This document shows, in pieces, positions 1-39,687 of a DNA stretch of 39,687 nt. Source of the DNA: a virus; the IMG/VR virus record IMGVR_UViG_3300010401_000053, positions 1-39,687 of that record; one strand, given 5' to 3'. A model generated the notes under the pieces. It saw nothing but the letters and a program-made list of their open reading frames with translations. It made no database searches and was not told where the DNA came from. Both the position numbers and the translations under genes were made by a program. Within the stretch, counting starts at the first letter, position 1. Every line of letters starts with the position of its first letter.

Positions 1-93
1 CGCGCGCGCCGGCGGCGCGGCCGCGGCGGCGGTGGCGAGCATGACGGCGAGGATGAGCGCGGTGCGGATGGTGCGGGTGGGTCGTGCGAGCAT
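1..93 (-). CDS. Partial duplicate of the secreted barrel-like protein gene (contig-end copy)
   Basis: These are the first 31 codons of the gene annotated at 39067-39657. They appear again because the contig ends overlap. The start codon is at 93, preceded by a GGGGGA ribosome binding site. It is not a second gene. Once the ends are joined, this gene follows the holin-like gene at 165-542 in transcription order. Confidence 0.9.
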   Translation of the reverse strand, partial: MLARPTRTIRTALILAVMLATAAAAAPPARA

Positions 94-123
94 CGGTCCC
101 CCTTTCAGGTGAACGCTTCGAAG
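1..123. repeat. Left copy of 123-bp terminal direct repeat
   Basis: Bases 1-123 are identical to 39565-39687. An exact end-to-end repeat in a phage-sized contig means the molecule is circular or circularly permuted, or has short direct terminal repeats. The length is also what an assembler using a k-mer near this size leaves at a circle closure, so it need not be a biological terminal redundancy. Confidence 0.95.
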
Positions 124-149
124 CACGCCCCGGAGGATGTCAGGCCGGA

Positions 150-166
150 TCGATCTTGGGGAACTC
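150..166. repeat. 17-bp dispersed repeat, copy 1
   Basis: TCGATCTTGGGGAACTC on the plus strand; it reads GAGTTCCCCAAGATCGA in the direction of transcription. This copy starts at the stop codon of the holin-like gene and ends about 57 bases before the start of the secreted barrel-like gene. Exact copies lie at 6966-6982 and 19551-19567. It is not a palindrome. Confidence 0.9.
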
Positions 167-542
167 AGCCCGGCGGCGGCTCGAGGCTCGGCGCCGGCGG
201 CGCCCCGTTGCCGAAGCGGGCGCGCACGGCGAACGCGACCTTGTCGGCCATGAAGTCGAGGCCGAACGCGGTGATGAGACCGACCTGCGGCGTGTACGGC
301 ACGCCCGCCTTCCAGAAGTCGCCGAGGAACCCGGCCGGCAGCATCGCCATGAGCTGGTCGAGGCCTCCGAGCGCCCAGAGCGTGCAGACCCCGCCGCACA
401 CGCTCCACGCGGACAGGAAGTGCGGGAGGCCGTCCTCGAGGTAGCCGTGCTTCGGCTTCCCCGGGTGCGCGGTGATCCACAGCCCCCACTGCATCAGCTC
501 GGAGAAGAACATCCCCAGGACCCACGCGCCGATCGGGTGCAT
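165..542 (-). CDS. Putative holin-like multi-pass membrane protein
   Basis: The 125-residue protein has about three hydrophobic stretches, near residues 3-24 (rich in F, W, L), 42-67 and 88-105. It ends in a short proline-rich tail. The start at 542 is chosen because GGGGAGG lies just upstream and the previous gene stops 2 bases before it. It closes a cassette holding an M15-type endolysin and a spanin-like protein, so a holin role is the natural inference. I recognise no named holin family. Other membrane roles, such as superinfection exclusion, remain possible. Confidence 0.55.
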   Translation of the reverse strand: MHPIGAWVLGMFFSELMQWGLWITAHPGKPKHGYLEDGLPHFLSAWSVCGGVCTLWALGGLDQLMAMLPAGFLGDFWKAGVPYTPQVGLITAFGLDFMADKVAFAVRARFGNGAPPAPSLEPPPG

Positions 543-544
543 CG

Positions 545-817
545 TCAGGCCTCCCCTCTCCGGCGGGCCCAGGCGGCCCGCATCTTCGCCCGCGTCTCCT
601 CGGTGTGCCGGCGGCCCGCGAACGGCGCCCACGGCCGCCGCGGCCGCTCCGGCTCCGGGTCCGCCGCCGCGACGAGCGGTGCCGCCGCCTTCGCGAGCTC
701 GCCCAGGGCGGCGACGGTCGCCGGCCGCAGCTGCGGCTTCGCGTGCACGGCGAACGGCACGACCGGCTGATACGGCACGCCGCTGCGCCTGGCGCGGCGC
801 GCGCGGCTCGTGCTCAC
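545..817 (-). CDS. Small basic protein with a C-terminal NUMOD3-like motif
   Basis: A 90-residue, Arg/Ala/Pro-rich protein. Its C-terminus (about residues 68-90) reads RRHTEETRAKMRAAWARRR. This resembles NUMOD3 modules, the short DNA-binding helices found in GIY-YIG and HNH homing endonucleases, but no nuclease domain is present. Its GTG start overlaps the stop of the spanin-like gene (GTGA) and it ends just before the holin-like gene. It may be a DNA-binding remnant or a stand-alone regulator. Function unknown. Confidence 0.6.
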   Translation of the reverse strand: MSTSRARRARRSGVPYQPVVPFAVHAKPQLRPATVAALGELAKAAAPLVAAADPEPERPRRPWAPFAGRRHTEETRAKMRAAWARRRGEA

Positions 818-1278
818 CGGTTCTCCCCGGCGATGAAGCCGCTCGAGGGCTGCCGCGGGAGCGCCGAGACGGTCGGGCCCTCGTACGGCGGCGCCAGCGG
901 CGCGTAGCTGGTCGGCATCGCGTACCGGTCGACCAGGAAGCTGTGCATCTCCCTGACGAGCCCGTTGATCTCGTCGATCTTCGCCTCGAGCTTCGGGATG
1001 CGCGCGACCGCCGGACGGACCGTCCCGATCATCTCGTCAATGAGCGGCGCGGTGCGCGTGTCGTGCGCCTGCTGCCAGCCCTGGAGCGACGAGAGCAGGA
1101 CGTCCTGGACGGCGTCGTGCCCCATCTTCTCGCCGCGCGCTTCCGCTTCGACGACGCGGTTGGACACGATGGTCGCCACGTAGGTCTGGTGGCACGCCCA
1201 GGCGGCGAAGACGAGGCCTCCGATGCCGACGACCCAGTCCCGCACGGTCAGGCTCGAGAGGGCGTTCGGCTTCATCAC
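814..1278 (-). CDS. Membrane-anchored coiled-coil protein, spanin-like (i-spanin candidate)
   Basis: About 154 residues. One N-terminal transmembrane helix (about residues 15-35, VVGIGGLVFAAWA) is followed by a long charged helical region, with likely coiled coil around residues 85-115 (KLEAKIDEINGLVREMHSFL). That is the layout of inner-membrane spanins (Rz-like), which bridge to the outer membrane at lysis. The GTG at 1278 or the ATG at 1275 overlaps the endolysin stop codon, showing tight coupling. No embedded Rz1-like lipoprotein is obvious; the lipoprotein at 2012-2368 is a candidate outer partner. The topology is seen; the function is inferred. Confidence 0.55.
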   Translation of the reverse strand: MMKPNALSSLTVRDWVVGIGGLVFAAWACHQTYVATIVSNRVVEAEARGEKMGHDAVQDVLLSSLQGWQQAHDTRTAPLIDEMIGTVRPAVARIPKLEAKIDEINGLVREMHSFLVDRYAMPTSYAPLAPPYEGPTVSALPRQPSSGFIAGENR

Positions 1279-2015
1279 GTCACCTTCGGCCGCACGAGGG
1301 TGTCGAGGTCGCCGTCCTGCAGGTTGAGGACCGCCTCGATGGTGGCGAACGGGAAGCCGGCCAGCTCGAAGTGGGTGAAGTCGCCCCAGTCGGCCCCGGC
1401 GCGCAGCCCGAGGTCGCGGCCGTGCTCGGCCAGGCGCTTGTAGCGGGCGACGTCCTTCGGGTCGAGCCGGTTGGTGCCGAAGCCCTCAAGGCTGCCGGCC
1501 TGCTCGTCGCCGTCATCCTCGAGCGCCAGGTGATAGGCGCAGCTCGCCGGGATGCGCATCAGCGCCCCCTTCGCGAGCCGCTCGGTGTAGATGGCGCAGC
1601 TGCAGCTCGCGTCCTCGAAGCCGACCACCGCCTGACCGGCGGCCTCACCGACGAACTGCCGTGGCACCCGGGCCGTGCAGGCGCGCACCGGTGAGTCCCC
1701 GGCGGCGAGCGCGGGCCCGACGTGCAGGTCGGAACGGTGGCTGCAGTCCGGGCACGATCGCACCCAGCGCATCAGGTTGTGCCAGGACGCCCCCGGCCGC
1801 TTCCAGGTCACCACCTTCGACCGGTCGACGACTTCTCCGCGGCCGTCTCGGCCGAGGTTGTAGTCGGCGAGCTGCGTGGCCAGGTCGCGCCACGTTTCGA
1901 TGAGGCGCACGCCGCCGACGTCGGCCGCCAGCTCGCGGTGACGCGCGAGCAGCGGCAGCATGACCGGATGGAGCTGGTCCTCCGCCCGCTGGCGGACCAG
2001 CGCGGCCGGGCTCAC
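1275..2015 (-). CDS. Endolysin, peptidase M15 (VanY/Ply-type), with an 80-residue insertion in the zinc motif
   Basis: A 246-residue protein. Residues 1-80 match the N-terminal half of phage M15 L-alanyl-D-glutamate or D-Ala-D-Ala peptidases: a helical start, then RLIETWRDLATQLADYNLGR and VTWKRPGASWHN. The family normally continues directly as S-x-H-N-x2-L-A-x-D. Here that continuation (YHLALED) begins only at residue 161, so about 80 residues interrupt the motif. The insertion holds several cysteines (C88, C91, C113, C138, C140, C159). The C-terminal zinc histidine is present in ADWGDFTHFEL (H215). The usual aspartate aligns with E166 or D167. The GTG start overlaps the upstream stop. Whether the enzyme is active is unknown. 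Confidence 0.75.
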   Translation of the reverse strand: MSPAALVRQRAEDQLHPVMLPLLARHRELAADVGGVRLIETWRDLATQLADYNLGRDGRGEVVDRSKVVTWKRPGASWHNLMRWVRSCPDCSHRSDLHVGPALAAGDSPVRACTARVPRQFVGEAAGQAVVGFEDASCSCAIYTERLAKGALMRIPASCAYHLALEDDGDEQAGSLEGFGTNRLDPKDVARYKRLAEHGRDLGLRAGADWGDFTHFELAGFPFATIEAVLNLQDGDLDTLVRPKVT

Positions 2016-2368
2016 TGGCCGGGGAGGCCCTGCCGGCAGTCGTAGTAGCAGTCGCCGGAGACGTAGCAGAAGCGCGTGTTCGGCGTCAGGGTCTTCGCGA
2101 CCTGGAAGAGCTTGTCCGGGCCCGTGCCGTCGGCGTCGTGGCAGACGACGAAGGCGTCTCCGGCGGCGAGCTCCGGCGCCGGCGGCGCCGCGGCGACCAG
2201 GTCGCCGGTCTGCTCCATCACGGTCGGAAGGATCTGGTGATGTCCCCCACCCTCGCACCCCAGCAGGAAGAGCAGGGCGACGCAGATGGCGACGACCCCC
2301 CACCCGATCGCATCCGCCTTCCCGAACCGCGCCGGCGTCACCCACTCCACCCCGTTGTTCTGCTTCAT
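2012..2368 (-). CDS. Putative membrane lipoprotein, Cys-containing
   Basis: A 118-residue protein. A hydrophobic segment at about residues 21-37 (AIGWGVVAICVALLFLLGC) ends in a good lipobox (L-L-G-C), followed by a glycine/histidine-rich start of the mature part. The C-terminal half contains further cysteines (VVCHDADG, FCYVSGDCYYDC), suited to disulfides in the periplasm. Its ATG overlaps the previous stop (ATGA), and its own stop overlaps the endolysin start. It could be an outer-membrane spanin partner or an envelope protein. I recognise no family. Confidence 0.6.
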   Translation of the reverse strand: MKQNNGVEWVTPARFGKADAIGWGVVAICVALLFLLGCEGGGHHQILPTVMEQTGDLVAAAPPAPELAAGDAFVVCHDADGTGPDKLFQVAKTLTPNTRFCYVSGDCYYDCRQGLPGQ

Positions 2369-2709
2369 GGGCACCCCCCATCGCTTCGCATCGAGTTCCC
2401 GGCCAGGTCCCACTCGACCACCACGGGCGGGACGCCCTCGAGCATCCCCGGCCAGCCGTACAGCTCGTTGATGCGCGGCTCGGGCACCTCGAGCGGCGGC
2501 CCCGGCACCTGGCGCGACAGCGTCGTCGTGCACTTCGGGTGGAGGACGCCTGCCCCATCCGCGACCTCGATGGCGCGCCCGAAGGCGTCGAACTCGCACC
2601 GGTTCTCGAAGAGCAGGACTTCGGCGCGCAGCTGCCCCGCCGGCAGCCCGTTGCAGCTCAGGGTCGGCACGGTCCAGAGCACGAAGAGGGCGAGCAGCGC
2701 CGGCGTCAC
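2365..2709 (-). CDS. Small exported protein of unknown function
   Basis: A 114-residue protein. The GTG start overlaps the stop of the beta-helix gene (GTGA). The N-terminus TPALLALFVLWTVPTLSC is a short signal sequence, possibly of the lipoprotein type although the box before the cysteine (T-L-S-C) is not ideal. The mature part has an even, globular composition with cysteines at SCNG, RCEF, KCTT and the C-terminal GGCP. It lies between the beta-helix gene and the lysis cassette. No family recognised. Confidence 0.6.
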   Translation of the reverse strand: MTPALLALFVLWTVPTLSCNGLPAGQLRAEVLLFENRCEFDAFGRAIEVADGAGVLHPKCTTTLSRQVPGPPLEVPEPRINELYGWPGMLEGVPPVVVEWDLAGNSMRSDGGCP

Positions 2710-4844
2710 TGCCCGGCCTTCCCGCGGATGACGACCGCCGCGGCCGGCCCTGGCTGCGGCTGCTGGTCGAGGGTGATGGCGGTGAAGGGCGTCTCGTCCG
2801 CGCCCAGCTCGCACGTCCCATTGAGAGGCCGCGTCGTCCCGTCGTAGTCGGTCGAGGCGGCGCATATCCCGGCGCCGATGATCCCCGGGCTGGGATAGCG
2901 GATGTGCAGGTTCCAGCGCGTCGCGTCGAGGCTGCCGGCGTCGATGAAGTTCGGCGTCGCGCAGGTGACCGTCGACAGCGCACCCGCCCCGAGCTGGTCG
3001 CAGGTGTAGGTCGTCGCGCCCTTCTGGTAGCCGGCGCGCGTGGGGCTCAGGGTCGAGCCGCAGAGGTTGTGATCGAAGACGGCGCCGGTCGTGCCGTCGA
3101 GATAGCACTCGACGTCGCCCCCCTGCGCGAAGATGTTGTCCTGCACCTGGTGCGCGATCGCCGTCCCGGTCTGCTTCTGGCCGTCGTCGACCTCGAGCGC
3201 GTGCCGCACCCTGAAGCCGGTGTTCCCGCGTATGGTGACGGGCACGTTGCTGGAGACGTGGATGCCCGTGCGCGTCGGGTTGCGCGAGCTCGTCCCGACG
3301 TTGTTCCAGATGTCCCACAGCATGTTGTTCTCGACGACGTTGGTGTGCGTGCCGTCGGCGAGGCAGCCGTAGTAGTAGCTGCAGCCGTTGTTGTCCTGGC
3401 CGCCCTGGTTGCAGTGCCACTGGTTCGGCCCGTCGCAGCACCACCACGGCTCACCCGGGGCGGTGCAGGCCGCCTGGTTGCGGCAGCCATCGAGGATGGC
3501 GATGGCGCCGGAGAACCAGCCGTTGAGCGAGGTGGAATCGCCGTTGTAGCGCGCGCCGGCGAACCGGTTGCGGCGGATGGTGTAGTCGGCGTTCGATCCG
3601 GACCGCCCGTCGTGCGGGCAGCCGCCGGCGTCGTCCCCTCCGGTGATCTGGATCGCCGCCCCCTGCGCCGCGCAATCCTTCGCATAGCCGTCGGCGCTGA
3701 CGTCGTAGACGCCCTTGCACAGGAAGTCGTTGTCCTCGATCGTGACGTAGCGGTTGCGGTCCTCGATGCTGATGCCGTTCTGGAAGTCCCAGAACTGGTT
3801 GCGGTGGTAGATGGTCGACTGGCCCGTCAGCGTGCGCCAGTTGTAGGTGCCCCAGTCGTTCGATAGCTGGGCGACGTCGTAAATCTGGCTGTCCTCGACC
3901 GTCCAGGTCCCGCCGGTCGCCTGGATGTGGCGCAGCGCCATCCCGCAGATGTGGTCGACCGTGACGCGCCGCAGCGTGAAGTCCCCGGTGCTCGAGGCGT
4001 TGTAGATGCCGAAGCCGCCGCCCGAGTCCGCGTAGCACTTGTCGGGATTGTCGACACAGGCCCCGCCGTTGCAGGTCGCCCAATCCCCGGAGCAGGTCGA
4101 CGAGGGACAGTCACCGTTCGACGTGCACACATGGCCCTGGTTGGCGCCGCCCGCGCAGAGCGTCTTCGCGGAGCAGTAGTACCCGGGGTTGCCGCCCCCG
4201 GAGCAGATGTACTCGTTGTCGCCGATGCCGGCGACGTCCTTCGGGCCGTGCGTCTGGTCGGCCCACGCGCCCTTGTCCGCCTCCGTGATGCGGACGTCCT
4301 GCCAGAGCTGGTCGCTGTTGTTCTGGACGTAGTGCACGGCGTCGATGCAGGCGCGCGACCAGGTCATCGGGCCGATGAAGTGGTAGCCGCTCGGCAGGTT
4401 GTAGATGAGGTAGTTGGCATCCCCGCTGTCGCAGGTGCCGTTGCTGTTCAAGTCACCCGTGATGGTCGGGTTGTCGCCCGGGTAGGACTGGATCGTGATC
4501 GGGTTGCCCGTGCCATCCACGCCTGGCGAGAACGTGCTGGTCGAGGCCCCGGTCGCCGCGGGCGCGATCGTGCAGGTCGTCGTCGCATCGCCGCAGCCGT
4601 CCGTCCCGCCGCAGCAGATGACGAGCGTGTCGCCGGCGACCGCCTGCGTGCCGCTCCCGTCGAAGAGCGCCATCAGGAACTCGTTCGTGGCGCCGCCGGC
4701 CGGGTCGAGGCAGTAGGGGTCGTTGATGGTCCCGGAGCCACCCGAGACGCAGTCGGAGAAGTAGTACGTGCTGGGCCCGACGCCGAACGATAGGACGACC
4801 GCCAGGACACCGAGCAGGAGAGCGGCGGCGACGCGCACTCTCAT
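2706..4844 (-). CDS. Secreted right-handed beta-helix (pectate-lyase-like) protein, tail-spike position
   Basis: A 712-residue protein. The N-terminus MRVRVAAALLLGVLAVVLSF is a Sec signal peptide. The body shows parallel beta-helix repeats (YHFIGPMTWSR, GDFTLRRVTVDHICG, YVTIEDNDFLCKG, DYTIRRNRF, VPVTIRGNTGFR), typical of spikes and polysaccharide-active enzymes. A Cys-rich stretch at about residues 215-275 carries CSGGGNPGYYC and CAGGANQGHVC repeats. A calcium-loop-like DLNSNGTCDSGDANYL lies near residue 138. The ATG overlaps the stop of the upstream fibre-like gene (TGATG). A signal peptide is unusual for a virion protein; it may instead be exported to the host envelope. The exact activity is not deducible. 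Confidence 0.7.
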   Translation of the reverse strand: MRVRVAAALLLGVLAVVLSFGVGPSTYYFSDCVSGGSGTINDPYCLDPAGGATNEFLMALFDGSGTQAVAGDTLVICCGGTDGCGDATTTCTIAPAATGASTSTFSPGVDGTGNPITIQSYPGDNPTITGDLNSNGTCDSGDANYLIYNLPSGYHFIGPMTWSRACIDAVHYVQNNSDQLWQDVRITEADKGAWADQTHGPKDVAGIGDNEYICSGGGNPGYYCSAKTLCAGGANQGHVCTSNGDCPSSTCSGDWATCNGGACVDNPDKCYADSGGGFGIYNASSTGDFTLRRVTVDHICGMALRHIQATGGTWTVEDSQIYDVAQLSNDWGTYNWRTLTGQSTIYHRNQFWDFQNGISIEDRNRYVTIEDNDFLCKGVYDVSADGYAKDCAAQGAAIQITGGDDAGGCPHDGRSGSNADYTIRRNRFAGARYNGDSTSLNGWFSGAIAILDGCRNQAACTAPGEPWWCCDGPNQWHCNQGGQDNNGCSYYYGCLADGTHTNVVENNMLWDIWNNVGTSSRNPTRTGIHVSSNVPVTIRGNTGFRVRHALEVDDGQKQTGTAIAHQVQDNIFAQGGDVECYLDGTTGAVFDHNLCGSTLSPTRAGYQKGATTYTCDQLGAGALSTVTCATPNFIDAGSLDATRWNLHIRYPSPGIIGAGICAASTDYDGTTRPLNGTCELGADETPFTAITLDQQPQPGPAAAVVIRGKAGQ

Positions 4845-6943
4845 CACGTGCAATTCCCCACGCCGTTGTTGTTCGTCCAGGTCCCTGGCGTTCCGGTCGC
4901 CGTGCAGGTGCAGTCTCCGCCGCTCGTGTCGAAGTAGTGGTCACCCTGGATGCACGACGCCGGCGGCGAGGCGAGCGCGGTGTTTCGCACGACGCCAGTG
5001 GTGAGCGAACTGTTCTCGACCGAAAAGGCGCCCGTCCCGCTGATGTTGTAGGAGCCCGCATGCCTCACGTTGGTCAGCCGCGTCGCGAGATTCGCGGCCG
5101 CGTTGTCCACCATGACCACGTCGGTGCGCGTGGCGCCGCCGGACAGCGAGATCTCTCCGCCCTGCATCGCGAAGGTCCAGTTCCCGTGGCCATTCTCGGT
5201 GTCGCAGGTCGAGCCGGCGACGCAGTCGGGGATGTTGATTCCGGCGATGAGCCCGCTGGTGCTCGTCCGCTTGATCCGGCAGTCGACGTTGCGGAGGAAA
5301 ACGCGGTGCTGATAGACCGCGTCGGCGTCCTCGAACCCGAAGGTGATGCACGCCGTCGTGGCCGTGCGCGTTGGCGAGGTCTCGGTGATGTTGAAGTCGG
5401 TGTCGGAGATTAGGATTTCTGTGTCCCGCGACCCGAAAGACCCGCCCTCGTTGTTGAAGAGGATCATCTGATGGTCGACGGCGTCGTAGGTGGCGTCGCT
5501 GTTGAGCCACTCGATGTGAGAGCCGTGCACGAAGAGGCGGCTTCCATGGCCACCATGGGAGGCCACCTTGTAGGCTGCGGACGTGTTCCCGCCCGGAGGG
5601 GAGATGAACCAAATTGCCCCCTCCTCCCAATAGGAACCCTCGTCGCTCAAGAGGACCGCGCCACCAACCGTCCATCCGACAATTCCGGTAGCAACGACGT
5701 TCCATTTCTCCGTCGCGCCCGAGAACAGGCCGCTCGGCGAGGAGGGCGATCCGACGTTCACGTTGTTGAAATAGACGTAGCCGTCGGTGACGTTCGCCGC
5801 CCCAAGCGTCACCGTGCCCGTGGTGAGGTTGTTGAACGAGACCTCCGTCACGCCAGCCGGAATGTTGACCGCCGAGATGCTGACGCCCGTGCGGCTGTCG
5901 CCCGCGAATGACACATACGATTTCGCATTGACGGTTACGGAGCTCGAGAACGGAGCCAGCATCAGGATCTGATAGCGGTTCGTCGATGAGGCGGTGGTGA
6001 TCGCCGCCAGCGCCGCAGAGACCGTGCTGAATTCGCAGCCGAAGTTGCAGACCTCGACCGTGTTGATCTCAGGTCGCTTCACGTAGTCCTTGTTGAAATA
6101 CCAGCCGTTCACCCGACGGGTCGTTGCCACCGTTGGCGCGAAGGTCGATCCGGTCGTCCTGCACTGACACTCCGACGTCGTCGTCCCGATCGCCACGTCT
6201 GTCGATCCACCGGCCACGTTGCACCCCTTGATCTGCGAGTGGCCCGTGGCACTGGACGAGTACCAGGCATTCCAGGATGTCGCCTCGGCCGCGGCCGCGG
6301 GGCGCGTCACGGTCACGCGACTGGTCGTGCTTGAGGTCGTGAAGTCCGGAGAGGAAGCCGGGCTCACGGCCGAGACGCCGGTCTTGTTCTTCCACGACAC
6401 GTAGAAGCGGTAGGTGTTGGCGTTCGAGCAGGTCCCGCCGGTGGTCTGCGCCTGGGCAGCCGTCGGAGCGCCGGGAGGAGTGTTGAGGGCATAGTCGTAT
6501 CCGAGGTCGACCGTCGTCGAGGAGCCGGAGACGGCGAGGCCGGCGTTCATCGTGGCCAGACCAGAGAACGCCTGCGGCTGCGTCCAGGTCTGCGCTCTCT
6601 CGAGCAGCGCCGGAGTCCCGCTCGCATCCGGGAAGGTGTAGGTGCGCGCCGCGGTCAGGTCGCCGACGGTTAGCGTCCCGACGTTGGTCCCGGGCGCCGC
6701 CTCCTCCAGCTGGATGGAGCCGGCGGCGCCGCCGCCCGAGTTGATGTTGAGGTCGCCGCCGGAGATGTTCAGCCCGTTGGCGAAGGTCTGCGGCTGGGAG
6801 AAGGTCCAGGTGCGCGCCTGCAGGATCGCTTCGGTGACGGTGTAGCCGGCCGAGCGGGCGGCCTCGGGATTCAGGACGAGCAGGAGCGCGGCGGACGCAA
6901 GGACCGCCACTGCGACGGGGAGGGCCAGCCGGCGCCGGAACAC
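4844..6943 (-). CDS. Large fibre-like protein with N-terminal signal peptide
   Basis: A 699-residue protein. Residues 1-32 (MFRRRLALPVAVAVLASAAL and following) form a signal peptide ending near ARSAG. Residues 40-150 have short repeats such as ARTWTFSQPQTFANGLNI and AQTWTQPQAFSGLATM, plus ARTYTFPDASGTPALL, as seen in phage tail fibres. The middle (about 320-640) looks like a beta-helix. The C-terminus has fibre-end cysteines (CIQGDHYFDTSGGDCTC). GTG at 6943 is the only in-frame start after an upstream stop, and no good ribosome binding site is visible. It lies just after a copy of the 17-bp repeat. Confidence 0.65.
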   Translation of the reverse strand: MFRRRLALPVAVAVLASAALLLVLNPEAARSAGYTVTEAILQARTWTFSQPQTFANGLNISGGDLNINSGGGAAGSIQLEEAAPGTNVGTLTVGDLTAARTYTFPDASGTPALLERAQTWTQPQAFSGLATMNAGLAVSGSSTTVDLGYDYALNTPPGAPTAAQAQTTGGTCSNANTYRFYVSWKNKTGVSAVSPASSPDFTTSSTTSRVTVTRPAAAAEATSWNAWYSSSATGHSQIKGCNVAGGSTDVAIGTTTSECQCRTTGSTFAPTVATTRRVNGWYFNKDYVKRPEINTVEVCNFGCEFSTVSAALAAITTASSTNRYQILMLAPFSSSVTVNAKSYVSFAGDSRTGVSISAVNIPAGVTEVSFNNLTTGTVTLGAANVTDGYVYFNNVNVGSPSSPSGLFSGATEKWNVVATGIVGWTVGGAVLLSDEGSYWEEGAIWFISPPGGNTSAAYKVASHGGHGSRLFVHGSHIEWLNSDATYDAVDHQMILFNNEGGSFGSRDTEILISDTDFNITETSPTRTATTACITFGFEDADAVYQHRVFLRNVDCRIKRTSTSGLIAGINIPDCVAGSTCDTENGHGNWTFAMQGGEISLSGGATRTDVVMVDNAAANLATRLTNVRHAGSYNISGTGAFSVENSSLTTGVVRNTALASPPASCIQGDHYFDTSGGDCTCTATGTPGTWTNNNGVGNCT

Positions 6944-6965
6944 GCCGGCATCGTGTCAACGGACG

Positions 6966-6982
6966 TCGATCTTGGGGAACTC
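6966..6982. repeat. 17-bp dispersed repeat, copy 2
   Basis: An exact copy of the element at 150-166. It lies in the 44-base gap between the tail gene ending at 6988 and the fibre-like gene starting at 6943. Copies 2 and 3 share one further base (CGAGTTCCCCAAGATCGA in the transcribed direction). Confidence 0.9.
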
Positions 6983-6987
6983 GGAAA

Positions 6988-7779
6988 TTACGAGTTGACC
7001 GGGATCTCCGACCAGCGCGTCTCCCAGCGGTCGAGGCGCACGTCGTCTGTTCCGGCCGCCGGGCTCAGGGCGCCCCAGGCCAGGCGCATGACGGTCGTGT
7101 CCGGGATGTTGGTCGTGAACGGCGAGCCCGAGATCTCCGCTCCTTCGATGTACGCGCGGACCTGCAGCGTGGCGCCGCCCCCCGCTCTCACCAGCTCGAC
7201 CCGCAGCTTCTGCCAGGTCGCGCGGTTGCCGATGTTGTCGGTCTCGGACTGGACCCCGCCCTTGGCGACGCGGAAGCGCCACTTCCCAGCGCTCGACCCC
7301 TTGAAGAAGGCGATGCAGTCGGATTCGTTGGTCGGATCGGTTGGGTTGGCCGTGAAGCCGGCCACGAGATTCACCGGCGCCGTGCCGCCGACGTCCTCGG
7401 TGCGCATCTCGCAGAACAGCGCCATGTCCTGGTTGAGACGGAACGCCAGGCGCTCGGCCTTCACCCGGAGGACCTGAGCGAGGTTCGAGCCGGCGCCGGT
7501 CCGGTTGATGCGCAGGACGTGGTCGCCGGACGCCGACATCATCGTCTTGAAGGTGGCCCCGCCCGTGATGTCGTAAAGCGTCTCGTCCGTCCCGCTGGCG
7601 GTGCCCCCGGTGTCGGTGCCGAAGAAGTCGTCGATGATGGACTGATGACTCTGCGCCAGCAGCTGCCGGATGCGCTCGTCGAAGCTGTCCTGGTTGTCGC
7701 GCAGTTGGCGCCACTTGTCCTGCCCCCAGAAGGCCTTCGAGGCGGTTGCAGGGTCGGACAGGCGGTTGTAATCGGTCAT
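6988..7779 (-). CDS. Minor tail protein with jelly-roll-like C-terminal domain
   Basis: A 263-residue protein. The N-terminus MTDYNRLSDPATASKAFWGQ plus a helical stretch (residues 20-55) looks like a phage tail adaptor that docks onto the hub. Residues 65-255 form a beta-rich region (ALFCEMRTEDVGG, KWRFRVAKGG, TVMRLAWGALSP) like concanavalin/jelly-roll carbohydrate-binding folds. The ATG shares a base with the stop of the hub gene (TGATG). Position and composition suggest a baseplate or receptor-binding component. I do not recognise a specific family. Confidence 0.6.
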   Translation of the reverse strand: MTDYNRLSDPATASKAFWGQDKWRQLRDNQDSFDERIRQLLAQSHQSIIDDFFGTDTGGTASGTDETLYDITGGATFKTMMSASGDHVLRINRTGAGSNLAQVLRVKAERLAFRLNQDMALFCEMRTEDVGGTAPVNLVAGFTANPTDPTNESDCIAFFKGSSAGKWRFRVAKGGVQSETDNIGNRATWQKLRVELVRAGGGATLQVRAYIEGAEISGSPFTTNIPDTTVMRLAWGALSPAAGTDDVRLDRWETRWSEIPVNS

Positions 7780-9461
7780 CAGACCACCTCGTAGGGGGAG
7801 CTGCCATCGATGGCGAAGTTCGGGACCGGGTCGCCGGCCGGTGCGATGAAGGTGGACTCCTCGCGCTGGGCAGCCGAGGCGGCGTCGTAATCGGCCGGAC
7901 CGGCCCCGGCCGGGCCGACGACCATCGGTCGAACGTAGTTCGCATCCTGGACGACGAGCTCGACCCGCCCGCTCGCGAGGTCCTCGTTGCGCTCGACGAC
8001 GATCATCCGCTTCGAGCTCAGCCCCGGCGTCGAGCTGGCTGGGTTCGGGAGCCTCGAGTGCGTCACCAGGACGTCCTCCCCGACCTCGATCGCTCGCTTG
8101 GTCGACAGGCACTTCAGCCGCAGCTGGAAGGGTCCATCGCCGAACCAGCGCAGGAACTCGGCCGCCGCCGCCTCGGCCAGGCGGACGCCGCTGTAGGTCC
8201 CCGCGAAGCCGGTCGAGTCCTCCCGTACCTCGGCCTGCTCCTCCGTGAGCGCCTGGTCGGCCGTGTCTTCGACCGTGACCGTCTGCGCCGGCTGGCCGCC
8301 CCCGAGGGCGGTGTCCACCCCGAGCACGACGCGGTTCACCCGGTTGTCGACGTCGCGCGAGGCCTCCCAAGCAGCGATGTCAGCCTCGGTCAGCGTCGCG
8401 AGACCGGCGTTGATGTCGTCCGGGTATGGCGGACGGAAGGCGCGGAAGGCGATCTGACCGTTCAGACGGATGCGCGGGATCCCGAGCCACCGGTAGATCT
8501 GCGACTCGAGGAACGTCGACCCCGACACCGGTCGGCTGAAGTCGAATCGCATGACCCAATCCGAGTAGCAGCGGTCCCGCTCGGTGGTGACGCCGGCGAC
8601 GTCGATGTCCCCTGGGTCCACCCCCATGCCCGTCGGCAGCCCCACCGCGCGGATGAGCGGCCAGGTGGCGTTCGCGAAGTCACCCGTCAGCAGCGCCAGC
8701 ATGACGTTCAGCGGGTTGCCGATGATGAGCGTCGAGGCGGTGCGGATCGGGTCGCCGGCCTTGAACTTGTAGGCGGTGGGCGGGTCGATGAAGATCTCGT
8801 TGGTATTGTCGCGGACCTGCTGGACCGTGACCTTCTGCTCGACGCCAGGATTAGCCGGGTCGGTCGACGGCCCCAGGAAGATGCGGTCTCCCTGGCTCCA
8901 GCCGGTCGGGTCGCCATTGCTCTTGAAGACGCCAAGGCCCGTGTCCGTGTCCGCCTGGAAGGCGAGCTCGACGCCATTCCCGCGGGCGTCGGCGTTGATG
9001 GCGATCGTCTCCTGCTGGGCGCGGCGCAGGTCGGTGAGGCCGAACTCCCAGAGCGTGCCCTCGCCGATGTTCCTCAGGCTCCGGATGCGCGCTGACCCCC
9101 AGGGCGCGTAGTCCGCCTCGGCCAGGTCGGCGTAGCCGGCGTAGAGGTCCACCCGGCGGTTGATGAGCGAGGCGAGCGTCGGGCTCGTCTTCTCGTTGGC
9201 GAAGAGGTCATTGACCTCGCCCCCCTTGTTGACGATCTGCAGGGTGAAGAGGTTGAGCGACGTCCGCCCCTGCAGCTGCGAGGTCTTCTGTCCGATGCCG
9301 CCGGGCATCTTCAGGTATGGCTTCTTCGTCACCGCGGCCGCGCGCACCGGGCCGGTCGAGAAGTCGTAACCGGTCAGGCCGTCGATGCGGACGAAGTAGC
9401 GCGGCTGCTGCGCCCTCGAGGCGGTCGCGGCGTTCCAGTTGGCGTTCGGCGAGTAAGGCAC
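7779..9461 (-). CDS. Tail hub / tail-tip protein (baseplate hub-like)
   Basis: A 560-residue protein. It opens MPYSPNANWNAATASRAQQP with RYFVRIDGLTGYDFSTG. The N-terminal 150 residues include VDLYAGYADLAEADYAPWGS, as in phage hub proteins. The C-terminal half (IYRWLGIPRIRLNGQIAF, QVEVGEDVLVTHSRL-like segments, RVELVVQDANYVRP) resembles the repeating domains of siphovirus tail-associated proteins. It directly follows the distal-tail-like gene, the usual position. No peptidoglycan-hydrolase motif is visible. Function is assigned from position and general resemblance. Confidence 0.65.
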   Translation of the reverse strand: MPYSPNANWNAATASRAQQPRYFVRIDGLTGYDFSTGPVRAAAVTKKPYLKMPGGIGQKTSQLQGRTSLNLFTLQIVNKGGEVNDLFANEKTSPTLASLINRRVDLYAGYADLAEADYAPWGSARIRSLRNIGEGTLWEFGLTDLRRAQQETIAINADARGNGVELAFQADTDTGLGVFKSNGDPTGWSQGDRIFLGPSTDPANPGVEQKVTVQQVRDNTNEIFIDPPTAYKFKAGDPIRTASTLIIGNPLNVMLALLTGDFANATWPLIRAVGLPTGMGVDPGDIDVAGVTTERDRCYSDWVMRFDFSRPVSGSTFLESQIYRWLGIPRIRLNGQIAFRAFRPPYPDDINAGLATLTEADIAAWEASRDVDNRVNRVVLGVDTALGGGQPAQTVTVEDTADQALTEEQAEVREDSTGFAGTYSGVRLAEAAAAEFLRWFGDGPFQLRLKCLSTKRAIEVGEDVLVTHSRLPNPASSTPGLSSKRMIVVERNEDLASGRVELVVQDANYVRPMVVGPAGAGPADYDAASAAQREESTFIAPAGDPVPNFAIDGSSPYEVV

Positions 9462-9467
9462 GCGCCG

Positions 9468-10568
9468 CTACCCCCGGTCCTCGGTCATCAGGTGGTCGAA
9501 GCTGTAGGTGGTGATGAGCTGGTCCCAGGGCTGGTCGCCGTCGGCCGCCACCATCTTCGGGAAGTAGTCCGGCGAGCGGAACGCGTCCCCGGTCAGGTAG
9601 CCGTACTTCAGGTTGTTGACCGCGGTCGCCTTGGTGTTCAGCGTCACGCTCGCGACCTGGATGATCTCCTCCTCGTCGCCGGCGACCTCGCGCAGCCGGT
9701 AGCGCCGGCCGACGACCACCGAGGCGGTCACGGCGAGCGGGATGTCCTTCTGTCCCGCCGCGGCCGCCCCGCTCAACGCCAGGTTGACGACGTCGGCAGA
9801 GTCGAGGGCGAAGGCGTACTGGTTCCCCCGACGCGCCCAGGAGATCCAGGCCACCAGGTCCGCGGCGAACTGCGCGTCGTCGAAGTTCCCTAGGATGGCC
9901 CGCACCTCGTCGTACGAGCTGCGCACGCCGGTCGCCGCCACCCGGCCGGCGCTGAAGTCGAACGAGCGGTCGCAGCGGCGGCGCGACTGGTAGCTCGTCA
10001 GCGGGCCCGGGAACGACAGGACGTTGCTGTTCCAGACGATCTGCGGGTTCGCCATCAGGATGGGCACCTGGAGGTAGTCGCGCCCCGCGACGCCGAAGCC
10101 GACCGTGACCGTGGTGCCGCCGAGGGTCCCGTCATGCGTGAAGGTGAACCCCAGCCGCAGCCGGTGCCCCGCGGTCGGCTGGCCGGACTGCGCGAGGGTC
10201 GTCCCCTGGAAGCGCTTCCCCCCGGATGTGCCGCAGTTGAGGGTCCCCAGGCTCCCCGCGGCATACAGCTCGACCGGAGTTCCGACGCCATCGACCCGGG
10301 TGATGCTGGTGAGCCCGACGCTGATGCGCGGGTTCGTCCCGACCACGCCGATCGAGACGTCGTACGCCCCGACCGGCCAGTCCTCGGCGCCGGGCTGGTT
10401 CGCCGGCGTCCAGAACCAGAGGTCGGCCGAGCCGCCGAACGGGACGGAGAGCACCAGGGAACCGGAGGCCTCCGGGTAGCGGAGGAGGCGGCCGTTGCCC
10501 AGGTCCGTGCCGGGCTCGTCGAGGTCCGAGGGGCCGTCATCGAGGGTCCAGAGCCACGGCTGCCGCAC
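9468..10568 (-). CDS. Distal tail-like structural protein
   Basis: A 366-residue protein starting with GTG at 10568 behind a GAGG. Residues 30-160 are beta-rich (SLVLSVPFGGSADLWFWTP, HRLRLGFTFTHDGTLGGTT). The C-terminal half (RRRCDRSFDFSAGRVAATGV, DEVRAILGNFDDAQFAADLV and LKYGYLTGDAFRSPDYFPKM) resembles tail proteins made just after the tape measure. It is separated from the tape measure gene by the plus-strand PDZ gene, so late transcripts must cross that gene in antisense or start anew at about 10.6 kb. Confidence 0.6.
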   Translation of the reverse strand: MRQPWLWTLDDGPSDLDEPGTDLGNGRLLRYPEASGSLVLSVPFGGSADLWFWTPANQPGAEDWPVGAYDVSIGVVGTNPRISVGLTSITRVDGVGTPVELYAAGSLGTLNCGTSGGKRFQGTTLAQSGQPTAGHRLRLGFTFTHDGTLGGTTVTVGFGVAGRDYLQVPILMANPQIVWNSNVLSFPGPLTSYQSRRRCDRSFDFSAGRVAATGVRSSYDEVRAILGNFDDAQFAADLVAWISWARRGNQYAFALDSADVVNLALSGAAAAGQKDIPLAVTASVVVGRRYRLREVAGDEEEIIQVASVTLNTKATAVNNLKYGYLTGDAFRSPDYFPKMVAADGDQPWDQLITTYSFDHLMTEDRG

Positions 10569-10610
10569 CTCACGCCCGGGCCCCGGCGGCCGCCGTCAGT
10601 AGGATTCCCC

Positions 10611-10639
10611 TTGCGCGGACGGCCGGGAAGGCGTAGATG
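10611..10639 (+). promoter_or_regulatory. Candidate sigma70-type promoter for the PDZ gene
   Basis: TTGCGC (10611-10616), a 17-base spacer, then TAGATG (10634-10639), about 40 bases before the ATG at 10681. Spacing is ideal but both hexamers are only partial matches. It is the best candidate in the 112-base gap between divergent genes. The strong ribosome binding site GGAGG lies at about 10671-10675. Confidence 0.35.
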
Positions 10640-10680
10640 GAGCCCCAACGCGCCCGTCCCGCCGCGGCGCCGGAGGTCAC

Positions 10681-11421
10681 ATGAAAAGGTTCCTGGTGAC
10701 AATCTGCGCGGCCCTCAGTACCGGCGCGGCCATCGCCGACCCCGAAGTGCCGGCGACTGGCACGGCCAAGACGGGCTACATCGGCTTCCACCTGACGCCC
10801 GGCCTGGACGGATCGGACCGCCCCGTGGCGATCGTGGACGGGATCGTCCCCAGCTCGCCCGCATCGAAAGCCGGAATGCGACGCGGCGACACCATCCGGA
10901 GCGTGAACGGGATCGATGTCAGCGCCGGCGACGTCTTCGCCAGGACGGTCCACGAAGCGAAGCCGGACGACCTCCTGACGTTCGTCATCGTCCACGCGCA
11001 CAGCACATCTCTCCGGGCGGTCACGGTGAAGGTTGGCCAGTACACGCCCGAAGCCGCCGCTAAGCTTCAAAATATGAAGACCGGGGACCTGAAGAGCGTT
11101 GGGATCCCGACACTCGTCTACATCCCCCAGCGCCTCTGCTACACCGGCATCAGCTTCGGCGAGGCGATGATGCTTTCGGTCGCACCCCAAGGAAGTGTCA
11201 ACCTGCCGCTCGCCGAGCTCGAGCAATGCCGTCAGGTTGTCGAGCCTTGTCAGCCCCTCGGCCTGGTGCAACAGACCGGGTCCTCCACGACCGTGAAGAG
11301 AGGCGCCCGAAAGTACCGCCTCGAAGGGAACTGGAAGCCCCTGACCTTCAAGAGCGAGACCGAGTGCAACCAGTCCCGCTCCACCCAGCAGAGCGAAACA
11401 GCCGAGGCGACTCACCCGTAG
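10681..11421 (+). CDS. Secreted PDZ-domain protein (moron), only plus-strand gene
   Basis: A 246-residue protein behind GGAGGTCAC-ATG. The signal peptide is MKRFLVTICAALSTGAAIAD. A PDZ domain spans about residues 30-118: the carboxylate-binding loop is GYIGF (32-36) and the hallmark SPASKAGMRRGDTIRSVNG sits at 59-77, as in DegS/DegQ-type periplasmic PDZ domains. No protease domain is present. The C-terminal 120 residues are unfamiliar and contain cysteines (RLCYTG, EQCRQVVEPCQPL, TECNQ). It is transcribed against all other genes, with its stop 5 bases from the tape measure stop. Likely a lysogeny-expressed periplasmic protein that binds host or phage C-termini; its function is unknown. Confidence 0.85.
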   Translation: MKRFLVTICAALSTGAAIADPEVPATGTAKTGYIGFHLTPGLDGSDRPVAIVDGIVPSSPASKAGMRRGDTIRSVNGIDVSAGDVFARTVHEAKPDDLLTFVIVHAHSTSLRAVTVKVGQYTPEAAAKLQNMKTGDLKSVGIPTLVYIPQRLCYTGISFGEAMMLSVAPQGSVNLPLAELEQCRQVVEPCQPLGLVQQTGSSTTVKRGARKYRLEGNWKPLTFKSETECNQSRSTQQSETAEATHP

Positions 11422-11426
11422 CCGTC

Positions 11427-11444
11427 TCACGCGACCACGTGTGA
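11427..11444. terminator. Weak palindrome between convergent genes
   Basis: TCACGCG-ACCA-CGTGTGA forms a 7-bp stem with one G-U pair and a 4-base loop. It overlaps the tape measure stop codon and lies 5 bases past the PDZ stop codon. It could slow or end transcription from both sides, but there is no T-tract. Confidence 0.25.
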
Positions 11445-13358
11445 CGCCACGAGGCGATAGCCCCGGCGCTCGACGAAGCGGTTCAAGTCGGTGATGAGGT
11501 CTGCGACCTCCGACTCTCGGTCTCGGATGGGCTCGATCTTGTTGAACATCTGAAGCGCCCACCCCGGGCTCGGCCCGGCCCCGGGCTCCGTGTTCCCGCC
11601 GGGAGTTCCCGAGTACCCCGAGAGCGTTGTTGCCGAAGGAAGCACCCCCTGCGCGGGGGAGTAATAATCGAGCACGCCACCGCCTTGCGTAGCGCCGCTG
11701 ATGACACCGCCGACGAACTGTCCTGCCACTGCGCCGCCGGCACCGCCGCCCACCGCCGTTCCGAAAGCCTTCGCCAGAGCTTGGAGGATAAGAATCCGAG
11801 CGATCGCCTTGATGAGATCGGCCAGCAGCTGCCTGAAGAACTGGCCCCAGGAAACCTTGGCGCCGAAGGCGGCATCCACCAGAGCGTCCGAAAGCTGCAG
11901 GACCGAGCTCGTCACCTGGCCCTTGACCGTGGCCTCGATCTGTTTCATCAGGCCATGGAGCTCCGATGCGTGCTGCGCGGCCCTGGTCAGGCCATCGCTC
12001 CACTGCGGCAGCTGCTGGGTGATCTGAGTGATGGCGGCGAGGATCGAGTCATACACCTCCGGTGATATGGCGCCCGACTGGAACTGCTCGTTGAGCTGCT
12101 CGAGGGCGTAGTCGACGAGCCGGGCCTGGTCCTCGAGCCGCGGCAGCGTTTCTAGGCCGAGCGCGTCGAGCACTGCGTCGAACCCCTGCAGGACCTGCGT
12201 CGGGCCCGCCACCTCGGTCAGGTTCTGGATGGCCTCGGTCGTGCCGCCCAGCTGGTTGCCGAACTTGTCCAGCTTCGGGCCGGTGTTGTCGGCCATGTGC
12301 GAGAGCGCTTCCTCGATGGCCTTGATGCCCCCCGCCGTGGCGTCGGCGACGTCGCCGGCGACGCCCTTCATCCGCTGCAACGCGGCGATCGACTTGCCGC
12401 CCCACTCGGCCATCAGCTTCGCCGTCTCGCCGCCGACCCCGAAGATCTTCTCGAAGATGGCCGGCGCGACCGAGGCGAGGGAAGCGAGCGTGGCCAGGAA
12501 CTGGAGGAACGACAGGTTGATGTCGGCGACGCGCGCCTCGGCATTGACGATCTCGAGGGCGAACTTCAGCATCGCGATCGCGCCGCGCGCGGTCCAGGTG
12601 ACGAGCTGCTGGAAGGCCCCGGTGTTCCCCTCGACGAACGTCTGCGCCTGCTTCAGGAGCTCGTTCACGACGGTGAGGAGCGCCCGGAAGGCGCTGTTCT
12701 CGACCACCGCCTTGCCGATCGCCTGCTCGAGGTTGTCAAAGCTGTTGGCGATGCGGGCGAGCGCGGCGGCGAAGGTGGTGCCGGCCGCCTCGGCCGCCCC
12801 GCCGAAGCGCTCCTGGATCTTCTTCAGCGCGGCGGCGCCGTGGTCCGTCTTCGCGGCGGCGTCGTCCACGACGATGCCGTAACGGCGCAGGGCGGCGGTG
12901 TTCCCCTCGGCCGCCTTGGCGACGAGCTGCGCGGCCGACTGCAGGTCGATGCCGAGCGCCGCGGAGAGGTCGAGCGCCGCCTGCGTCGCCTGCTCGAGAC
13001 CCTGCCCGCTGAGCTGCCCGAGCTGCGCCAGGAGGGCGACCGCCGACTGGATTGCCTCGTCGCTGACCCCGGTGATGTCCTCGAGCTGCGAGATGTACCG
13101 GTTCAGGTGCTCGCGGTTCTTCGCCGTGTTCTGGCCGATCGAGGCGAGCGCCGCGGCCAGGCGGACGTCGGCATTCTCCTGCTGGATGGCCGCCTCCGTC
13201 ACCTTGGTGAAGGCGACGGCCATGTACCCCACGGCGGCGCCGGCGGCGACCGCCGCGCCCCACACCGAGGTCAGGGACGAGGTGACGGTGTCGATCGCCT
13301 TGCCGGCCTCGTTCTTGGCCTTGATGACGATGTTGACCGTGCGGTTCGTGTCACCCAC
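11427..13358 (-). CDS. Tail tape measure protein
   Basis: A 643-residue, Ala-rich, largely helical protein, the longest in the tail block apart from the fibres. It opens GDTNRTVNIVIKAKNEAGKA, a start common in phage tape measures. A hydrophobic region follows at about 30-50 (VWGAAVAAGAAVGYMAVAF), and a second lies near residues 525-560 (LLADLIKAIARILILQALAK, then a Gly/Ala-rich stretch). It directly follows the two tail-chaperone frames. At about 0.15 nm per residue (the family's ruler rule) the tail would be near 95 nm, consistent with a siphovirus. No lysozyme or peptidase motif is seen. Confidence 0.85.
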   Translation of the reverse strand: MGDTNRTVNIVIKAKNEAGKAIDTVTSSLTSVWGAAVAAGAAVGYMAVAFTKVTEAAIQQENADVRLAAALASIGQNTAKNREHLNRYISQLEDITGVSDEAIQSAVALLAQLGQLSGQGLEQATQAALDLSAALGIDLQSAAQLVAKAAEGNTAALRRYGIVVDDAAAKTDHGAAALKKIQERFGGAAEAAGTTFAAALARIANSFDNLEQAIGKAVVENSAFRALLTVVNELLKQAQTFVEGNTGAFQQLVTWTARGAIAMLKFALEIVNAEARVADINLSFLQFLATLASLASVAPAIFEKIFGVGGETAKLMAEWGGKSIAALQRMKGVAGDVADATAGGIKAIEEALSHMADNTGPKLDKFGNQLGGTTEAIQNLTEVAGPTQVLQGFDAVLDALGLETLPRLEDQARLVDYALEQLNEQFQSGAISPEVYDSILAAITQITQQLPQWSDGLTRAAQHASELHGLMKQIEATVKGQVTSSVLQLSDALVDAAFGAKVSWGQFFRQLLADLIKAIARILILQALAKAFGTAVGGGAGGAVAGQFVGGVISGATQGGGVLDYYSPAQGVLPSATTLSGYSGTPGGNTEPGAGPSPGWALQMFNKIEPIRDRESEVADLITDLNRFVERRGYRLVASHVVA

Positions 13359-13533
13359 GCTTGCGCCCCTGCTGCCACTTCAGCTTTTGAGCTTCGAGCT
13401 GCTCCCGCTGCACCCCGGCGTTGTGGGCCCAGAGGTCAATCGAAAAGGCCTGGAACGGGCTCTCCGCTCCCACGCCGACCAGCTCCGACGGTCGCCGCCC
13501 ATACCGGCGGCCCAGCGAATCGAGCAGCTCCAT
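13351..13533 (-). CDS. Tail assembly chaperone, second frame (GT-like)
   Basis: A 60-residue protein (MELLDSLGRRYGRRPSELVG, then SPFQAFSIDLWAHNAGVQRE). Small proteins of this type sit between the first chaperone and the tape measure in many siphoviruses. It overlaps the tape measure start by 8 bases. No strong ribosome binding site precedes the ATG, and its frame (-1 relative to the first chaperone) stays open back across that gene's stop. It may therefore be made as a frameshift extension rather than from its own start. Confidence 0.65.
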   Translation of the reverse strand: MELLDSLGRRYGRRPSELVGVGAESPFQAFSIDLWAHNAGVQREQLEAQKLKWQQGRKRG

Positions 13534-13550
13534 CGACCGCCGGTCGGCGA

Positions 13551-13961
13551 CTAAGGGCGGACCTGCTCGCCGTCCTTCTTCGAGTAACCCGACAGCTCGC
13601 AGATCGCCGTGAAGATGGCCATCTGGTCTTCGAGCGGGAAGTCCGAAGGCGCCGGCCCATCCTTCGCGTCGGCCGCCAGCTGCGGCTCGACGCAGCCCTT
13701 CAGGATCACCTTCTCGACGCTCCCGAGGATCGGCGCCCCCTTCGGTCCCTTCAGCGTCTCGGTGAAGCTCTTCAGCCTCTCCTCGGGCGAGGCTTCGACG
13801 CCCTTGTCCCCCATCGTGGCGACGTCGAGCAGCGCCCCCATCGCTGTGCTGATGTCGGCGTACCCGAGGGCACGGACCCGGACCTTCCCGAGGGTCGTCT
13901 CGACTTCCCGCCGACCCCGCGCGAGGAGCTGCTCGCGCGTGACGAAACCGTTGCCTTCCAC
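13551..13961 (-). CDS. Tail assembly chaperone, first frame (G-like)
   Basis: A 136-residue acidic, helical protein starting MEGNGFVTREQLLARGRREV. It contains KVRVRALGYADISTAMGALL, the type of N-terminal region seen in tail assembly chaperones that coat the tape measure. It follows the tail tube gene and precedes the GT-like frame and the tape measure, the canonical order. It ends QVRP-stop; the -1 frame is open at this point. Assignment rests on position, size and general resemblance. Confidence 0.7.
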   Translation of the reverse strand: MEGNGFVTREQLLARGRREVETTLGKVRVRALGYADISTAMGALLDVATMGDKGVEASPEERLKSFTETLKGPKGAPILGSVEKVILKGCVEPQLAADAKDGPAPSDFPLEDQMAIFTAICELSGYSKKDGEQVRP

Positions 13962-13971
13962 GAAACCTCCC

Positions 13972-14946
13972 CTATGCGACGGCCGACTCTCCGTTGGTGA
14001 TGTCGAGCTGGATGATCTGGCCCGAGGTCGGCTCGAGCGCGATGAACGGGACGGTCGCCTTGACGACGCCCGGGTTCTCGACGATGAACGGGTTCCCGGT
14101 GACCAGGCACTTCAGCAGGGTGAAGTCCCAGCGGTAGGTCCCGGCGCCGAGGGTCGGGCCGGTGTGCAGCAGCTCGAGCTTGAAGAGCGTGCCGGCGTCG
14201 AGCTTCGACCAGTCCGCCTGGATGGCGTCCATGGTGATGGTCCCGGAGATGTCCGGCCGCTCGCTCGAGCGGATGGGCTCGTCGATAGTCTTCGAACCCA
14301 GGACCCGCTTCTCGAGGTCGAGCTTGTTGTCGATCATCAGTTCGACCTGGTCGACCTTGCGGACGACGTCGTCGAACTCGCAGGAGAACTGGTGCCCGGC
14401 GACGTAGTTCGCCGCGGCCGGGAACGCCGGCGTCGACGCGGCGGCGAGCGAGGCGTCCTTGCCCGCACCCTCGACCTCGACGCGCATGTTCTGGTCCGGC
14501 TGCATGGTGAACTTCATCGAGTTCACCTTGAAGCCGGCCACGACGAGCTCGGGCGTCGAGCCGTTGTCGACGTCCCGGTTGACCCGGAGGGTGAGGCCCT
14601 TCCCCGACATGATCGTCGGCGCCTGGACGTAGGTGTGCTTCCAGCGGATGCCGCCCTCGACGACGGTGACGGTGTCCGAAGAGTCGCCGAAGAGGTGCTC
14701 GAGCAGGCGGGTCATCCCGCCGTAGTTCGCCTCGATCTCGAACGAGCCCTTGGCGCCGAAGAGGGCGTCGTATAGGTTGCCCTCGCGCGGGTTGAGCCCG
14801 CGCACCACCGGCCGCGGCACCCGGTTGCGGATGGTCTCCATCTTCTCGGAGACGAGCTCGGCCCACTTGGTGCCGGCGACGGGCGTGCCCCAGGGGTTCT
14901 CGAGGCCCCAGCCGACGTGACTGTTTCGTCCGAATCCGCCAGGCAT
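13972..14946 (-). CDS. Major tail (tube) protein
   Basis: A 324-residue protein. The start MPGGFGRNSHVGWGLENPWG, with the following TPVAGTKWAEL, is typical of siphovirus tail tube subunits. The body is beta-rich with a repeated tube-fold look (GSFEIEANYGGMTRLLEHLF, GLTLRVNRDVDNG, HQFSCEFDDVVRKVDQVELM, DISGTITMDAIQADW). It follows the tail terminator and a small protein and precedes the chaperones. It overlaps the upstream stop by one base (TGATG-type junction). Confidence 0.82.
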   Translation of the reverse strand: MPGGFGRNSHVGWGLENPWGTPVAGTKWAELVSEKMETIRNRVPRPVVRGLNPREGNLYDALFGAKGSFEIEANYGGMTRLLEHLFGDSSDTVTVVEGGIRWKHTYVQAPTIMSGKGLTLRVNRDVDNGSTPELVVAGFKVNSMKFTMQPDQNMRVEVEGAGKDASLAAASTPAFPAAANYVAGHQFSCEFDDVVRKVDQVELMIDNKLDLEKRVLGSKTIDEPIRSSERPDISGTITMDAIQADWSKLDAGTLFKLELLHTGPTLGAGTYRWDFTLLKCLVTGNPFIVENPGVVKATVPFIALEPTSGQIIQLDITNGESAVA

Positions 14947-15164
14947 CAGTCACCCCCTCCCTTGGTGCTGCGTGAAGCGCTGCGCCCCTGCCGCGTCGCC
15001 GGCGCCGGCGACGCGGCCTCCTCGGAGACCGGCTCGAACTCGGTGGGCATCTCGGCGCAGAGCTTTGCGCCCAGCTCGTCGGTCACGCCGATGACGTCGC
15101 CCTTGGCGACCTGGCCGAACCCGGGAATCTCGACGATCCCTTCCCCGATGTGGCGGATCTTCAT
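14946..15164 (-). CDS. Small tail-region protein of unknown function
   Basis: A 72-residue protein. The N-terminal half is a compact beta-type segment (IRHIGEGIVEIPGFGQVAKG, DVIGVTDELGAKL). The C-terminus is disordered and Ser/Arg/Lys-rich. Small proteins with this start often lie between the tail terminator and tail tube genes of siphoviruses. It overlaps both neighbours by a few bases. No function known. Confidence 0.65.
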   Translation of the reverse strand: MKIRHIGEGIVEIPGFGQVAKGDVIGVTDELGAKLCAEMPTEFEPVSEEAASPAPATRQGRSASRSTKGGGD

Positions 15165-15586
15165 GCTTGGGCCCTCGGATGCCGGTATTCGGCGTCGATG
15201 AACACGTTGCGCACGTAGACGTCCTCGGCGATTTCAGGTGCCGTGCCGAACGACCCGTAGCCCGACACCCAGCAGTCCAACGTCAGCCCGCCCAGCCGCG
15301 GGTCGTCCTCGATCTGGTCTTCGATGTTCGCCGCGAGCTCGAGGAAGTCGTTCTCCGGCTCCTGGCTGCCCTTGATGAGGACCGGCACCCGGAAGCGCGC
15401 ATGCGCGGTCTTGGACTGCGTCGGGAACCGTTCCTTCTCCAGCGGCTCTTCGACGATCGGCGCGGCCGGGAACCTGGCCTGCGTGTCCCACATGCGCCGG
15501 AGCAGACCGGTGTAGCCGATCCCCGGGACCTTGGCGATCTCGGCGATGATGGCGTCCCGGACCTGCTGCTGCACCGGCGTCGGCAT
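15161..15586 (-). CDS. Tail terminator-like protein
   Basis: A 141-residue protein. It opens with a helix (VQQQVRDAIIAEIAKVPGIG), then an insert and beta strands (TAHARFRVPVLIKGSQEPEN). A helix and C-terminal strands follow (LELAANIEDQIEDDPRLGGL, AEDVYVRNVFIDAEYRH). This alpha/beta pattern and the size match phage tail terminator / minor tail proteins that cap the tail tube. It lies two genes ahead of the tail tube gene, with a 9-base gap after the upstream gene. Confidence 0.7.
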   Translation of the reverse strand: MPTPVQQQVRDAIIAEIAKVPGIGYTGLLRRMWDTQARFPAAPIVEEPLEKERFPTQSKTAHARFRVPVLIKGSQEPENDFLELAANIEDQIEDDPRLGGLTLDCWVSGYGSFGTAPEIAEDVYVRNVFIDAEYRHPRAQA

Positions 15587-15595
15587 CGGTCTCCG

Positions 15596-16060
15596 CTACT
15601 TCCCCGCCGCGAAAACCGCGAACGTCTCCGAGGGCGACGAGCCGGCGATGTTCCAGGCGACGCGGATTTTCGAGGTGTAGATCTCGCAGGTGGCGCTCCA
15701 CTGGGTCGCCGACGACACCACGGCCACCTCGTTGACGATGTCCCGCTGCGTGGCGGCTGCCGTGCCCGGCGCGGCGGCCCCCGCCTTTAGGACGTTCTGG
15801 CAGCTGATTTCCTGCCACAGAGAGTCATCGTGCGAGCCTTCCAGCCACACTCGGAAGGGGTTGACTGTCCCCGAGCCGGCGGTGACGCGCACGAAGACGT
15901 GGAGGTGGCGCCAGGCGCCGACGTCCACCGACGAACCGGTCCCGGCGTTGGTCCGCGAGCCGGAGGCCAGTAGCGTGAAGGGCTCGTGGGCGCCCGCCGG
16001 CGCTGGTAGAGCACAGAGGAGCGCGAGGACGACCAGGACGGTGGACAGGAATCGCTTCAT
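15596..16060 (-). CDS. Secreted beta-sandwich-like protein inside the connector block
   Basis: A 154-residue protein with a clear signal peptide (MKRFLSTVLVVLALLCALPA, cleavage after GAHE-like AGA). The mature part is beta-rich (SVDVGAWRHLHVFVRV, TVNPFRVWLEGSHDDSLWQE), with cysteines in EISCQNV and SATCEIY. It starts behind GAGGGGG and sits between an HK97-gp10-like connector gene and the tail terminator, where all neighbours are cytoplasmic assembly proteins. Its layout recalls the protein at 25503-25928, which has no signal peptide. It may be an exported moron or a surface protein. No family recognised. Confidence 0.65.
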   Translation of the reverse strand: MKRFLSTVLVVLALLCALPAPAGAHEPFTLLASGSRTNAGTGSSVDVGAWRHLHVFVRVTAGSGTVNPFRVWLEGSHDDSLWQEISCQNVLKAGAAAPGTAAATQRDIVNEVAVVSSATQWSATCEIYTSKIRVAWNIAGSSPSETFAVFAAGK

Positions 16061-16071
16061 GGTGAACCCCC

Positions 16072-16488
16072 TCACTTGAGCACCGGTGGAATGCCGACGA
16101 GCTCGACGATGCGGTCCTCGGTCTGCTGCAGGGTGGGCTCGACGAACGGATAGGCTCGCGCGCCCGGGTGGTCGAACACGACCCCCTCCCTGCCGCGGAA
16201 ATTCGGGATCGGGTGCGGCTTGGTGCCGCCCTCGATGAACCGGGCGATATAGGCCCACTTCCCGCGCGGGAAGATGCGCGCCTCGAACTCCGCGAGCGAG
16301 CGGACCGAGACGGCGACGGTGAGCGCCGACTTGATGCGGCCGCTCTTCACCTGGCCACGCTCGACGTCGCGGACGATGCCCCCGGCCTCCTTAAGCCGGT
16401 CCTTGAGCCCGTCCTTCAGCTCGTGGTTCACCTCGCCGAGCAGGTCCTGCGCCTCCCCGATGCCGAGCGCCTCGAAGCCGACCATCAC
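16072..16488 (-). CDS. Head-tail connector, HK97 gp10-like
   Basis: A 138-residue protein. The N-terminal helix (LLGEVNHELKDGLKDRLKEA) is followed by beta strands and the family-typical YIARFIEGGTKPHPIPNFRG and HPGARAYPFVEPTLQQTEDR. These are hallmarks of HK97 gp10-type head-tail joining proteins. The start overlaps the stop of the upstream connector gene. It acts in the neck, closing the head-tail interface. Confidence 0.8.
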   Translation of the reverse strand: MMVGFEALGIGEAQDLLGEVNHELKDGLKDRLKEAGGIVRDVERGQVKSGRIKSALTVAVSVRSLAEFEARIFPRGKWAYIARFIEGGTKPHPIPNFRGREGVVFDHPGARAYPFVEPTLQQTEDRIVELVGIPPVLK

Positions 16489-17432
16489 GCCGCCTCGAGG
16501 AGGTAGGGCGCCAAGCGGGCCTCGCGCTGCTCGAACATCTGCTGCGGGCGCAGGTAGGAGATGGAGCCGTCCCCGAGCGACTTGCTCAGCAGGTGACCGG
16601 TGTCGCGGGTCATCAGGCGGAAGACGACGTCCTCGGTCGCCAGGCCGACGACCGCCTCGGGCACCGCGGCGAAGCCGGCGACGAAGACGGCCTTGTAGTT
16701 CTTGTTGCCCCGGCAGAACCGGGCGCAGCGGTCGACCAGGTCGATCCGACCCATGCCGCGGAAGCCCGGATAGTTGCGCAGCCCGGACAGCACGTAGGAC
16801 GAGCGCGGCACCGTCGTCAGCGTCTCGGTCGCACCGCCGGCGCCGTCATCGGAGTAGGCGACCTCGCTGAGCGACGTGACGGAGACGAGCGGGCCCGCGG
16901 GCAGGACCAGGCTGTTGCGGTCGGTGCCGTCGAGATAGACGGTGTAGGTCTGCTCGACGAAGGTGCGGCCCAGCCAGGCCTGGTACTCGTCCGAGACCTC
17001 GGAGATGAGCAGGTTGATGAGGGCGTCGAACGGATGCGAGTCGCCCGGCTGGATCGGCGTTCCGTCCGTGTCGAGCAGCTGCAGGCGGGTGCGCACCCGG
17101 TCGAGCGAGGTCAGGAGGGTCGCCGAGGGCGCGACGCCGGCGAGCACGGTGATCGGGTACTCCTCGGTGCGCTCGTCGGTGCCGGACGGGTTGGTGAGCG
17201 CGAGGGTGTAGATGCCGAGGCGGGTGCCGGTGAAGACGGCCTGCACCCACCCGGCCACGGCGTGGTCCGTGAGGGTGACGCCGGCGAGCTCCGACGGGGC
17301 CGCGAGGCGGTCCGGGCCCAGCAGGGCCTTGGACACGCTCGCGGCCTGGCCGGCGACGTACGCGCCGTCGACGTCCCGGACCGGGTGGAACAGGGTCAGC
17401 GGGACGCCGAGCTGCGCCTGATACCCCTGCAC
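16485..17432 (-). CDS. Head-tail adaptor with extra N-terminal domain (gp6/gp15-like)
   Basis: A 315-residue protein. The C-terminal half (about 110-315) resembles helical portal-adaptor proteins of the gp6/gp8 type: DRVRTRLQLLDTDG, INLLISEVSDEYQAWLGRTF, EQTYTVYLDGTDRNSLVLPA, RIDLVDRCAR and a final helix (EDVVFRLMTRDTGHLLS). The first 105 residues form a separate beta-rich domain (VSKALLGPDRLAAPSELAGV, FTGTRLGIYTLALTNPSGTD) like an Ig-type add-on. It is longer than usual for the family because of this domain. Confidence 0.72.
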   Translation of the reverse strand: MQGYQAQLGVPLTLFHPVRDVDGAYVAGQAASVSKALLGPDRLAAPSELAGVTLTDHAVAGWVQAVFTGTRLGIYTLALTNPSGTDERTEEYPITVLAGVAPSATLLTSLDRVRTRLQLLDTDGTPIQPGDSHPFDALINLLISEVSDEYQAWLGRTFVEQTYTVYLDGTDRNSLVLPAGPLVSVTSLSEVAYSDDGAGGATETLTTVPRSSYVLSGLRNYPGFRGMGRIDLVDRCARFCRGNKNYKAVFVAGFAAVPEAVVGLATEDVVFRLMTRDTGHLLSKSLGDGSISYLRPQQMFEQREARLAPYLLEAA

Positions 17433-17461
17433 GTCAGGCTCCTCTCAGGCGGCGCGCCGCC

Positions 17462-17917
17462 TCAGTTCTTCGGTTCGTGGGCCGCGCAGAACTCCGAGCC
17501 CTTCGCCGCCTTCCGCCCGCACGGGTTCCCGGCGCCGGTCTCGCCCTGGCACTTGCCGTCGCCGACGGGCGCGGGCCCGCCGCTGTCCTCGGGCGTGCTC
17601 GGCGTCTTCCCGCCGCGCGGCAGGATCGCCTTGGTGCGCTCGTTCGCCTGCCTGCGCAGGTTGAGCCGGCGCGTCATCACCCTGGCGTGGTCGAGGCCCA
17701 TGCCCTTGTACTTCTTCACGGCCGCGGCCTCGATGGAGTCCTTCTCCTCGTCGGACAGCTCGGGGAACTCGGCGTCCACCTCGGCGTCGTCCGAGGCCTT
17801 GACCGCGACGCGGCCCTGGATGAGCTCCTTCCCCACGGCGTCCGGGCACGAGATGATCTGGCGCGGGAGGAAGGAGTAGTTGTCCCCGACCATCCCCTGG
17901 ATCAGCTTCACGTTCAT
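17462..17917 (-). CDS. Unknown protein after the capsid gene, C-terminal Cys/His motif
   Basis: A 151-residue protein starting MNVKLIQGMVGDNYSFLPRQ behind AAGGAG. The middle is helical and charged. The C-terminus (about 122-148) has a probable zinc knuckle: C-x-G-x-T-x-A-G-x-P-C, then GSEFCAAH. The N-terminal part resembles small phage proteins encoded next to the capsid gene. The role is unknown; decoration or connector assembly are possibilities from position only. Confidence 0.65.
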   Translation of the reverse strand: MNVKLIQGMVGDNYSFLPRQIISCPDAVGKELIQGRVAVKASDDAEVDAEFPELSDEEKDSIEAAAVKKYKGMGLDHARVMTRRLNLRRQANERTKAILPRGGKTPSTPEDSGGPAPVGDGKCQGETGAGNPCGRKAAKGSEFCAAHEPKN

Positions 17918-17991
17918 CGGTTCGGCTCCTTGAGGGTGAGGAAGCCGCGGGGCGGCGGGGTGCAGAGACCGACCGCCGCCCCGCGGATGGA

Positions 17992-19323
17992 TTACAGCTG
18001 GAGGACCTGGACGGCGGTCGAGCCGCCGGAGACCAGGTTGCCGTCGAGGCGGTCGAAGGCCACGAAGCCCGCCTGGAACTTCTCGGCGTAGCGCTCGTTG
18101 AGGCGCATCAGGATGGGCATGCCGCCGCGGCGGATGATGTACTTCTTCAGCTTGCCGAACGCCATGATCTCGTTGTTGTCGACCAGGGTGGAATCCATGT
18201 CCTGGTTGATGAAGTACGGGTAGCCCATGAGCGTGGCGGGCGTGCCCGGCGCGTCGTTCGCCGGCCGGAAGATCGGGCGGCCGTTCGAGTCGAGCAGGAG
18301 CTTGAGCGCCTGCAGGATCTTGTCGTGCAGGACGAAGGAGCAGTCGCCCTGCTGGCGGTAGGCCGGGTCGACGCCGTGCTCGAGCTTCACCACGTCGCCG
18401 TAGGCGACCGCGGTGGTCGAGGCGGCGACGATCGGAGTGGTGTCGGCCAGGAGCGCCGTGATGAGCCCGCGCGGCTGGCCCGAGCCCGACCCGAGGGTGA
18501 AGCGGGTGTTGGCGATGCGCCCGATGCGGTCGCCGAGCATGTCGAACAGGTCGGCCTCCATGTCGAAGGCGCTGTCGACGAGGAGCGGGATCGGCACGCG
18601 CACCAGCTTCGAGCTGGCGACGTACGTCTTCAGCGTGACCGACCCGTAGGTCGGGTCCGCGGTGTCGGCGGTCGCCGTGTCTTCCGCCAGCGGGAACTCG
18701 CCGACGTTCGACGTGTCGTCGACCTTCGGGAACGGCATGTCCGCGCCCGAGTCCGTCTCGATGAGGCGGCCGCACTGGAACATCCCCGAGTAGGACTTCA
18801 GCGCCTTGTCGAGCTCCGGCATGAAGTCCTGCGGGATGGTGTAGGCGCCGGCCGAGCCGGTCACCTGGCTGAGGGCGCGGACCTCGGTCGGCAGGAGGTC
18901 TTCGGTCTCCTTGATCGCCTGGCGGGTCTCGTCGTCCCAGCGCGAGGGGTGCTGCGTCAGGAAGGCGCGGAGCGTGAGCTCGGCGCGCTCGCGGCTCTCG
19001 GGCGTCGACACGAACTTGCGACGCGCGCGGCCGCGCTGCGTGCCGCTGTCGAGCGTGTCCTCGCGGCCGGCGCGACGCGAGTCACGGATGGACTCCATCT
19101 CCTTGCGCCGCGCCTCGTGCTGCAGGAGCCGGTCGCGCTCCTTCTCGCCCTCGGCGATCTTCTTGGACCGGTCCTCGAACTCCGTGTCCATGCGGTCCCA
19201 CTCCTGGCGCTCTTCCGCCGTGAGGGACCGCTTCTCGCCGTGGGCCTTGAGGCGAACCGCCTCCATCTTGTCCCACAGCGCCTTGTTGGCGCGCCGTTCC
19301 GCGATGATTTCGGCCGTGTTCAT
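17992..19323 (-). CDS. Major capsid protein, HK97 fold
   Basis: A 443-residue protein starting at the ATG at 19323, behind GGGGAGG. Residues 1-105 are a charged helical region (RQEWDRMDTEFEDRSKKIAE), matching the scaffolding-like delta domain removed by the prohead protease. The body shows HK97-family signatures: AGAYTIPQDFMPELDKALKS, VRVPIPLLVDSAFDMEADLF, RFTLGSGSGQPRGLITALLA, and near the C-terminus LKKYIIRRGGMPILMRLNER. It follows the protease gene after a 164-base gap. Confidence 0.92.
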   Translation of the reverse strand: MNTAEIIAERRANKALWDKMEAVRLKAHGEKRSLTAEERQEWDRMDTEFEDRSKKIAEGEKERDRLLQHEARRKEMESIRDSRRAGREDTLDSGTQRGRARRKFVSTPESRERAELTLRAFLTQHPSRWDDETRQAIKETEDLLPTEVRALSQVTGSAGAYTIPQDFMPELDKALKSYSGMFQCGRLIETDSGADMPFPKVDDTSNVGEFPLAEDTATADTADPTYGSVTLKTYVASSKLVRVPIPLLVDSAFDMEADLFDMLGDRIGRIANTRFTLGSGSGQPRGLITALLADTTPIVAASTTAVAYGDVVKLEHGVDPAYRQQGDCSFVLHDKILQALKLLLDSNGRPIFRPANDAPGTPATLMGYPYFINQDMDSTLVDNNEIMAFGKLKKYIIRRGGMPILMRLNERYAEKFQAGFVAFDRLDGNLVSGGSTAVQVLQL

Positions 19324-19487
19324 GAGCGTAAGCCTCCCCGTGAATGAACCGCACCCGTCAGGTGACAGCTCACCGGGAAGCTCCGCCCCGGTGGAAGCGT
19401 CACGCCCTCCCACGCTGTTGGTGCCTTGCCCGGGAACTCGGCCCCGGGTAGGTGACCGGCGGCGACCCGCTCAGCGCGCTCGGGCGA

Positions 19488-20120
19488 TTACAGCGTCAGA
19501 CGCTGCATCCGCAGCCGACGCTCTCGCAGCTCCATGTCTACCGCGTCGGCTCGATCTTGGGGAACTCGATTCTTTTCCCGCTCGAGCCACTCGTTCATGG
19601 AGCGCAGCGCGACCTCGGTGCTGGTGTCGGGGTAGAAGGGGAAGGTCACCCCCGGGCTGACCTCGACGAGGGTGAGCTTCTTCAGGGTGCGCACCTGGAC
19701 ACCCTCTTCGTCGGTCTCCCACTCGTCGCCGTTCGGGTCGGTGAAGAAGCCGAAGCTCGAGCCGGTGACGTCCTTGCGGCGCAGGCTGACGGCGCGGTCC
19801 CGGAACCAGCTCGTGTCGGGCGGGTCGTTGTCGAACGCCAGGCCCTTCTCGTCCTCGGTGAGCCGGAGCGTGCCGGCCGACAGGCGGCCGAGCACCAGGT
19901 CATTCTCGTGGTTCCAGAGCCCACGGATGTCATCGCGGGTGATGCTCTCGGCGAAGGCGCCGGGGGCGATCTTCTCGCGCCACCGGTAGGACCCCTCGCC
20001 ATACACGGGCGACAGCGAGTTGAACAGGGCGATGTACCCCGACAGCTTCGGGGTCCCGTCCTTCGGCTCGTCGAGCCGCAGCTCCATCCCCTTGACGAAC
20101 CGCTTCTCGAGCTGGCGCAT
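19488..20120 (-). CDS. HK97-family prohead protease
   Basis: A 210-residue serine protease that matures the capsid. The start at 20120 follows GGAGGGAG. Family features: LSGYIALFNSLSPVYGEGSY, REKIAPGAFAESITRDDI, the catalytic histidine in LWNHEND (H71), the catalytic serine in VTGSSFGF (S121 or S122), and VEVSPGVTFPFYPDTS. The C-terminal tail (residues 184-190) is encoded by a copy of the 17-bp repeat that elsewhere is intergenic, so the original C-terminus may have been altered. It lies between portal and capsid genes, as expected. Confidence 0.9.
   Translation of the reverse strand: MRQLEKRFVKGMELRLDEPKDGTPKLSGYIALFNSLSPVYGEGSYRWREKIAPGAFAESITRDDIRGLWNHENDLVLGRLSAGTLRLTEDEKGLAFDNDPPDTSWFRDRAVSLRRKDVTGSSFGFFTDPNGDEWETDEEGVQVRTLKKLTLVEVSPGVTFPFYPDTSTEVALRSMNEWLEREKNRVPQDRADAVDMELRERRLRMQRLTL
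19551..19567. repeat. 17-bp dispersed repeat, copy 3
   Basis: An exact copy of the element at 150-166, here inside the 3' end of the protease gene in an open frame (reading RVPQDR). It lies about 230 bases ahead of the major capsid start codon. Confidence 0.9.
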
Positions 20121-20134
20121 CGTCGTCTCCCTCC

Positions 20135-22228
20135 TCAGTCCGCGACCACGTCGCACTCGCAGCTGTCGTGCAGCGGCGGGTGCCCGATGTTGTCGGACGG
20201 CCGCATGGGACCGTCCGTGCCTTCGCCCCCGTCCACCCCCTGGCCGGCGTCCACGAAGTTCGCCTCGACGCCGGCCTTCTTCCCGTCCATGCCCTGGCAG
20301 AACGAGCAGGCCTCGGCATTCGCCACCCACCGCAGCACGGTGACGCCGCCGGCGACGTAGAGAGTCTTCGCCGCGGCCGACATGAACCGCACCGACTCGA
20401 TGCCGGCGATCTTCCCGGCCCGCTTGTCGCCCCACTCGGTGAGGCGCTGCGCAACCGCCTCGGCCGCAGCCTCCTCGCCCTCGGCCTGGTATTCGTCCAG
20501 CAGCGCGAGCAGCTGCAGCTTCCCCTCGGAGGCCTCCCGCTTCCCGAAGTGCTCGGTGTAGTCCTTGACGAACCGCTCGAACTCGGCCGGCAGCTCGTCA
20601 CCGGCGTCGGTCCCGAGCTCGTCGGCCATGGCGCCGGCGATGAGGTCGGCGTAGGAGCGGTTGACCGGCGCCATCTTCGCCGCCGCCCAGGCGCCGTGGT
20701 CGTCGTAGAAGGCCTCGATCTCCCGGCGCAGGTCGGTCAGGCCGCGGCGGGAGCGCGGCTCCGTGCTGCGGTAGGGCTTGATGAGCTTCTCGACCGCGCC
20801 GATCTCCCGGTTGACGATGGTCTGCGCCCGGTCCTCGATGACCGGCTTCTGCGATTTCCGGATACGGCGCCGCAGCGCCAGGCCGCGGATCCCCGTGCGC
20901 GCCGCCATCTCCCGCATGAACCGTCGGAGCTTCTCGCTCGTGAGGAGCTTGCCCTCGGCGCCGAGGTCGGTCTCGAGGTGGCGCAGCTGCCGGCCGTACA
21001 GGCCCGGGTTGCCGGCCGACCCGTTGACCAGGTCCTCGGCGTTCACCATGTTGATCGGCGTGAGATAGACGTCCCCCTTCTCGCCGATGCCAGGCCGGTC
21101 CTCCAGCTCGAGCACGTCGTTCGCCGAGAAGAAGCCCCACTGCCGGCCGAGCGCGTAGAAGGCGCCACGCGCCGCGGTGTCGCCGCGCATCAGCGCCTCC
21201 ATGTTGAAGGCGATGTAGTAGCGGCGCCGCTCGGCGGGGACGAGGAGCCGCCGGTTGAGCTCCTGCTCCCAGCGGACGAAGATCGGCCGCATGGTGTAGA
21301 TGACGAACTCGAGGCTCTGCTGCTCGATGTTGGCGAAGGTGGCCCGCTCGAGGTCCTTCAGAAAGTGCGGCGGGATGTTCAGGATGCGGGCGATTTCCGT
21401 GACGCCGAACTTGCGGCTGTCGAGAAACTGGGCGTCATCGGGCGGGATGCCGACCGGCGTGTACTTCATGCCGCGCGGCAGGAAGGCGACCTGGTGCCAG
21501 TTGTCCGACCGGCCCGACAGCCAGGTTTCGCCCAGGTTCTTCTTCGTCTCGGGGTCCATCTTCGAGAGCTGCGTCTCGACCACGCCCGGGACCCGGCCGC
21601 CGGTCTTGTAGAAGGTGCCGGCGTAGTCCTGGGCCGCCAGGCCGACGCCGAGGGCGTCGCGCGCGGCACCGATGACCGACTTCCCCTTCAGGCCGTCGAA
21701 GCTCAACCCCGGGATCTGGAGAATCTCGTCCTGCTGGAAGGTCTCGATCGAGCCGTCGTTCAGCAGGGCCTGGAAGACCTTCCGGCCCTTTTCGCGCTTC
21801 GGCTGGACCCTTTGGCTGATGAGCGGCCAGAGCTCGCCGACCTCCCCGCTGCCGGCGCGCAGGATGCGGGCATAGGCGTTGCCGTGGTAGATGAGCTGCG
21901 CCTGCATGACCTCGCGGCCGAACATGGAGCTCATCTCGTCGTTCAGCTCGTCGTGCAGGATCGGGTAAAGCGGGTGGTCGACCGCCTTGACGCGGCCGCG
22001 GCCGACTCGCTCGTAGACGCAGAGCGGCACCGAGGCCAGCGTCTCCGCCAGGATGCGCGTGCCGCACCAGAAGGCGGTCAGGCGCGACGCGCTCTCCTGG
22101 GAGACCGCGACGCCGCTCTTCGATGGCCCGCCGCCCGCGAGCTCGAGCACGGCCGAGGGCTTGATCGGGTTGTCCGGGTTCTCGAGGCTGCTGCTGCGCG
22201 CGGAAAAGGCTCGCTGCAGGAGGCCCAT
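20135..22228 (-). CDS. Portal protein fused to a MuF-type domain
   Basis: A 697-residue protein. Residues 1-400 are an HK97-family portal: SASRLTAFWCGTRILAETLA, LIYHGNAYARILRAGSGEVG, VTEIARILNIPPHFLKDLER, and FANIEQQSLEFVIYTMRPIF. The last ~80 residues carry a MuF/minor-head signature: ACSFCQGMDGK, then NFVDAGQG, and finally IGHPPLHDSCECDVVAD. In many relatives these are separate genes. The portal forms the DNA channel; MuF domains are minor head components. The single open frame shows no internal stop or start signal. Confidence 0.88.
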   Translation of the reverse strand: MGLLQRAFSARSSSLENPDNPIKPSAVLELAGGGPSKSGVAVSQESASRLTAFWCGTRILAETLASVPLCVYERVGRGRVKAVDHPLYPILHDELNDEMSSMFGREVMQAQLIYHGNAYARILRAGSGEVGELWPLISQRVQPKREKGRKVFQALLNDGSIETFQQDEILQIPGLSFDGLKGKSVIGAARDALGVGLAAQDYAGTFYKTGGRVPGVVETQLSKMDPETKKNLGETWLSGRSDNWHQVAFLPRGMKYTPVGIPPDDAQFLDSRKFGVTEIARILNIPPHFLKDLERATFANIEQQSLEFVIYTMRPIFVRWEQELNRRLLVPAERRRYYIAFNMEALMRGDTAARGAFYALGRQWGFFSANDVLELEDRPGIGEKGDVYLTPINMVNAEDLVNGSAGNPGLYGRQLRHLETDLGAEGKLLTSEKLRRFMREMAARTGIRGLALRRRIRKSQKPVIEDRAQTIVNREIGAVEKLIKPYRSTEPRSRRGLTDLRREIEAFYDDHGAWAAAKMAPVNRSYADLIAGAMADELGTDAGDELPAEFERFVKDYTEHFGKREASEGKLQLLALLDEYQAEGEEAAAEAVAQRLTEWGDKRAGKIAGIESVRFMSAAAKTLYVAGGVTVLRWVANAEACSFCQGMDGKKAGVEANFVDAGQGVDGGEGTDGPMRPSDNIGHPPLHDSCECDVVAD

Positions 22229-22230
22229 CG

Positions 22231-22473
22231 TCAGCCCTCCGTTTCAGGAGCGGCCGCGGCCGCCGCCGGCGTCGGCGCGGAGGCCTCGGCCGGGAGCGAG
22301 CGCGCGCCTACGAAGACGAGCTCGGCACCGAGCACGGCGACGCCGGCGCCGTGATGGGTCATCCAGACACCGACGGCCACGAGGAGCAGGCCGAGCGCGA
22401 TGACGACGTCGACGAGGTCGAAGCCGGCGCGCGGCGGCGCCGGCGTCTCAGCCGAGGGTTTCGACTCGGGCAT
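22231..22473 (-). CDS. Small membrane protein between terminase and portal
   Basis: An 80-residue protein. A strongly hydrophobic core at about 19-58 (LVDVVIALGLLLVAVGVWM and GVAVLGAELVFVGARSL) predicts one or two transmembrane helices, flanked by Ala/Pro-rich tails. It overlaps the 3' end of the large terminase gene and ends just before the portal gene. Small membrane proteins occur at this spot in some phages, with no known role. Confidence 0.6.
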   Translation of the reverse strand: MPESKPSAETPAPPRAGFDLVDVVIALGLLLVAVGVWMTHHGAGVAVLGAELVFVGARSLPAEASAPTPAAAAAAPETEG

Positions 22474-24196
22474 CGGTGGTTTTCCCCGTGGAAAGGATCG
22501 CCCGGCTGATCGCCATGACGAGCGCGGTCATGCCGTCGATGCGTTCGCGGCTCTTCTTCTTGCTCGGCTTCCAGTTGTCCTGCGCATCCTTGTCGAGAGT
22601 CACGTTGTCGGCGCACCAGTTCAGCACCGGGTGGTTGCCGTGGTGCAGCTGCCGGCGGCGATAGAGGGTGTCGACCTCCTTCGTCGCGGCACTCATCGAG
22701 CCGTAGCCCTGGCTCATGCGCAGCACGGTGATGCCGTCCTCCTCCTCGAGCTCGGTCAGCAGCTTGTGCGCGTTGTACGGGTCGGCCGCCAGCTCCTCGA
22801 GGTAGTAGTCCTGGCTGAGCTCCTGGATCTTTTTCCGGATGGCTCCCTGGTCGATGGCGTCGCCGCTGTTCGTGAATATTGCGCCCTCGTCCCGCCAGGC
22901 ATCGTACGGCACTTTGTCGCGGCGGCTTCGGAGTCGGATGCCCTCCTCGGGCACCCAGAAGTGCGGCAAGACGTCGTAGGCGCGCACTGGATCTCCGTAC
23001 TCCCAGCTGTCCGGCAGGTGCATGCGCTGGCGGTTCCTGTCGACGTCGGCCTCGGGCGGATAGCGGTCATCGTCCGGGTTGAGCTCCGAGTCGAAGACGA
23101 GGACGAGCGCGGTCAGGTCCGTGTTGCTCGAGAGGTCGAGGCCGGCCCAGCAGCTGCGCCCCTTGAGCTTCTCGGCCATCTCGTGCCACTCGAGCGGGCC
23201 GCCTCCCTCGCGCCACTTCTTCTGGTCGATCCAGCGCACCTCCTGCTGGACCCACTGATTCAGGTGCAGGCGGCGGAAGGTGTTCTCGAACGCCGGCGAC
23301 GTCTTCGCCTCCTCGTACTCTCCCCGGATGTACTCCATCGAGGTCGTGATGCCCATGCCCGGGTTGCAGCGCTTCCACGTCGCCGGGCTCTCCCAGTCGG
23401 CCTTCTCGTCGGCGCTGTAGACGACCGACAGGAACTGGTCGTCGCGGATGAGCCCCTTCTGCTGCTGCACGGCCTTCCTGTGCATCTCGCCGCAGAGGCT
23501 CTTCGTGTCGAAGCCGGCCGTGGTCGTCGCGAAGATGAGCGGCTGGCGCCGGGCGCCGCGGCCGGTCTTCAGCGTGTCCCACAGCTCGCGACTGTCCTGG
23601 ACGTGCAGCTCGTCGAAGATGATCCCGTGCGGGTTGAGCCCGTGCTTGCTCGGGACGTCGGCGCTGAGGACCTGGTAGATGCTGCCGGTCGCGGGCACGG
23701 CGATCTCCCGCGCCATCGGCTCGCAGCGGCCGCGGAGCCGGACGCTCGCGTTGATCATCTCCTTCGCCACCTTGAACACGATGGCCGCCTGCGAGCGGTC
23801 CCCCGCCGCACTGTAGACCTCGGCGCCCGGCTCGCCGTCGCAGAAGAGCAGATAGAGCGCGACGCCGGCGGCGATCTGCGACTTGCCGTTCTTGCGCGGG
23901 ACCTCGATATAGGCGATCCGGTAGCGGCGCAGCCCGTCCGCGCGGCGCTTCCATCCGAACACCGGGCGGATGACCTGGTCGCGCTGCCAGGGCGCGAGTT
24001 CGAACGGCTGCCCCGCCCACTGTCCCTTCGTGTGCACGAGGAAGCGCGGGAAGAATTCGCAGGCCCTGTCCGCTGCCGCGTCGTCGAAGTAGTACAGGTC
24101 ATCGACGGAGGGGAGGTCAGGTCTTCTTGCGCGGGCCGCGGCGCGGCGCCGGCGGCGGGACGACCCCGACCGGCCCGCGGAAGAACGCTTCGTCAT
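22448..24196 (-). CDS. terL: Terminase large subunit (Terminase_1 type)
   Basis: A 582-residue packaging motor. The N-terminal ATPase has Walker A VPRKNGKS (99-106), Walker B IIFDELH (192-198) and the coupling segment LIFATTTAGF. The C-terminal RuvC-like nuclease begins CWAGLDLSSNTDLTALVLVF, with D354 a likely metal ligand, and ends near ERIDGMTALVMAISRA. ATG at 24196 follows AAAAGGA and overlaps the small subunit gene by 80 bases. The N-terminal 26 residues are unusually Arg/Ser-rich. Confidence 0.93.
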   Translation of the reverse strand: MTKRSSAGRSGSSRRRRRAAARARRPDLPSVDDLYYFDDAAADRACEFFPRFLVHTKGQWAGQPFELAPWQRDQVIRPVFGWKRRADGLRRYRIAYIEVPRKNGKSQIAAGVALYLLFCDGEPGAEVYSAAGDRSQAAIVFKVAKEMINASVRLRGRCEPMAREIAVPATGSIYQVLSADVPSKHGLNPHGIIFDELHVQDSRELWDTLKTGRGARRQPLIFATTTAGFDTKSLCGEMHRKAVQQQKGLIRDDQFLSVVYSADEKADWESPATWKRCNPGMGITTSMEYIRGEYEEAKTSPAFENTFRRLHLNQWVQQEVRWIDQKKWREGGGPLEWHEMAEKLKGRSCWAGLDLSSNTDLTALVLVFDSELNPDDDRYPPEADVDRNRQRMHLPDSWEYGDPVRAYDVLPHFWVPEEGIRLRSRRDKVPYDAWRDEGAIFTNSGDAIDQGAIRKKIQELSQDYYLEELAADPYNAHKLLTELEEEDGITVLRMSQGYGSMSAATKEVDTLYRRRQLHHGNHPVLNWCADNVTLDKDAQDNWKPSKKKSRERIDGMTALVMAISRAILSTGKTTDARVETLG

Positions 24197-24632
24197 CGTC
24201 CTTTTCGTCGCCGGAGCCCGGCGCGTGAACCCGCGCGCGCGCCGCCGGCGAGAATCCGAACTCGGCCGACAGCTGGCGGATCTTCTCCATGGCTTTCGTC
24301 TGCACGATGAACGCCGGGTTCTGCACGGTCGTGCCCTGGCCGCCGGCGGCGAGATAGCCCTCGCGCTCGAGGACCTCCTCCGCCTGGACGAGCGCCTGCC
24401 ACGCCAGGCAGTAGGAGACCAGGTCCGCGCGATCGACGACGGTGACGAGGCCGAGGCGCTCGAGCTCCGGGTAGAGTCGGTCCCACTCCTCGAGCGCGGC
24501 GCCCTTCAGGAAGTCCGGCCGCATCGCGCCGGCGGTCGGCTTGACGATCGGCGCGCGCGGCGGCGGCCGATGCGATCGATCACCGTGGAGGAGGCGCAGC
24601 TCGGGCGGCTTCGGAGGCGGGCCGGGCTTCAT
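24117..24632 (-). CDS. terS: Terminase small subunit, P27 family
   Basis: A 171-residue protein. The start MKPGPPPKPPELRLLHGDR is the classic opening of P27-family small terminases. The helical body (ALEEWDRLYPELERLGLVTV, then SYCLAWQALVQAEEVLEREG) and FGFSPAARARV follow. The ATG at 24632 overlaps the stop of the GIY-YIG-type gene (ATGA); an ATG 33 bases upstream is less likely. It recognises viral DNA for packaging with the large subunit encoded next. Confidence 0.88.
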   Translation of the reverse strand: MKPGPPPKPPELRLLHGDRSHRPPPRAPIVKPTAGAMRPDFLKGAALEEWDRLYPELERLGLVTVVDRADLVSYCLAWQALVQAEEVLEREGYLAAGGQGTTVQNPAFIVQTKAMEKIRQLSAEFGFSPAARARVHAPGSGDEKDDDEAFFRGPVGVVPPPAPRRGPRKKT

Positions 24633-25051
24633 TTTGGCCTCTTGAGCGGCACGACCTTTCGCCACGAGTTCATCTCATCCTGCACCTTTCTCACGGCGCG
24701 GGCTGGCGCGAACCATTCGCCCAGCCGGCTCGATCCGAGCGGCACCCCAGCTGCGCGGAGCCATCGGCGCTCTTCAGCAGGTCCGGCGTCGAGGGCCACC
24801 GCCAGGATGATCGGCGAGTGCCCGTAAGGATTCTGCTGCGCAAGCTGCGCCAAGCGATTTCTAAGGTGCGCCGAATAACCGATCTTCACCGGCTCCCTGT
24901 AACTCCCGAACTGCACCATGTAGCAACCCTTCGAGTCCGGAACGTCTCGGATCTGACGATCGCACCATGGAGAGTTCAGGGCCATCGTCCAGGCCCTGGG
25001 CCGATGGTGCTGCACCGGTCGCATGGACGCGACTTCAGCCACGGACCTCAT
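24629..25051 (-). CDS. GIY-YIG / Mug113 (T5orf172)-type nuclease-like protein
   Basis: A 140-residue protein. Residues 42-60 (GCYMVQFGSYREPVKIGYS) match the GIY-YIG-like fold of the Mug113/T5orf172 group. NRLAQLAQQNPYG, the acidic PAEERRW (93-94) and RLGEWFAP (110-116) complete the family pattern. These domains occur in phage and mobile proteins as probable nucleases. It sits directly before the small terminase (ATGA overlap), near an HNH gene, which suggests a role near DNA processing or packaging. Its own ATG overlaps the upstream stop. Confidence 0.75.
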   Translation of the reverse strand: MRSVAEVASMRPVQHHRPRAWTMALNSPWCDRQIRDVPDSKGCYMVQFGSYREPVKIGYSAHLRNRLAQLAQQNPYGHSPIILAVALDAGPAEERRWLRAAGVPLGSSRLGEWFAPARAVRKVQDEMNSWRKVVPLKRPK

Positions 25052-25341
25052 GTCTCACTCCTGCGGCGCGCCGCGTCGAGGGCCTCCGCGCACTCGCGGC
25101 AGTCGATGATGATCCCGTGCTTGCAGATGACGGCATTCTCCGGGTCGTCCCTCGCAGGGATCGCGTCCCCCAGTCCGTCGACGAGGCTCGCCACCGCGGG
25201 GCTCAGAGCGTGCACGATCGCCTTTCGGTGTTCGCCTTCGGATTCGGTATCGAAGGAGATATGGTCGAAGGCGACGTTGCCGTTCTCGTCGACCTTCGCC
25301 AGACCTCGGACCCGGACTTCGTACCAGCGTGATTTGCCCAT
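25048..25341 (-). CDS. Small protein with a C-terminal Cys/His cluster
   Basis: A 97-residue protein starting MGKSRWYEVRVRGLAKVDEN behind GGGAGG. The C-terminal CKHGIIIDCRECAEALDAA has a C-x-H-x5-C-x2-C arrangement able to bind zinc. The rest is an alpha/beta segment. It opens the operon leading into the packaging genes, after a 161-base gap. No family recognised. Confidence 0.65.
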   Translation of the reverse strand: MGKSRWYEVRVRGLAKVDENGNVAFDHISFDTESEGEHRKAIVHALSPAVASLVDGLGDAIPARDDPENAVICKHGIIIDCRECAEALDAARRRSET

Positions 25342-25502
25342 GGTCAGGCCTCCCGGCCCAGTATCCAGAGGCCACCCCGACGGCGCCACCCCCCCCTGCC
25401 CCGAACCTGCGGGCGTGCGCGCGAGGCGGCTCGGCCGGTCCAACGGGCAACCCCCAGAGATTTCACTCCCCTATCCCCCACGGCGGATTACAGCGAGAGG
25501 TG

Positions 25503-25928
25503 CTACGCGTTGACGGTCGCGCCCGTGACGGCCGCTGCCTGCGACGTCGGCCGACTCTTGGCGTCGTACTGCAGGTACGTCGCCGCGAGCGTGCTGTTCT
25601 GCGTGGCGCGGAGCGCCACCAGACGGAGGTAGCGCTTGCGAGATCGCACGTCGATGTAGAAGACCTTGTCGTCGTCGGTGTCCGCGACCGTGACCGACGA
25701 CCCCGTGATGTCGGCCGCGTCCGCCAGCGCGGAGTCGTCACCATGCTGGGCCTTGATGGACGTCACCGCGCCGCCGACGATGGCGCCGAAGTGGACGGCG
25801 ATGAGGCAGCCGTCGAAGCCGGACATGTCGATGATGGTGCCGTTGATGTTCGTCGCGCCCGCAGCTCCCGCGGTCGGAGTGATGGCGCTCGAGAGCTTCG
25901 TCCCCTGGATCAACGGTCGCGTTGTCAT
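25503..25928 (-). CDS. Beta-rich phage structural-type protein
   Basis: A 141-residue protein with a GGGGAAG ribosome binding site. The sequence MTTRPLIQGTKLSSAITPTA, then IDMSGFDGCLIAVHFGAIVG, DTDDDKVFYIDVRSRKRYLR and LRATQNSTLAATYLQYDAKS reads as a beta-sandwich of the type common among small phage virion or decoration proteins. It stands alone between the HNH gene and the pre-terminase genes, outside the main head block. Structural role inferred from resemblance only. Confidence 0.65.
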   Translation of the reverse strand: MTTRPLIQGTKLSSAITPTAGAAGATNINGTIIDMSGFDGCLIAVHFGAIVGGAVTSIKAQHGDDSALADAADITGSSVTVADTDDDKVFYIDVRSRKRYLRLVALRATQNSTLAATYLQYDAKSRPTSQAAAVTGATVNA

Positions 25929-25959
25929 GGCATCTTCCCCTCGCCCCCGGGTTAGTTGG

Positions 25960-26325
25960 TCAGCTGCGTGCGCCTCGCATCTGGGTGCGACGGATACGGT
26001 CGCGTCTTTGCTTCGGCCCGCTGTGGCACGGCGTACAGAGCGCCTGCCAGTTGGACTCTCGGTCCTCGCCGCCATGGCTGAGCGGGATGATGTGGTCGAC
26101 TACGCGCGCCTCGTCGCCGCAGCTCTTGCAGTACGGATGCTCGGCGAGGAACGCGGCACGCCGGCGACGCCAATCCCCGTCGTAGCCGCGCGCCGCCGGC
26201 GAGGGGCGCGACTGGTCGTGCACCTTCCCCACCGCGGACCGGCACTCGACCGAGCAGAAGGCGCCGCCCCTGACCAGGTTCCCGCACCCCTGACGGCGAC
26301 ATGGTTTTGGGCTCAGCCACGGCAT
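25960..26325 (-). CDS. HNH endonuclease
   Basis: A 121-residue protein. N-terminal cysteines (C9, C14, C24, C28) form a small zinc site. The HNH core is ARVVDHIIPLSHGGEDRE (D77-H78, with N92 in SNWQALCTPCH and H101), framed by C66-x2-C69 and C97-x2-C100. This arrangement, with RGYDGDWRRRRAAFLAEHPY ahead of it, is the common phage HNH encoded next to terminase genes, where such proteins assist terminase cutting in HK97-like phages. It overlaps the resolvase gene by 13 bases. Confidence 0.9.
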   Translation of the reverse strand: MPWLSPKPCRRQGCGNLVRGGAFCSVECRSAVGKVHDQSRPSPAARGYDGDWRRRRAAFLAEHPYCKSCGDEARVVDHIIPLSHGGEDRESNWQALCTPCHSGPKQRRDRIRRTQMRGARS

Positions 26326-26735
26326 GCACGGCGATCATGATGCGGCAGGTCCGTCACCGTGATGCGCGTGGCGGGCGCCAGCTCGCCCGGCTCGGCGCGG
26401 CGCTGGTCGGCATCGTCCTCGACCCAGCGCGGCGTGTCGCCGTGGATGACGCCCAGGCGCTTCAGCGCATCGAGGATGGGCTTGCAGCCGGCGCGCAGGT
26501 TCTGCCTGTCGAAGCGCCGCTTCCCCGGCGGCAGGACGTTCAGCACGAACACCGAGCGCCGGCCGCGCGGCTTCGGTGGCAGGGAATACGCCGCCGCGCG
26601 TGTGACGGCCATGGTCTCGAACGCGAGCTCCTGCATCCAGACCTTGCGGTGTCGGTGGTAGACACCCCAGTGTCGGCCGTGCCACTGGTTCACGCTGGGG
26701 ACGCCACGAGGGATGACGAAGACGAACTGCTTCAG
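26313..26735 (-). CDS. rusA: RusA-family Holliday junction resolvase
   Basis: About 140 residues. Family features: FVFVIPRGVPSVNQWHGRHW at the N-terminus, then VLPPGKRRFDRQNLRAG (D76), CKPILDALKRLGVIHGD (D89, D100) and EDDADQ (D107-D108), the acidic cluster that binds metal in RusA. The start is uncertain. CTG at 26735 overlaps the upstream stop as CTGA, fitting the coupling pattern of this operon and the expected N-terminus; the next in-frame ATG is at 26822. It resolves branched DNA during phage replication and recombination. Confidence 0.85.
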   Translation of the reverse strand: MKQFVFVIPRGVPSVNQWHGRHWGVYHRHRKVWMQELAFETMAVTRAAAYSLPPKPRGRRSVFVLNVLPPGKRRFDRQNLRAGCKPILDALKRLGVIHGDTPRWVEDDADQRRAEPGELAPATRITVTDLPHHDRRACRG

Positions 26736-27004
26736 GACCGCGCCGGACGCTGCAGGCGCGTGGGATTTAACTCCACCGCAATTTTTCGAGGCTTTCGTTT
26801 CGCCCGCTTGATGCCCAGGCATTCCGGGCACGCGAGCCTGTCCGTCTCCGGCGTGTTCTTGCCGCAGACGTAGCAGACGCCGCGGCGCTTTCGGTCCTCG
26901 CGCTCGTTGTGGTTCCGGCGAAGGAGCGCCTGCCGCCTTCGCCACCAGATGCACCGGGCCGGGCATCTACCCGCGTGCCGTTTGGCGGCGGCCGCGGTGG
27001 CCAT
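26732..27004 (-). CDS. Small basic zinc-ribbon-like protein
   Basis: A 90-residue, Arg/Lys-rich protein. The central CYVCGKNTPETDRLACPECL holds two C-x2-C pairs 12 residues apart, a zinc-ribbon pattern. The basic flanks suggest nucleic acid binding. It overlaps the HTH gene upstream by 38 bases and is coupled to the resolvase gene downstream. Confidence 0.7.
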   Translation of the reverse strand: MATAAAAKRHAGRCPARCIWWRRRQALLRRNHNEREDRKRRGVCYVCGKNTPETDRLACPECLGIKRAKRKPRKIAVELNPTRLQRPARS

Positions 27005-27437
27005 GGCCCCTGAGCCCGAGATGGTCGCGGCAGTAGGCGTAGACCCGCATGTAGCTGCGGTCGAGCTCCTGGGCGAGGGCGGCGATGCTGCCTCCGTGCT
27101 TGTCGTAGAGGCGGCGCATCTTCTCGTCCGGCGGCCACTTCACCCCGAGCGGGTTGCCCCCGATGCCGGCGCGAGGCCGCACCAGGCGAAGCGGTGGAGT
27201 CGGTGGAGTCTCCGCGGCTGGCTCCGGCGACGGGGCCGCGGAGGCGGTGGCCGCCCCGACCACGCGCTGGCGCGTCGCCTCGAGGGCGACGTTCGGCCGC
27301 CCCCAGTCCCCGGGTGGAGTCGGTCGCGGGAGCGCGGCCAGCACGCCCCGCATCAACGCCGCGAGCTGCTGGCCGAGGCGCCGGTTCTCCTCGAGGAGCC
27401 GGCGGTCATCGTCGGCGAGACGGAGCGGCTCGCTCAT
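26967..27437 (-). CDS. Putative helix-turn-helix DNA-binding protein
   Basis: A 156-residue protein. An N-terminal helix (LLEENRRLGQQLAALMRGVL) is followed by a Pro/Ala-rich linker. The C-terminal 60 residues (WPPDEKMRRLYDKHGGSIAA, then LAQELDRSYMRVYAYCRDHL) look like an HTH that reads DNA, of the kind seen in phage regulators. It is the first gene after the lipoprotein gene. It might regulate late genes, but nothing in the sequence proves this. Confidence 0.65.
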   Translation of the reverse strand: MSEPLRLADDDRRLLEENRRLGQQLAALMRGVLAALPRPTPPGDWGRPNVALEATRQRVVGAATASAAPSPEPAAETPPTPPLRLVRPRAGIGGNPLGVKWPPDEKMRRLYDKHGGSIAALAQELDRSYMRVYAYCRDHLGLRGHGHRGRRQTARG

Positions 27438-27474
27438 GCGGCCGCCCCGACCACGCTGAACTCAGGCTGGTTTT

Positions 27475-27783
27475 TTAGTGGTTCCCGTTCTTGAGCGCGC
27501 TGCAGGGGAAGATCTTGTCGCAGCGGCTGAGCACCTCGGCGCTCGGCTGCGGCATCACGCTCGCGCCTTCGACCTGCACCACACCGACCCCATTCGGCAT
27601 GTGCCCGGTCTGCTTGCAGACCCAGATGCAATCTTCCGCCCGGAGGACGTCCGCTTCCGTCGTGACCTTCGGAAGGGCGAGCGGGTTGCTGGCGCTGTTG
27701 TTCCCGTCGTCGTTCGACCCGCCGCACGCGACCAGGCTCACTGCGAGGATGATGCCGACCACCACCAGAATCGACTTGCGCAT
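27475..27783 (-). CDS. Phage-encoded lipoprotein (moron candidate)
   Basis: A 102-residue protein behind GGGGGG. The signal MRKSILVVVGIILAVSLVAC ends in a textbook lipobox (L-V-A-C). The mature part starts GGSNDDGNNSAS and holds four more cysteines (CIWVCK, RCDKIFPCS) able to form two disulfides. It has its own promoter-like sequence upstream and splits the early operon between ParB-like and HTH genes. Small periplasmic lipoproteins in this role often block superinfection (Llp/Cor-like); that function is inferred, not shown. Confidence 0.75.
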   Translation of the reverse strand: MRKSILVVVGIILAVSLVACGGSNDDGNNSASNPLALPKVTTEADVLRAEDCIWVCKQTGHMPNGVGVVQVEGASVMPQPSAEVLSRCDKIFPCSALKNGNH

Positions 27784-27820
27784 GGTGCCCCCCTGCTCCG
27801 TTGTGTGCCCAGGTGGCTGA

Positions 27821-27850
27821 ATTATCGCCATCATGGGCTGAAAACTGCAA
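27821..27850 (-). promoter_or_regulatory. Candidate promoter of the lipoprotein gene
   Basis: On the minus strand TTGCAG (27850-27845), an 18-base spacer and GATAAT (27826-27821). The -10 matches the consensus at five of six bases; the -35 is partial. It lies in the 72-base gap after the ParB-like gene, about 38 bases before the lipoprotein ATG. Confidence 0.45.
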
Positions 27851-27855
27851 CCTGT

Positions 27856-29604
27856 TCACCGGTCCGCCCCTCGGCGCGCCTTCTTCTTGCCCTTCTTCGC
27901 CGCGCTCGACAGCTTGGGCGGGAAACAGGCCGTGCACCTGGTCTCGGATGAGTCTGCCCAGCCGCAGCCGCCCCCGCAGGCCTTCTCCTCGGTGCAGCCG
28001 CATTTCCGGCAGGTCCCGCGGGTCGGCTTCTTCGGTGCAGACGTCTGCACAGCCGGCGCCTCACGGTTCAGGATGGCGTCGACGTTGATGCCGAAGGCCT
28101 CGAGCTCCTTGCGGAACTCCTTGCGCCCCCAGTCCCAGGTTGAATCGGCACGCTCGCTCGCCTGCATGAACGCCAGGTGGCGCACCAGGTCCTCGGCCGT
28201 CTTCCCTGGCGGCACGAGCGTGCCGAACTTCCCGCGCGCGCCACCCCGCACGAGAAGCATCTTCCCCAGCGGTCCGGTCGCCGTCGCCGGCGCCGCCTTG
28301 ATCTTCGCGGCCAAGGCCTCGACGAGCGCCGGTGTCGCCGCCTTCCACCGCTTCTGCGCCTCCTGCTCCTTGCGCTCGAACTCGGCTCGCTGCTTCTCTT
28401 CGCGCGCGGCACGGGCCTGCTGGCTCTCGCCGCCCCCGCCCGCCGCGGCCGCCTGGCGCTTCTTGCGGTCTTTCTGCCAGGCCGACCAGTGCACGGCGCA
28501 CTTCTCCTTCGCGATGCAGACGAGGAACGACTCGCCCTGGCCCGGTCCACACGCGACCAGCGCCAGGCGCGAGTGCGCGCAGGTCTTCGATGGCTGCTCC
28601 TTGCTCGGGTAGTCGGCCGTGCAGGTCCAGAGCTCGCCGTCGGCCCGCTTCCAGGCCGGCGCCCCGAAGACGCGCTCCTTGCCGGCGCCGCGGACGTCGC
28701 TGCTGGCCAGGTGCTGGCGGGTGATGAGGATGACGCCGTGCCGGTCCTCGGCGTGCTCCTCGAGCGCGGCCGCCGTCTCGGGGAAGAGCACCGGGTCCGC
28801 CTGCTCGGCATCGAAGCGCACGTTGTGCTGGATCCAGGCCTCGAACTCCCGGACGCTGACCGCTTTCATCATCGCGTAGGGGTCCTTCTTCGCCGCCGCC
28901 TCGTCCAGGTCGTCGTCATCGAACAGCGAGGCGTACATCTCCTGGAACAGATTCCGGTCGTGGGAGCCGGCGTCCTCGACCGTGATGGCCCGCATCTGAT
29001 CCGCCGGCTTCAGGCGCGCGAGCAGGATGGCGTGCCCCGCCGAGAACAGGTCCCGCAGGAACAGCTCCTGAGCCTCGGGGATCAGCTGCAGCAGCTTGAG
29101 GCGGTCGTAGACGTACTTCGGCGACCGCCCCACCCGGGCCGCGATGCGGCCGACGTCGTAGCCTGGCAGCTGCAGCAGCGACTGGTATCCCTGCGCCTCC
29201 TCGAGGGCATGGATGTCTTCGCGCTGGTCGTTCTCCATCACAAGCAGCTCGAGGAACTCCTCGTCCGCCATGCCCCGGATGATGGCCGGCACGGTGAGCC
29301 GCCCCGCGCGCTTCGCCGCCAGGGCCCGGCGGTGGCCGGCGGCGATCTCGTAGCACGCCAGGCCATCGCGCACCCCCACCGGGCGCACCAGCAGCGGCGT
29401 GACGACCCCCTTCTCGCGCACCGAGTCCGTCAGCTCGCGCATCGACTCCTCGGGGAACCGCTTCCGCGGGTTCGCCGCGGCCTCGACGAGCTGCTCGAGC
29501 CGGAGCTCCTCGAGGCGCGCCGGGCCCCGGTATTCGTCCGCGTCGGACCCCCATGACTTCCGCGCCTTGTCGAGCTTCTGGTCCTGCATCACCGCCTCGT
29601 CCAT
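27856..29604 (-). CDS. ParB-like protein with C-terminal zinc ribbon
   Basis: A 582-residue protein. The ParB nuclease-like N-domain has PRKRFPEESMRELTDSVREK, the GHRR box (90-93) and ENDQREDIHALEEAQGY (124-140). The HTH YDVGRIAARVGRSPKYVYDR (149-168) follows. The middle carries a Cys-containing region (ELWTCTADYPSKEQPSKTCA) and a charged coiled coil (AREEKQRAEFERKEQEAQKR). The end is a zinc ribbon (CRKCGCTEEKACGGGCGW and TRCTACF). There is no ParA gene, so classical partition is unlikely; phage early regions carry such proteins as DNA-binding or transcription factors. The ATG overlaps the upstream stop (TGATG). Confidence 0.85.
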   Translation of the reverse strand: MDEAVMQDQKLDKARKSWGSDADEYRGPARLEELRLEQLVEAAANPRKRFPEESMRELTDSVREKGVVTPLLVRPVGVRDGLACYEIAAGHRRALAAKRAGRLTVPAIIRGMADEEFLELLVMENDQREDIHALEEAQGYQSLLQLPGYDVGRIAARVGRSPKYVYDRLKLLQLIPEAQELFLRDLFSAGHAILLARLKPADQMRAITVEDAGSHDRNLFQEMYASLFDDDDLDEAAAKKDPYAMMKAVSVREFEAWIQHNVRFDAEQADPVLFPETAAALEEHAEDRHGVILITRQHLASSDVRGAGKERVFGAPAWKRADGELWTCTADYPSKEQPSKTCAHSRLALVACGPGQGESFLVCIAKEKCAVHWSAWQKDRKKRQAAAAGGGGESQQARAAREEKQRAEFERKEQEAQKRWKAATPALVEALAAKIKAAPATATGPLGKMLLVRGGARGKFGTLVPPGKTAEDLVRHLAFMQASERADSTWDWGRKEFRKELEAFGINVDAILNREAPAVQTSAPKKPTRGTCRKCGCTEEKACGGGCGWADSSETRCTACFPPKLSSAAKKGKKKARRGADR

Positions 29605-30680
29605 CACACGCCTCCTGCGGCCTGCCCTGTGGCCGCCGTCTTGTTCCACCCGTATTTCCGATCGACCTCCGCCATCTCCGCCTCGAGCTCGGCGAGCGCC
29701 TCGCCGCTGTAGCCGCGAGTGGCTTCCCGGTACTGCTGCATCCGCCCTTGGCTCCTGAGCCAAGCGACGTACTCGACGAACTTGGCCCGGCGTTCACGCT
29801 CGTCGACGGGCGCCGGCGCCGCGCGCGCGGCCGCCTCGAGGCGCGCCTTCATGCCGAGCAGGTCTGACCAACGGTCCTGGCGCAGCCAGGTCTTCGCATG
29901 CGGCAGGTGCGGGACGAACTCCCGACGCGCGGCGGCTTCCCGGCGCTGCTGCAGGTCGAACCGGAGCGCCTCGAGGAGCTGCTCGCGGGTCGCCCCGCGC
30001 TTGCGGGCCGCCCGGTACTGCTCCCGTGCCGGCTTCTGGCCCTGCTTCTCCGGCCACCCCTCCCACCAGTCCTCGAAGTCCTGGTCGATGGGCGAGAGGG
30101 CGGCGCCAGCCGCCATCGCTTTTCTTTTCTCCTGTTCTTGCTCCTGTTCCTGTTCCTGCTCCTGATTCGCCGAAGGGTGCTCGTGGACCACGGCCGGTCG
30201 GCTCTGCTCGATCGCAGGGGGGGCTTCGGGCAAGGCTTCCCCGAAGGCTTCGGCCAAGGCTTCCCCGAAGGCTTTCGCCGCCCCGTCCATGAACCCTTTG
30301 AAGCGGGATCGGATCTGCTCCTTCAGCTCGCACTCGGGGATCTCGTCCCAGGTGTCACGCCATGAACGGACGACGTTCGGCGACTCCGGCGCGTTGTACT
30401 CGATGGCGTTGACGACGAAGACGAGCCCCGCGGCGGCGTCGTAGATGACCATGCCGGCCGCCTGCAGCTCCTGGAAGTGGGCGCGGAACGCCGGCAGCGG
30501 CCAGCCGAGGTCCTCCGCCATCCCCGACTCGCGCGCCCGGAAGACCCCCGGGATGTTCGTCGTCAGCGGGCTCGTCAGCATGTAGAACCAGAGCCCCTGC
30601 CCCGACGGCGGCATGGCGGTCAGGCCACGGAACTTCTTGTCGACCCACGTGCGGACGTCGATCTTCCGGTAGCGTGCCAT
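29604..30680 (-). CDS. Phage replication protein, winged-helix N-domain (DnaT/DnaD-like replisome organiser)
   Basis: A 358-residue protein. Residues 1-115 (RKIDVRTWVDKKFRGLTAMP, QGLWFYMLTSPLTTNIPGVF, EYNAPESPNVVRSWRDTWDE) are the conserved start of phage replisome-organiser proteins. A flexible linker follows with FGEAL repeats and an EQ run. The C-terminal region (FEDWWEGWPEKQGQKPAREQ, FVPHLPHAKTWLRQDRWSD) is the DnaT/DnaD-type end. It likely loads host helicase at the phage origin. Confidence 0.85.
   Translation of the reverse strand: MARYRKIDVRTWVDKKFRGLTAMPPSGQGLWFYMLTSPLTTNIPGVFRARESGMAEDLGWPLPAFRAHFQELQAAGMVIYDAAAGLVFVVNAIEYNAPESPNVVRSWRDTWDEIPECELKEQIRSRFKGFMDGAAKAFGEALAEAFGEALPEAPPAIEQSRPAVVHEHPSANQEQEQEQEQEQEKRKAMAAGAALSPIDQDFEDWWEGWPEKQGQKPAREQYRAARKRGATREQLLEALRFDLQQRREAAARREFVPHLPHAKTWLRQDRWSDLLGMKARLEAAARAAPAPVDERERRAKFVEYVAWLRSQGRMQQYREATRGYSGEALAELEAEMAEVDRKYGWNKTAATGQAAGGV
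30131..30166. repeat. Short tandem repeat encoding Glu-Gln
   Basis: A run of near-identical 6-base units (tgctcc/tgttcc on the plus strand) encoding alternating E and Q in the linker of the replication protein. Length changes in whole units keep the reading frame. Confidence 0.8.
30222..30269. repeat. 24-bp tandem repeat, two copies
   Basis: ggcttcgg(g/c)caaggcttccccgaa occurs at 30222-30245 and 30246-30269, differing by one base, with a partial third unit after it. It encodes FGEAL(A/P)EA units in the linker of the replication protein. Confidence 0.85.
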
Positions 30681-30710
30681 GGTCCCCCTGGCGGCGCGCG
30701 CGGCGCCGCG

Positions 30711-31007
30711 TCAGTCGCCGGCCGCGCGCTCGCGACCGGATCCGCGCCCATCCCCCGACGGACGCGTCCCACCCTGGTTGCTCGGCTTTTCCTTGTTGGC
30801 CTTGCGGATCGGACAGAGACTGCGATGGTCGACCTTGTGCCCCGCGACCCGGACGATCGGATAGGCCTTCGCGCCCTGGTCGTATGCGTGCACTTCGTAG
30901 ACGGCCTCGGTCAGGTCGAGCGGCACCTTCCGGCCGTCACCGAGGACGCCCCACATGATCGGCGCCCCGCACCCCGGCCGGTCCTTCGAGCCGCAGTACT
31001 GGCTCAC
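30711..31007 (-). CDS. Small Cys-rich protein of the replication operon
   Basis: A 98-residue protein with a GTG start overlapping the stop of the clamp-like gene (GTGA). YCGSKDRPGCGAPIMWGVLG and VDHRSLCPIRKANKEK supply C, C, H and C for a probable zinc site. The C-terminal 25 residues are disordered and basic. Similar short proteins occur in many phage early regions without known role. Confidence 0.7.
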   Translation of the reverse strand: MSQYCGSKDRPGCGAPIMWGVLGDGRKVPLDLTEAVYEVHAYDQGAKAYPIVRVAGHKVDHRSLCPIRKANKEKPSNQGGTRPSGDGRGSGRERAAGD

Positions 31008-31585
31008 GGATTGGTCGGCTCGAAGTCGCACAGTTCGCCAAGCATCGGCATAAGGACTAGCGTCACGACCCGGGCCCCGGCCTTGAACTGGATCCGGACT
31101 TGCGACTGAGGCGCCGCGGGGTCGAAGGTGATCCGGAGCGGCGTCCGGCGTCGACCGACCCGAGCGAACCGGGCGAACTCTTCGACGTACTTCGCCTCAA
31201 GGAACACGTCGACGAGGCCATCGCGCCCGAAGTGATCGAGGATCGCCCGGTAGTTCGGGAACTTCGTCACGCCGTCGGGATGGGCCGCGGCGTCGACCTC
31301 GAACCGGAGCGAGCCGTCGGCCTCGACCTCGACCGGATCCGGAACGATCGGCCCCTCGTCGCGCCCGCGGAGGACGTCGCGGAGCCGCGGCGCCTCGACG
31401 ACGACGGCGCCTTCGAGGACGGCGTCGCGCTTCCTGTCCGGCGGGACGATCGCGAGCCTGTGTCCGTCGGTCGCAACGACCGTCCCGTCAGGCTCGACGA
31501 GGATCCGATCCAGCATCGGGACCTCTTCGGTCGTGAACTGCGCGGCCTTGATCTGGAGGGTGTCGAGGCGTGCGGTTGTCGTCAT
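31004..31585 (-). CDS. Half-size sliding-clamp-like protein (DnaN beta-like)
   Basis: A 193-residue protein. Residues 26-50 include ILVEPDGTVVATDGHRLAIV; T-D-G-H-R-L-A is the signature of bacterial beta clamps. KFPNYRAILDH is another beta-like segment. RITFDPAAPQSQVRI, RVVTLVLMPM fit a clamp strand pattern. At about half the length of bacterial DnaN it could form a higher-order ring, bind the host clamp, or be a fold relative with another role. No phage polymerase is encoded here. The ATG overlaps the upstream stop (ATGA). Confidence 0.72.
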   Translation of the reverse strand: MTTTARLDTLQIKAAQFTTEEVPMLDRILVEPDGTVVATDGHRLAIVPPDRKRDAVLEGAVVVEAPRLRDVLRGRDEGPIVPDPVEVEADGSLRFEVDAAAHPDGVTKFPNYRAILDHFGRDGLVDVFLEAKYVEEFARFARVGRRRTPLRITFDPAAPQSQVRIQFKAGARVVTLVLMPMLGELCDFEPTNP

Positions 31586-32004
31586 GGGGCCCCTTTCGTT
31601 AGAAGGCCATCAACCCAGGCGCGCATCCGCGCCCAGCGGCGCGATGGCCTTTCGTCCTCTCCCGGGCCGTCCTCATCATTCACGTAGACGATCTCGCGAG
31701 CGAGCGCCGGCGCAATCCCCAAGAGCTTCGCCAGCTGTCCCGCCTGCTCGTCCGATTCGCCCGGGTCGATCGTTCCCGTGTCGATACCCCGGCTTCGGCA
31801 GACTGCCCCGAGCGCGCAGACCCCTTCGCCCTCTTCGAGAGTCTCGGAGATGAGCGCCTTGTCCGGCATCGCGTCGAGCGCGGCGAGCAGCTCGCACAGG
31901 AACGCCTGCCCCCGCTTTCCCCGGATCGAGCTCAGGACCGCCCCGCGATAGCGGATGAGCGCCCAGTAGTCGTCGACGTCTTCGCTGTATCCCGATCGGC
32001 TCAT
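31582..32004 (-). CDS. Conserved phage protein of unknown function
   Basis: A 140-residue protein beginning MSRSGYSEDVDDYWALIRYR. GAVLSSIRGKRGQAFLCELL, ALDAMPDKALISETL, CALGAVCRSRGID and IAREIVYVNDEDG-like segments recur in proteins of many unrelated temperate phages. No function is established in the family. It lies before the clamp-like gene with ATGA overlaps on both sides. Confidence 0.8.
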   Translation of the reverse strand: MSRSGYSEDVDDYWALIRYRGAVLSSIRGKRGQAFLCELLAALDAMPDKALISETLEEGEGVCALGAVCRSRGIDTGTIDPGESDEQAGQLAKLLGIAPALAREIVYVNDEDGPGEDERPSRRWARMRAWVDGLLTKGAP

Positions 32005-32186
32005 GGAGCCTCCGCAGATGGGTCCGGCCCCGCATAAATCGACGTCGGCCGCGCGCCGACGAGGCCGGGGGTGGTGCCGAGAGGAAGGGTGCGCCGCTCA
32101 GTGGCGGGAGAAATGGCCTCCCGGGCGACCGGACGCGGCGCTGTCGGCGTCGCCAGTGCCTTGGGTGTCTCTTTCTGGCGCTTCAC
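32001..32186 (-). CDS. Small basic, proline-rich protein
   Basis: A 61-residue protein from a GTG that overlaps the upstream stop (GTGA). It is rich in Ala, Pro, Thr and Arg (KRQKETPKALATPTAPRPVA) and seems disordered. Kept because the frame fits the chain of 4-base overlaps in this operon; an ATG 21 bases upstream is an alternative start. No function known. Confidence 0.5.
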   Translation of the reverse strand: MKRQKETPKALATPTAPRPVAREAISPATERRTLPLGTTPGLVGARPTSIYAGPDPSAEAP

Positions 32187-32578
32187 CGCCGCGCGCCTCC
32201 GATGCATGGTCCTGACTTTTCGGCGGCGGGCGGGGTCGCGGTGACGAACCTGGCGCCCGGGTGATCGCAGACCGGCTCCGTTCTATTTGCGAGGTACGGC
32301 CACGCCGTACGCGACACGGGACACGTCCACCAAATCAGCCCGGGCGCGTCGTGCCTGGCGGAGATCAAGGACGAGACCCGCCCGGAACGCGAGGCAGGCG
32401 GCTTCGAGGCGGACTTCTTCGAGGCTAAGTGGATCCGCACCAGGTCCTCCAGGTCCGACCTCAGCAGCGCGGAGGCGCGTCGGGTCAGGTCGTCTTTCAC
32501 GTCGCGGCGGGTGCGGACACCGAGCGCGGCGCGTTCACGGTCGGTGAGGTTGACGGCGAAGCGGACGATCACCTTCAC
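32183..32578 (-). CDS. Hypothetical early protein
   Basis: A 131-residue protein starting at a GTG in a GTGA overlap. The N-terminal half is helical (VIVRFAVNLTDRERAALGVR, RRDVKDDLTRRASALLRSDL, EDLVRIHLASKKS). The C-terminal half is irregular with two or three cysteines (WWTCPVSRTAWPYLANRTEP). No family recognised. Confidence 0.6.
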   Translation of the reverse strand: MKVIVRFAVNLTDRERAALGVRTRRDVKDDLTRRASALLRSDLEDLVRIHLASKKSASKPPASRSGRVSSLISARHDAPGLIWWTCPVSRTAWPYLANRTEPVCDHPGARFVTATPPAAEKSGPCIGGARR

Positions 32579-32751
32579 TTCGGATCCTTCGCCGTGAGCG
32601 CGTGCCCCATCTGAACGGTAACCTTGGCGTGGTCCGGACACAGGGAGATGAACATCGACCCGCGCTTCCGGCTCTGCACCAGATAGTCGTCGGCTGGCTT
32701 GCCGCACAGGCTGTCGTCGCTGAGTCGCGGGAACTCGCAGGTATGGATCAC
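32575..32751 (-). CDS. Small Cys/His protein
   Basis: A 58-residue protein from a GTG in a GTGA overlap (an in-frame GTG 9 bases upstream is also possible). THTCEFPR-like IHTCEFPRL, SLCGKPADDYLVQ and FISLCPDHAKV give C, C, C and H for zinc binding. Short zinc proteins of this kind are frequent in phage early operons. Confidence 0.6.
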   Translation of the reverse strand: MIHTCEFPRLSDDSLCGKPADDYLVQSRKRGSMFISLCPDHAKVTVQMGHALTAKDPK

Positions 32752-32972
32752 CTTCCGCACCAGCTCGCGACGGCGAGGGCGTGGTCGAGAGCCTTTATCA
32801 CCGTCCAGGCGCCGCCCCCGACGAAGGCGAGGATGAGCACCAGCGTCAGCGGCGCGAACCAGCGCGGCGTGCGCGCCTCCTCGATGCTGGGCGTGCGCCA
32901 CTGCGGCTGCACGACGAGGCCTCCGACGGCCTGGCGCTTCACGGGTGGGCGGTCGGTCCAGACGAGGCTCAT
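32748..32972 (-). CDS. Small single-pass membrane protein
   Basis: A 74-residue protein starting MSLVWTDRPPVKRQAVGGLV. A transmembrane helix is predicted at about residues 42-62 (WFAPLTLVLILAFVGGGAWT). Coupled by overlaps on both sides. Function unknown; it is an early-operon membrane protein, so an effect on the host envelope or superinfection is possible. Confidence 0.65.
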   Translation of the reverse strand: MSLVWTDRPPVKRQAVGGLVVQPQWRTPSIEEARTPRWFAPLTLVLILAFVGGGAWTVIKALDHALAVASWCGR

Positions 32973-33304
32973 CGTCCCCTCCTGGCGCGCTGGAGCACGG
33001 CGCGCGCGGCATCCCCGATCGGGTGGTGCTGGTTCTCGAAGTGGTAGGCGACGCGCTCGGCGAGCTCGAGCAGGTCGCGGCTGGCGGCGAAGAGGCGGGC
33101 GAGGTTCAGGCTCTCGACCGTCTTCCCCGCGACGCCGGCGAGCACGGCGCCGTCCTTCACGCAGACGAGCGGGCCCCAGCTGCCGTCGACGACCTCCCAC
33201 TCGCCGGCGGGAAGCCGGAGTGCCTGGTTGACCCCGGCGGGCCCGGGCTGCTCTGGCGACGCCGGCGGCGGGCCGACCAGGTAGAGCGGCGGTCGCTCGC
33301 TCAC
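32969..33304 (-). CDS. Hypothetical early protein
   Basis: A 111-residue protein from a GTG in a GTGA overlap. The centre is compact (GEWEVVDGSWGPLVCVKDGA, VLAGVAGKTVESLNLARLFA) and a helical end follows (ASRDLLELAERVAYHFEN). Resembles small accessory proteins of phage early regions; no function recognised. Confidence 0.65.
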   Translation of the reverse strand: MSERPPLYLVGPPPASPEQPGPAGVNQALRLPAGEWEVVDGSWGPLVCVKDGAVLAGVAGKTVESLNLARLFAASRDLLELAERVAYHFENQHHPIGDAARAVLQRARRGR

Positions 33305-33873
33305 AACCAGAAGGCCTCCGCAGGTTCACCGAACCGGGCATGCGTCTCGCTCGCGTCGACGCGCATCGGCATGATGAAGGCTCGCCAGTTCTCCCCCGAC
33401 AGGCTCAGCAACTGATACGGGTCCCCAATGTCGTCCTCGATGGACGCCGGCTCTCCGGCATAGCGCATTACCGGCTCGATGGTGCGTAACAGCAGCGCCC
33501 GGTTCAGAGCGCGGCCGGCGATGATGCCGACCGATGTCCGCCTCTCGGTTTTCCCGGGCGACGCGCACACCGGGCAAGGACCGAGCGCCTCGAGCGCCCA
33601 CTTCCAGAGCTGCGTCAGGTCGATCGGTATGGGACGGGGGCGCGCGGACCACTCAGCCAGAGCAGGCCCTTTCGGATGGGCCGGAAGATCGATTGCATCG
33701 TCGTCGACCTTGAGCATGGTCGCGCCCCAGCCGTTCGTCGTCCAAAGCCAGGTCGCCCCGTCGTGCTCCCAGCGGAACGTCCTGCCAAGCACGTCCCCGC
33801 TGGAGAATGGGACCGCGCCGCCATACCGCTGCCAGCAGCCGTGCAGCAGTCCAAACGCGCTTCCTGACATCAT
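33301..33873 (-). CDS. Hypothetical early protein
   Basis: A 190-residue protein beginning MMSGSAFGLLHGCWQRYGGA. It has aromatic-rich beta strands (TFRWEHDGATWLWTTNGWGA), one C-x2-C pair (GPCPVCASPGKTERR) and a helical stretch (IAGRALNRALLLRTIEPVMR). No family recognised. Either of two adjacent ATG codons may be the start. Confidence 0.65.
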   Translation of the reverse strand: MMSGSAFGLLHGCWQRYGGAVPFSSGDVLGRTFRWEHDGATWLWTTNGWGATMLKVDDDAIDLPAHPKGPALAEWSARPRPIPIDLTQLWKWALEALGPCPVCASPGKTERRTSVGIIAGRALNRALLLRTIEPVMRYAGEPASIEDDIGDPYQLLSLSGENWRAFIMPMRVDASETHARFGEPAEAFWL

Positions 33874-34283
33874 CGCGAGTCCTCCGCCGGCCACCAGGTC
33901 ACCGCTTTGCGCCCCGTGTCCGAGTCGACTTCGGATGCTCCCGACGTGACGAGCCCCGCGCGCTCGAGCTCGGAGAGGCGGCGGCCGATGCGCTGGCGCC
34001 ACCACTCGATCCCCTTGGAATCGTCGCGGGCGCGCAGCTGGGCGAAGCTCGCCAGCGTCTTGCACGTCCGCCCCGGCCACTCGCGGACCAGGTCCAGCGC
34101 CGCACGCTGCAGCTCGCCCAGGCGCTGCGGGTCAGCCTTCAGCTCCGCCGCGGCCATCGCCGACGTGCGCTTGTCGCCGTCGGAGTAGAGCGGCCCCGTC
34201 GGCACCGGCCGCCCCGGCTCCGGGTCGAAGAGCGTGCGCATGGTCGAGCGCACCTCGAGAGGGTCCACGGCCTGGCGGCTCAT
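33870..34283 (-). CDS. Winged-helix-like DNA-binding protein
   Basis: A 137-residue protein. Residues 55-130 (LGELQRAALDLVREWPGRTC, KTLASFAQLRA, WWRQRIGRRLSELERAGLVT, DTGRKAVTWWP) follow the helix-helix-helix-wing layout of winged-helix proteins, ending in a beta wing. The ATG overlaps the HNH stop (ATGA). It may regulate the early operon or assist replication. Confidence 0.65.
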   Translation of the reverse strand: MSRQAVDPLEVRSTMRTLFDPEPGRPVPTGPLYSDGDKRTSAMAAAELKADPQRLGELQRAALDLVREWPGRTCKTLASFAQLRARDDSKGIEWWRQRIGRRLSELERAGLVTSGASEVDSDTGRKAVTWWPAEDSR

Positions 34284-34768
34284 GCGGTTGCCCCGATCGG
34301 GAGCGACGGCTGAATGCGTTCACGCCGCGCGAGGGCGAGCCTCGCCCGCAGCTCCGCCGTCACGGTGACGTGGCACGGGCGGCACAGCGTCCGCGCGTTC
34401 TCCAGGCTATGAGCTCCCCCCTCGGCCAGCGGGACGACGTGGTCGGCCTCCCAGCACGCCTCGGGAGGAAAGCCGAAGCCGAAACGAATCCCCTTCCGGC
34501 GTTGCTCGAGGATCCAGCGGCGAATCGCCTCGGTGTCGCGCTCGCACCGCGCGCACACGCCGTGATCGCGGCGCTCCACCGCTCGCCGGAAGCCGCCCTG
34601 GTGCGCCTGGGCGAGATAGGCATCGACGCACTCCTGGCTGCACCAGAGCCGCCGGCGACCTTCGCACTCCTTCCGACACCAGGTGCAGAGCCGGCCCCCG
34701 TTAGATCCCCGCTCGCCGTTCCTGCCACTGCGCAGGTCGTGGAGGCTCTTCCCCTGGCGCCGGGTCAC
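34280..34768 (-). CDS. HNH endonuclease with extra zinc sites
   Basis: A 162-residue protein from a GTG in a GTGA overlap. Zinc-type cysteines precede the nuclease: LCTWCRKECEGRR, LWCSQECVDAY and VCARCERD. The HNH core is CWEADHVVPLAEGGAHSLEN (D109-H110, N124) and CRPCHVTV (H133). HNH proteins with this N-terminal Cys region are found in phages and as free-standing nucleases. This is the second HNH gene in the genome, far from the terminase. Confidence 0.85.
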   Translation of the reverse strand: MTRRQGKSLHDLRSGRNGERGSNGGRLCTWCRKECEGRRRLWCSQECVDAYLAQAHQGGFRRAVERRDHGVCARCERDTEAIRRWILEQRRKGIRFGFGFPPEACWEADHVVPLAEGGAHSLENARTLCRPCHVTVTAELRARLALARRERIQPSLPIGATA

Positions 34769-35205
34769 CGGCGCGCCCCCGGATCGATGCCGAGCGTCTC
34801 GGTGAAGATCTCGATGCAGTGCCCGCACATCCCGCCGGCGCAGAGGAGGACTTCGCGGATGGCGTCGAGGAGCTTGCCCCGGTCCGACTGCTCGAGCGCC
34901 CCGACCTCGTCGCCCAGGCGGAACACCGTGCGGCACGGCTCGCACTGGTAGGCGGCGCCGCGCAGGCAGGGCCTCTGCCCCGTCGGTCGGCAGCATTCGA
35001 AGATGGCGAGCGACTCGACGCGGGCCCGGAGGGTGCGGGCGTGGACCTTCGGCTTCACCCCATTGCTCAGGTTGGGCGTGGAGCGGACGTCGTGCCCCAG
35101 GCGCCGGCACTCCATCACCTGGCTCGCCTTCTCCAGCTTCAGCGGCGCGACGGAGCCGACCACGTGCGTGTGGCACCAGTGGGCGACGCTGGCGGGAGAG
35201 TTCAT
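34765..35205 (-). CDS. Cys-rich early protein
   Basis: A 146-residue protein starting MNSPASVAHWCHTHVVGSVA in an ATGA overlap. ECCRPTGQRPC, YQCEPCRTVF and LLCAGGMCGHCIEIF supply many cysteines in C-x2-C-type pairs, so more than one zinc site is likely. The rest is helical and basic. No family recognised. Confidence 0.65.
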   Translation of the reverse strand: MNSPASVAHWCHTHVVGSVAPLKLEKASQVMECRRLGHDVRSTPNLSNGVKPKVHARTLRARVESLAIFECCRPTGQRPCLRGAAYQCEPCRTVFRLGDEVGALEQSDRGKLLDAIREVLLCAGGMCGHCIEIFTETLGIDPGARR

Positions 35206-35480
35206 GCGGCCTCGTGCACGTCGCGACGGTGACGCCGGAATGTCCCGGGCGATGGGAAGGTCATGTCGCAGCACTCGAGCGATTCAGGGACCGCCGGCGC
35301 GGTCACAGCGAGGCTCTGATTGCGCTGGGAGATGCCCCGGCAGACGGTCGAGCAGAAGCGGCGCGCCGACCAGGTCGTCCAGGAGTCGTGCGGGCGCGGC
35401 CAGAAGGGGCGGCGGCACACCTCGCACGCCTTGCGCTTCAGCTTCAGGCCGGAGTACGGTCCGCGCGCCGGCGAGCTCAT
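35202..35480 (-). CDS. Small zinc-finger-like protein, first gene of the early operon
   Basis: A 92-residue protein. The N-terminal ACEVCRRPFWPRPH and RRFCSTVCRG give two C-pairs (treble-clef-like). The C-terminal CCDMTFPSPGTFRRHRRDVH resembles a C2H2 finger. It is the first gene after the attP region, with a long hairpin just upstream (35501-35539). Likely nucleic-acid binding; could act as an early regulator. Confidence 0.65.
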   Translation of the reverse strand: MSSPARGPYSGLKLKRKACEVCRRPFWPRPHDSWTTWSARRFCSTVCRGISQRNQSLAVTAPAVPESLECCDMTFPSPGTFRRHRRDVHEAA

Positions 35481-35500
35481 GCGGCCCCCGAGAGGCCGAT

Positions 35501-35539
35501 AAGGCCCCTGGCTGGGTCCCGCCCCGAGCCAGGGGCCTT
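35501..35539. terminator. Long perfect hairpin upstream of the early operon
   Basis: AAGGCCCCTGGCT and AGCCAGGGGCCTT form a perfect 13-bp stem with a 13-base loop. It lies between attP and the first early gene. There is no T-tract on either side, so it may be an attenuator, a protein-binding site or a factor-dependent terminator rather than a simple terminator. Confidence 0.55.
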
Positions 35540-35961
35540 GCCGGTGGTAGGGAAGCTGGCGCGCCTCGCATTCACTCGAACCGGGAGCGGACCGTCACCG
35601 CCGAACCTGCGCGCAGACGGGTTCCCTTTGGCGCGTGCCTTGGCGGGCGTCCCATGGCGCCCGGTGTTGCAGGTTGAGCCGCCGCGGCGCACCGGAGGGA
35701 ACTGCACTGCGGGCTGTCCGGTGGTGCGGATCGCCTTGTTGCTCGCTTCGCCAAGGAGGGTCCCGTTCATGCGACCGGAACGGAGACCGGTTGGAAGGAG
35801 CCGCGGGCGGCCGACGTACGTCACAGACTCAGTCCGACGTGCCGGCTTTGGTGCCGTTGAGCACAGCAGAACTTCCGAGCCCGCGACCGCCGGCGGACGC
35901 TGGCGGACGATCGCGGTCCGACGTGTTACACTCCGCGGCCTTGAAAAACAGGCGGGGCCGG
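35540..35961. other. Non-coding region next to attP
   Basis: About 420 bases with no convincing gene on either strand. Open frames crossing it are artefacts that read through the tRNA segment. Near its right end, TTACACT (35926-35932), followed by a GC-rich stretch, resembles the -10 and discriminator of a stable-RNA promoter about 30 bases before the tRNA start. The matching -35 is weak. Confidence 0.5.
35927..35932 (+). promoter_or_regulatory. Possible -10 element for the tRNA-Arg 5' half
   Basis: TACACT, preceded by GTGT and followed by CTCCGCGGCC-like GC-rich bases, sits about 30 bases before the tRNA first base (35962), as in stable-RNA promoters. No good -35 hexamer is visible (CGGACG at the ideal distance). 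If integration replaces the host 5' half, this phage sequence would have to drive the tRNA gene. Confidence 0.3.
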
Positions 35962-36005
35962 GCGCCCATAGCTCAGTTGGATAGAGCGTCGGACTACGAA
36001 AGTCA
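35962..36005 (+). other. attP: attP core: 5' half of a tRNA-Arg(ACG) gene
   Basis: 35962-36000 matches a bacterial tRNA-Arg(ACG) from base 1 to the end of the anticodon loop: acceptor strand GCGCCCA, D-arm GCTCAGTTGGATAGAGC, anticodon 5' stem TCGGA and loop CTACGAA. From 36001 the sequence is unrelated, so the 3' half is missing. The integrase gene lies about 670 bases away. GACT-ACGAA-AGTC around the break is a small inverted repeat, as integrases use at the crossover. Site-specific recombination in the anticodon loop is inferred. Confidence 0.8.
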
Positions 36006-36086
36006 GGATTCAGACCGTCCCACGAGTAGAAATTAGCGGTCGTCACACCCTCGGAGTGCTCCCAACGACGGGCCCACACGTCACAC

Positions 36087-36647
36087 TTATGCATTGAGGC
36101 CCCCACGCATCGGAGCATGACGATGCGACCATCCGACGAATCTCTTGGCGGGGCTCTTCGCGAGGAATCTCACGTGGGCGGAATCGATCTGCGAGAGGCT
36201 CATGCGTGGCCTGACTCGCCTGCCACGGTCCGCCCGCCTCGTCACCCGGAATGCAAGGTCCGCGAGCTGATCGTGCGCCTCTTCGGCACGGCGGAACTCG
36301 CGTCGGAGCCGCTCCAGCTGGGATTCGCGAGCTCCGCAGAAGAACGGCGCATTGGCGATGACCTGCCTTGTCTGGCTGGCATGGTCAATGCCGCGGCCTT
36401 CTCTTCTCACCCGACCGGACAGCTCGTAATAGACCACGTCCAGACGGTCCAACACGAGCTGGAGCATGGCGCCCTCTACACGCCGCAGTGTCCGAGTGGT
36501 CACTCCTTCGCACCGGACCAGCCCCACGACATCGTCCCTTCTGACGCCCGCAAGCCTGGCCACATCGTCCTCATCGAGCCGGAACAGCTGCATGACGCCC
36601 ACGATCATGTCGACTGGGAACGCGCCCGCAAGCGCCTCGAGAGTCAC
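36087..36647 (-). CDS. Putative regulator next to the integrase
   Basis: About 186 residues from GTG at 36647, 20 bases after the integrase stop; the ATG at 36608 is an alternative. Codons end mostly in G/C, supporting this strand. Residues 20-60 (FRLDEDDVARLAGVRRDDVV, then TTRTLRRVEGAMLQLVLDRL) look like an HTH. The C-terminal half is Arg-rich and helical (LERLRREFRRAEEAHDQLAD). It is co-transcribed with the integrase and sits between it and attP, so an immunity or integration/excision regulator is plausible. No family recognised. Confidence 0.6.
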   Translation of the reverse strand: MTLEALAGAFPVDMIVGVMQLFRLDEDDVARLAGVRRDDVVGLVRCEGVTTRTLRRVEGAMLQLVLDRLDVVYYELSGRVRREGRGIDHASQTRQVIANAPFFCGARESQLERLRREFRRAEEAHDQLADLAFRVTRRADRGRRVRPRMSLSQIDSAHVRFLAKSPAKRFVGWSHRHAPMRGGLNA

Positions 36648-36666
36648 CTGGCCACCCGCAGACGGC

Positions 36667-37560
36667 TCAGGAGTTGCGATCGTCGCTCTGGCTTTGAGTC
36701 GACCGGTGACGAGGAGGGCCGATGAACTCGACCCCATCCTGCAGGAATGACTGGGACAGGTGGGCATAGCGCTGGGTCATTTTCATGGTGCCGTGCCCGA
36801 GGTACTTCTGCAGCCGATAGATGTCGCCGGTGTTCTGAACGTACCAGCTGGCGAAGGTGTGGCGCAGGTCGTGGAAGTGCAGATCGTCGAGCCCCGCCTT
36901 GCGTCTGGCCGATTCGAACGCGGTCCGGATCGACGTGACCGCCTCCCCGCGGAACCCGAAGATCCGATCGTCCGCCGGCCGCTTGCGGATCCCGCGCAGG
37001 CAACGCGCCAGCTCTGGCGACAGCGGCAGCGATCGCGCCTTCCTCGTCTTCGTGGTTTCCTTTCGGAACGTCAGCATGCCGTAGGGCGGGACATCCCAGT
37101 TGACGTCGCTCCATCGCAACGACAGCAGTTCGCTGAGCCGGCCCCCCGTGTGCAACGCCGCGACCAAGATCGGCTTCAGGTGCTCCGACGCTGCCAGGAT
37201 GAGCCGGTCGGCCTCCGTCTCCGTCAGGAAACGCATGCGGCCCGGGCTCTCCTTGAACGTCTCGACGTCGCGCGCCGGGTTCGGACCCGGATGATGGCCA
37301 CGCTTGATCGCCCAGGAGAAGAATGCCGACAGTGTGGCGATCTGCCGGTTGACCGTCGACTTCGAGATCCCATCCTCGAGGCGCGCCGCCTGGAAGGCCT
37401 CGATGCGCAGCAGCGTGATGTCCTTCAGACGCAGGTCGCCGATCGAGCGCTCGAGGATCCGGATGTTGCTGGCCGTGGTGCGCCGGTCCTCCCAGCGCAG
37501 GTTGTGATGCTGGATGAACTCGGCCGTCAGTTCTCGGAACCGCGGACCCCCGAAAAACAT
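36667..37560 (-). CDS. int: Tyrosine integrase
   Basis: A 297-residue site-specific recombinase. The N-terminal core-binding domain spans about 1-100 (STVNRQIATLSAFFSWAIKR). Catalytic residues are R141 (HTGGRLSELLSLRW), a lysine in RKETTKTRK (K171 or K174), H230-x2-R233 (FHDLRHTFASWY), H256 (YLGHGTMKM) and nucleophile Y265 (TQRYAHLS). It lies about 0.7 kb from attP and is driven by a near-consensus promoter. It would insert the phage into the host tRNA-Arg gene. Confidence 0.95.
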   Translation of the reverse strand: MFFGGPRFRELTAEFIQHHNLRWEDRRTTASNIRILERSIGDLRLKDITLLRIEAFQAARLEDGISKSTVNRQIATLSAFFSWAIKRGHHPGPNPARDVETFKESPGRMRFLTETEADRLILAASEHLKPILVAALHTGGRLSELLSLRWSDVNWDVPPYGMLTFRKETTKTRKARSLPLSPELARCLRGIRKRPADDRIFGFRGEAVTSIRTAFESARRKAGLDDLHFHDLRHTFASWYVQNTGDIYRLQKYLGHGTMKMTQRYAHLSQSFLQDGVEFIGPPRHRSTQSQSDDRNS

Positions 37561-37690
37561 CGCCGTGCTCCTGTGGGGCGGGATGGAGTGCGGCGTATGT
37601 ACGCGAATTCTCCGCGCCGGGCAACAACAATTTTAAAGAGCCGCCCGGGACCGCGGACGATGACCTGTCGAGGGCAACCTGCCAGGGTTT

Positions 37691-37710
37691 GCCCCCGCGG
37701 CCCCGGGGGC
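37691..37710. terminator. GC-rich hairpin ahead of the integrase
   Basis: GCCCCCG-CGGCCC-CGGGGGC: a 7-bp perfect stem with a 6-base loop between the promoter at 37776-37804 and the integrase start. No T-tract follows. It may attenuate integrase transcription or simply shape the leader RNA. Confidence 0.35.
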
Positions 37711-37775
37711 TCAGCTCATGTTCGGAGGTGTTACGGGTTGCCGTCGTCATCGCGCCCTGGCAGGTCACGAGGCGC

Positions 37776-37804
37776 TATATACGCTTCGGAGGGAGCACTG
37801 TCAA
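37776..37804 (-). promoter_or_regulatory. Strong sigma70 promoter reading toward the integrase
   Basis: On the minus strand: TTGACA (37804-37799), exactly 17 bases, then TATATA (37781-37776). The -35 is a perfect consensus and the -10 matches five of six. This is the best promoter seen in the window. A leader of about 210 bases precedes the integrase start at 37560. The 312-base gap 37561-37872 holds this promoter, the operator and the hairpin, and no gene. Confidence 0.75.
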
Positions 37805-37819
37805 GTGCCTCCTGACAGT
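37797..37819. promoter_or_regulatory. Inverted-repeat operator overlapping the -35
   Basis: ACTGTCA-AGTGCCTCC-TGACAGT: perfect 7-bp half-sites separated by 9 bases (23 bp in total, centre spacing suited to a dimeric repressor). One half-site contains the -35 TTGACA of the integrase promoter, so bound protein would block it. The cognate repressor is not known; the HTH proteins of this genome are candidates. Confidence 0.6.
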
Positions 37820-37872
37820 ATTTTCAGGGATACCCCGACTAGGCAGGACTGCATAGGGCCCCGTTTTTCGGG

Positions 37873-38499
37873 TCAGGCGAAGGGGACCCCGGTCCGCAGG
37901 AAGTTCGCCGCGGCCGACCATGCGAGCCCCGGCCGCTCATAGTCGCCGTGCTCGTAGCCGGGGCACTCGAAGTCGATCACCGAGCTCGGCCGGCGGGTGA
38001 ACCCCTTCCAGCCGGACTGGCCGAAGGTCGACATCTTCACGACGTCGTCCTCGCGCGAGAAGAGGTTCACCGCCCGGGTGTAGTGCCCCGCCTTGTCCGA
38101 CCAGTCGTCGCGGCTGGAGAGGATCGAGCCCATCAGCACGACGCGGTCCCAGAACACGCGCGGCCCGGGCGCGTCCGTCATCGCGTGATCGACCAGGTAG
38201 CTCCCCATCGAGTAGCCGACGCCGTCGAGGACGATGCCGCCGCCGTGCAGCTCCTCGAGCTCGAGCAGCTGCTGCGCCACCCACCGCTGGAAGCGTCCGA
38301 CAAGGCGCCGGCGCACGGCGCCCCCGACCCACGGAAAGCGGACGGCGAAGGCCGACGTCCAGCCATACTCCCAGAGCAGCACGGCGACGATCTCCGGGTT
38401 GCCGGCGCGCAGCTGCGGCTCGAGCCCGGCGGCCCAGGCCTCCGCCTCTTCCTTGCTCGTGTGGAGGCCGTGGGCGAGGATGACGGCGCGCTTCGGCAT
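37873..38499 (-). CDS. Alpha/beta hydrolase (serine hydrolase)
   Basis: A 208-residue protein. The oxyanion-type start AVILAHGLHTSKEEAEAW, nucleophile elbow GVGYSMGSYLVDHA (S97 in G-Y-S-M-G), acid in FSREDDVVKM (D151 or D152) and histidine in CPGYEHGDYERPG (H184) form a full catalytic triad in order. No signal peptide. Start at the ATG at 38499; a GTG at 38541 is an alternative. It is the last gene of the late strand, just before the integrase promoter. Possible esterase, deacylase or lysis accessory; substrate unknown. Confidence 0.82.
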   Translation of the reverse strand: MPKRAVILAHGLHTSKEEAEAWAAGLEPQLRAGNPEIVAVLLWEYGWTSAFAVRFPWVGGAVRRRLVGRFQRWVAQQLLELEELHGGGIVLDGVGYSMGSYLVDHAMTDAPGPRVFWDRVVLMGSILSSRDDWSDKAGHYTRAVNLFSREDDVVKMSTFGQSGWKGFTRRPSSVIDFECPGYEHGDYERPGLAWSAAANFLRTGVPFA

Positions 38500-38566
38500 C
38501 AGGCCGCACCGCAGATGATCGGCGGGAATGGCGGCGGCCACGGCCCCAGCCGGATCTGTGGGTCCG
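38499..38566 (-). CDS. Possible proline-rich mini-gene
   Basis: An open frame from a GTG at 38566 encodes about 22 residues (PDPQIRLGPWPPPFPPIICG) and stops in a TGATG overlap with the hydrolase start. The overlap pattern fits the coupling used elsewhere, but the short length and missing ribosome binding site make it doubtful. Confidence 0.2.
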
Positions 38567-38584
38567 GCACCGGTCTCAGCGCCT

Positions 38585-38845
38585 TCAGATGCTGTCCTTC
38601 TCGCAGGGCGTCAGGTCGACGAAGACGAACTGTCCCGGGAGCAGCTTGTCGAAAGCCGCCGGGTTGCTGATGTGCATGGTGAGGTTGGCCGCCGGCGTCC
38701 ACTTCGACCACTGGGCGTTCGCCTCGCCCTCCTTGTTGCTGTAGACGGCCGCCAGCGTGAGCTCCTCGCTCTGCTTCGTGCCGTCCGGCCCCGCCATGCT
38801 CTTCACCGACGCCACCGACATCTTCAGACGAAGCACAGCCGACAT
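38585..38845 (-). CDS. Conserved small phage protein
   Basis: An 86-residue protein behind GAGGAGG. LRLKMSVASVKSMAGPDGTK, LTLAAVYSNKEGEANAQWSK and WTPAANLTMHISNPAAFDKL are typical of a widespread family of small, beta-rich phage proteins with an invariant AQWSKWTP-like block and ending in FVFVDLTP. No function is known for the family. It follows the barrel-like gene after a 221-base gap. Confidence 0.75.
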   Translation of the reverse strand: MSAVLRLKMSVASVKSMAGPDGTKQSEELTLAAVYSNKEGEANAQWSKWTPAANLTMHISNPAAFDKLLPGQFVFVDLTPCEKDSI

Positions 38846-39066
38846 GGACGACCTCCTCTATCGTGATGTGGGCCCCGGGACGCGCCTGACGGATGCGGCC
38901 CGGGGCCCGTCTATCTCCGCGTCAGCGCCGTCAGACGCCCGCGGGCACTTCCGTCGTTTTTAAGGTATGGCCTCAGTCTCTGGTGGGGCGCACTGCGGGG
39001 CCCGGCGACGCCCACTTCACCGGTGGCTGCGCCGCCTGGTGGTGCGGCGCAAACCCCGCCACCAGC
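38846..39066. other. Non-coding gap with two hairpins
   Basis: No gene on either strand. It holds GGGCCCCGGG / CCCGGGGCCC (38870-38879 with 38899-38908; perfect 10-bp stem, 19-base loop) just upstream of the small conserved gene. TGCGCCGC / GCGGCGCA (39028-39035 with 39044-39051) lies just past the barrel-like gene. Neither has a T-tract. They may end or process the late transcript. Confidence 0.55.
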
Positions 39067-39657
39067 TCAGCTCGCCGGCGGCTGCTTCACGCCGACGGAG
39101 AACCGGAACAGCAGCGAGAACGAGTCGAGTGAGTTGACCCCGTCCCCGCCGGCGTCGCCTGGCTCGATCGCGCGCGTGTACTGAGCGAGCAGGTGCGCGG
39201 CCGAGGACTGGCCGACGAAGAATCGAGGGCCGATCCACGTCGCCGCCTGGGCGGCTGCCAGGTCGGTCAGGTCGCCGGTCGTCATCGTGGCGGCTCCCCC
39301 GACCTCGATGTTGCCTTTGCAGCCCGCGCCGGCGCTGTCGCAGCCGAAGTAGAGGAAGTTGTGCACGAACGACGGGCCGACGAGCGCACCGTCCGCGGGA
39401 CCGAAGAGGCCCGAGAGCTGCGCGCCGATGCCGGTGTTCGGCGTGGCGTAGTGCCACCAGCTGAAGGCGACGGTCGAGAGCGTGTCGCCGGACGCGGAGT
39501 CGTGCCGCACCAGCAGGTCGGCGGCGAATTCCTCGGAGGCCTGCGCCCAGGGCGCTTTGTCGGCCGCGCGCGCCGGCGGCGCGGCCGCGGCGGCGGTGGC
39601 GAGCATGACGGCGAGGATGAGCGCGGTGCGGATGGTGCGGGTGGGTCGTGCGAGCAT
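39067..39657 (-). CDS. Secreted, outer-membrane barrel-like protein
   Basis: A 196-residue protein. The signal peptide is within residues 1-32 (ALILAVMLATAAAAAPPARA). The mature part has amphipathic strand-like segments (TLSTVAFSWWHYATP, NTGIGAQLSGLFGPADG, AATWIGPRFFVGQSSAAHLL) and ends in a barrel-type last strand (SFSLLFRFSVGVKQ). One cysteine pair (FGCDSAGAGCKG) is present. It starts behind GGGGGA, inside the terminal repeat. It might change the host surface to exclude other phages; this is inferred. No family recognised. Confidence 0.65.
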   Translation of the reverse strand: MLARPTRTIRTALILAVMLATAAAAAPPARAADKAPWAQASEEFAADLLVRHDSASGDTLSTVAFSWWHYATPNTGIGAQLSGLFGPADGALVGPSFVHNFLYFGCDSAGAGCKGNIEVGGAATMTTGDLTDLAAAQAATWIGPRFFVGQSSAAHLLAQYTRAIEPGDAGGDGVNSLDSFSLLFRFSVGVKQPPAS

Positions 39658-39687
39658 CGGTCCCCCTTTCAGGTGAACGCTTCGAAG
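39565..39687. repeat. Right copy of 123-bp terminal direct repeat
   Basis: Identical to bases 1-123. It holds the ribosome binding site, start codon and signal-peptide codons of the gene at 39067-39657, so that gene is intact at this end and truncated at the other. Confidence 0.95.

Follow-up and report, generated by a model that had tools for sequence, protein, structure and literature searches.

The window analysed here is the whole of the virus record IMGVR_UViG_3300010401_000053, with 39,687 bases. It carries on its minus strand (2015 to 1275, GTG start, 246 aa) a gene for a divergent M15-type endolysin in which the zinc-binding motif is split by an in-frame block of 76-80 residues and the zinc-binding aspartate is lost. 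M15 endolysins are compact enzymes and antibacterial candidates, and the H-x6-D zinc motif is their fixed point. Judged from the sequences, the arrangement is a real and unusual variant of this common enzyme, absent from 179 relatives and seen in one sequence. A natural protein with a whole extra domain inside H-x6-D and with its Asp replaced would show that the site accepts added domains, and such a domain would test how rigid the zinc site needs to be; if inactive, the protein would offer a rare view of a lysis gene on its way to losing enzymatic activity. The explanation favoured here, to which sequence and models together give about an even chance, is that a divergent M15-type endolysin captured in frame a Cys/His metal-binding module after its first ligand and that this module is probably a lid or a substrate-contact domain.

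Table 1. Features of the endolysin gene and of its neighbours, with positions in the window.
Feature	Position	Strand	Basis or content
Divergent M15/LAS peptidase with insertion, complete gene	1275..2015	-	Translation, overlaps, homology of joined halves, Ply500 fold match
N-terminal peptidase half, residues 1-80	1776..2015	-	R43, Q48, G55, R56, S77, H79 (first zinc His)
Inserted block as first drawn, residues 81-160	1536..1775	-	HMM junction scan, without counterpart in homologues, in-frame coding
Inserted block, alternative boundaries, residues 82-157	1545-1772	-	HMM junction scan
CPDCSHRSDLH, residues 88-98, first half of Cys/His signature	1722..1754	-	Spacing as in CANCGHGRDKH, CRNCGHEQDAH
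CSCAIY, residues 138-143, second half of signature	1587..1604	-	C-x-C-x2-[YF] end of phage modules
H162, zinc-Asp column under register 81/158	1530..1532	-	Alignment; better AlphaFold model
E166, zinc-Asp column under register 80/161	1518..1520	-	Alignments; poorer AlphaFold model
C-terminal peptidase half, residues 161-246	1278..1535	-	W210, catalytic acid D212, second zinc His H215
Upstream protein, 120 aa, lysis cassette member	2012..2374	-	One hydrophobic stretch ending LLGC (lipoprotein-like)
Downstream protein, 154 aa	814..1278	-	N-terminal hydrophobic stretch (translation, hydropathy)

The record encodes terminase, portal, capsid and tape measure proteins together with an integrase and ParB, and it is therefore that of a tailed phage, probably a temperate one. 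Over the first 8 kb of the window, DNA similarity to known phage records was not found. The GTG start of the endolysin gene overlaps the stop of the upstream gene and its own stop overlaps the downstream start, by 4 bases each. The 120 aa upstream protein has a weak counterpart (26% identity over 89 aa, E 0.02) adjoining the gene in the endolysin slot of a sister phage, L003, which is 69% identical to the window phage in a tail protein; the two genes upstream of this slot in L003 are both weak counterparts of those of the window (26-28% identity, E about 0.02). The next gene in L003 is an unrelated 186 aa ORF (17011-17571, plus strand) in which lysozyme- or transglycosylase-like motifs were noticed by eye. 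Its search against Pfam and PHROGs returned no match, and one weak relative was found in an uncultured phage (E 8e-3). That a different enzyme-like gene occupies the same slot in the sister phage fits a lysis role for the window gene. M15 enzymes were also searched for in related phages and none was found. The 154 aa downstream protein, for which a family match was not found, is a possible holin or inner-membrane lysis protein from the look of its sequence.

Three further genes of the window were noted. A 77 aa ORF adjoining the lysis genes (545-778, minus strand), about 500 bases downstream of the interrupted endolysin gene, contains a NUMOD3 motif (E 8e-4, 19.7 bits, just below the Pfam cut-off of 20.4). 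NUMOD3 is a DNA-binding motif and a frequent companion of homing endonucleases. A PDZ-domain protein (10681-11421, plus strand; PF13180, E 5e-8) is encoded on the opposite strand within the minus-strand tail operon, and counterparts in the same relative orientation were observed in L003 (31% identity) and in L004 (25%). Finally, a 208 aa protein (37873-38499, minus strand) that starts MPKRAVILAHGLHTSKEEAEAW is alpha/beta-hydrolase-like by eye and has no Pfam match.

The intact endolysin gave nothing significant against Pfam, NCBIfam, PHROGs, PDB sequences, phage records or viral contigs. When the flanking halves were joined (residues 1-80 + 161-246), endolysins were matched in PHROGs (E 0.0047) and tblastn reached annotated CwlK-type endolysins, among them those of Bacillus phage Pascal (E 7e-5), Pseudomonas phage LPPA15 (E 2e-3, 94% coverage), a Halomonas phage and others; a Pfam match was not found for the joined halves. 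As HMM domains, the N-terminal half scored 28.9 bits and the C-terminal half 15.0 bits. R43, Q48, G55, R56, T70, G75, S77, H79, W210 and H215 correspond to invariant alignment columns. The first zinc His is present in its S-x-H-N setting, with S77, H79 and N80 in invariant or nearly invariant columns, and in the alignments D212 occupies the position expected of the catalytic acid, three residues ahead of the second zinc His (D212-F-T-H215). The conserved Trp, which is W114 in EndoT5, is present as W210, but its spacing to H215 is 5 instead of 8 and three residues are deleted between the two when compared with the family alignment. The roles of these functional residues were assigned by analogy with EndoT5/EndoRB49 (PMC10487532) and ChiX (PMC5778951).

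Homologues were gathered from viral contigs (80 loci + 12 by DNA pattern), bacterial genomes (80 loci) and phage records, which amounted to 179 homologous segments at 178 loci, including a few overlapping records. The first zinc His and the Asp are separated by 6 residues in 178 of the 179 and by 12 in the remaining one, and the zinc Asp is Asp in every one of them. In the window protein, 82 or 86 residues lie between H79 and the Asp column, depending on the register. The earlier note had weighed against its own claim the possibility that the block belongs to some M15 subfamily. No counterpart of the block was found among the 179 homologues, and none of the M15 relatives found has it as a regular feature. 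In these alignments the in-frame insertion is real relative to the M15 family. The homologue with 12 residues belongs to the viral contig L192 (minus strand, with SSHQDRDGTGYGEAVD), and its lengthened connection indicates that the site tolerates insertions.

The limits of the block were obtained by cutting the protein at every junction and scoring the product with an HMM of 86 homologues. Two equal optima emerged, one joining residue 81 to 158 (register 81/158, HNL-SCAYHLALEDDG, 62.1 bits) and one joining residue 80 to 161 (register 80/161, HN-YHLALEDDG, 61.4 bits), the intact protein reaching 46.0 bits as two pieces. Nothing better was found in a wider junction scan, and a third register suggested by some automatic alignments, with the Asp column at residue 86, scored lower and was rejected. 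The earlier note had described a motif cut after SWHN and resuming as YHLALED at 161. Both S77-W-H79-N80 and YHLALED at 161 are present in the protein, but they represent only one of two equally scoring registers, and the resumption of the motif does not hold, since the column that is Asp in 179/179 homologues becomes E166 or H162, at 87 or 83 residues after H79. This zinc Asp was reported to be strictly conserved (PMC10487532), and its absence in both registers makes activity doubtful. Since the defining H-x6-D feature is missing, we call the protein a divergent M15-type enzyme and do not count it among the regular members of M15_C.

Structure models were made with AlphaFold from the alignment of each register. 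The model of register 81/158 reached a pLDDT of 71.4 and a pTM of 0.67, with most flank blocks above 90, and it matched Ply500 with a Z of 11.9 over 126 residues at 3.0 A, both halves being spanned; further matches were LysB4 (Z 11.7), LysECD7 (9.7) and ChiX (9.6). In the N-terminal half, model pLDDT exceeds 90 across residues 11-80, counted in blocks of ten. From the shallower alignment of register 80/161, a model was obtained with a pLDDT of 62.7 and a pTM of 0.56, which matched Ply500 with a Z of 10.3 (125 residues, 3.7 A). For both models the best matches are the LAS peptidases Ply500 and LysB4, ChiX and EndoT5 being also among the matches. The earlier note would also have been refuted by a model in which the half motifs do not form one zinc site. 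Both models bring the two halves into one predicted LAS fold, but the canonical Asp ligand is missing; neither of the outcomes that the note named as refuting it was observed. A strand at residues 160-165 is common to both models, so that H162 at mid-strand fits better than E166. The alignments differed in depth (87 sequences for register 81/158, 34 for 80/161), and the support that the models lend to H162 is therefore a preference and not a proof. On these models H162 is the better supported candidate, compared with E166, for the replacement ligand. From alignments and predicted fold together, the joined flanking halves are homologous to M15_C/LAS endolysins. This homology, the fold models and the position of the gene in a lysis cassette all speak for the earlier identification of an M15-type endolysin that has a Cys-rich insertion in frame.

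The block itself looks like coding sequence. Of the three sense frames, only that of the gene is free of stops across it. Its GC content at the three codon positions is 0.70/0.61/0.93, and none of the other five frames has a codon score as high as that of the gene (z=5.4 over shuffles). The codon signal is weaker in residues 81-130 than in the rest of the block, yet there too the gene's frame scores best of the three sense frames. The open frame and the GC-rich third positions described earlier were hence confirmed. By contrast, the word CTGATGCGC, which had been considered as an insertion scar, is present in five copies in the window. The gene contains 8 repeated 9-mers, as against an expectation of 6.2 from codon shuffles, 32% of which reach this number. 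A 9-mer shared near both edges of the block arises in about 1% of block codon shuffles, a weak coincidence noticed post hoc, and the word is not taken as evidence of a scar.

Six cysteines (88, 91, 113, 138, 140 and 159) are all located within residues 81-160 and none elsewhere in the protein, in agreement with the earlier count. The Cys/His order of the block is C88-x2-C91-x-H93-x4-H98 ... C113 ... C138-x-C140-x2-Y143. When this pattern was searched in a loose form through 810 kb of DNA in six frames, one other place was found, a short ORF of the contig L198 (13580-14050, minus strand; CRNCGHEQDAH...CPCPCF), a contig that also carries an M15 endolysin without insertion. This ORF led on to a module at the C-terminus of Gordonia phage proteins (CANCGHGRDKH...CPCTVY), and Gordonia phages account for 71/76 of the phage records matched by the module. 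The first half of the block signature has the same spacing as its equivalents in Sedona gp69, a Gordonia phage protein, and in the L198 ORF. An HMM of six phage modules aligned both halves collinearly with the block at 8.0 bits, a score reached by 10/4982 shuffles. The full C-x2-C-[GS]-H-x4-H ... C-x-C-x2-[YF] signature (residues 88-143) appeared in 0/200,000 shuffles, with a pattern chosen after seeing the block. These likenesses are suggestive of a captured small metal-binding module. As an observation on the phage module itself, its form C-x2-C-G-H-x4-H...C-x-C-x2-[YF] is conserved in about 70 Gordonia phage records.

Other searches with the block gave nothing significant against Pfam, PHROG and PDB, no relatives in viral contigs, and no internal source in the rest of the window or in sister loci. 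Several candidates were discarded, namely matches to Adler and CcrPW (E 0.1 and above), which were judged to be chance, the Adler match lying out of the annotated gene's frame, an unannotated plasmid match (best E 0.07) and phrog_8527 (E 0.15), which was not convincing. In the AlphaFold models the pLDDT of the block is about 40, and a hairpin at 120-125/128-133 is predicted in both at low confidence.

According to the favoured explanation, the gene product would be a phage endolysin of the M15_C/LAS type, with zinc L,D-peptidase activity, that captured the small Cys/His module of 76-80 residues in frame. In the models H79 is part of a short helical turn and residues 160-165 form a strand, so that the block lengthens the helix-to-strand connection near the zinc. 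It would thus stand in the short connection from the end of the helix with H79 to the strand of the second ligand, at the rim of the substrate cleft. The block would fold alone, probably round a structural zinc held by some of Cys88, Cys91, His93, His98, Cys113, Cys138 and Cys140, and it would serve as a lid that covers the cleft or as a domain that extends it and contacts the substrate. H79 and H215 would bind the catalytic zinc together with H162, in a three-His site, or with E166, and D212 would act as catalytic acid. As is usual for an endolysin without a signal sequence, the protein would build up in the cytoplasm and gain access to the wall once the holin opens. A bolder proposal, which we consider quite unlikely, is that the catalytic zinc site is formed across the inserted metal-binding domain with H79, H162 and H215, the metal or redox state of this domain setting the geometry of the site and the time of cutting.

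Since the zinc Asp is missing in both registers, an inactive enzyme is a serious rival, in which the peptidase would be decayed and lysis would be carried out by another gene or by membrane proteins alone. The three-residue deletion between W210 and H215 points in the same direction. Nevertheless, the gene retains its frame, its codon bias and the remaining catalytic residues, and it occupies a lysis slot with its 4-base overlaps. A scan of window proteins, many of which matched nothing, revealed no further cell-wall hydrolase. Decay is considered unlikely. An artefact has a slim chance. A chimera, in which misassembled metagenomic reads joined the block into the gene, would agree with its presence in one record only and with the failure to find relatives of the block or of the whole protein in viral contigs, but the length of the block is a multiple of three, in frame and without stop, and its codon bias and GC are like those of the flanks. 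Moreover, the ligand position shortly beyond the block is altered as well, a change that would not be accounted for if the block had merely been joined into an otherwise normal gene. Introns are known to occur in phage lysis genes, and the break does fall in a conserved motif, as would be expected of a self-splicing intron or an intein removed from the RNA or the protein. Yet most of the block shows codon bias, no intron family was among the Rfam matches (E up to 5), group I introns being rejected on this ground, and the block is too short for an intein. It starts with L81 or M82 and ends with A160 or A157, and it has neither a Cys/Ser/Thr in first place nor a His-Asn end before a Cys/Ser/Thr. 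Removal by splicing is accordingly very improbable.

It was also considered that the block might act as a redox or processing switch, an inactive precursor being activated by disulfides that the cysteines form in the oxidising periplasm or by excision of the block. The cysteines are confined to the block, the peptidase having none, and an insertion that separates two zinc ligands would be a natural control point. Regulatory loops are known in LAS enzymes, EndoT5 having one that binds calcium (PMC10487532) and VldE a zinc-zipper loop (PMC11667670), but they sit between the Asp and the second His and not at the site of the block. In addition, the Cys and His residues (C-x2-C-x-H-x4-H...C-x-C) are spaced more like those of a metal-binding module than like those of a disulfide switch, and a cleavage site or signal was not identified. 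A switch of this kind is thus unlikely, and the captured metal-binding module is preferred.

Compared with known systems, the block has its signature in common with the phage Cys/His modules (Sedona gp69, ODay gp57, Tardus gp73, Verity gp73 and the L198 ORF). In these modules the halves are about 18-23 residues apart, versus about 40 in the block, and the modules are not embedded in an enzyme; their homology to the block is weak and no more than suggestive. The peptidase is predicted to share its LAS fold over both halves with the Ply500 endopeptidase domain (PDB 2vo9), LysB4, LysECD7, EndoT5 and EndoRB49. Like M15_C phage endolysins, it has both zinc His, the catalytic acid, the conserved Trp and Arg and a place in a lysis cassette, and it differs from them by the block of 76-80 residues, by the replaced zinc Asp and by the 3-residue deletion before the second His. 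In ChiX, a helix bears the first zinc His and a strand the last one (PMC5778951). The M15 homologue of contig L192 has the same connection lengthened, as in the window protein, but only by 6 extra residues and with the Asp kept. EndoT5 is a calcium-regulated L-alanoyl-D-glutamate peptidase whose calcium loop lies between Asp73 and His133. Close to its active site this M15_C endolysin has an extra element that binds metal (PMC10487532), as is proposed for the window protein, whereas the window block is Cys/His-rich and located between the first His and the Asp position. VldE (Spr1875), an L,D-endopeptidase of pneumococcus, also has a LAS fold with an extra zinc-binding loop, the zinc zipper, that closes the cleft (PMC11667670), but this protein is bacterial, its loop counts 13 residues (360-372) and lies just before the last zinc His, and its H-x6-D is kept.

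Follow-up and report, generated by a model that had tools for sequence, protein, structure and literature searches.

A circular phage genome carries the 5' half of tRNA-Arg(ACG), a probable attP with a candidate promoter for the rebuilt host tRNA

Integration at the 3' part of a tRNA gene is typical, and 5' targeting is described as considerably less frequent (PMC6563490, citing Zhao & Williams 2002). Phages with a 3'-half attP, such as Boilgate (PMC10865867), use a tyrosine integrase, target a tRNA gene and rebuild the tRNA at one junction; what they bring is the 3' half, and the host gene thereby retains its own promoter and 5' half. The opposite geometry is found in the pTN3-type plasmids of the Thermococcales (Cossu et al. 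2017, PMC5495485; PMC8371274). The attP of these archaeal elements is a tRNA 5' half with 41 bp common to attB (PMC5495485, PMC8371274), and integration rebuilds a complete tRNA that is separated from its original promoter (PMC5495485). Integration disrupts the integrase gene of these plasmids, within which attP is located, and the integrase promoter then drives the tRNA. For bacteria, expression of a rebuilt tRNA from element DNA has rarely been encountered (PMC8371274). A further arrangement is tRNA-dependent lysogeny, described for Fionnbharth and other phages (PMC10865867), in which attP shares ~10 bp, a whole phage tRNA compensates, and the viability of the lysogen depends on this phage-driven tRNA, whose own promoter was shown with a reporter.

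The window analysed here is the whole of IMG/VR record IMGVR_UViG_3300010401_000053 (39,687 nt), a circular genome closed by a 123-bp identical terminal repeat. It codes for a large terminase, a portal, a major head protein, a head-tail adaptor, a ParB-like protein and only one tyrosine integrase. Altogether our results make it very likely that positions 35962-36000 form the core of attP and that this temperate phage integrates in reverse, through the anticodon loop, into a host tRNA-Arg(ACG) gene, leaving the rebuilt tRNA on a phage promoter (Table 1). As in the case that PMC6563490 cites from Zhao & Williams 2002, recombination would occur at the 5' part of a tRNA gene and not at its 3' part; here the phage genome is complete and circular. 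The likeness to pTN3-type plasmids lies in a 5'-half attP and a complete tRNA rebuilt away from its original promoter, but here the integrase is intact and convergent with the half, and a separate promoter is predicted. A suicidal integrase of the pTN3 type was considered and ruled out, as the integrase gene (36667-37560) lies outside 35962-36000. Boilgate-type phages differ in the half that they carry. As in Fionnbharth-type phages, the viability of the lysogen would depend on a phage-driven tRNA, but the phage would supply half a tRNA with a candidate promoter in cis; tRNA-dependent lysogeny itself was ruled out by the 39-nt core and the lack of a complete tRNA in the window. Although rare by published accounts, the reversed geometry is thus already known, and phages related to this one share it. 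To this the locus adds a phage genome that is complete and circular, a clade of integrases whose phages retain both the 5' half and a -10-like box, and, in a plausible host phylum, fossil-like traces at the same tRNA gene.

Table 1. Features of the putative attachment region (positions in the window)
Feature	Position	Strand	Basis or remark
Phage DNA without a confident gene call; predicted attR arm, upstream of the host tRNA after integration	35481..35961	.	GC3-based gene picture
AGTCCGACG, copy of a core half-site, putative integrase accessory site	35831..35839	+	131 bp upstream of tRNA start
GGTCCGACG, same 9-mer as AGTCCGACG with one mismatch	35915..35923	+	
Extended -10-like box TGTTACACT, candidate promoter for the rebuilt tRNA	35924..35932	+	p=0.003 against dinucleotide shuffles
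Probable discriminator and 5' leader; RNase P would remove it in the lysogen	35933..35961	+	Position between the box and tRNA nucleotide 1
attP core, 5' half of tRNA-Arg(ACG) up to and including the 7-nt anticodon loop	35962..36000	+	39/39 identity, 12 intact genes
Anticodon loop CTACGAA, likely 7-bp crossover (overlap) region, with the anticodon stem flanking	35994..36000	+	Identity ends here; crossover position predicted
attP-integrase spacer; would become the attL arm	36001..36666	.	666 bp
Tyrosine integrase, 297 aa	36667..37560	-	Convergent with the tRNA half

The core sequence, GCGCCCATAGCTCAGTTGGATAGAGCGTCGGACTACGAA, runs from nucleotide 1 of tRNA-Arg(ACG) to the end of the anticodon loop. 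A search of species-representative bacterial genomes (one per species) with an exact 38-mer returned 13 stretches, 12 of them complete tRNA-Arg(ACG) genes and one an orphan half; the carriers include three MAGs named Rokubacteria or Rokuibacteriota, as well as Myxococcales, Nitrospirae, Syntrophaceae and others. In each comparison with the 12 host genes, the identity starts at the tRNA 5' end, with 0 nt shared upstream, and runs for exactly 39 nt of the gene. A 39-nt match with sharp edges on both sides cannot be chance, and a match that reaches the mature 5' end and goes no further is what would be expected of a piece kept for rebuilding a functional tRNA. The initial annotation had described a match that starts at the first tRNA base and stops after the anticodon loop, and this proved exact. 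Similarity to the tRNA 3' half past position 36000, which the annotation had named as evidence against its reading, does not reach significance (p 0.21-0.71 against shuffles). A degenerate 3' half was entertained there because AAGTCAGGATTC looks like AAGGTCAGAGGTTC by eye, and was rejected when the alignment score did not rise above shuffles. ARAGORN found no complete tRNA anywhere in the window, and Rfam had no match at the 35962-36000 site.

The view that this segment serves as attP is supported by the circular genome with its single integrase and by two other viral contigs, in which a related integrase likewise adjoins the same half. The half ends after CTACGAA, 666 bp from the integrase, and the anticodon loop is a canonical sublocation for att sites (PMC8371274). 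The integrase matches PF00589 (E 4.8e-27), Int_N and phrog_1 (E 7.3e-69), and residues R141, H230, R233, H256 and Y265 are invariant in the window and the two contigs; a tyrosine integrase with its catalytic residues is one mark of the class of tRNA-targeting temperate phages. Exact copies of AGTCCGACG occur only twice in the window, at 35831 and within the core at 35987, and similar 9-mers also cluster around attP in both related contigs. These clustered copies may be extra integrase sites, which is no more than a lead. We infer the position of the crossover, the use of this attP by the phage and the activity of the promoter.

In the model that we favor, the integrase would recombine attP with attB within the 7-bp anticodon loop. 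The displaced host 5' half would be left at attL as a dead stub beside position 36001, on the integrase side, and at attR phage DNA up to 36000 would be joined to the host 3' half to give a complete tRNA-Arg. This rebuilt gene would be driven by a phage promoter, most likely the extended -10 at 35924-35932, with a leader of ~20 nt that RNase P would then cut off; excision would restore the host gene. When the junctions were assembled in silico, the window's half joined to host 3' halves was called tRNA-Arg(ACG) by ARAGORN in 12/12 cases, and the attL chimera yielded no tRNA-Arg. In this respect the window fits a reversed element, with the 5' half only and, in silico, a complete tRNA at attR and none at attL. 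The initial annotation had proposed that integration swaps the host 5' half and promoter for the phage copy. The geometry of this proposal finds support in integrated elements elsewhere, which show an orphan half, an element and a complete tRNA. Prophages of this type at other sites, which the annotation held would speak against it, did not come to light; nor did an integrated copy at any site, and control of a host tRNA by this particular phage is thus something that we infer. Such an arrangement, in which a foreign promoter takes charge of a host tRNA gene, is the reverse of the usual safe one.

The anatomy of the host gene suggests why an element of this kind would need a promoter. In most of the genomes examined from the phylum that contains the Rokubacteria, tRNA-Arg(ACG) begins 2-15 nt (mostly 2-5 nt) after tRNA-Ser(GCT), a gap too short to hold a separate promoter for it. 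Integration at the 5' half cuts tRNA-Arg(ACG) from this operon, so if the tRNA is essential the element must bring a promoter; a 3'-half element would leave the Ser-Arg arrangement intact. The host is most likely a member of this phylum, and a member of the Myxococcota is possible. Two slightly different Ser-Ser-Arg-Ser-Ser tRNA clusters were seen in one MAG (G003:C45 and G003:C49; L222 and L225), which may be a mixed bin.

The -10-like box TGT-TACACT, whose hexamer spans 35927-35932, ends 29 nt before the tRNA. TGCTAGACT stands in the equivalent short interval of both related contigs, L042 (IMGVR_UViG_3300031949_000097; p 0.014) and L073 (IMGVR_UViG_3300012207_000146; p 0.013, both against dinucleotide shuffles). 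A promoter-like signal is also present when 17 5'-half sites are pooled (p<=0.001) and is strongest in the three phages of the window's integrase clade. The annotation's -10-like element at a fitting distance accordingly stands as a sequence that recurs in these relatives, but no -35/-10 pair in 35480-36700 reaches the consensus threshold. The region has no -35 match either, and this favors the most durable alternative, in which attP is as described and the rebuilt tRNA is transcribed by read-through from phage DNA farther upstream, with no dedicated promoter at 35924-35932. Read-through from the integrase is reported for archaeal pTN3 (PMC8371274), and it is likely in L101, L122, L130 and the CALDSV element described below, where the integrase points at the half and ends ~10-80 bp upstream of it. 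In the window, however, the integrase lies on the far side and points the other way, the closest ORF upstream (35202-35480) is encoded by the minus strand, and L042 and L073 also have a -10-like box. We therefore regard read-through as unlikely here and favor a dedicated promoter at 35924-35932. That arm has no identity to the host flanks directly upstream of the tRNA in the 12 host genes. Just upstream of the minus-strand ORF 35202-35480, a strong inverted repeat occupies 35496-35544 (21-nt arms, 86% complementary); it may insulate the attR arm.

The two related contigs came from a search of IMG/VR with a degenerate 5'-half pattern, which returned 50 stretches, 10 of them (on nine contigs) with a 5' half and without the rest of the tRNA. 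As a lone query the window integrase found no viral relatives, and 34000-38000 has no near relatives among named phages; viral integrase relatives were reached through this pattern and then through an alignment of three integrases. The integrases of L042 and L073 are 54% and 60% identical to that of the window, and in both contigs the same tRNA-Arg 5' half is met by an integrase converging from its 3' side. The integrase tree groups the three in a clade with full support. The window's spacer is ~590-620 bp longer than those of L042 (~75 bp) and L073 (~48 bp), and it contains overlapping ORFs on both strands (36087-36767 minus and 36117-36725 plus), the former with no match in Pfam or PHROG.

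Decayed tRNA genes occur in phages, and the fragment could be pictured as a relic of a complete phage tRNA or as a captured scrap of host DNA that is no longer an attachment site. This we consider very improbable: the 39 nt are complete, with ends that coincide exactly with tRNA nucleotide 1 and the end of the loop, no significant 3' remnant follows, and L042 and L073 keep the same half beside a related integrase. Equally hard to credit is an assembly of an integrated prophage with its host stub, in which 35540-35961 would be host DNA, for although an orphan 5' half at attL would look alike locally, the terminal repeat closes one circle with a single half, the upstream DNA is unlike the direct upstream flank of all 12 host genes, and L042 and L073 are arranged alike.

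Integrated elements with the geometry predicted here occur in other bacterial genomes. In CALDSV010000028.1, a MAG contig, 17.4 kb separate an orphan 5' half (59349-59386) from a complete tRNA-Arg (from 41929) on the same strand; the gene for a tyrosine integrase with 34% identity to that of the window ends ~80 bp upstream of the complete gene. L006, from a related genome, matches this contig for more than 1 kb downstream from the tRNA and not upstream, as expected if an element had replaced the upstream side. This best-documented integrated element counts against a close parallel in one respect, its integrase being on the opposite side of the half from that of the window. In G078, from the phylum of the Rokubacteria MAG G004, an orphan 5' half comes immediately after tRNA-Ser(GCT). 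The complete tRNA-Arg lies 1.1 kb farther on; the DNA before it is unrelated and includes a -10-like TATGCT box 10 nt from the gene. The 1.1-kb insert holds one chromosomal gene, conserved in 36/40 genomes of the family, and no integrase, which makes it a fossil at best; the arrangement may be a rearranged fossil or may have another cause. G075, of the same phylum, also has a tRNA-Arg(ACG) without a tRNA-Ser neighbour; the sequence that precedes it, GGTGTACGCTGAATGCCCGT, is close to GGTGTATGCTAAGTGCCCGT of G078, and the remaining upstream DNA differs. Integrase searches of the Rokubacteria-containing phylum and the Myxococcota found no integrated copy of the phage. Relatives in 3/95 genomes of the former (E<=1e-45) and 1/195 of the latter (E<=1e-55) are more distant than the three phages are among themselves, and terminase matches in the former phylum are only 38-42% identical, with no prophage copy.

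Among 80 contigs with related integrases, a sample biased towards the window's integrase, a 5' half was found in 7-8 and a 3' half in ~19, and the halves in L118 and L130 may be decayed tRNAs. The initial annotation's remark that most phages carry the 3' part agrees with the literature, with the caveat that 7-8 of ~27 tRNA-half sites in this biased sample are of the 5' type. The 5'-half habit is scattered over the integrase tree; a single origin was considered and is unsupported, since 6 parsimony changes are needed and at least 2 are forced by supported branches. Two layouts recur. The integrase is convergent on the far side of the half in the window, L042 and L073, and directly upstream and co-directional in CALDSV, L101, L122 and L130, in which transcription of the integrase may carry on into the tRNA. 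If 5'-half integration recurs as often as the small survey here implies, there would be a set of prophages in control of a host tRNA, and prophage finders that seek only displaced 3' fragments would miss boundaries. A bolder reading, which we consider quite doubtful, is that a tRNA front half with a promoter is a recurrent strategy of several origins among phage tyrosine integrases. In hosts with tRNA-Arg(ACG) inside a tRNA operon, this essential single-copy tRNA would then be run by the prophage, partial prophage loss would be lethal, and the state of the phage could tune how CGN codons are decoded.

Further viral contigs (L101, L122, L130, L141, L159 and L177) carry 5' halves of tRNA-Met/Ile(CAT) or tRNA-Arg(CCT) with an integrase pointing at the half. 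One contig, IMGVR_UViG_3300037153_000425, has two tRNA-Arg 5' halves (L066 and L068, at ~16742 and ~52898), 36 kb apart, with the same flanks and with integrases that are related but not identical, and looks like tandem related prophages.
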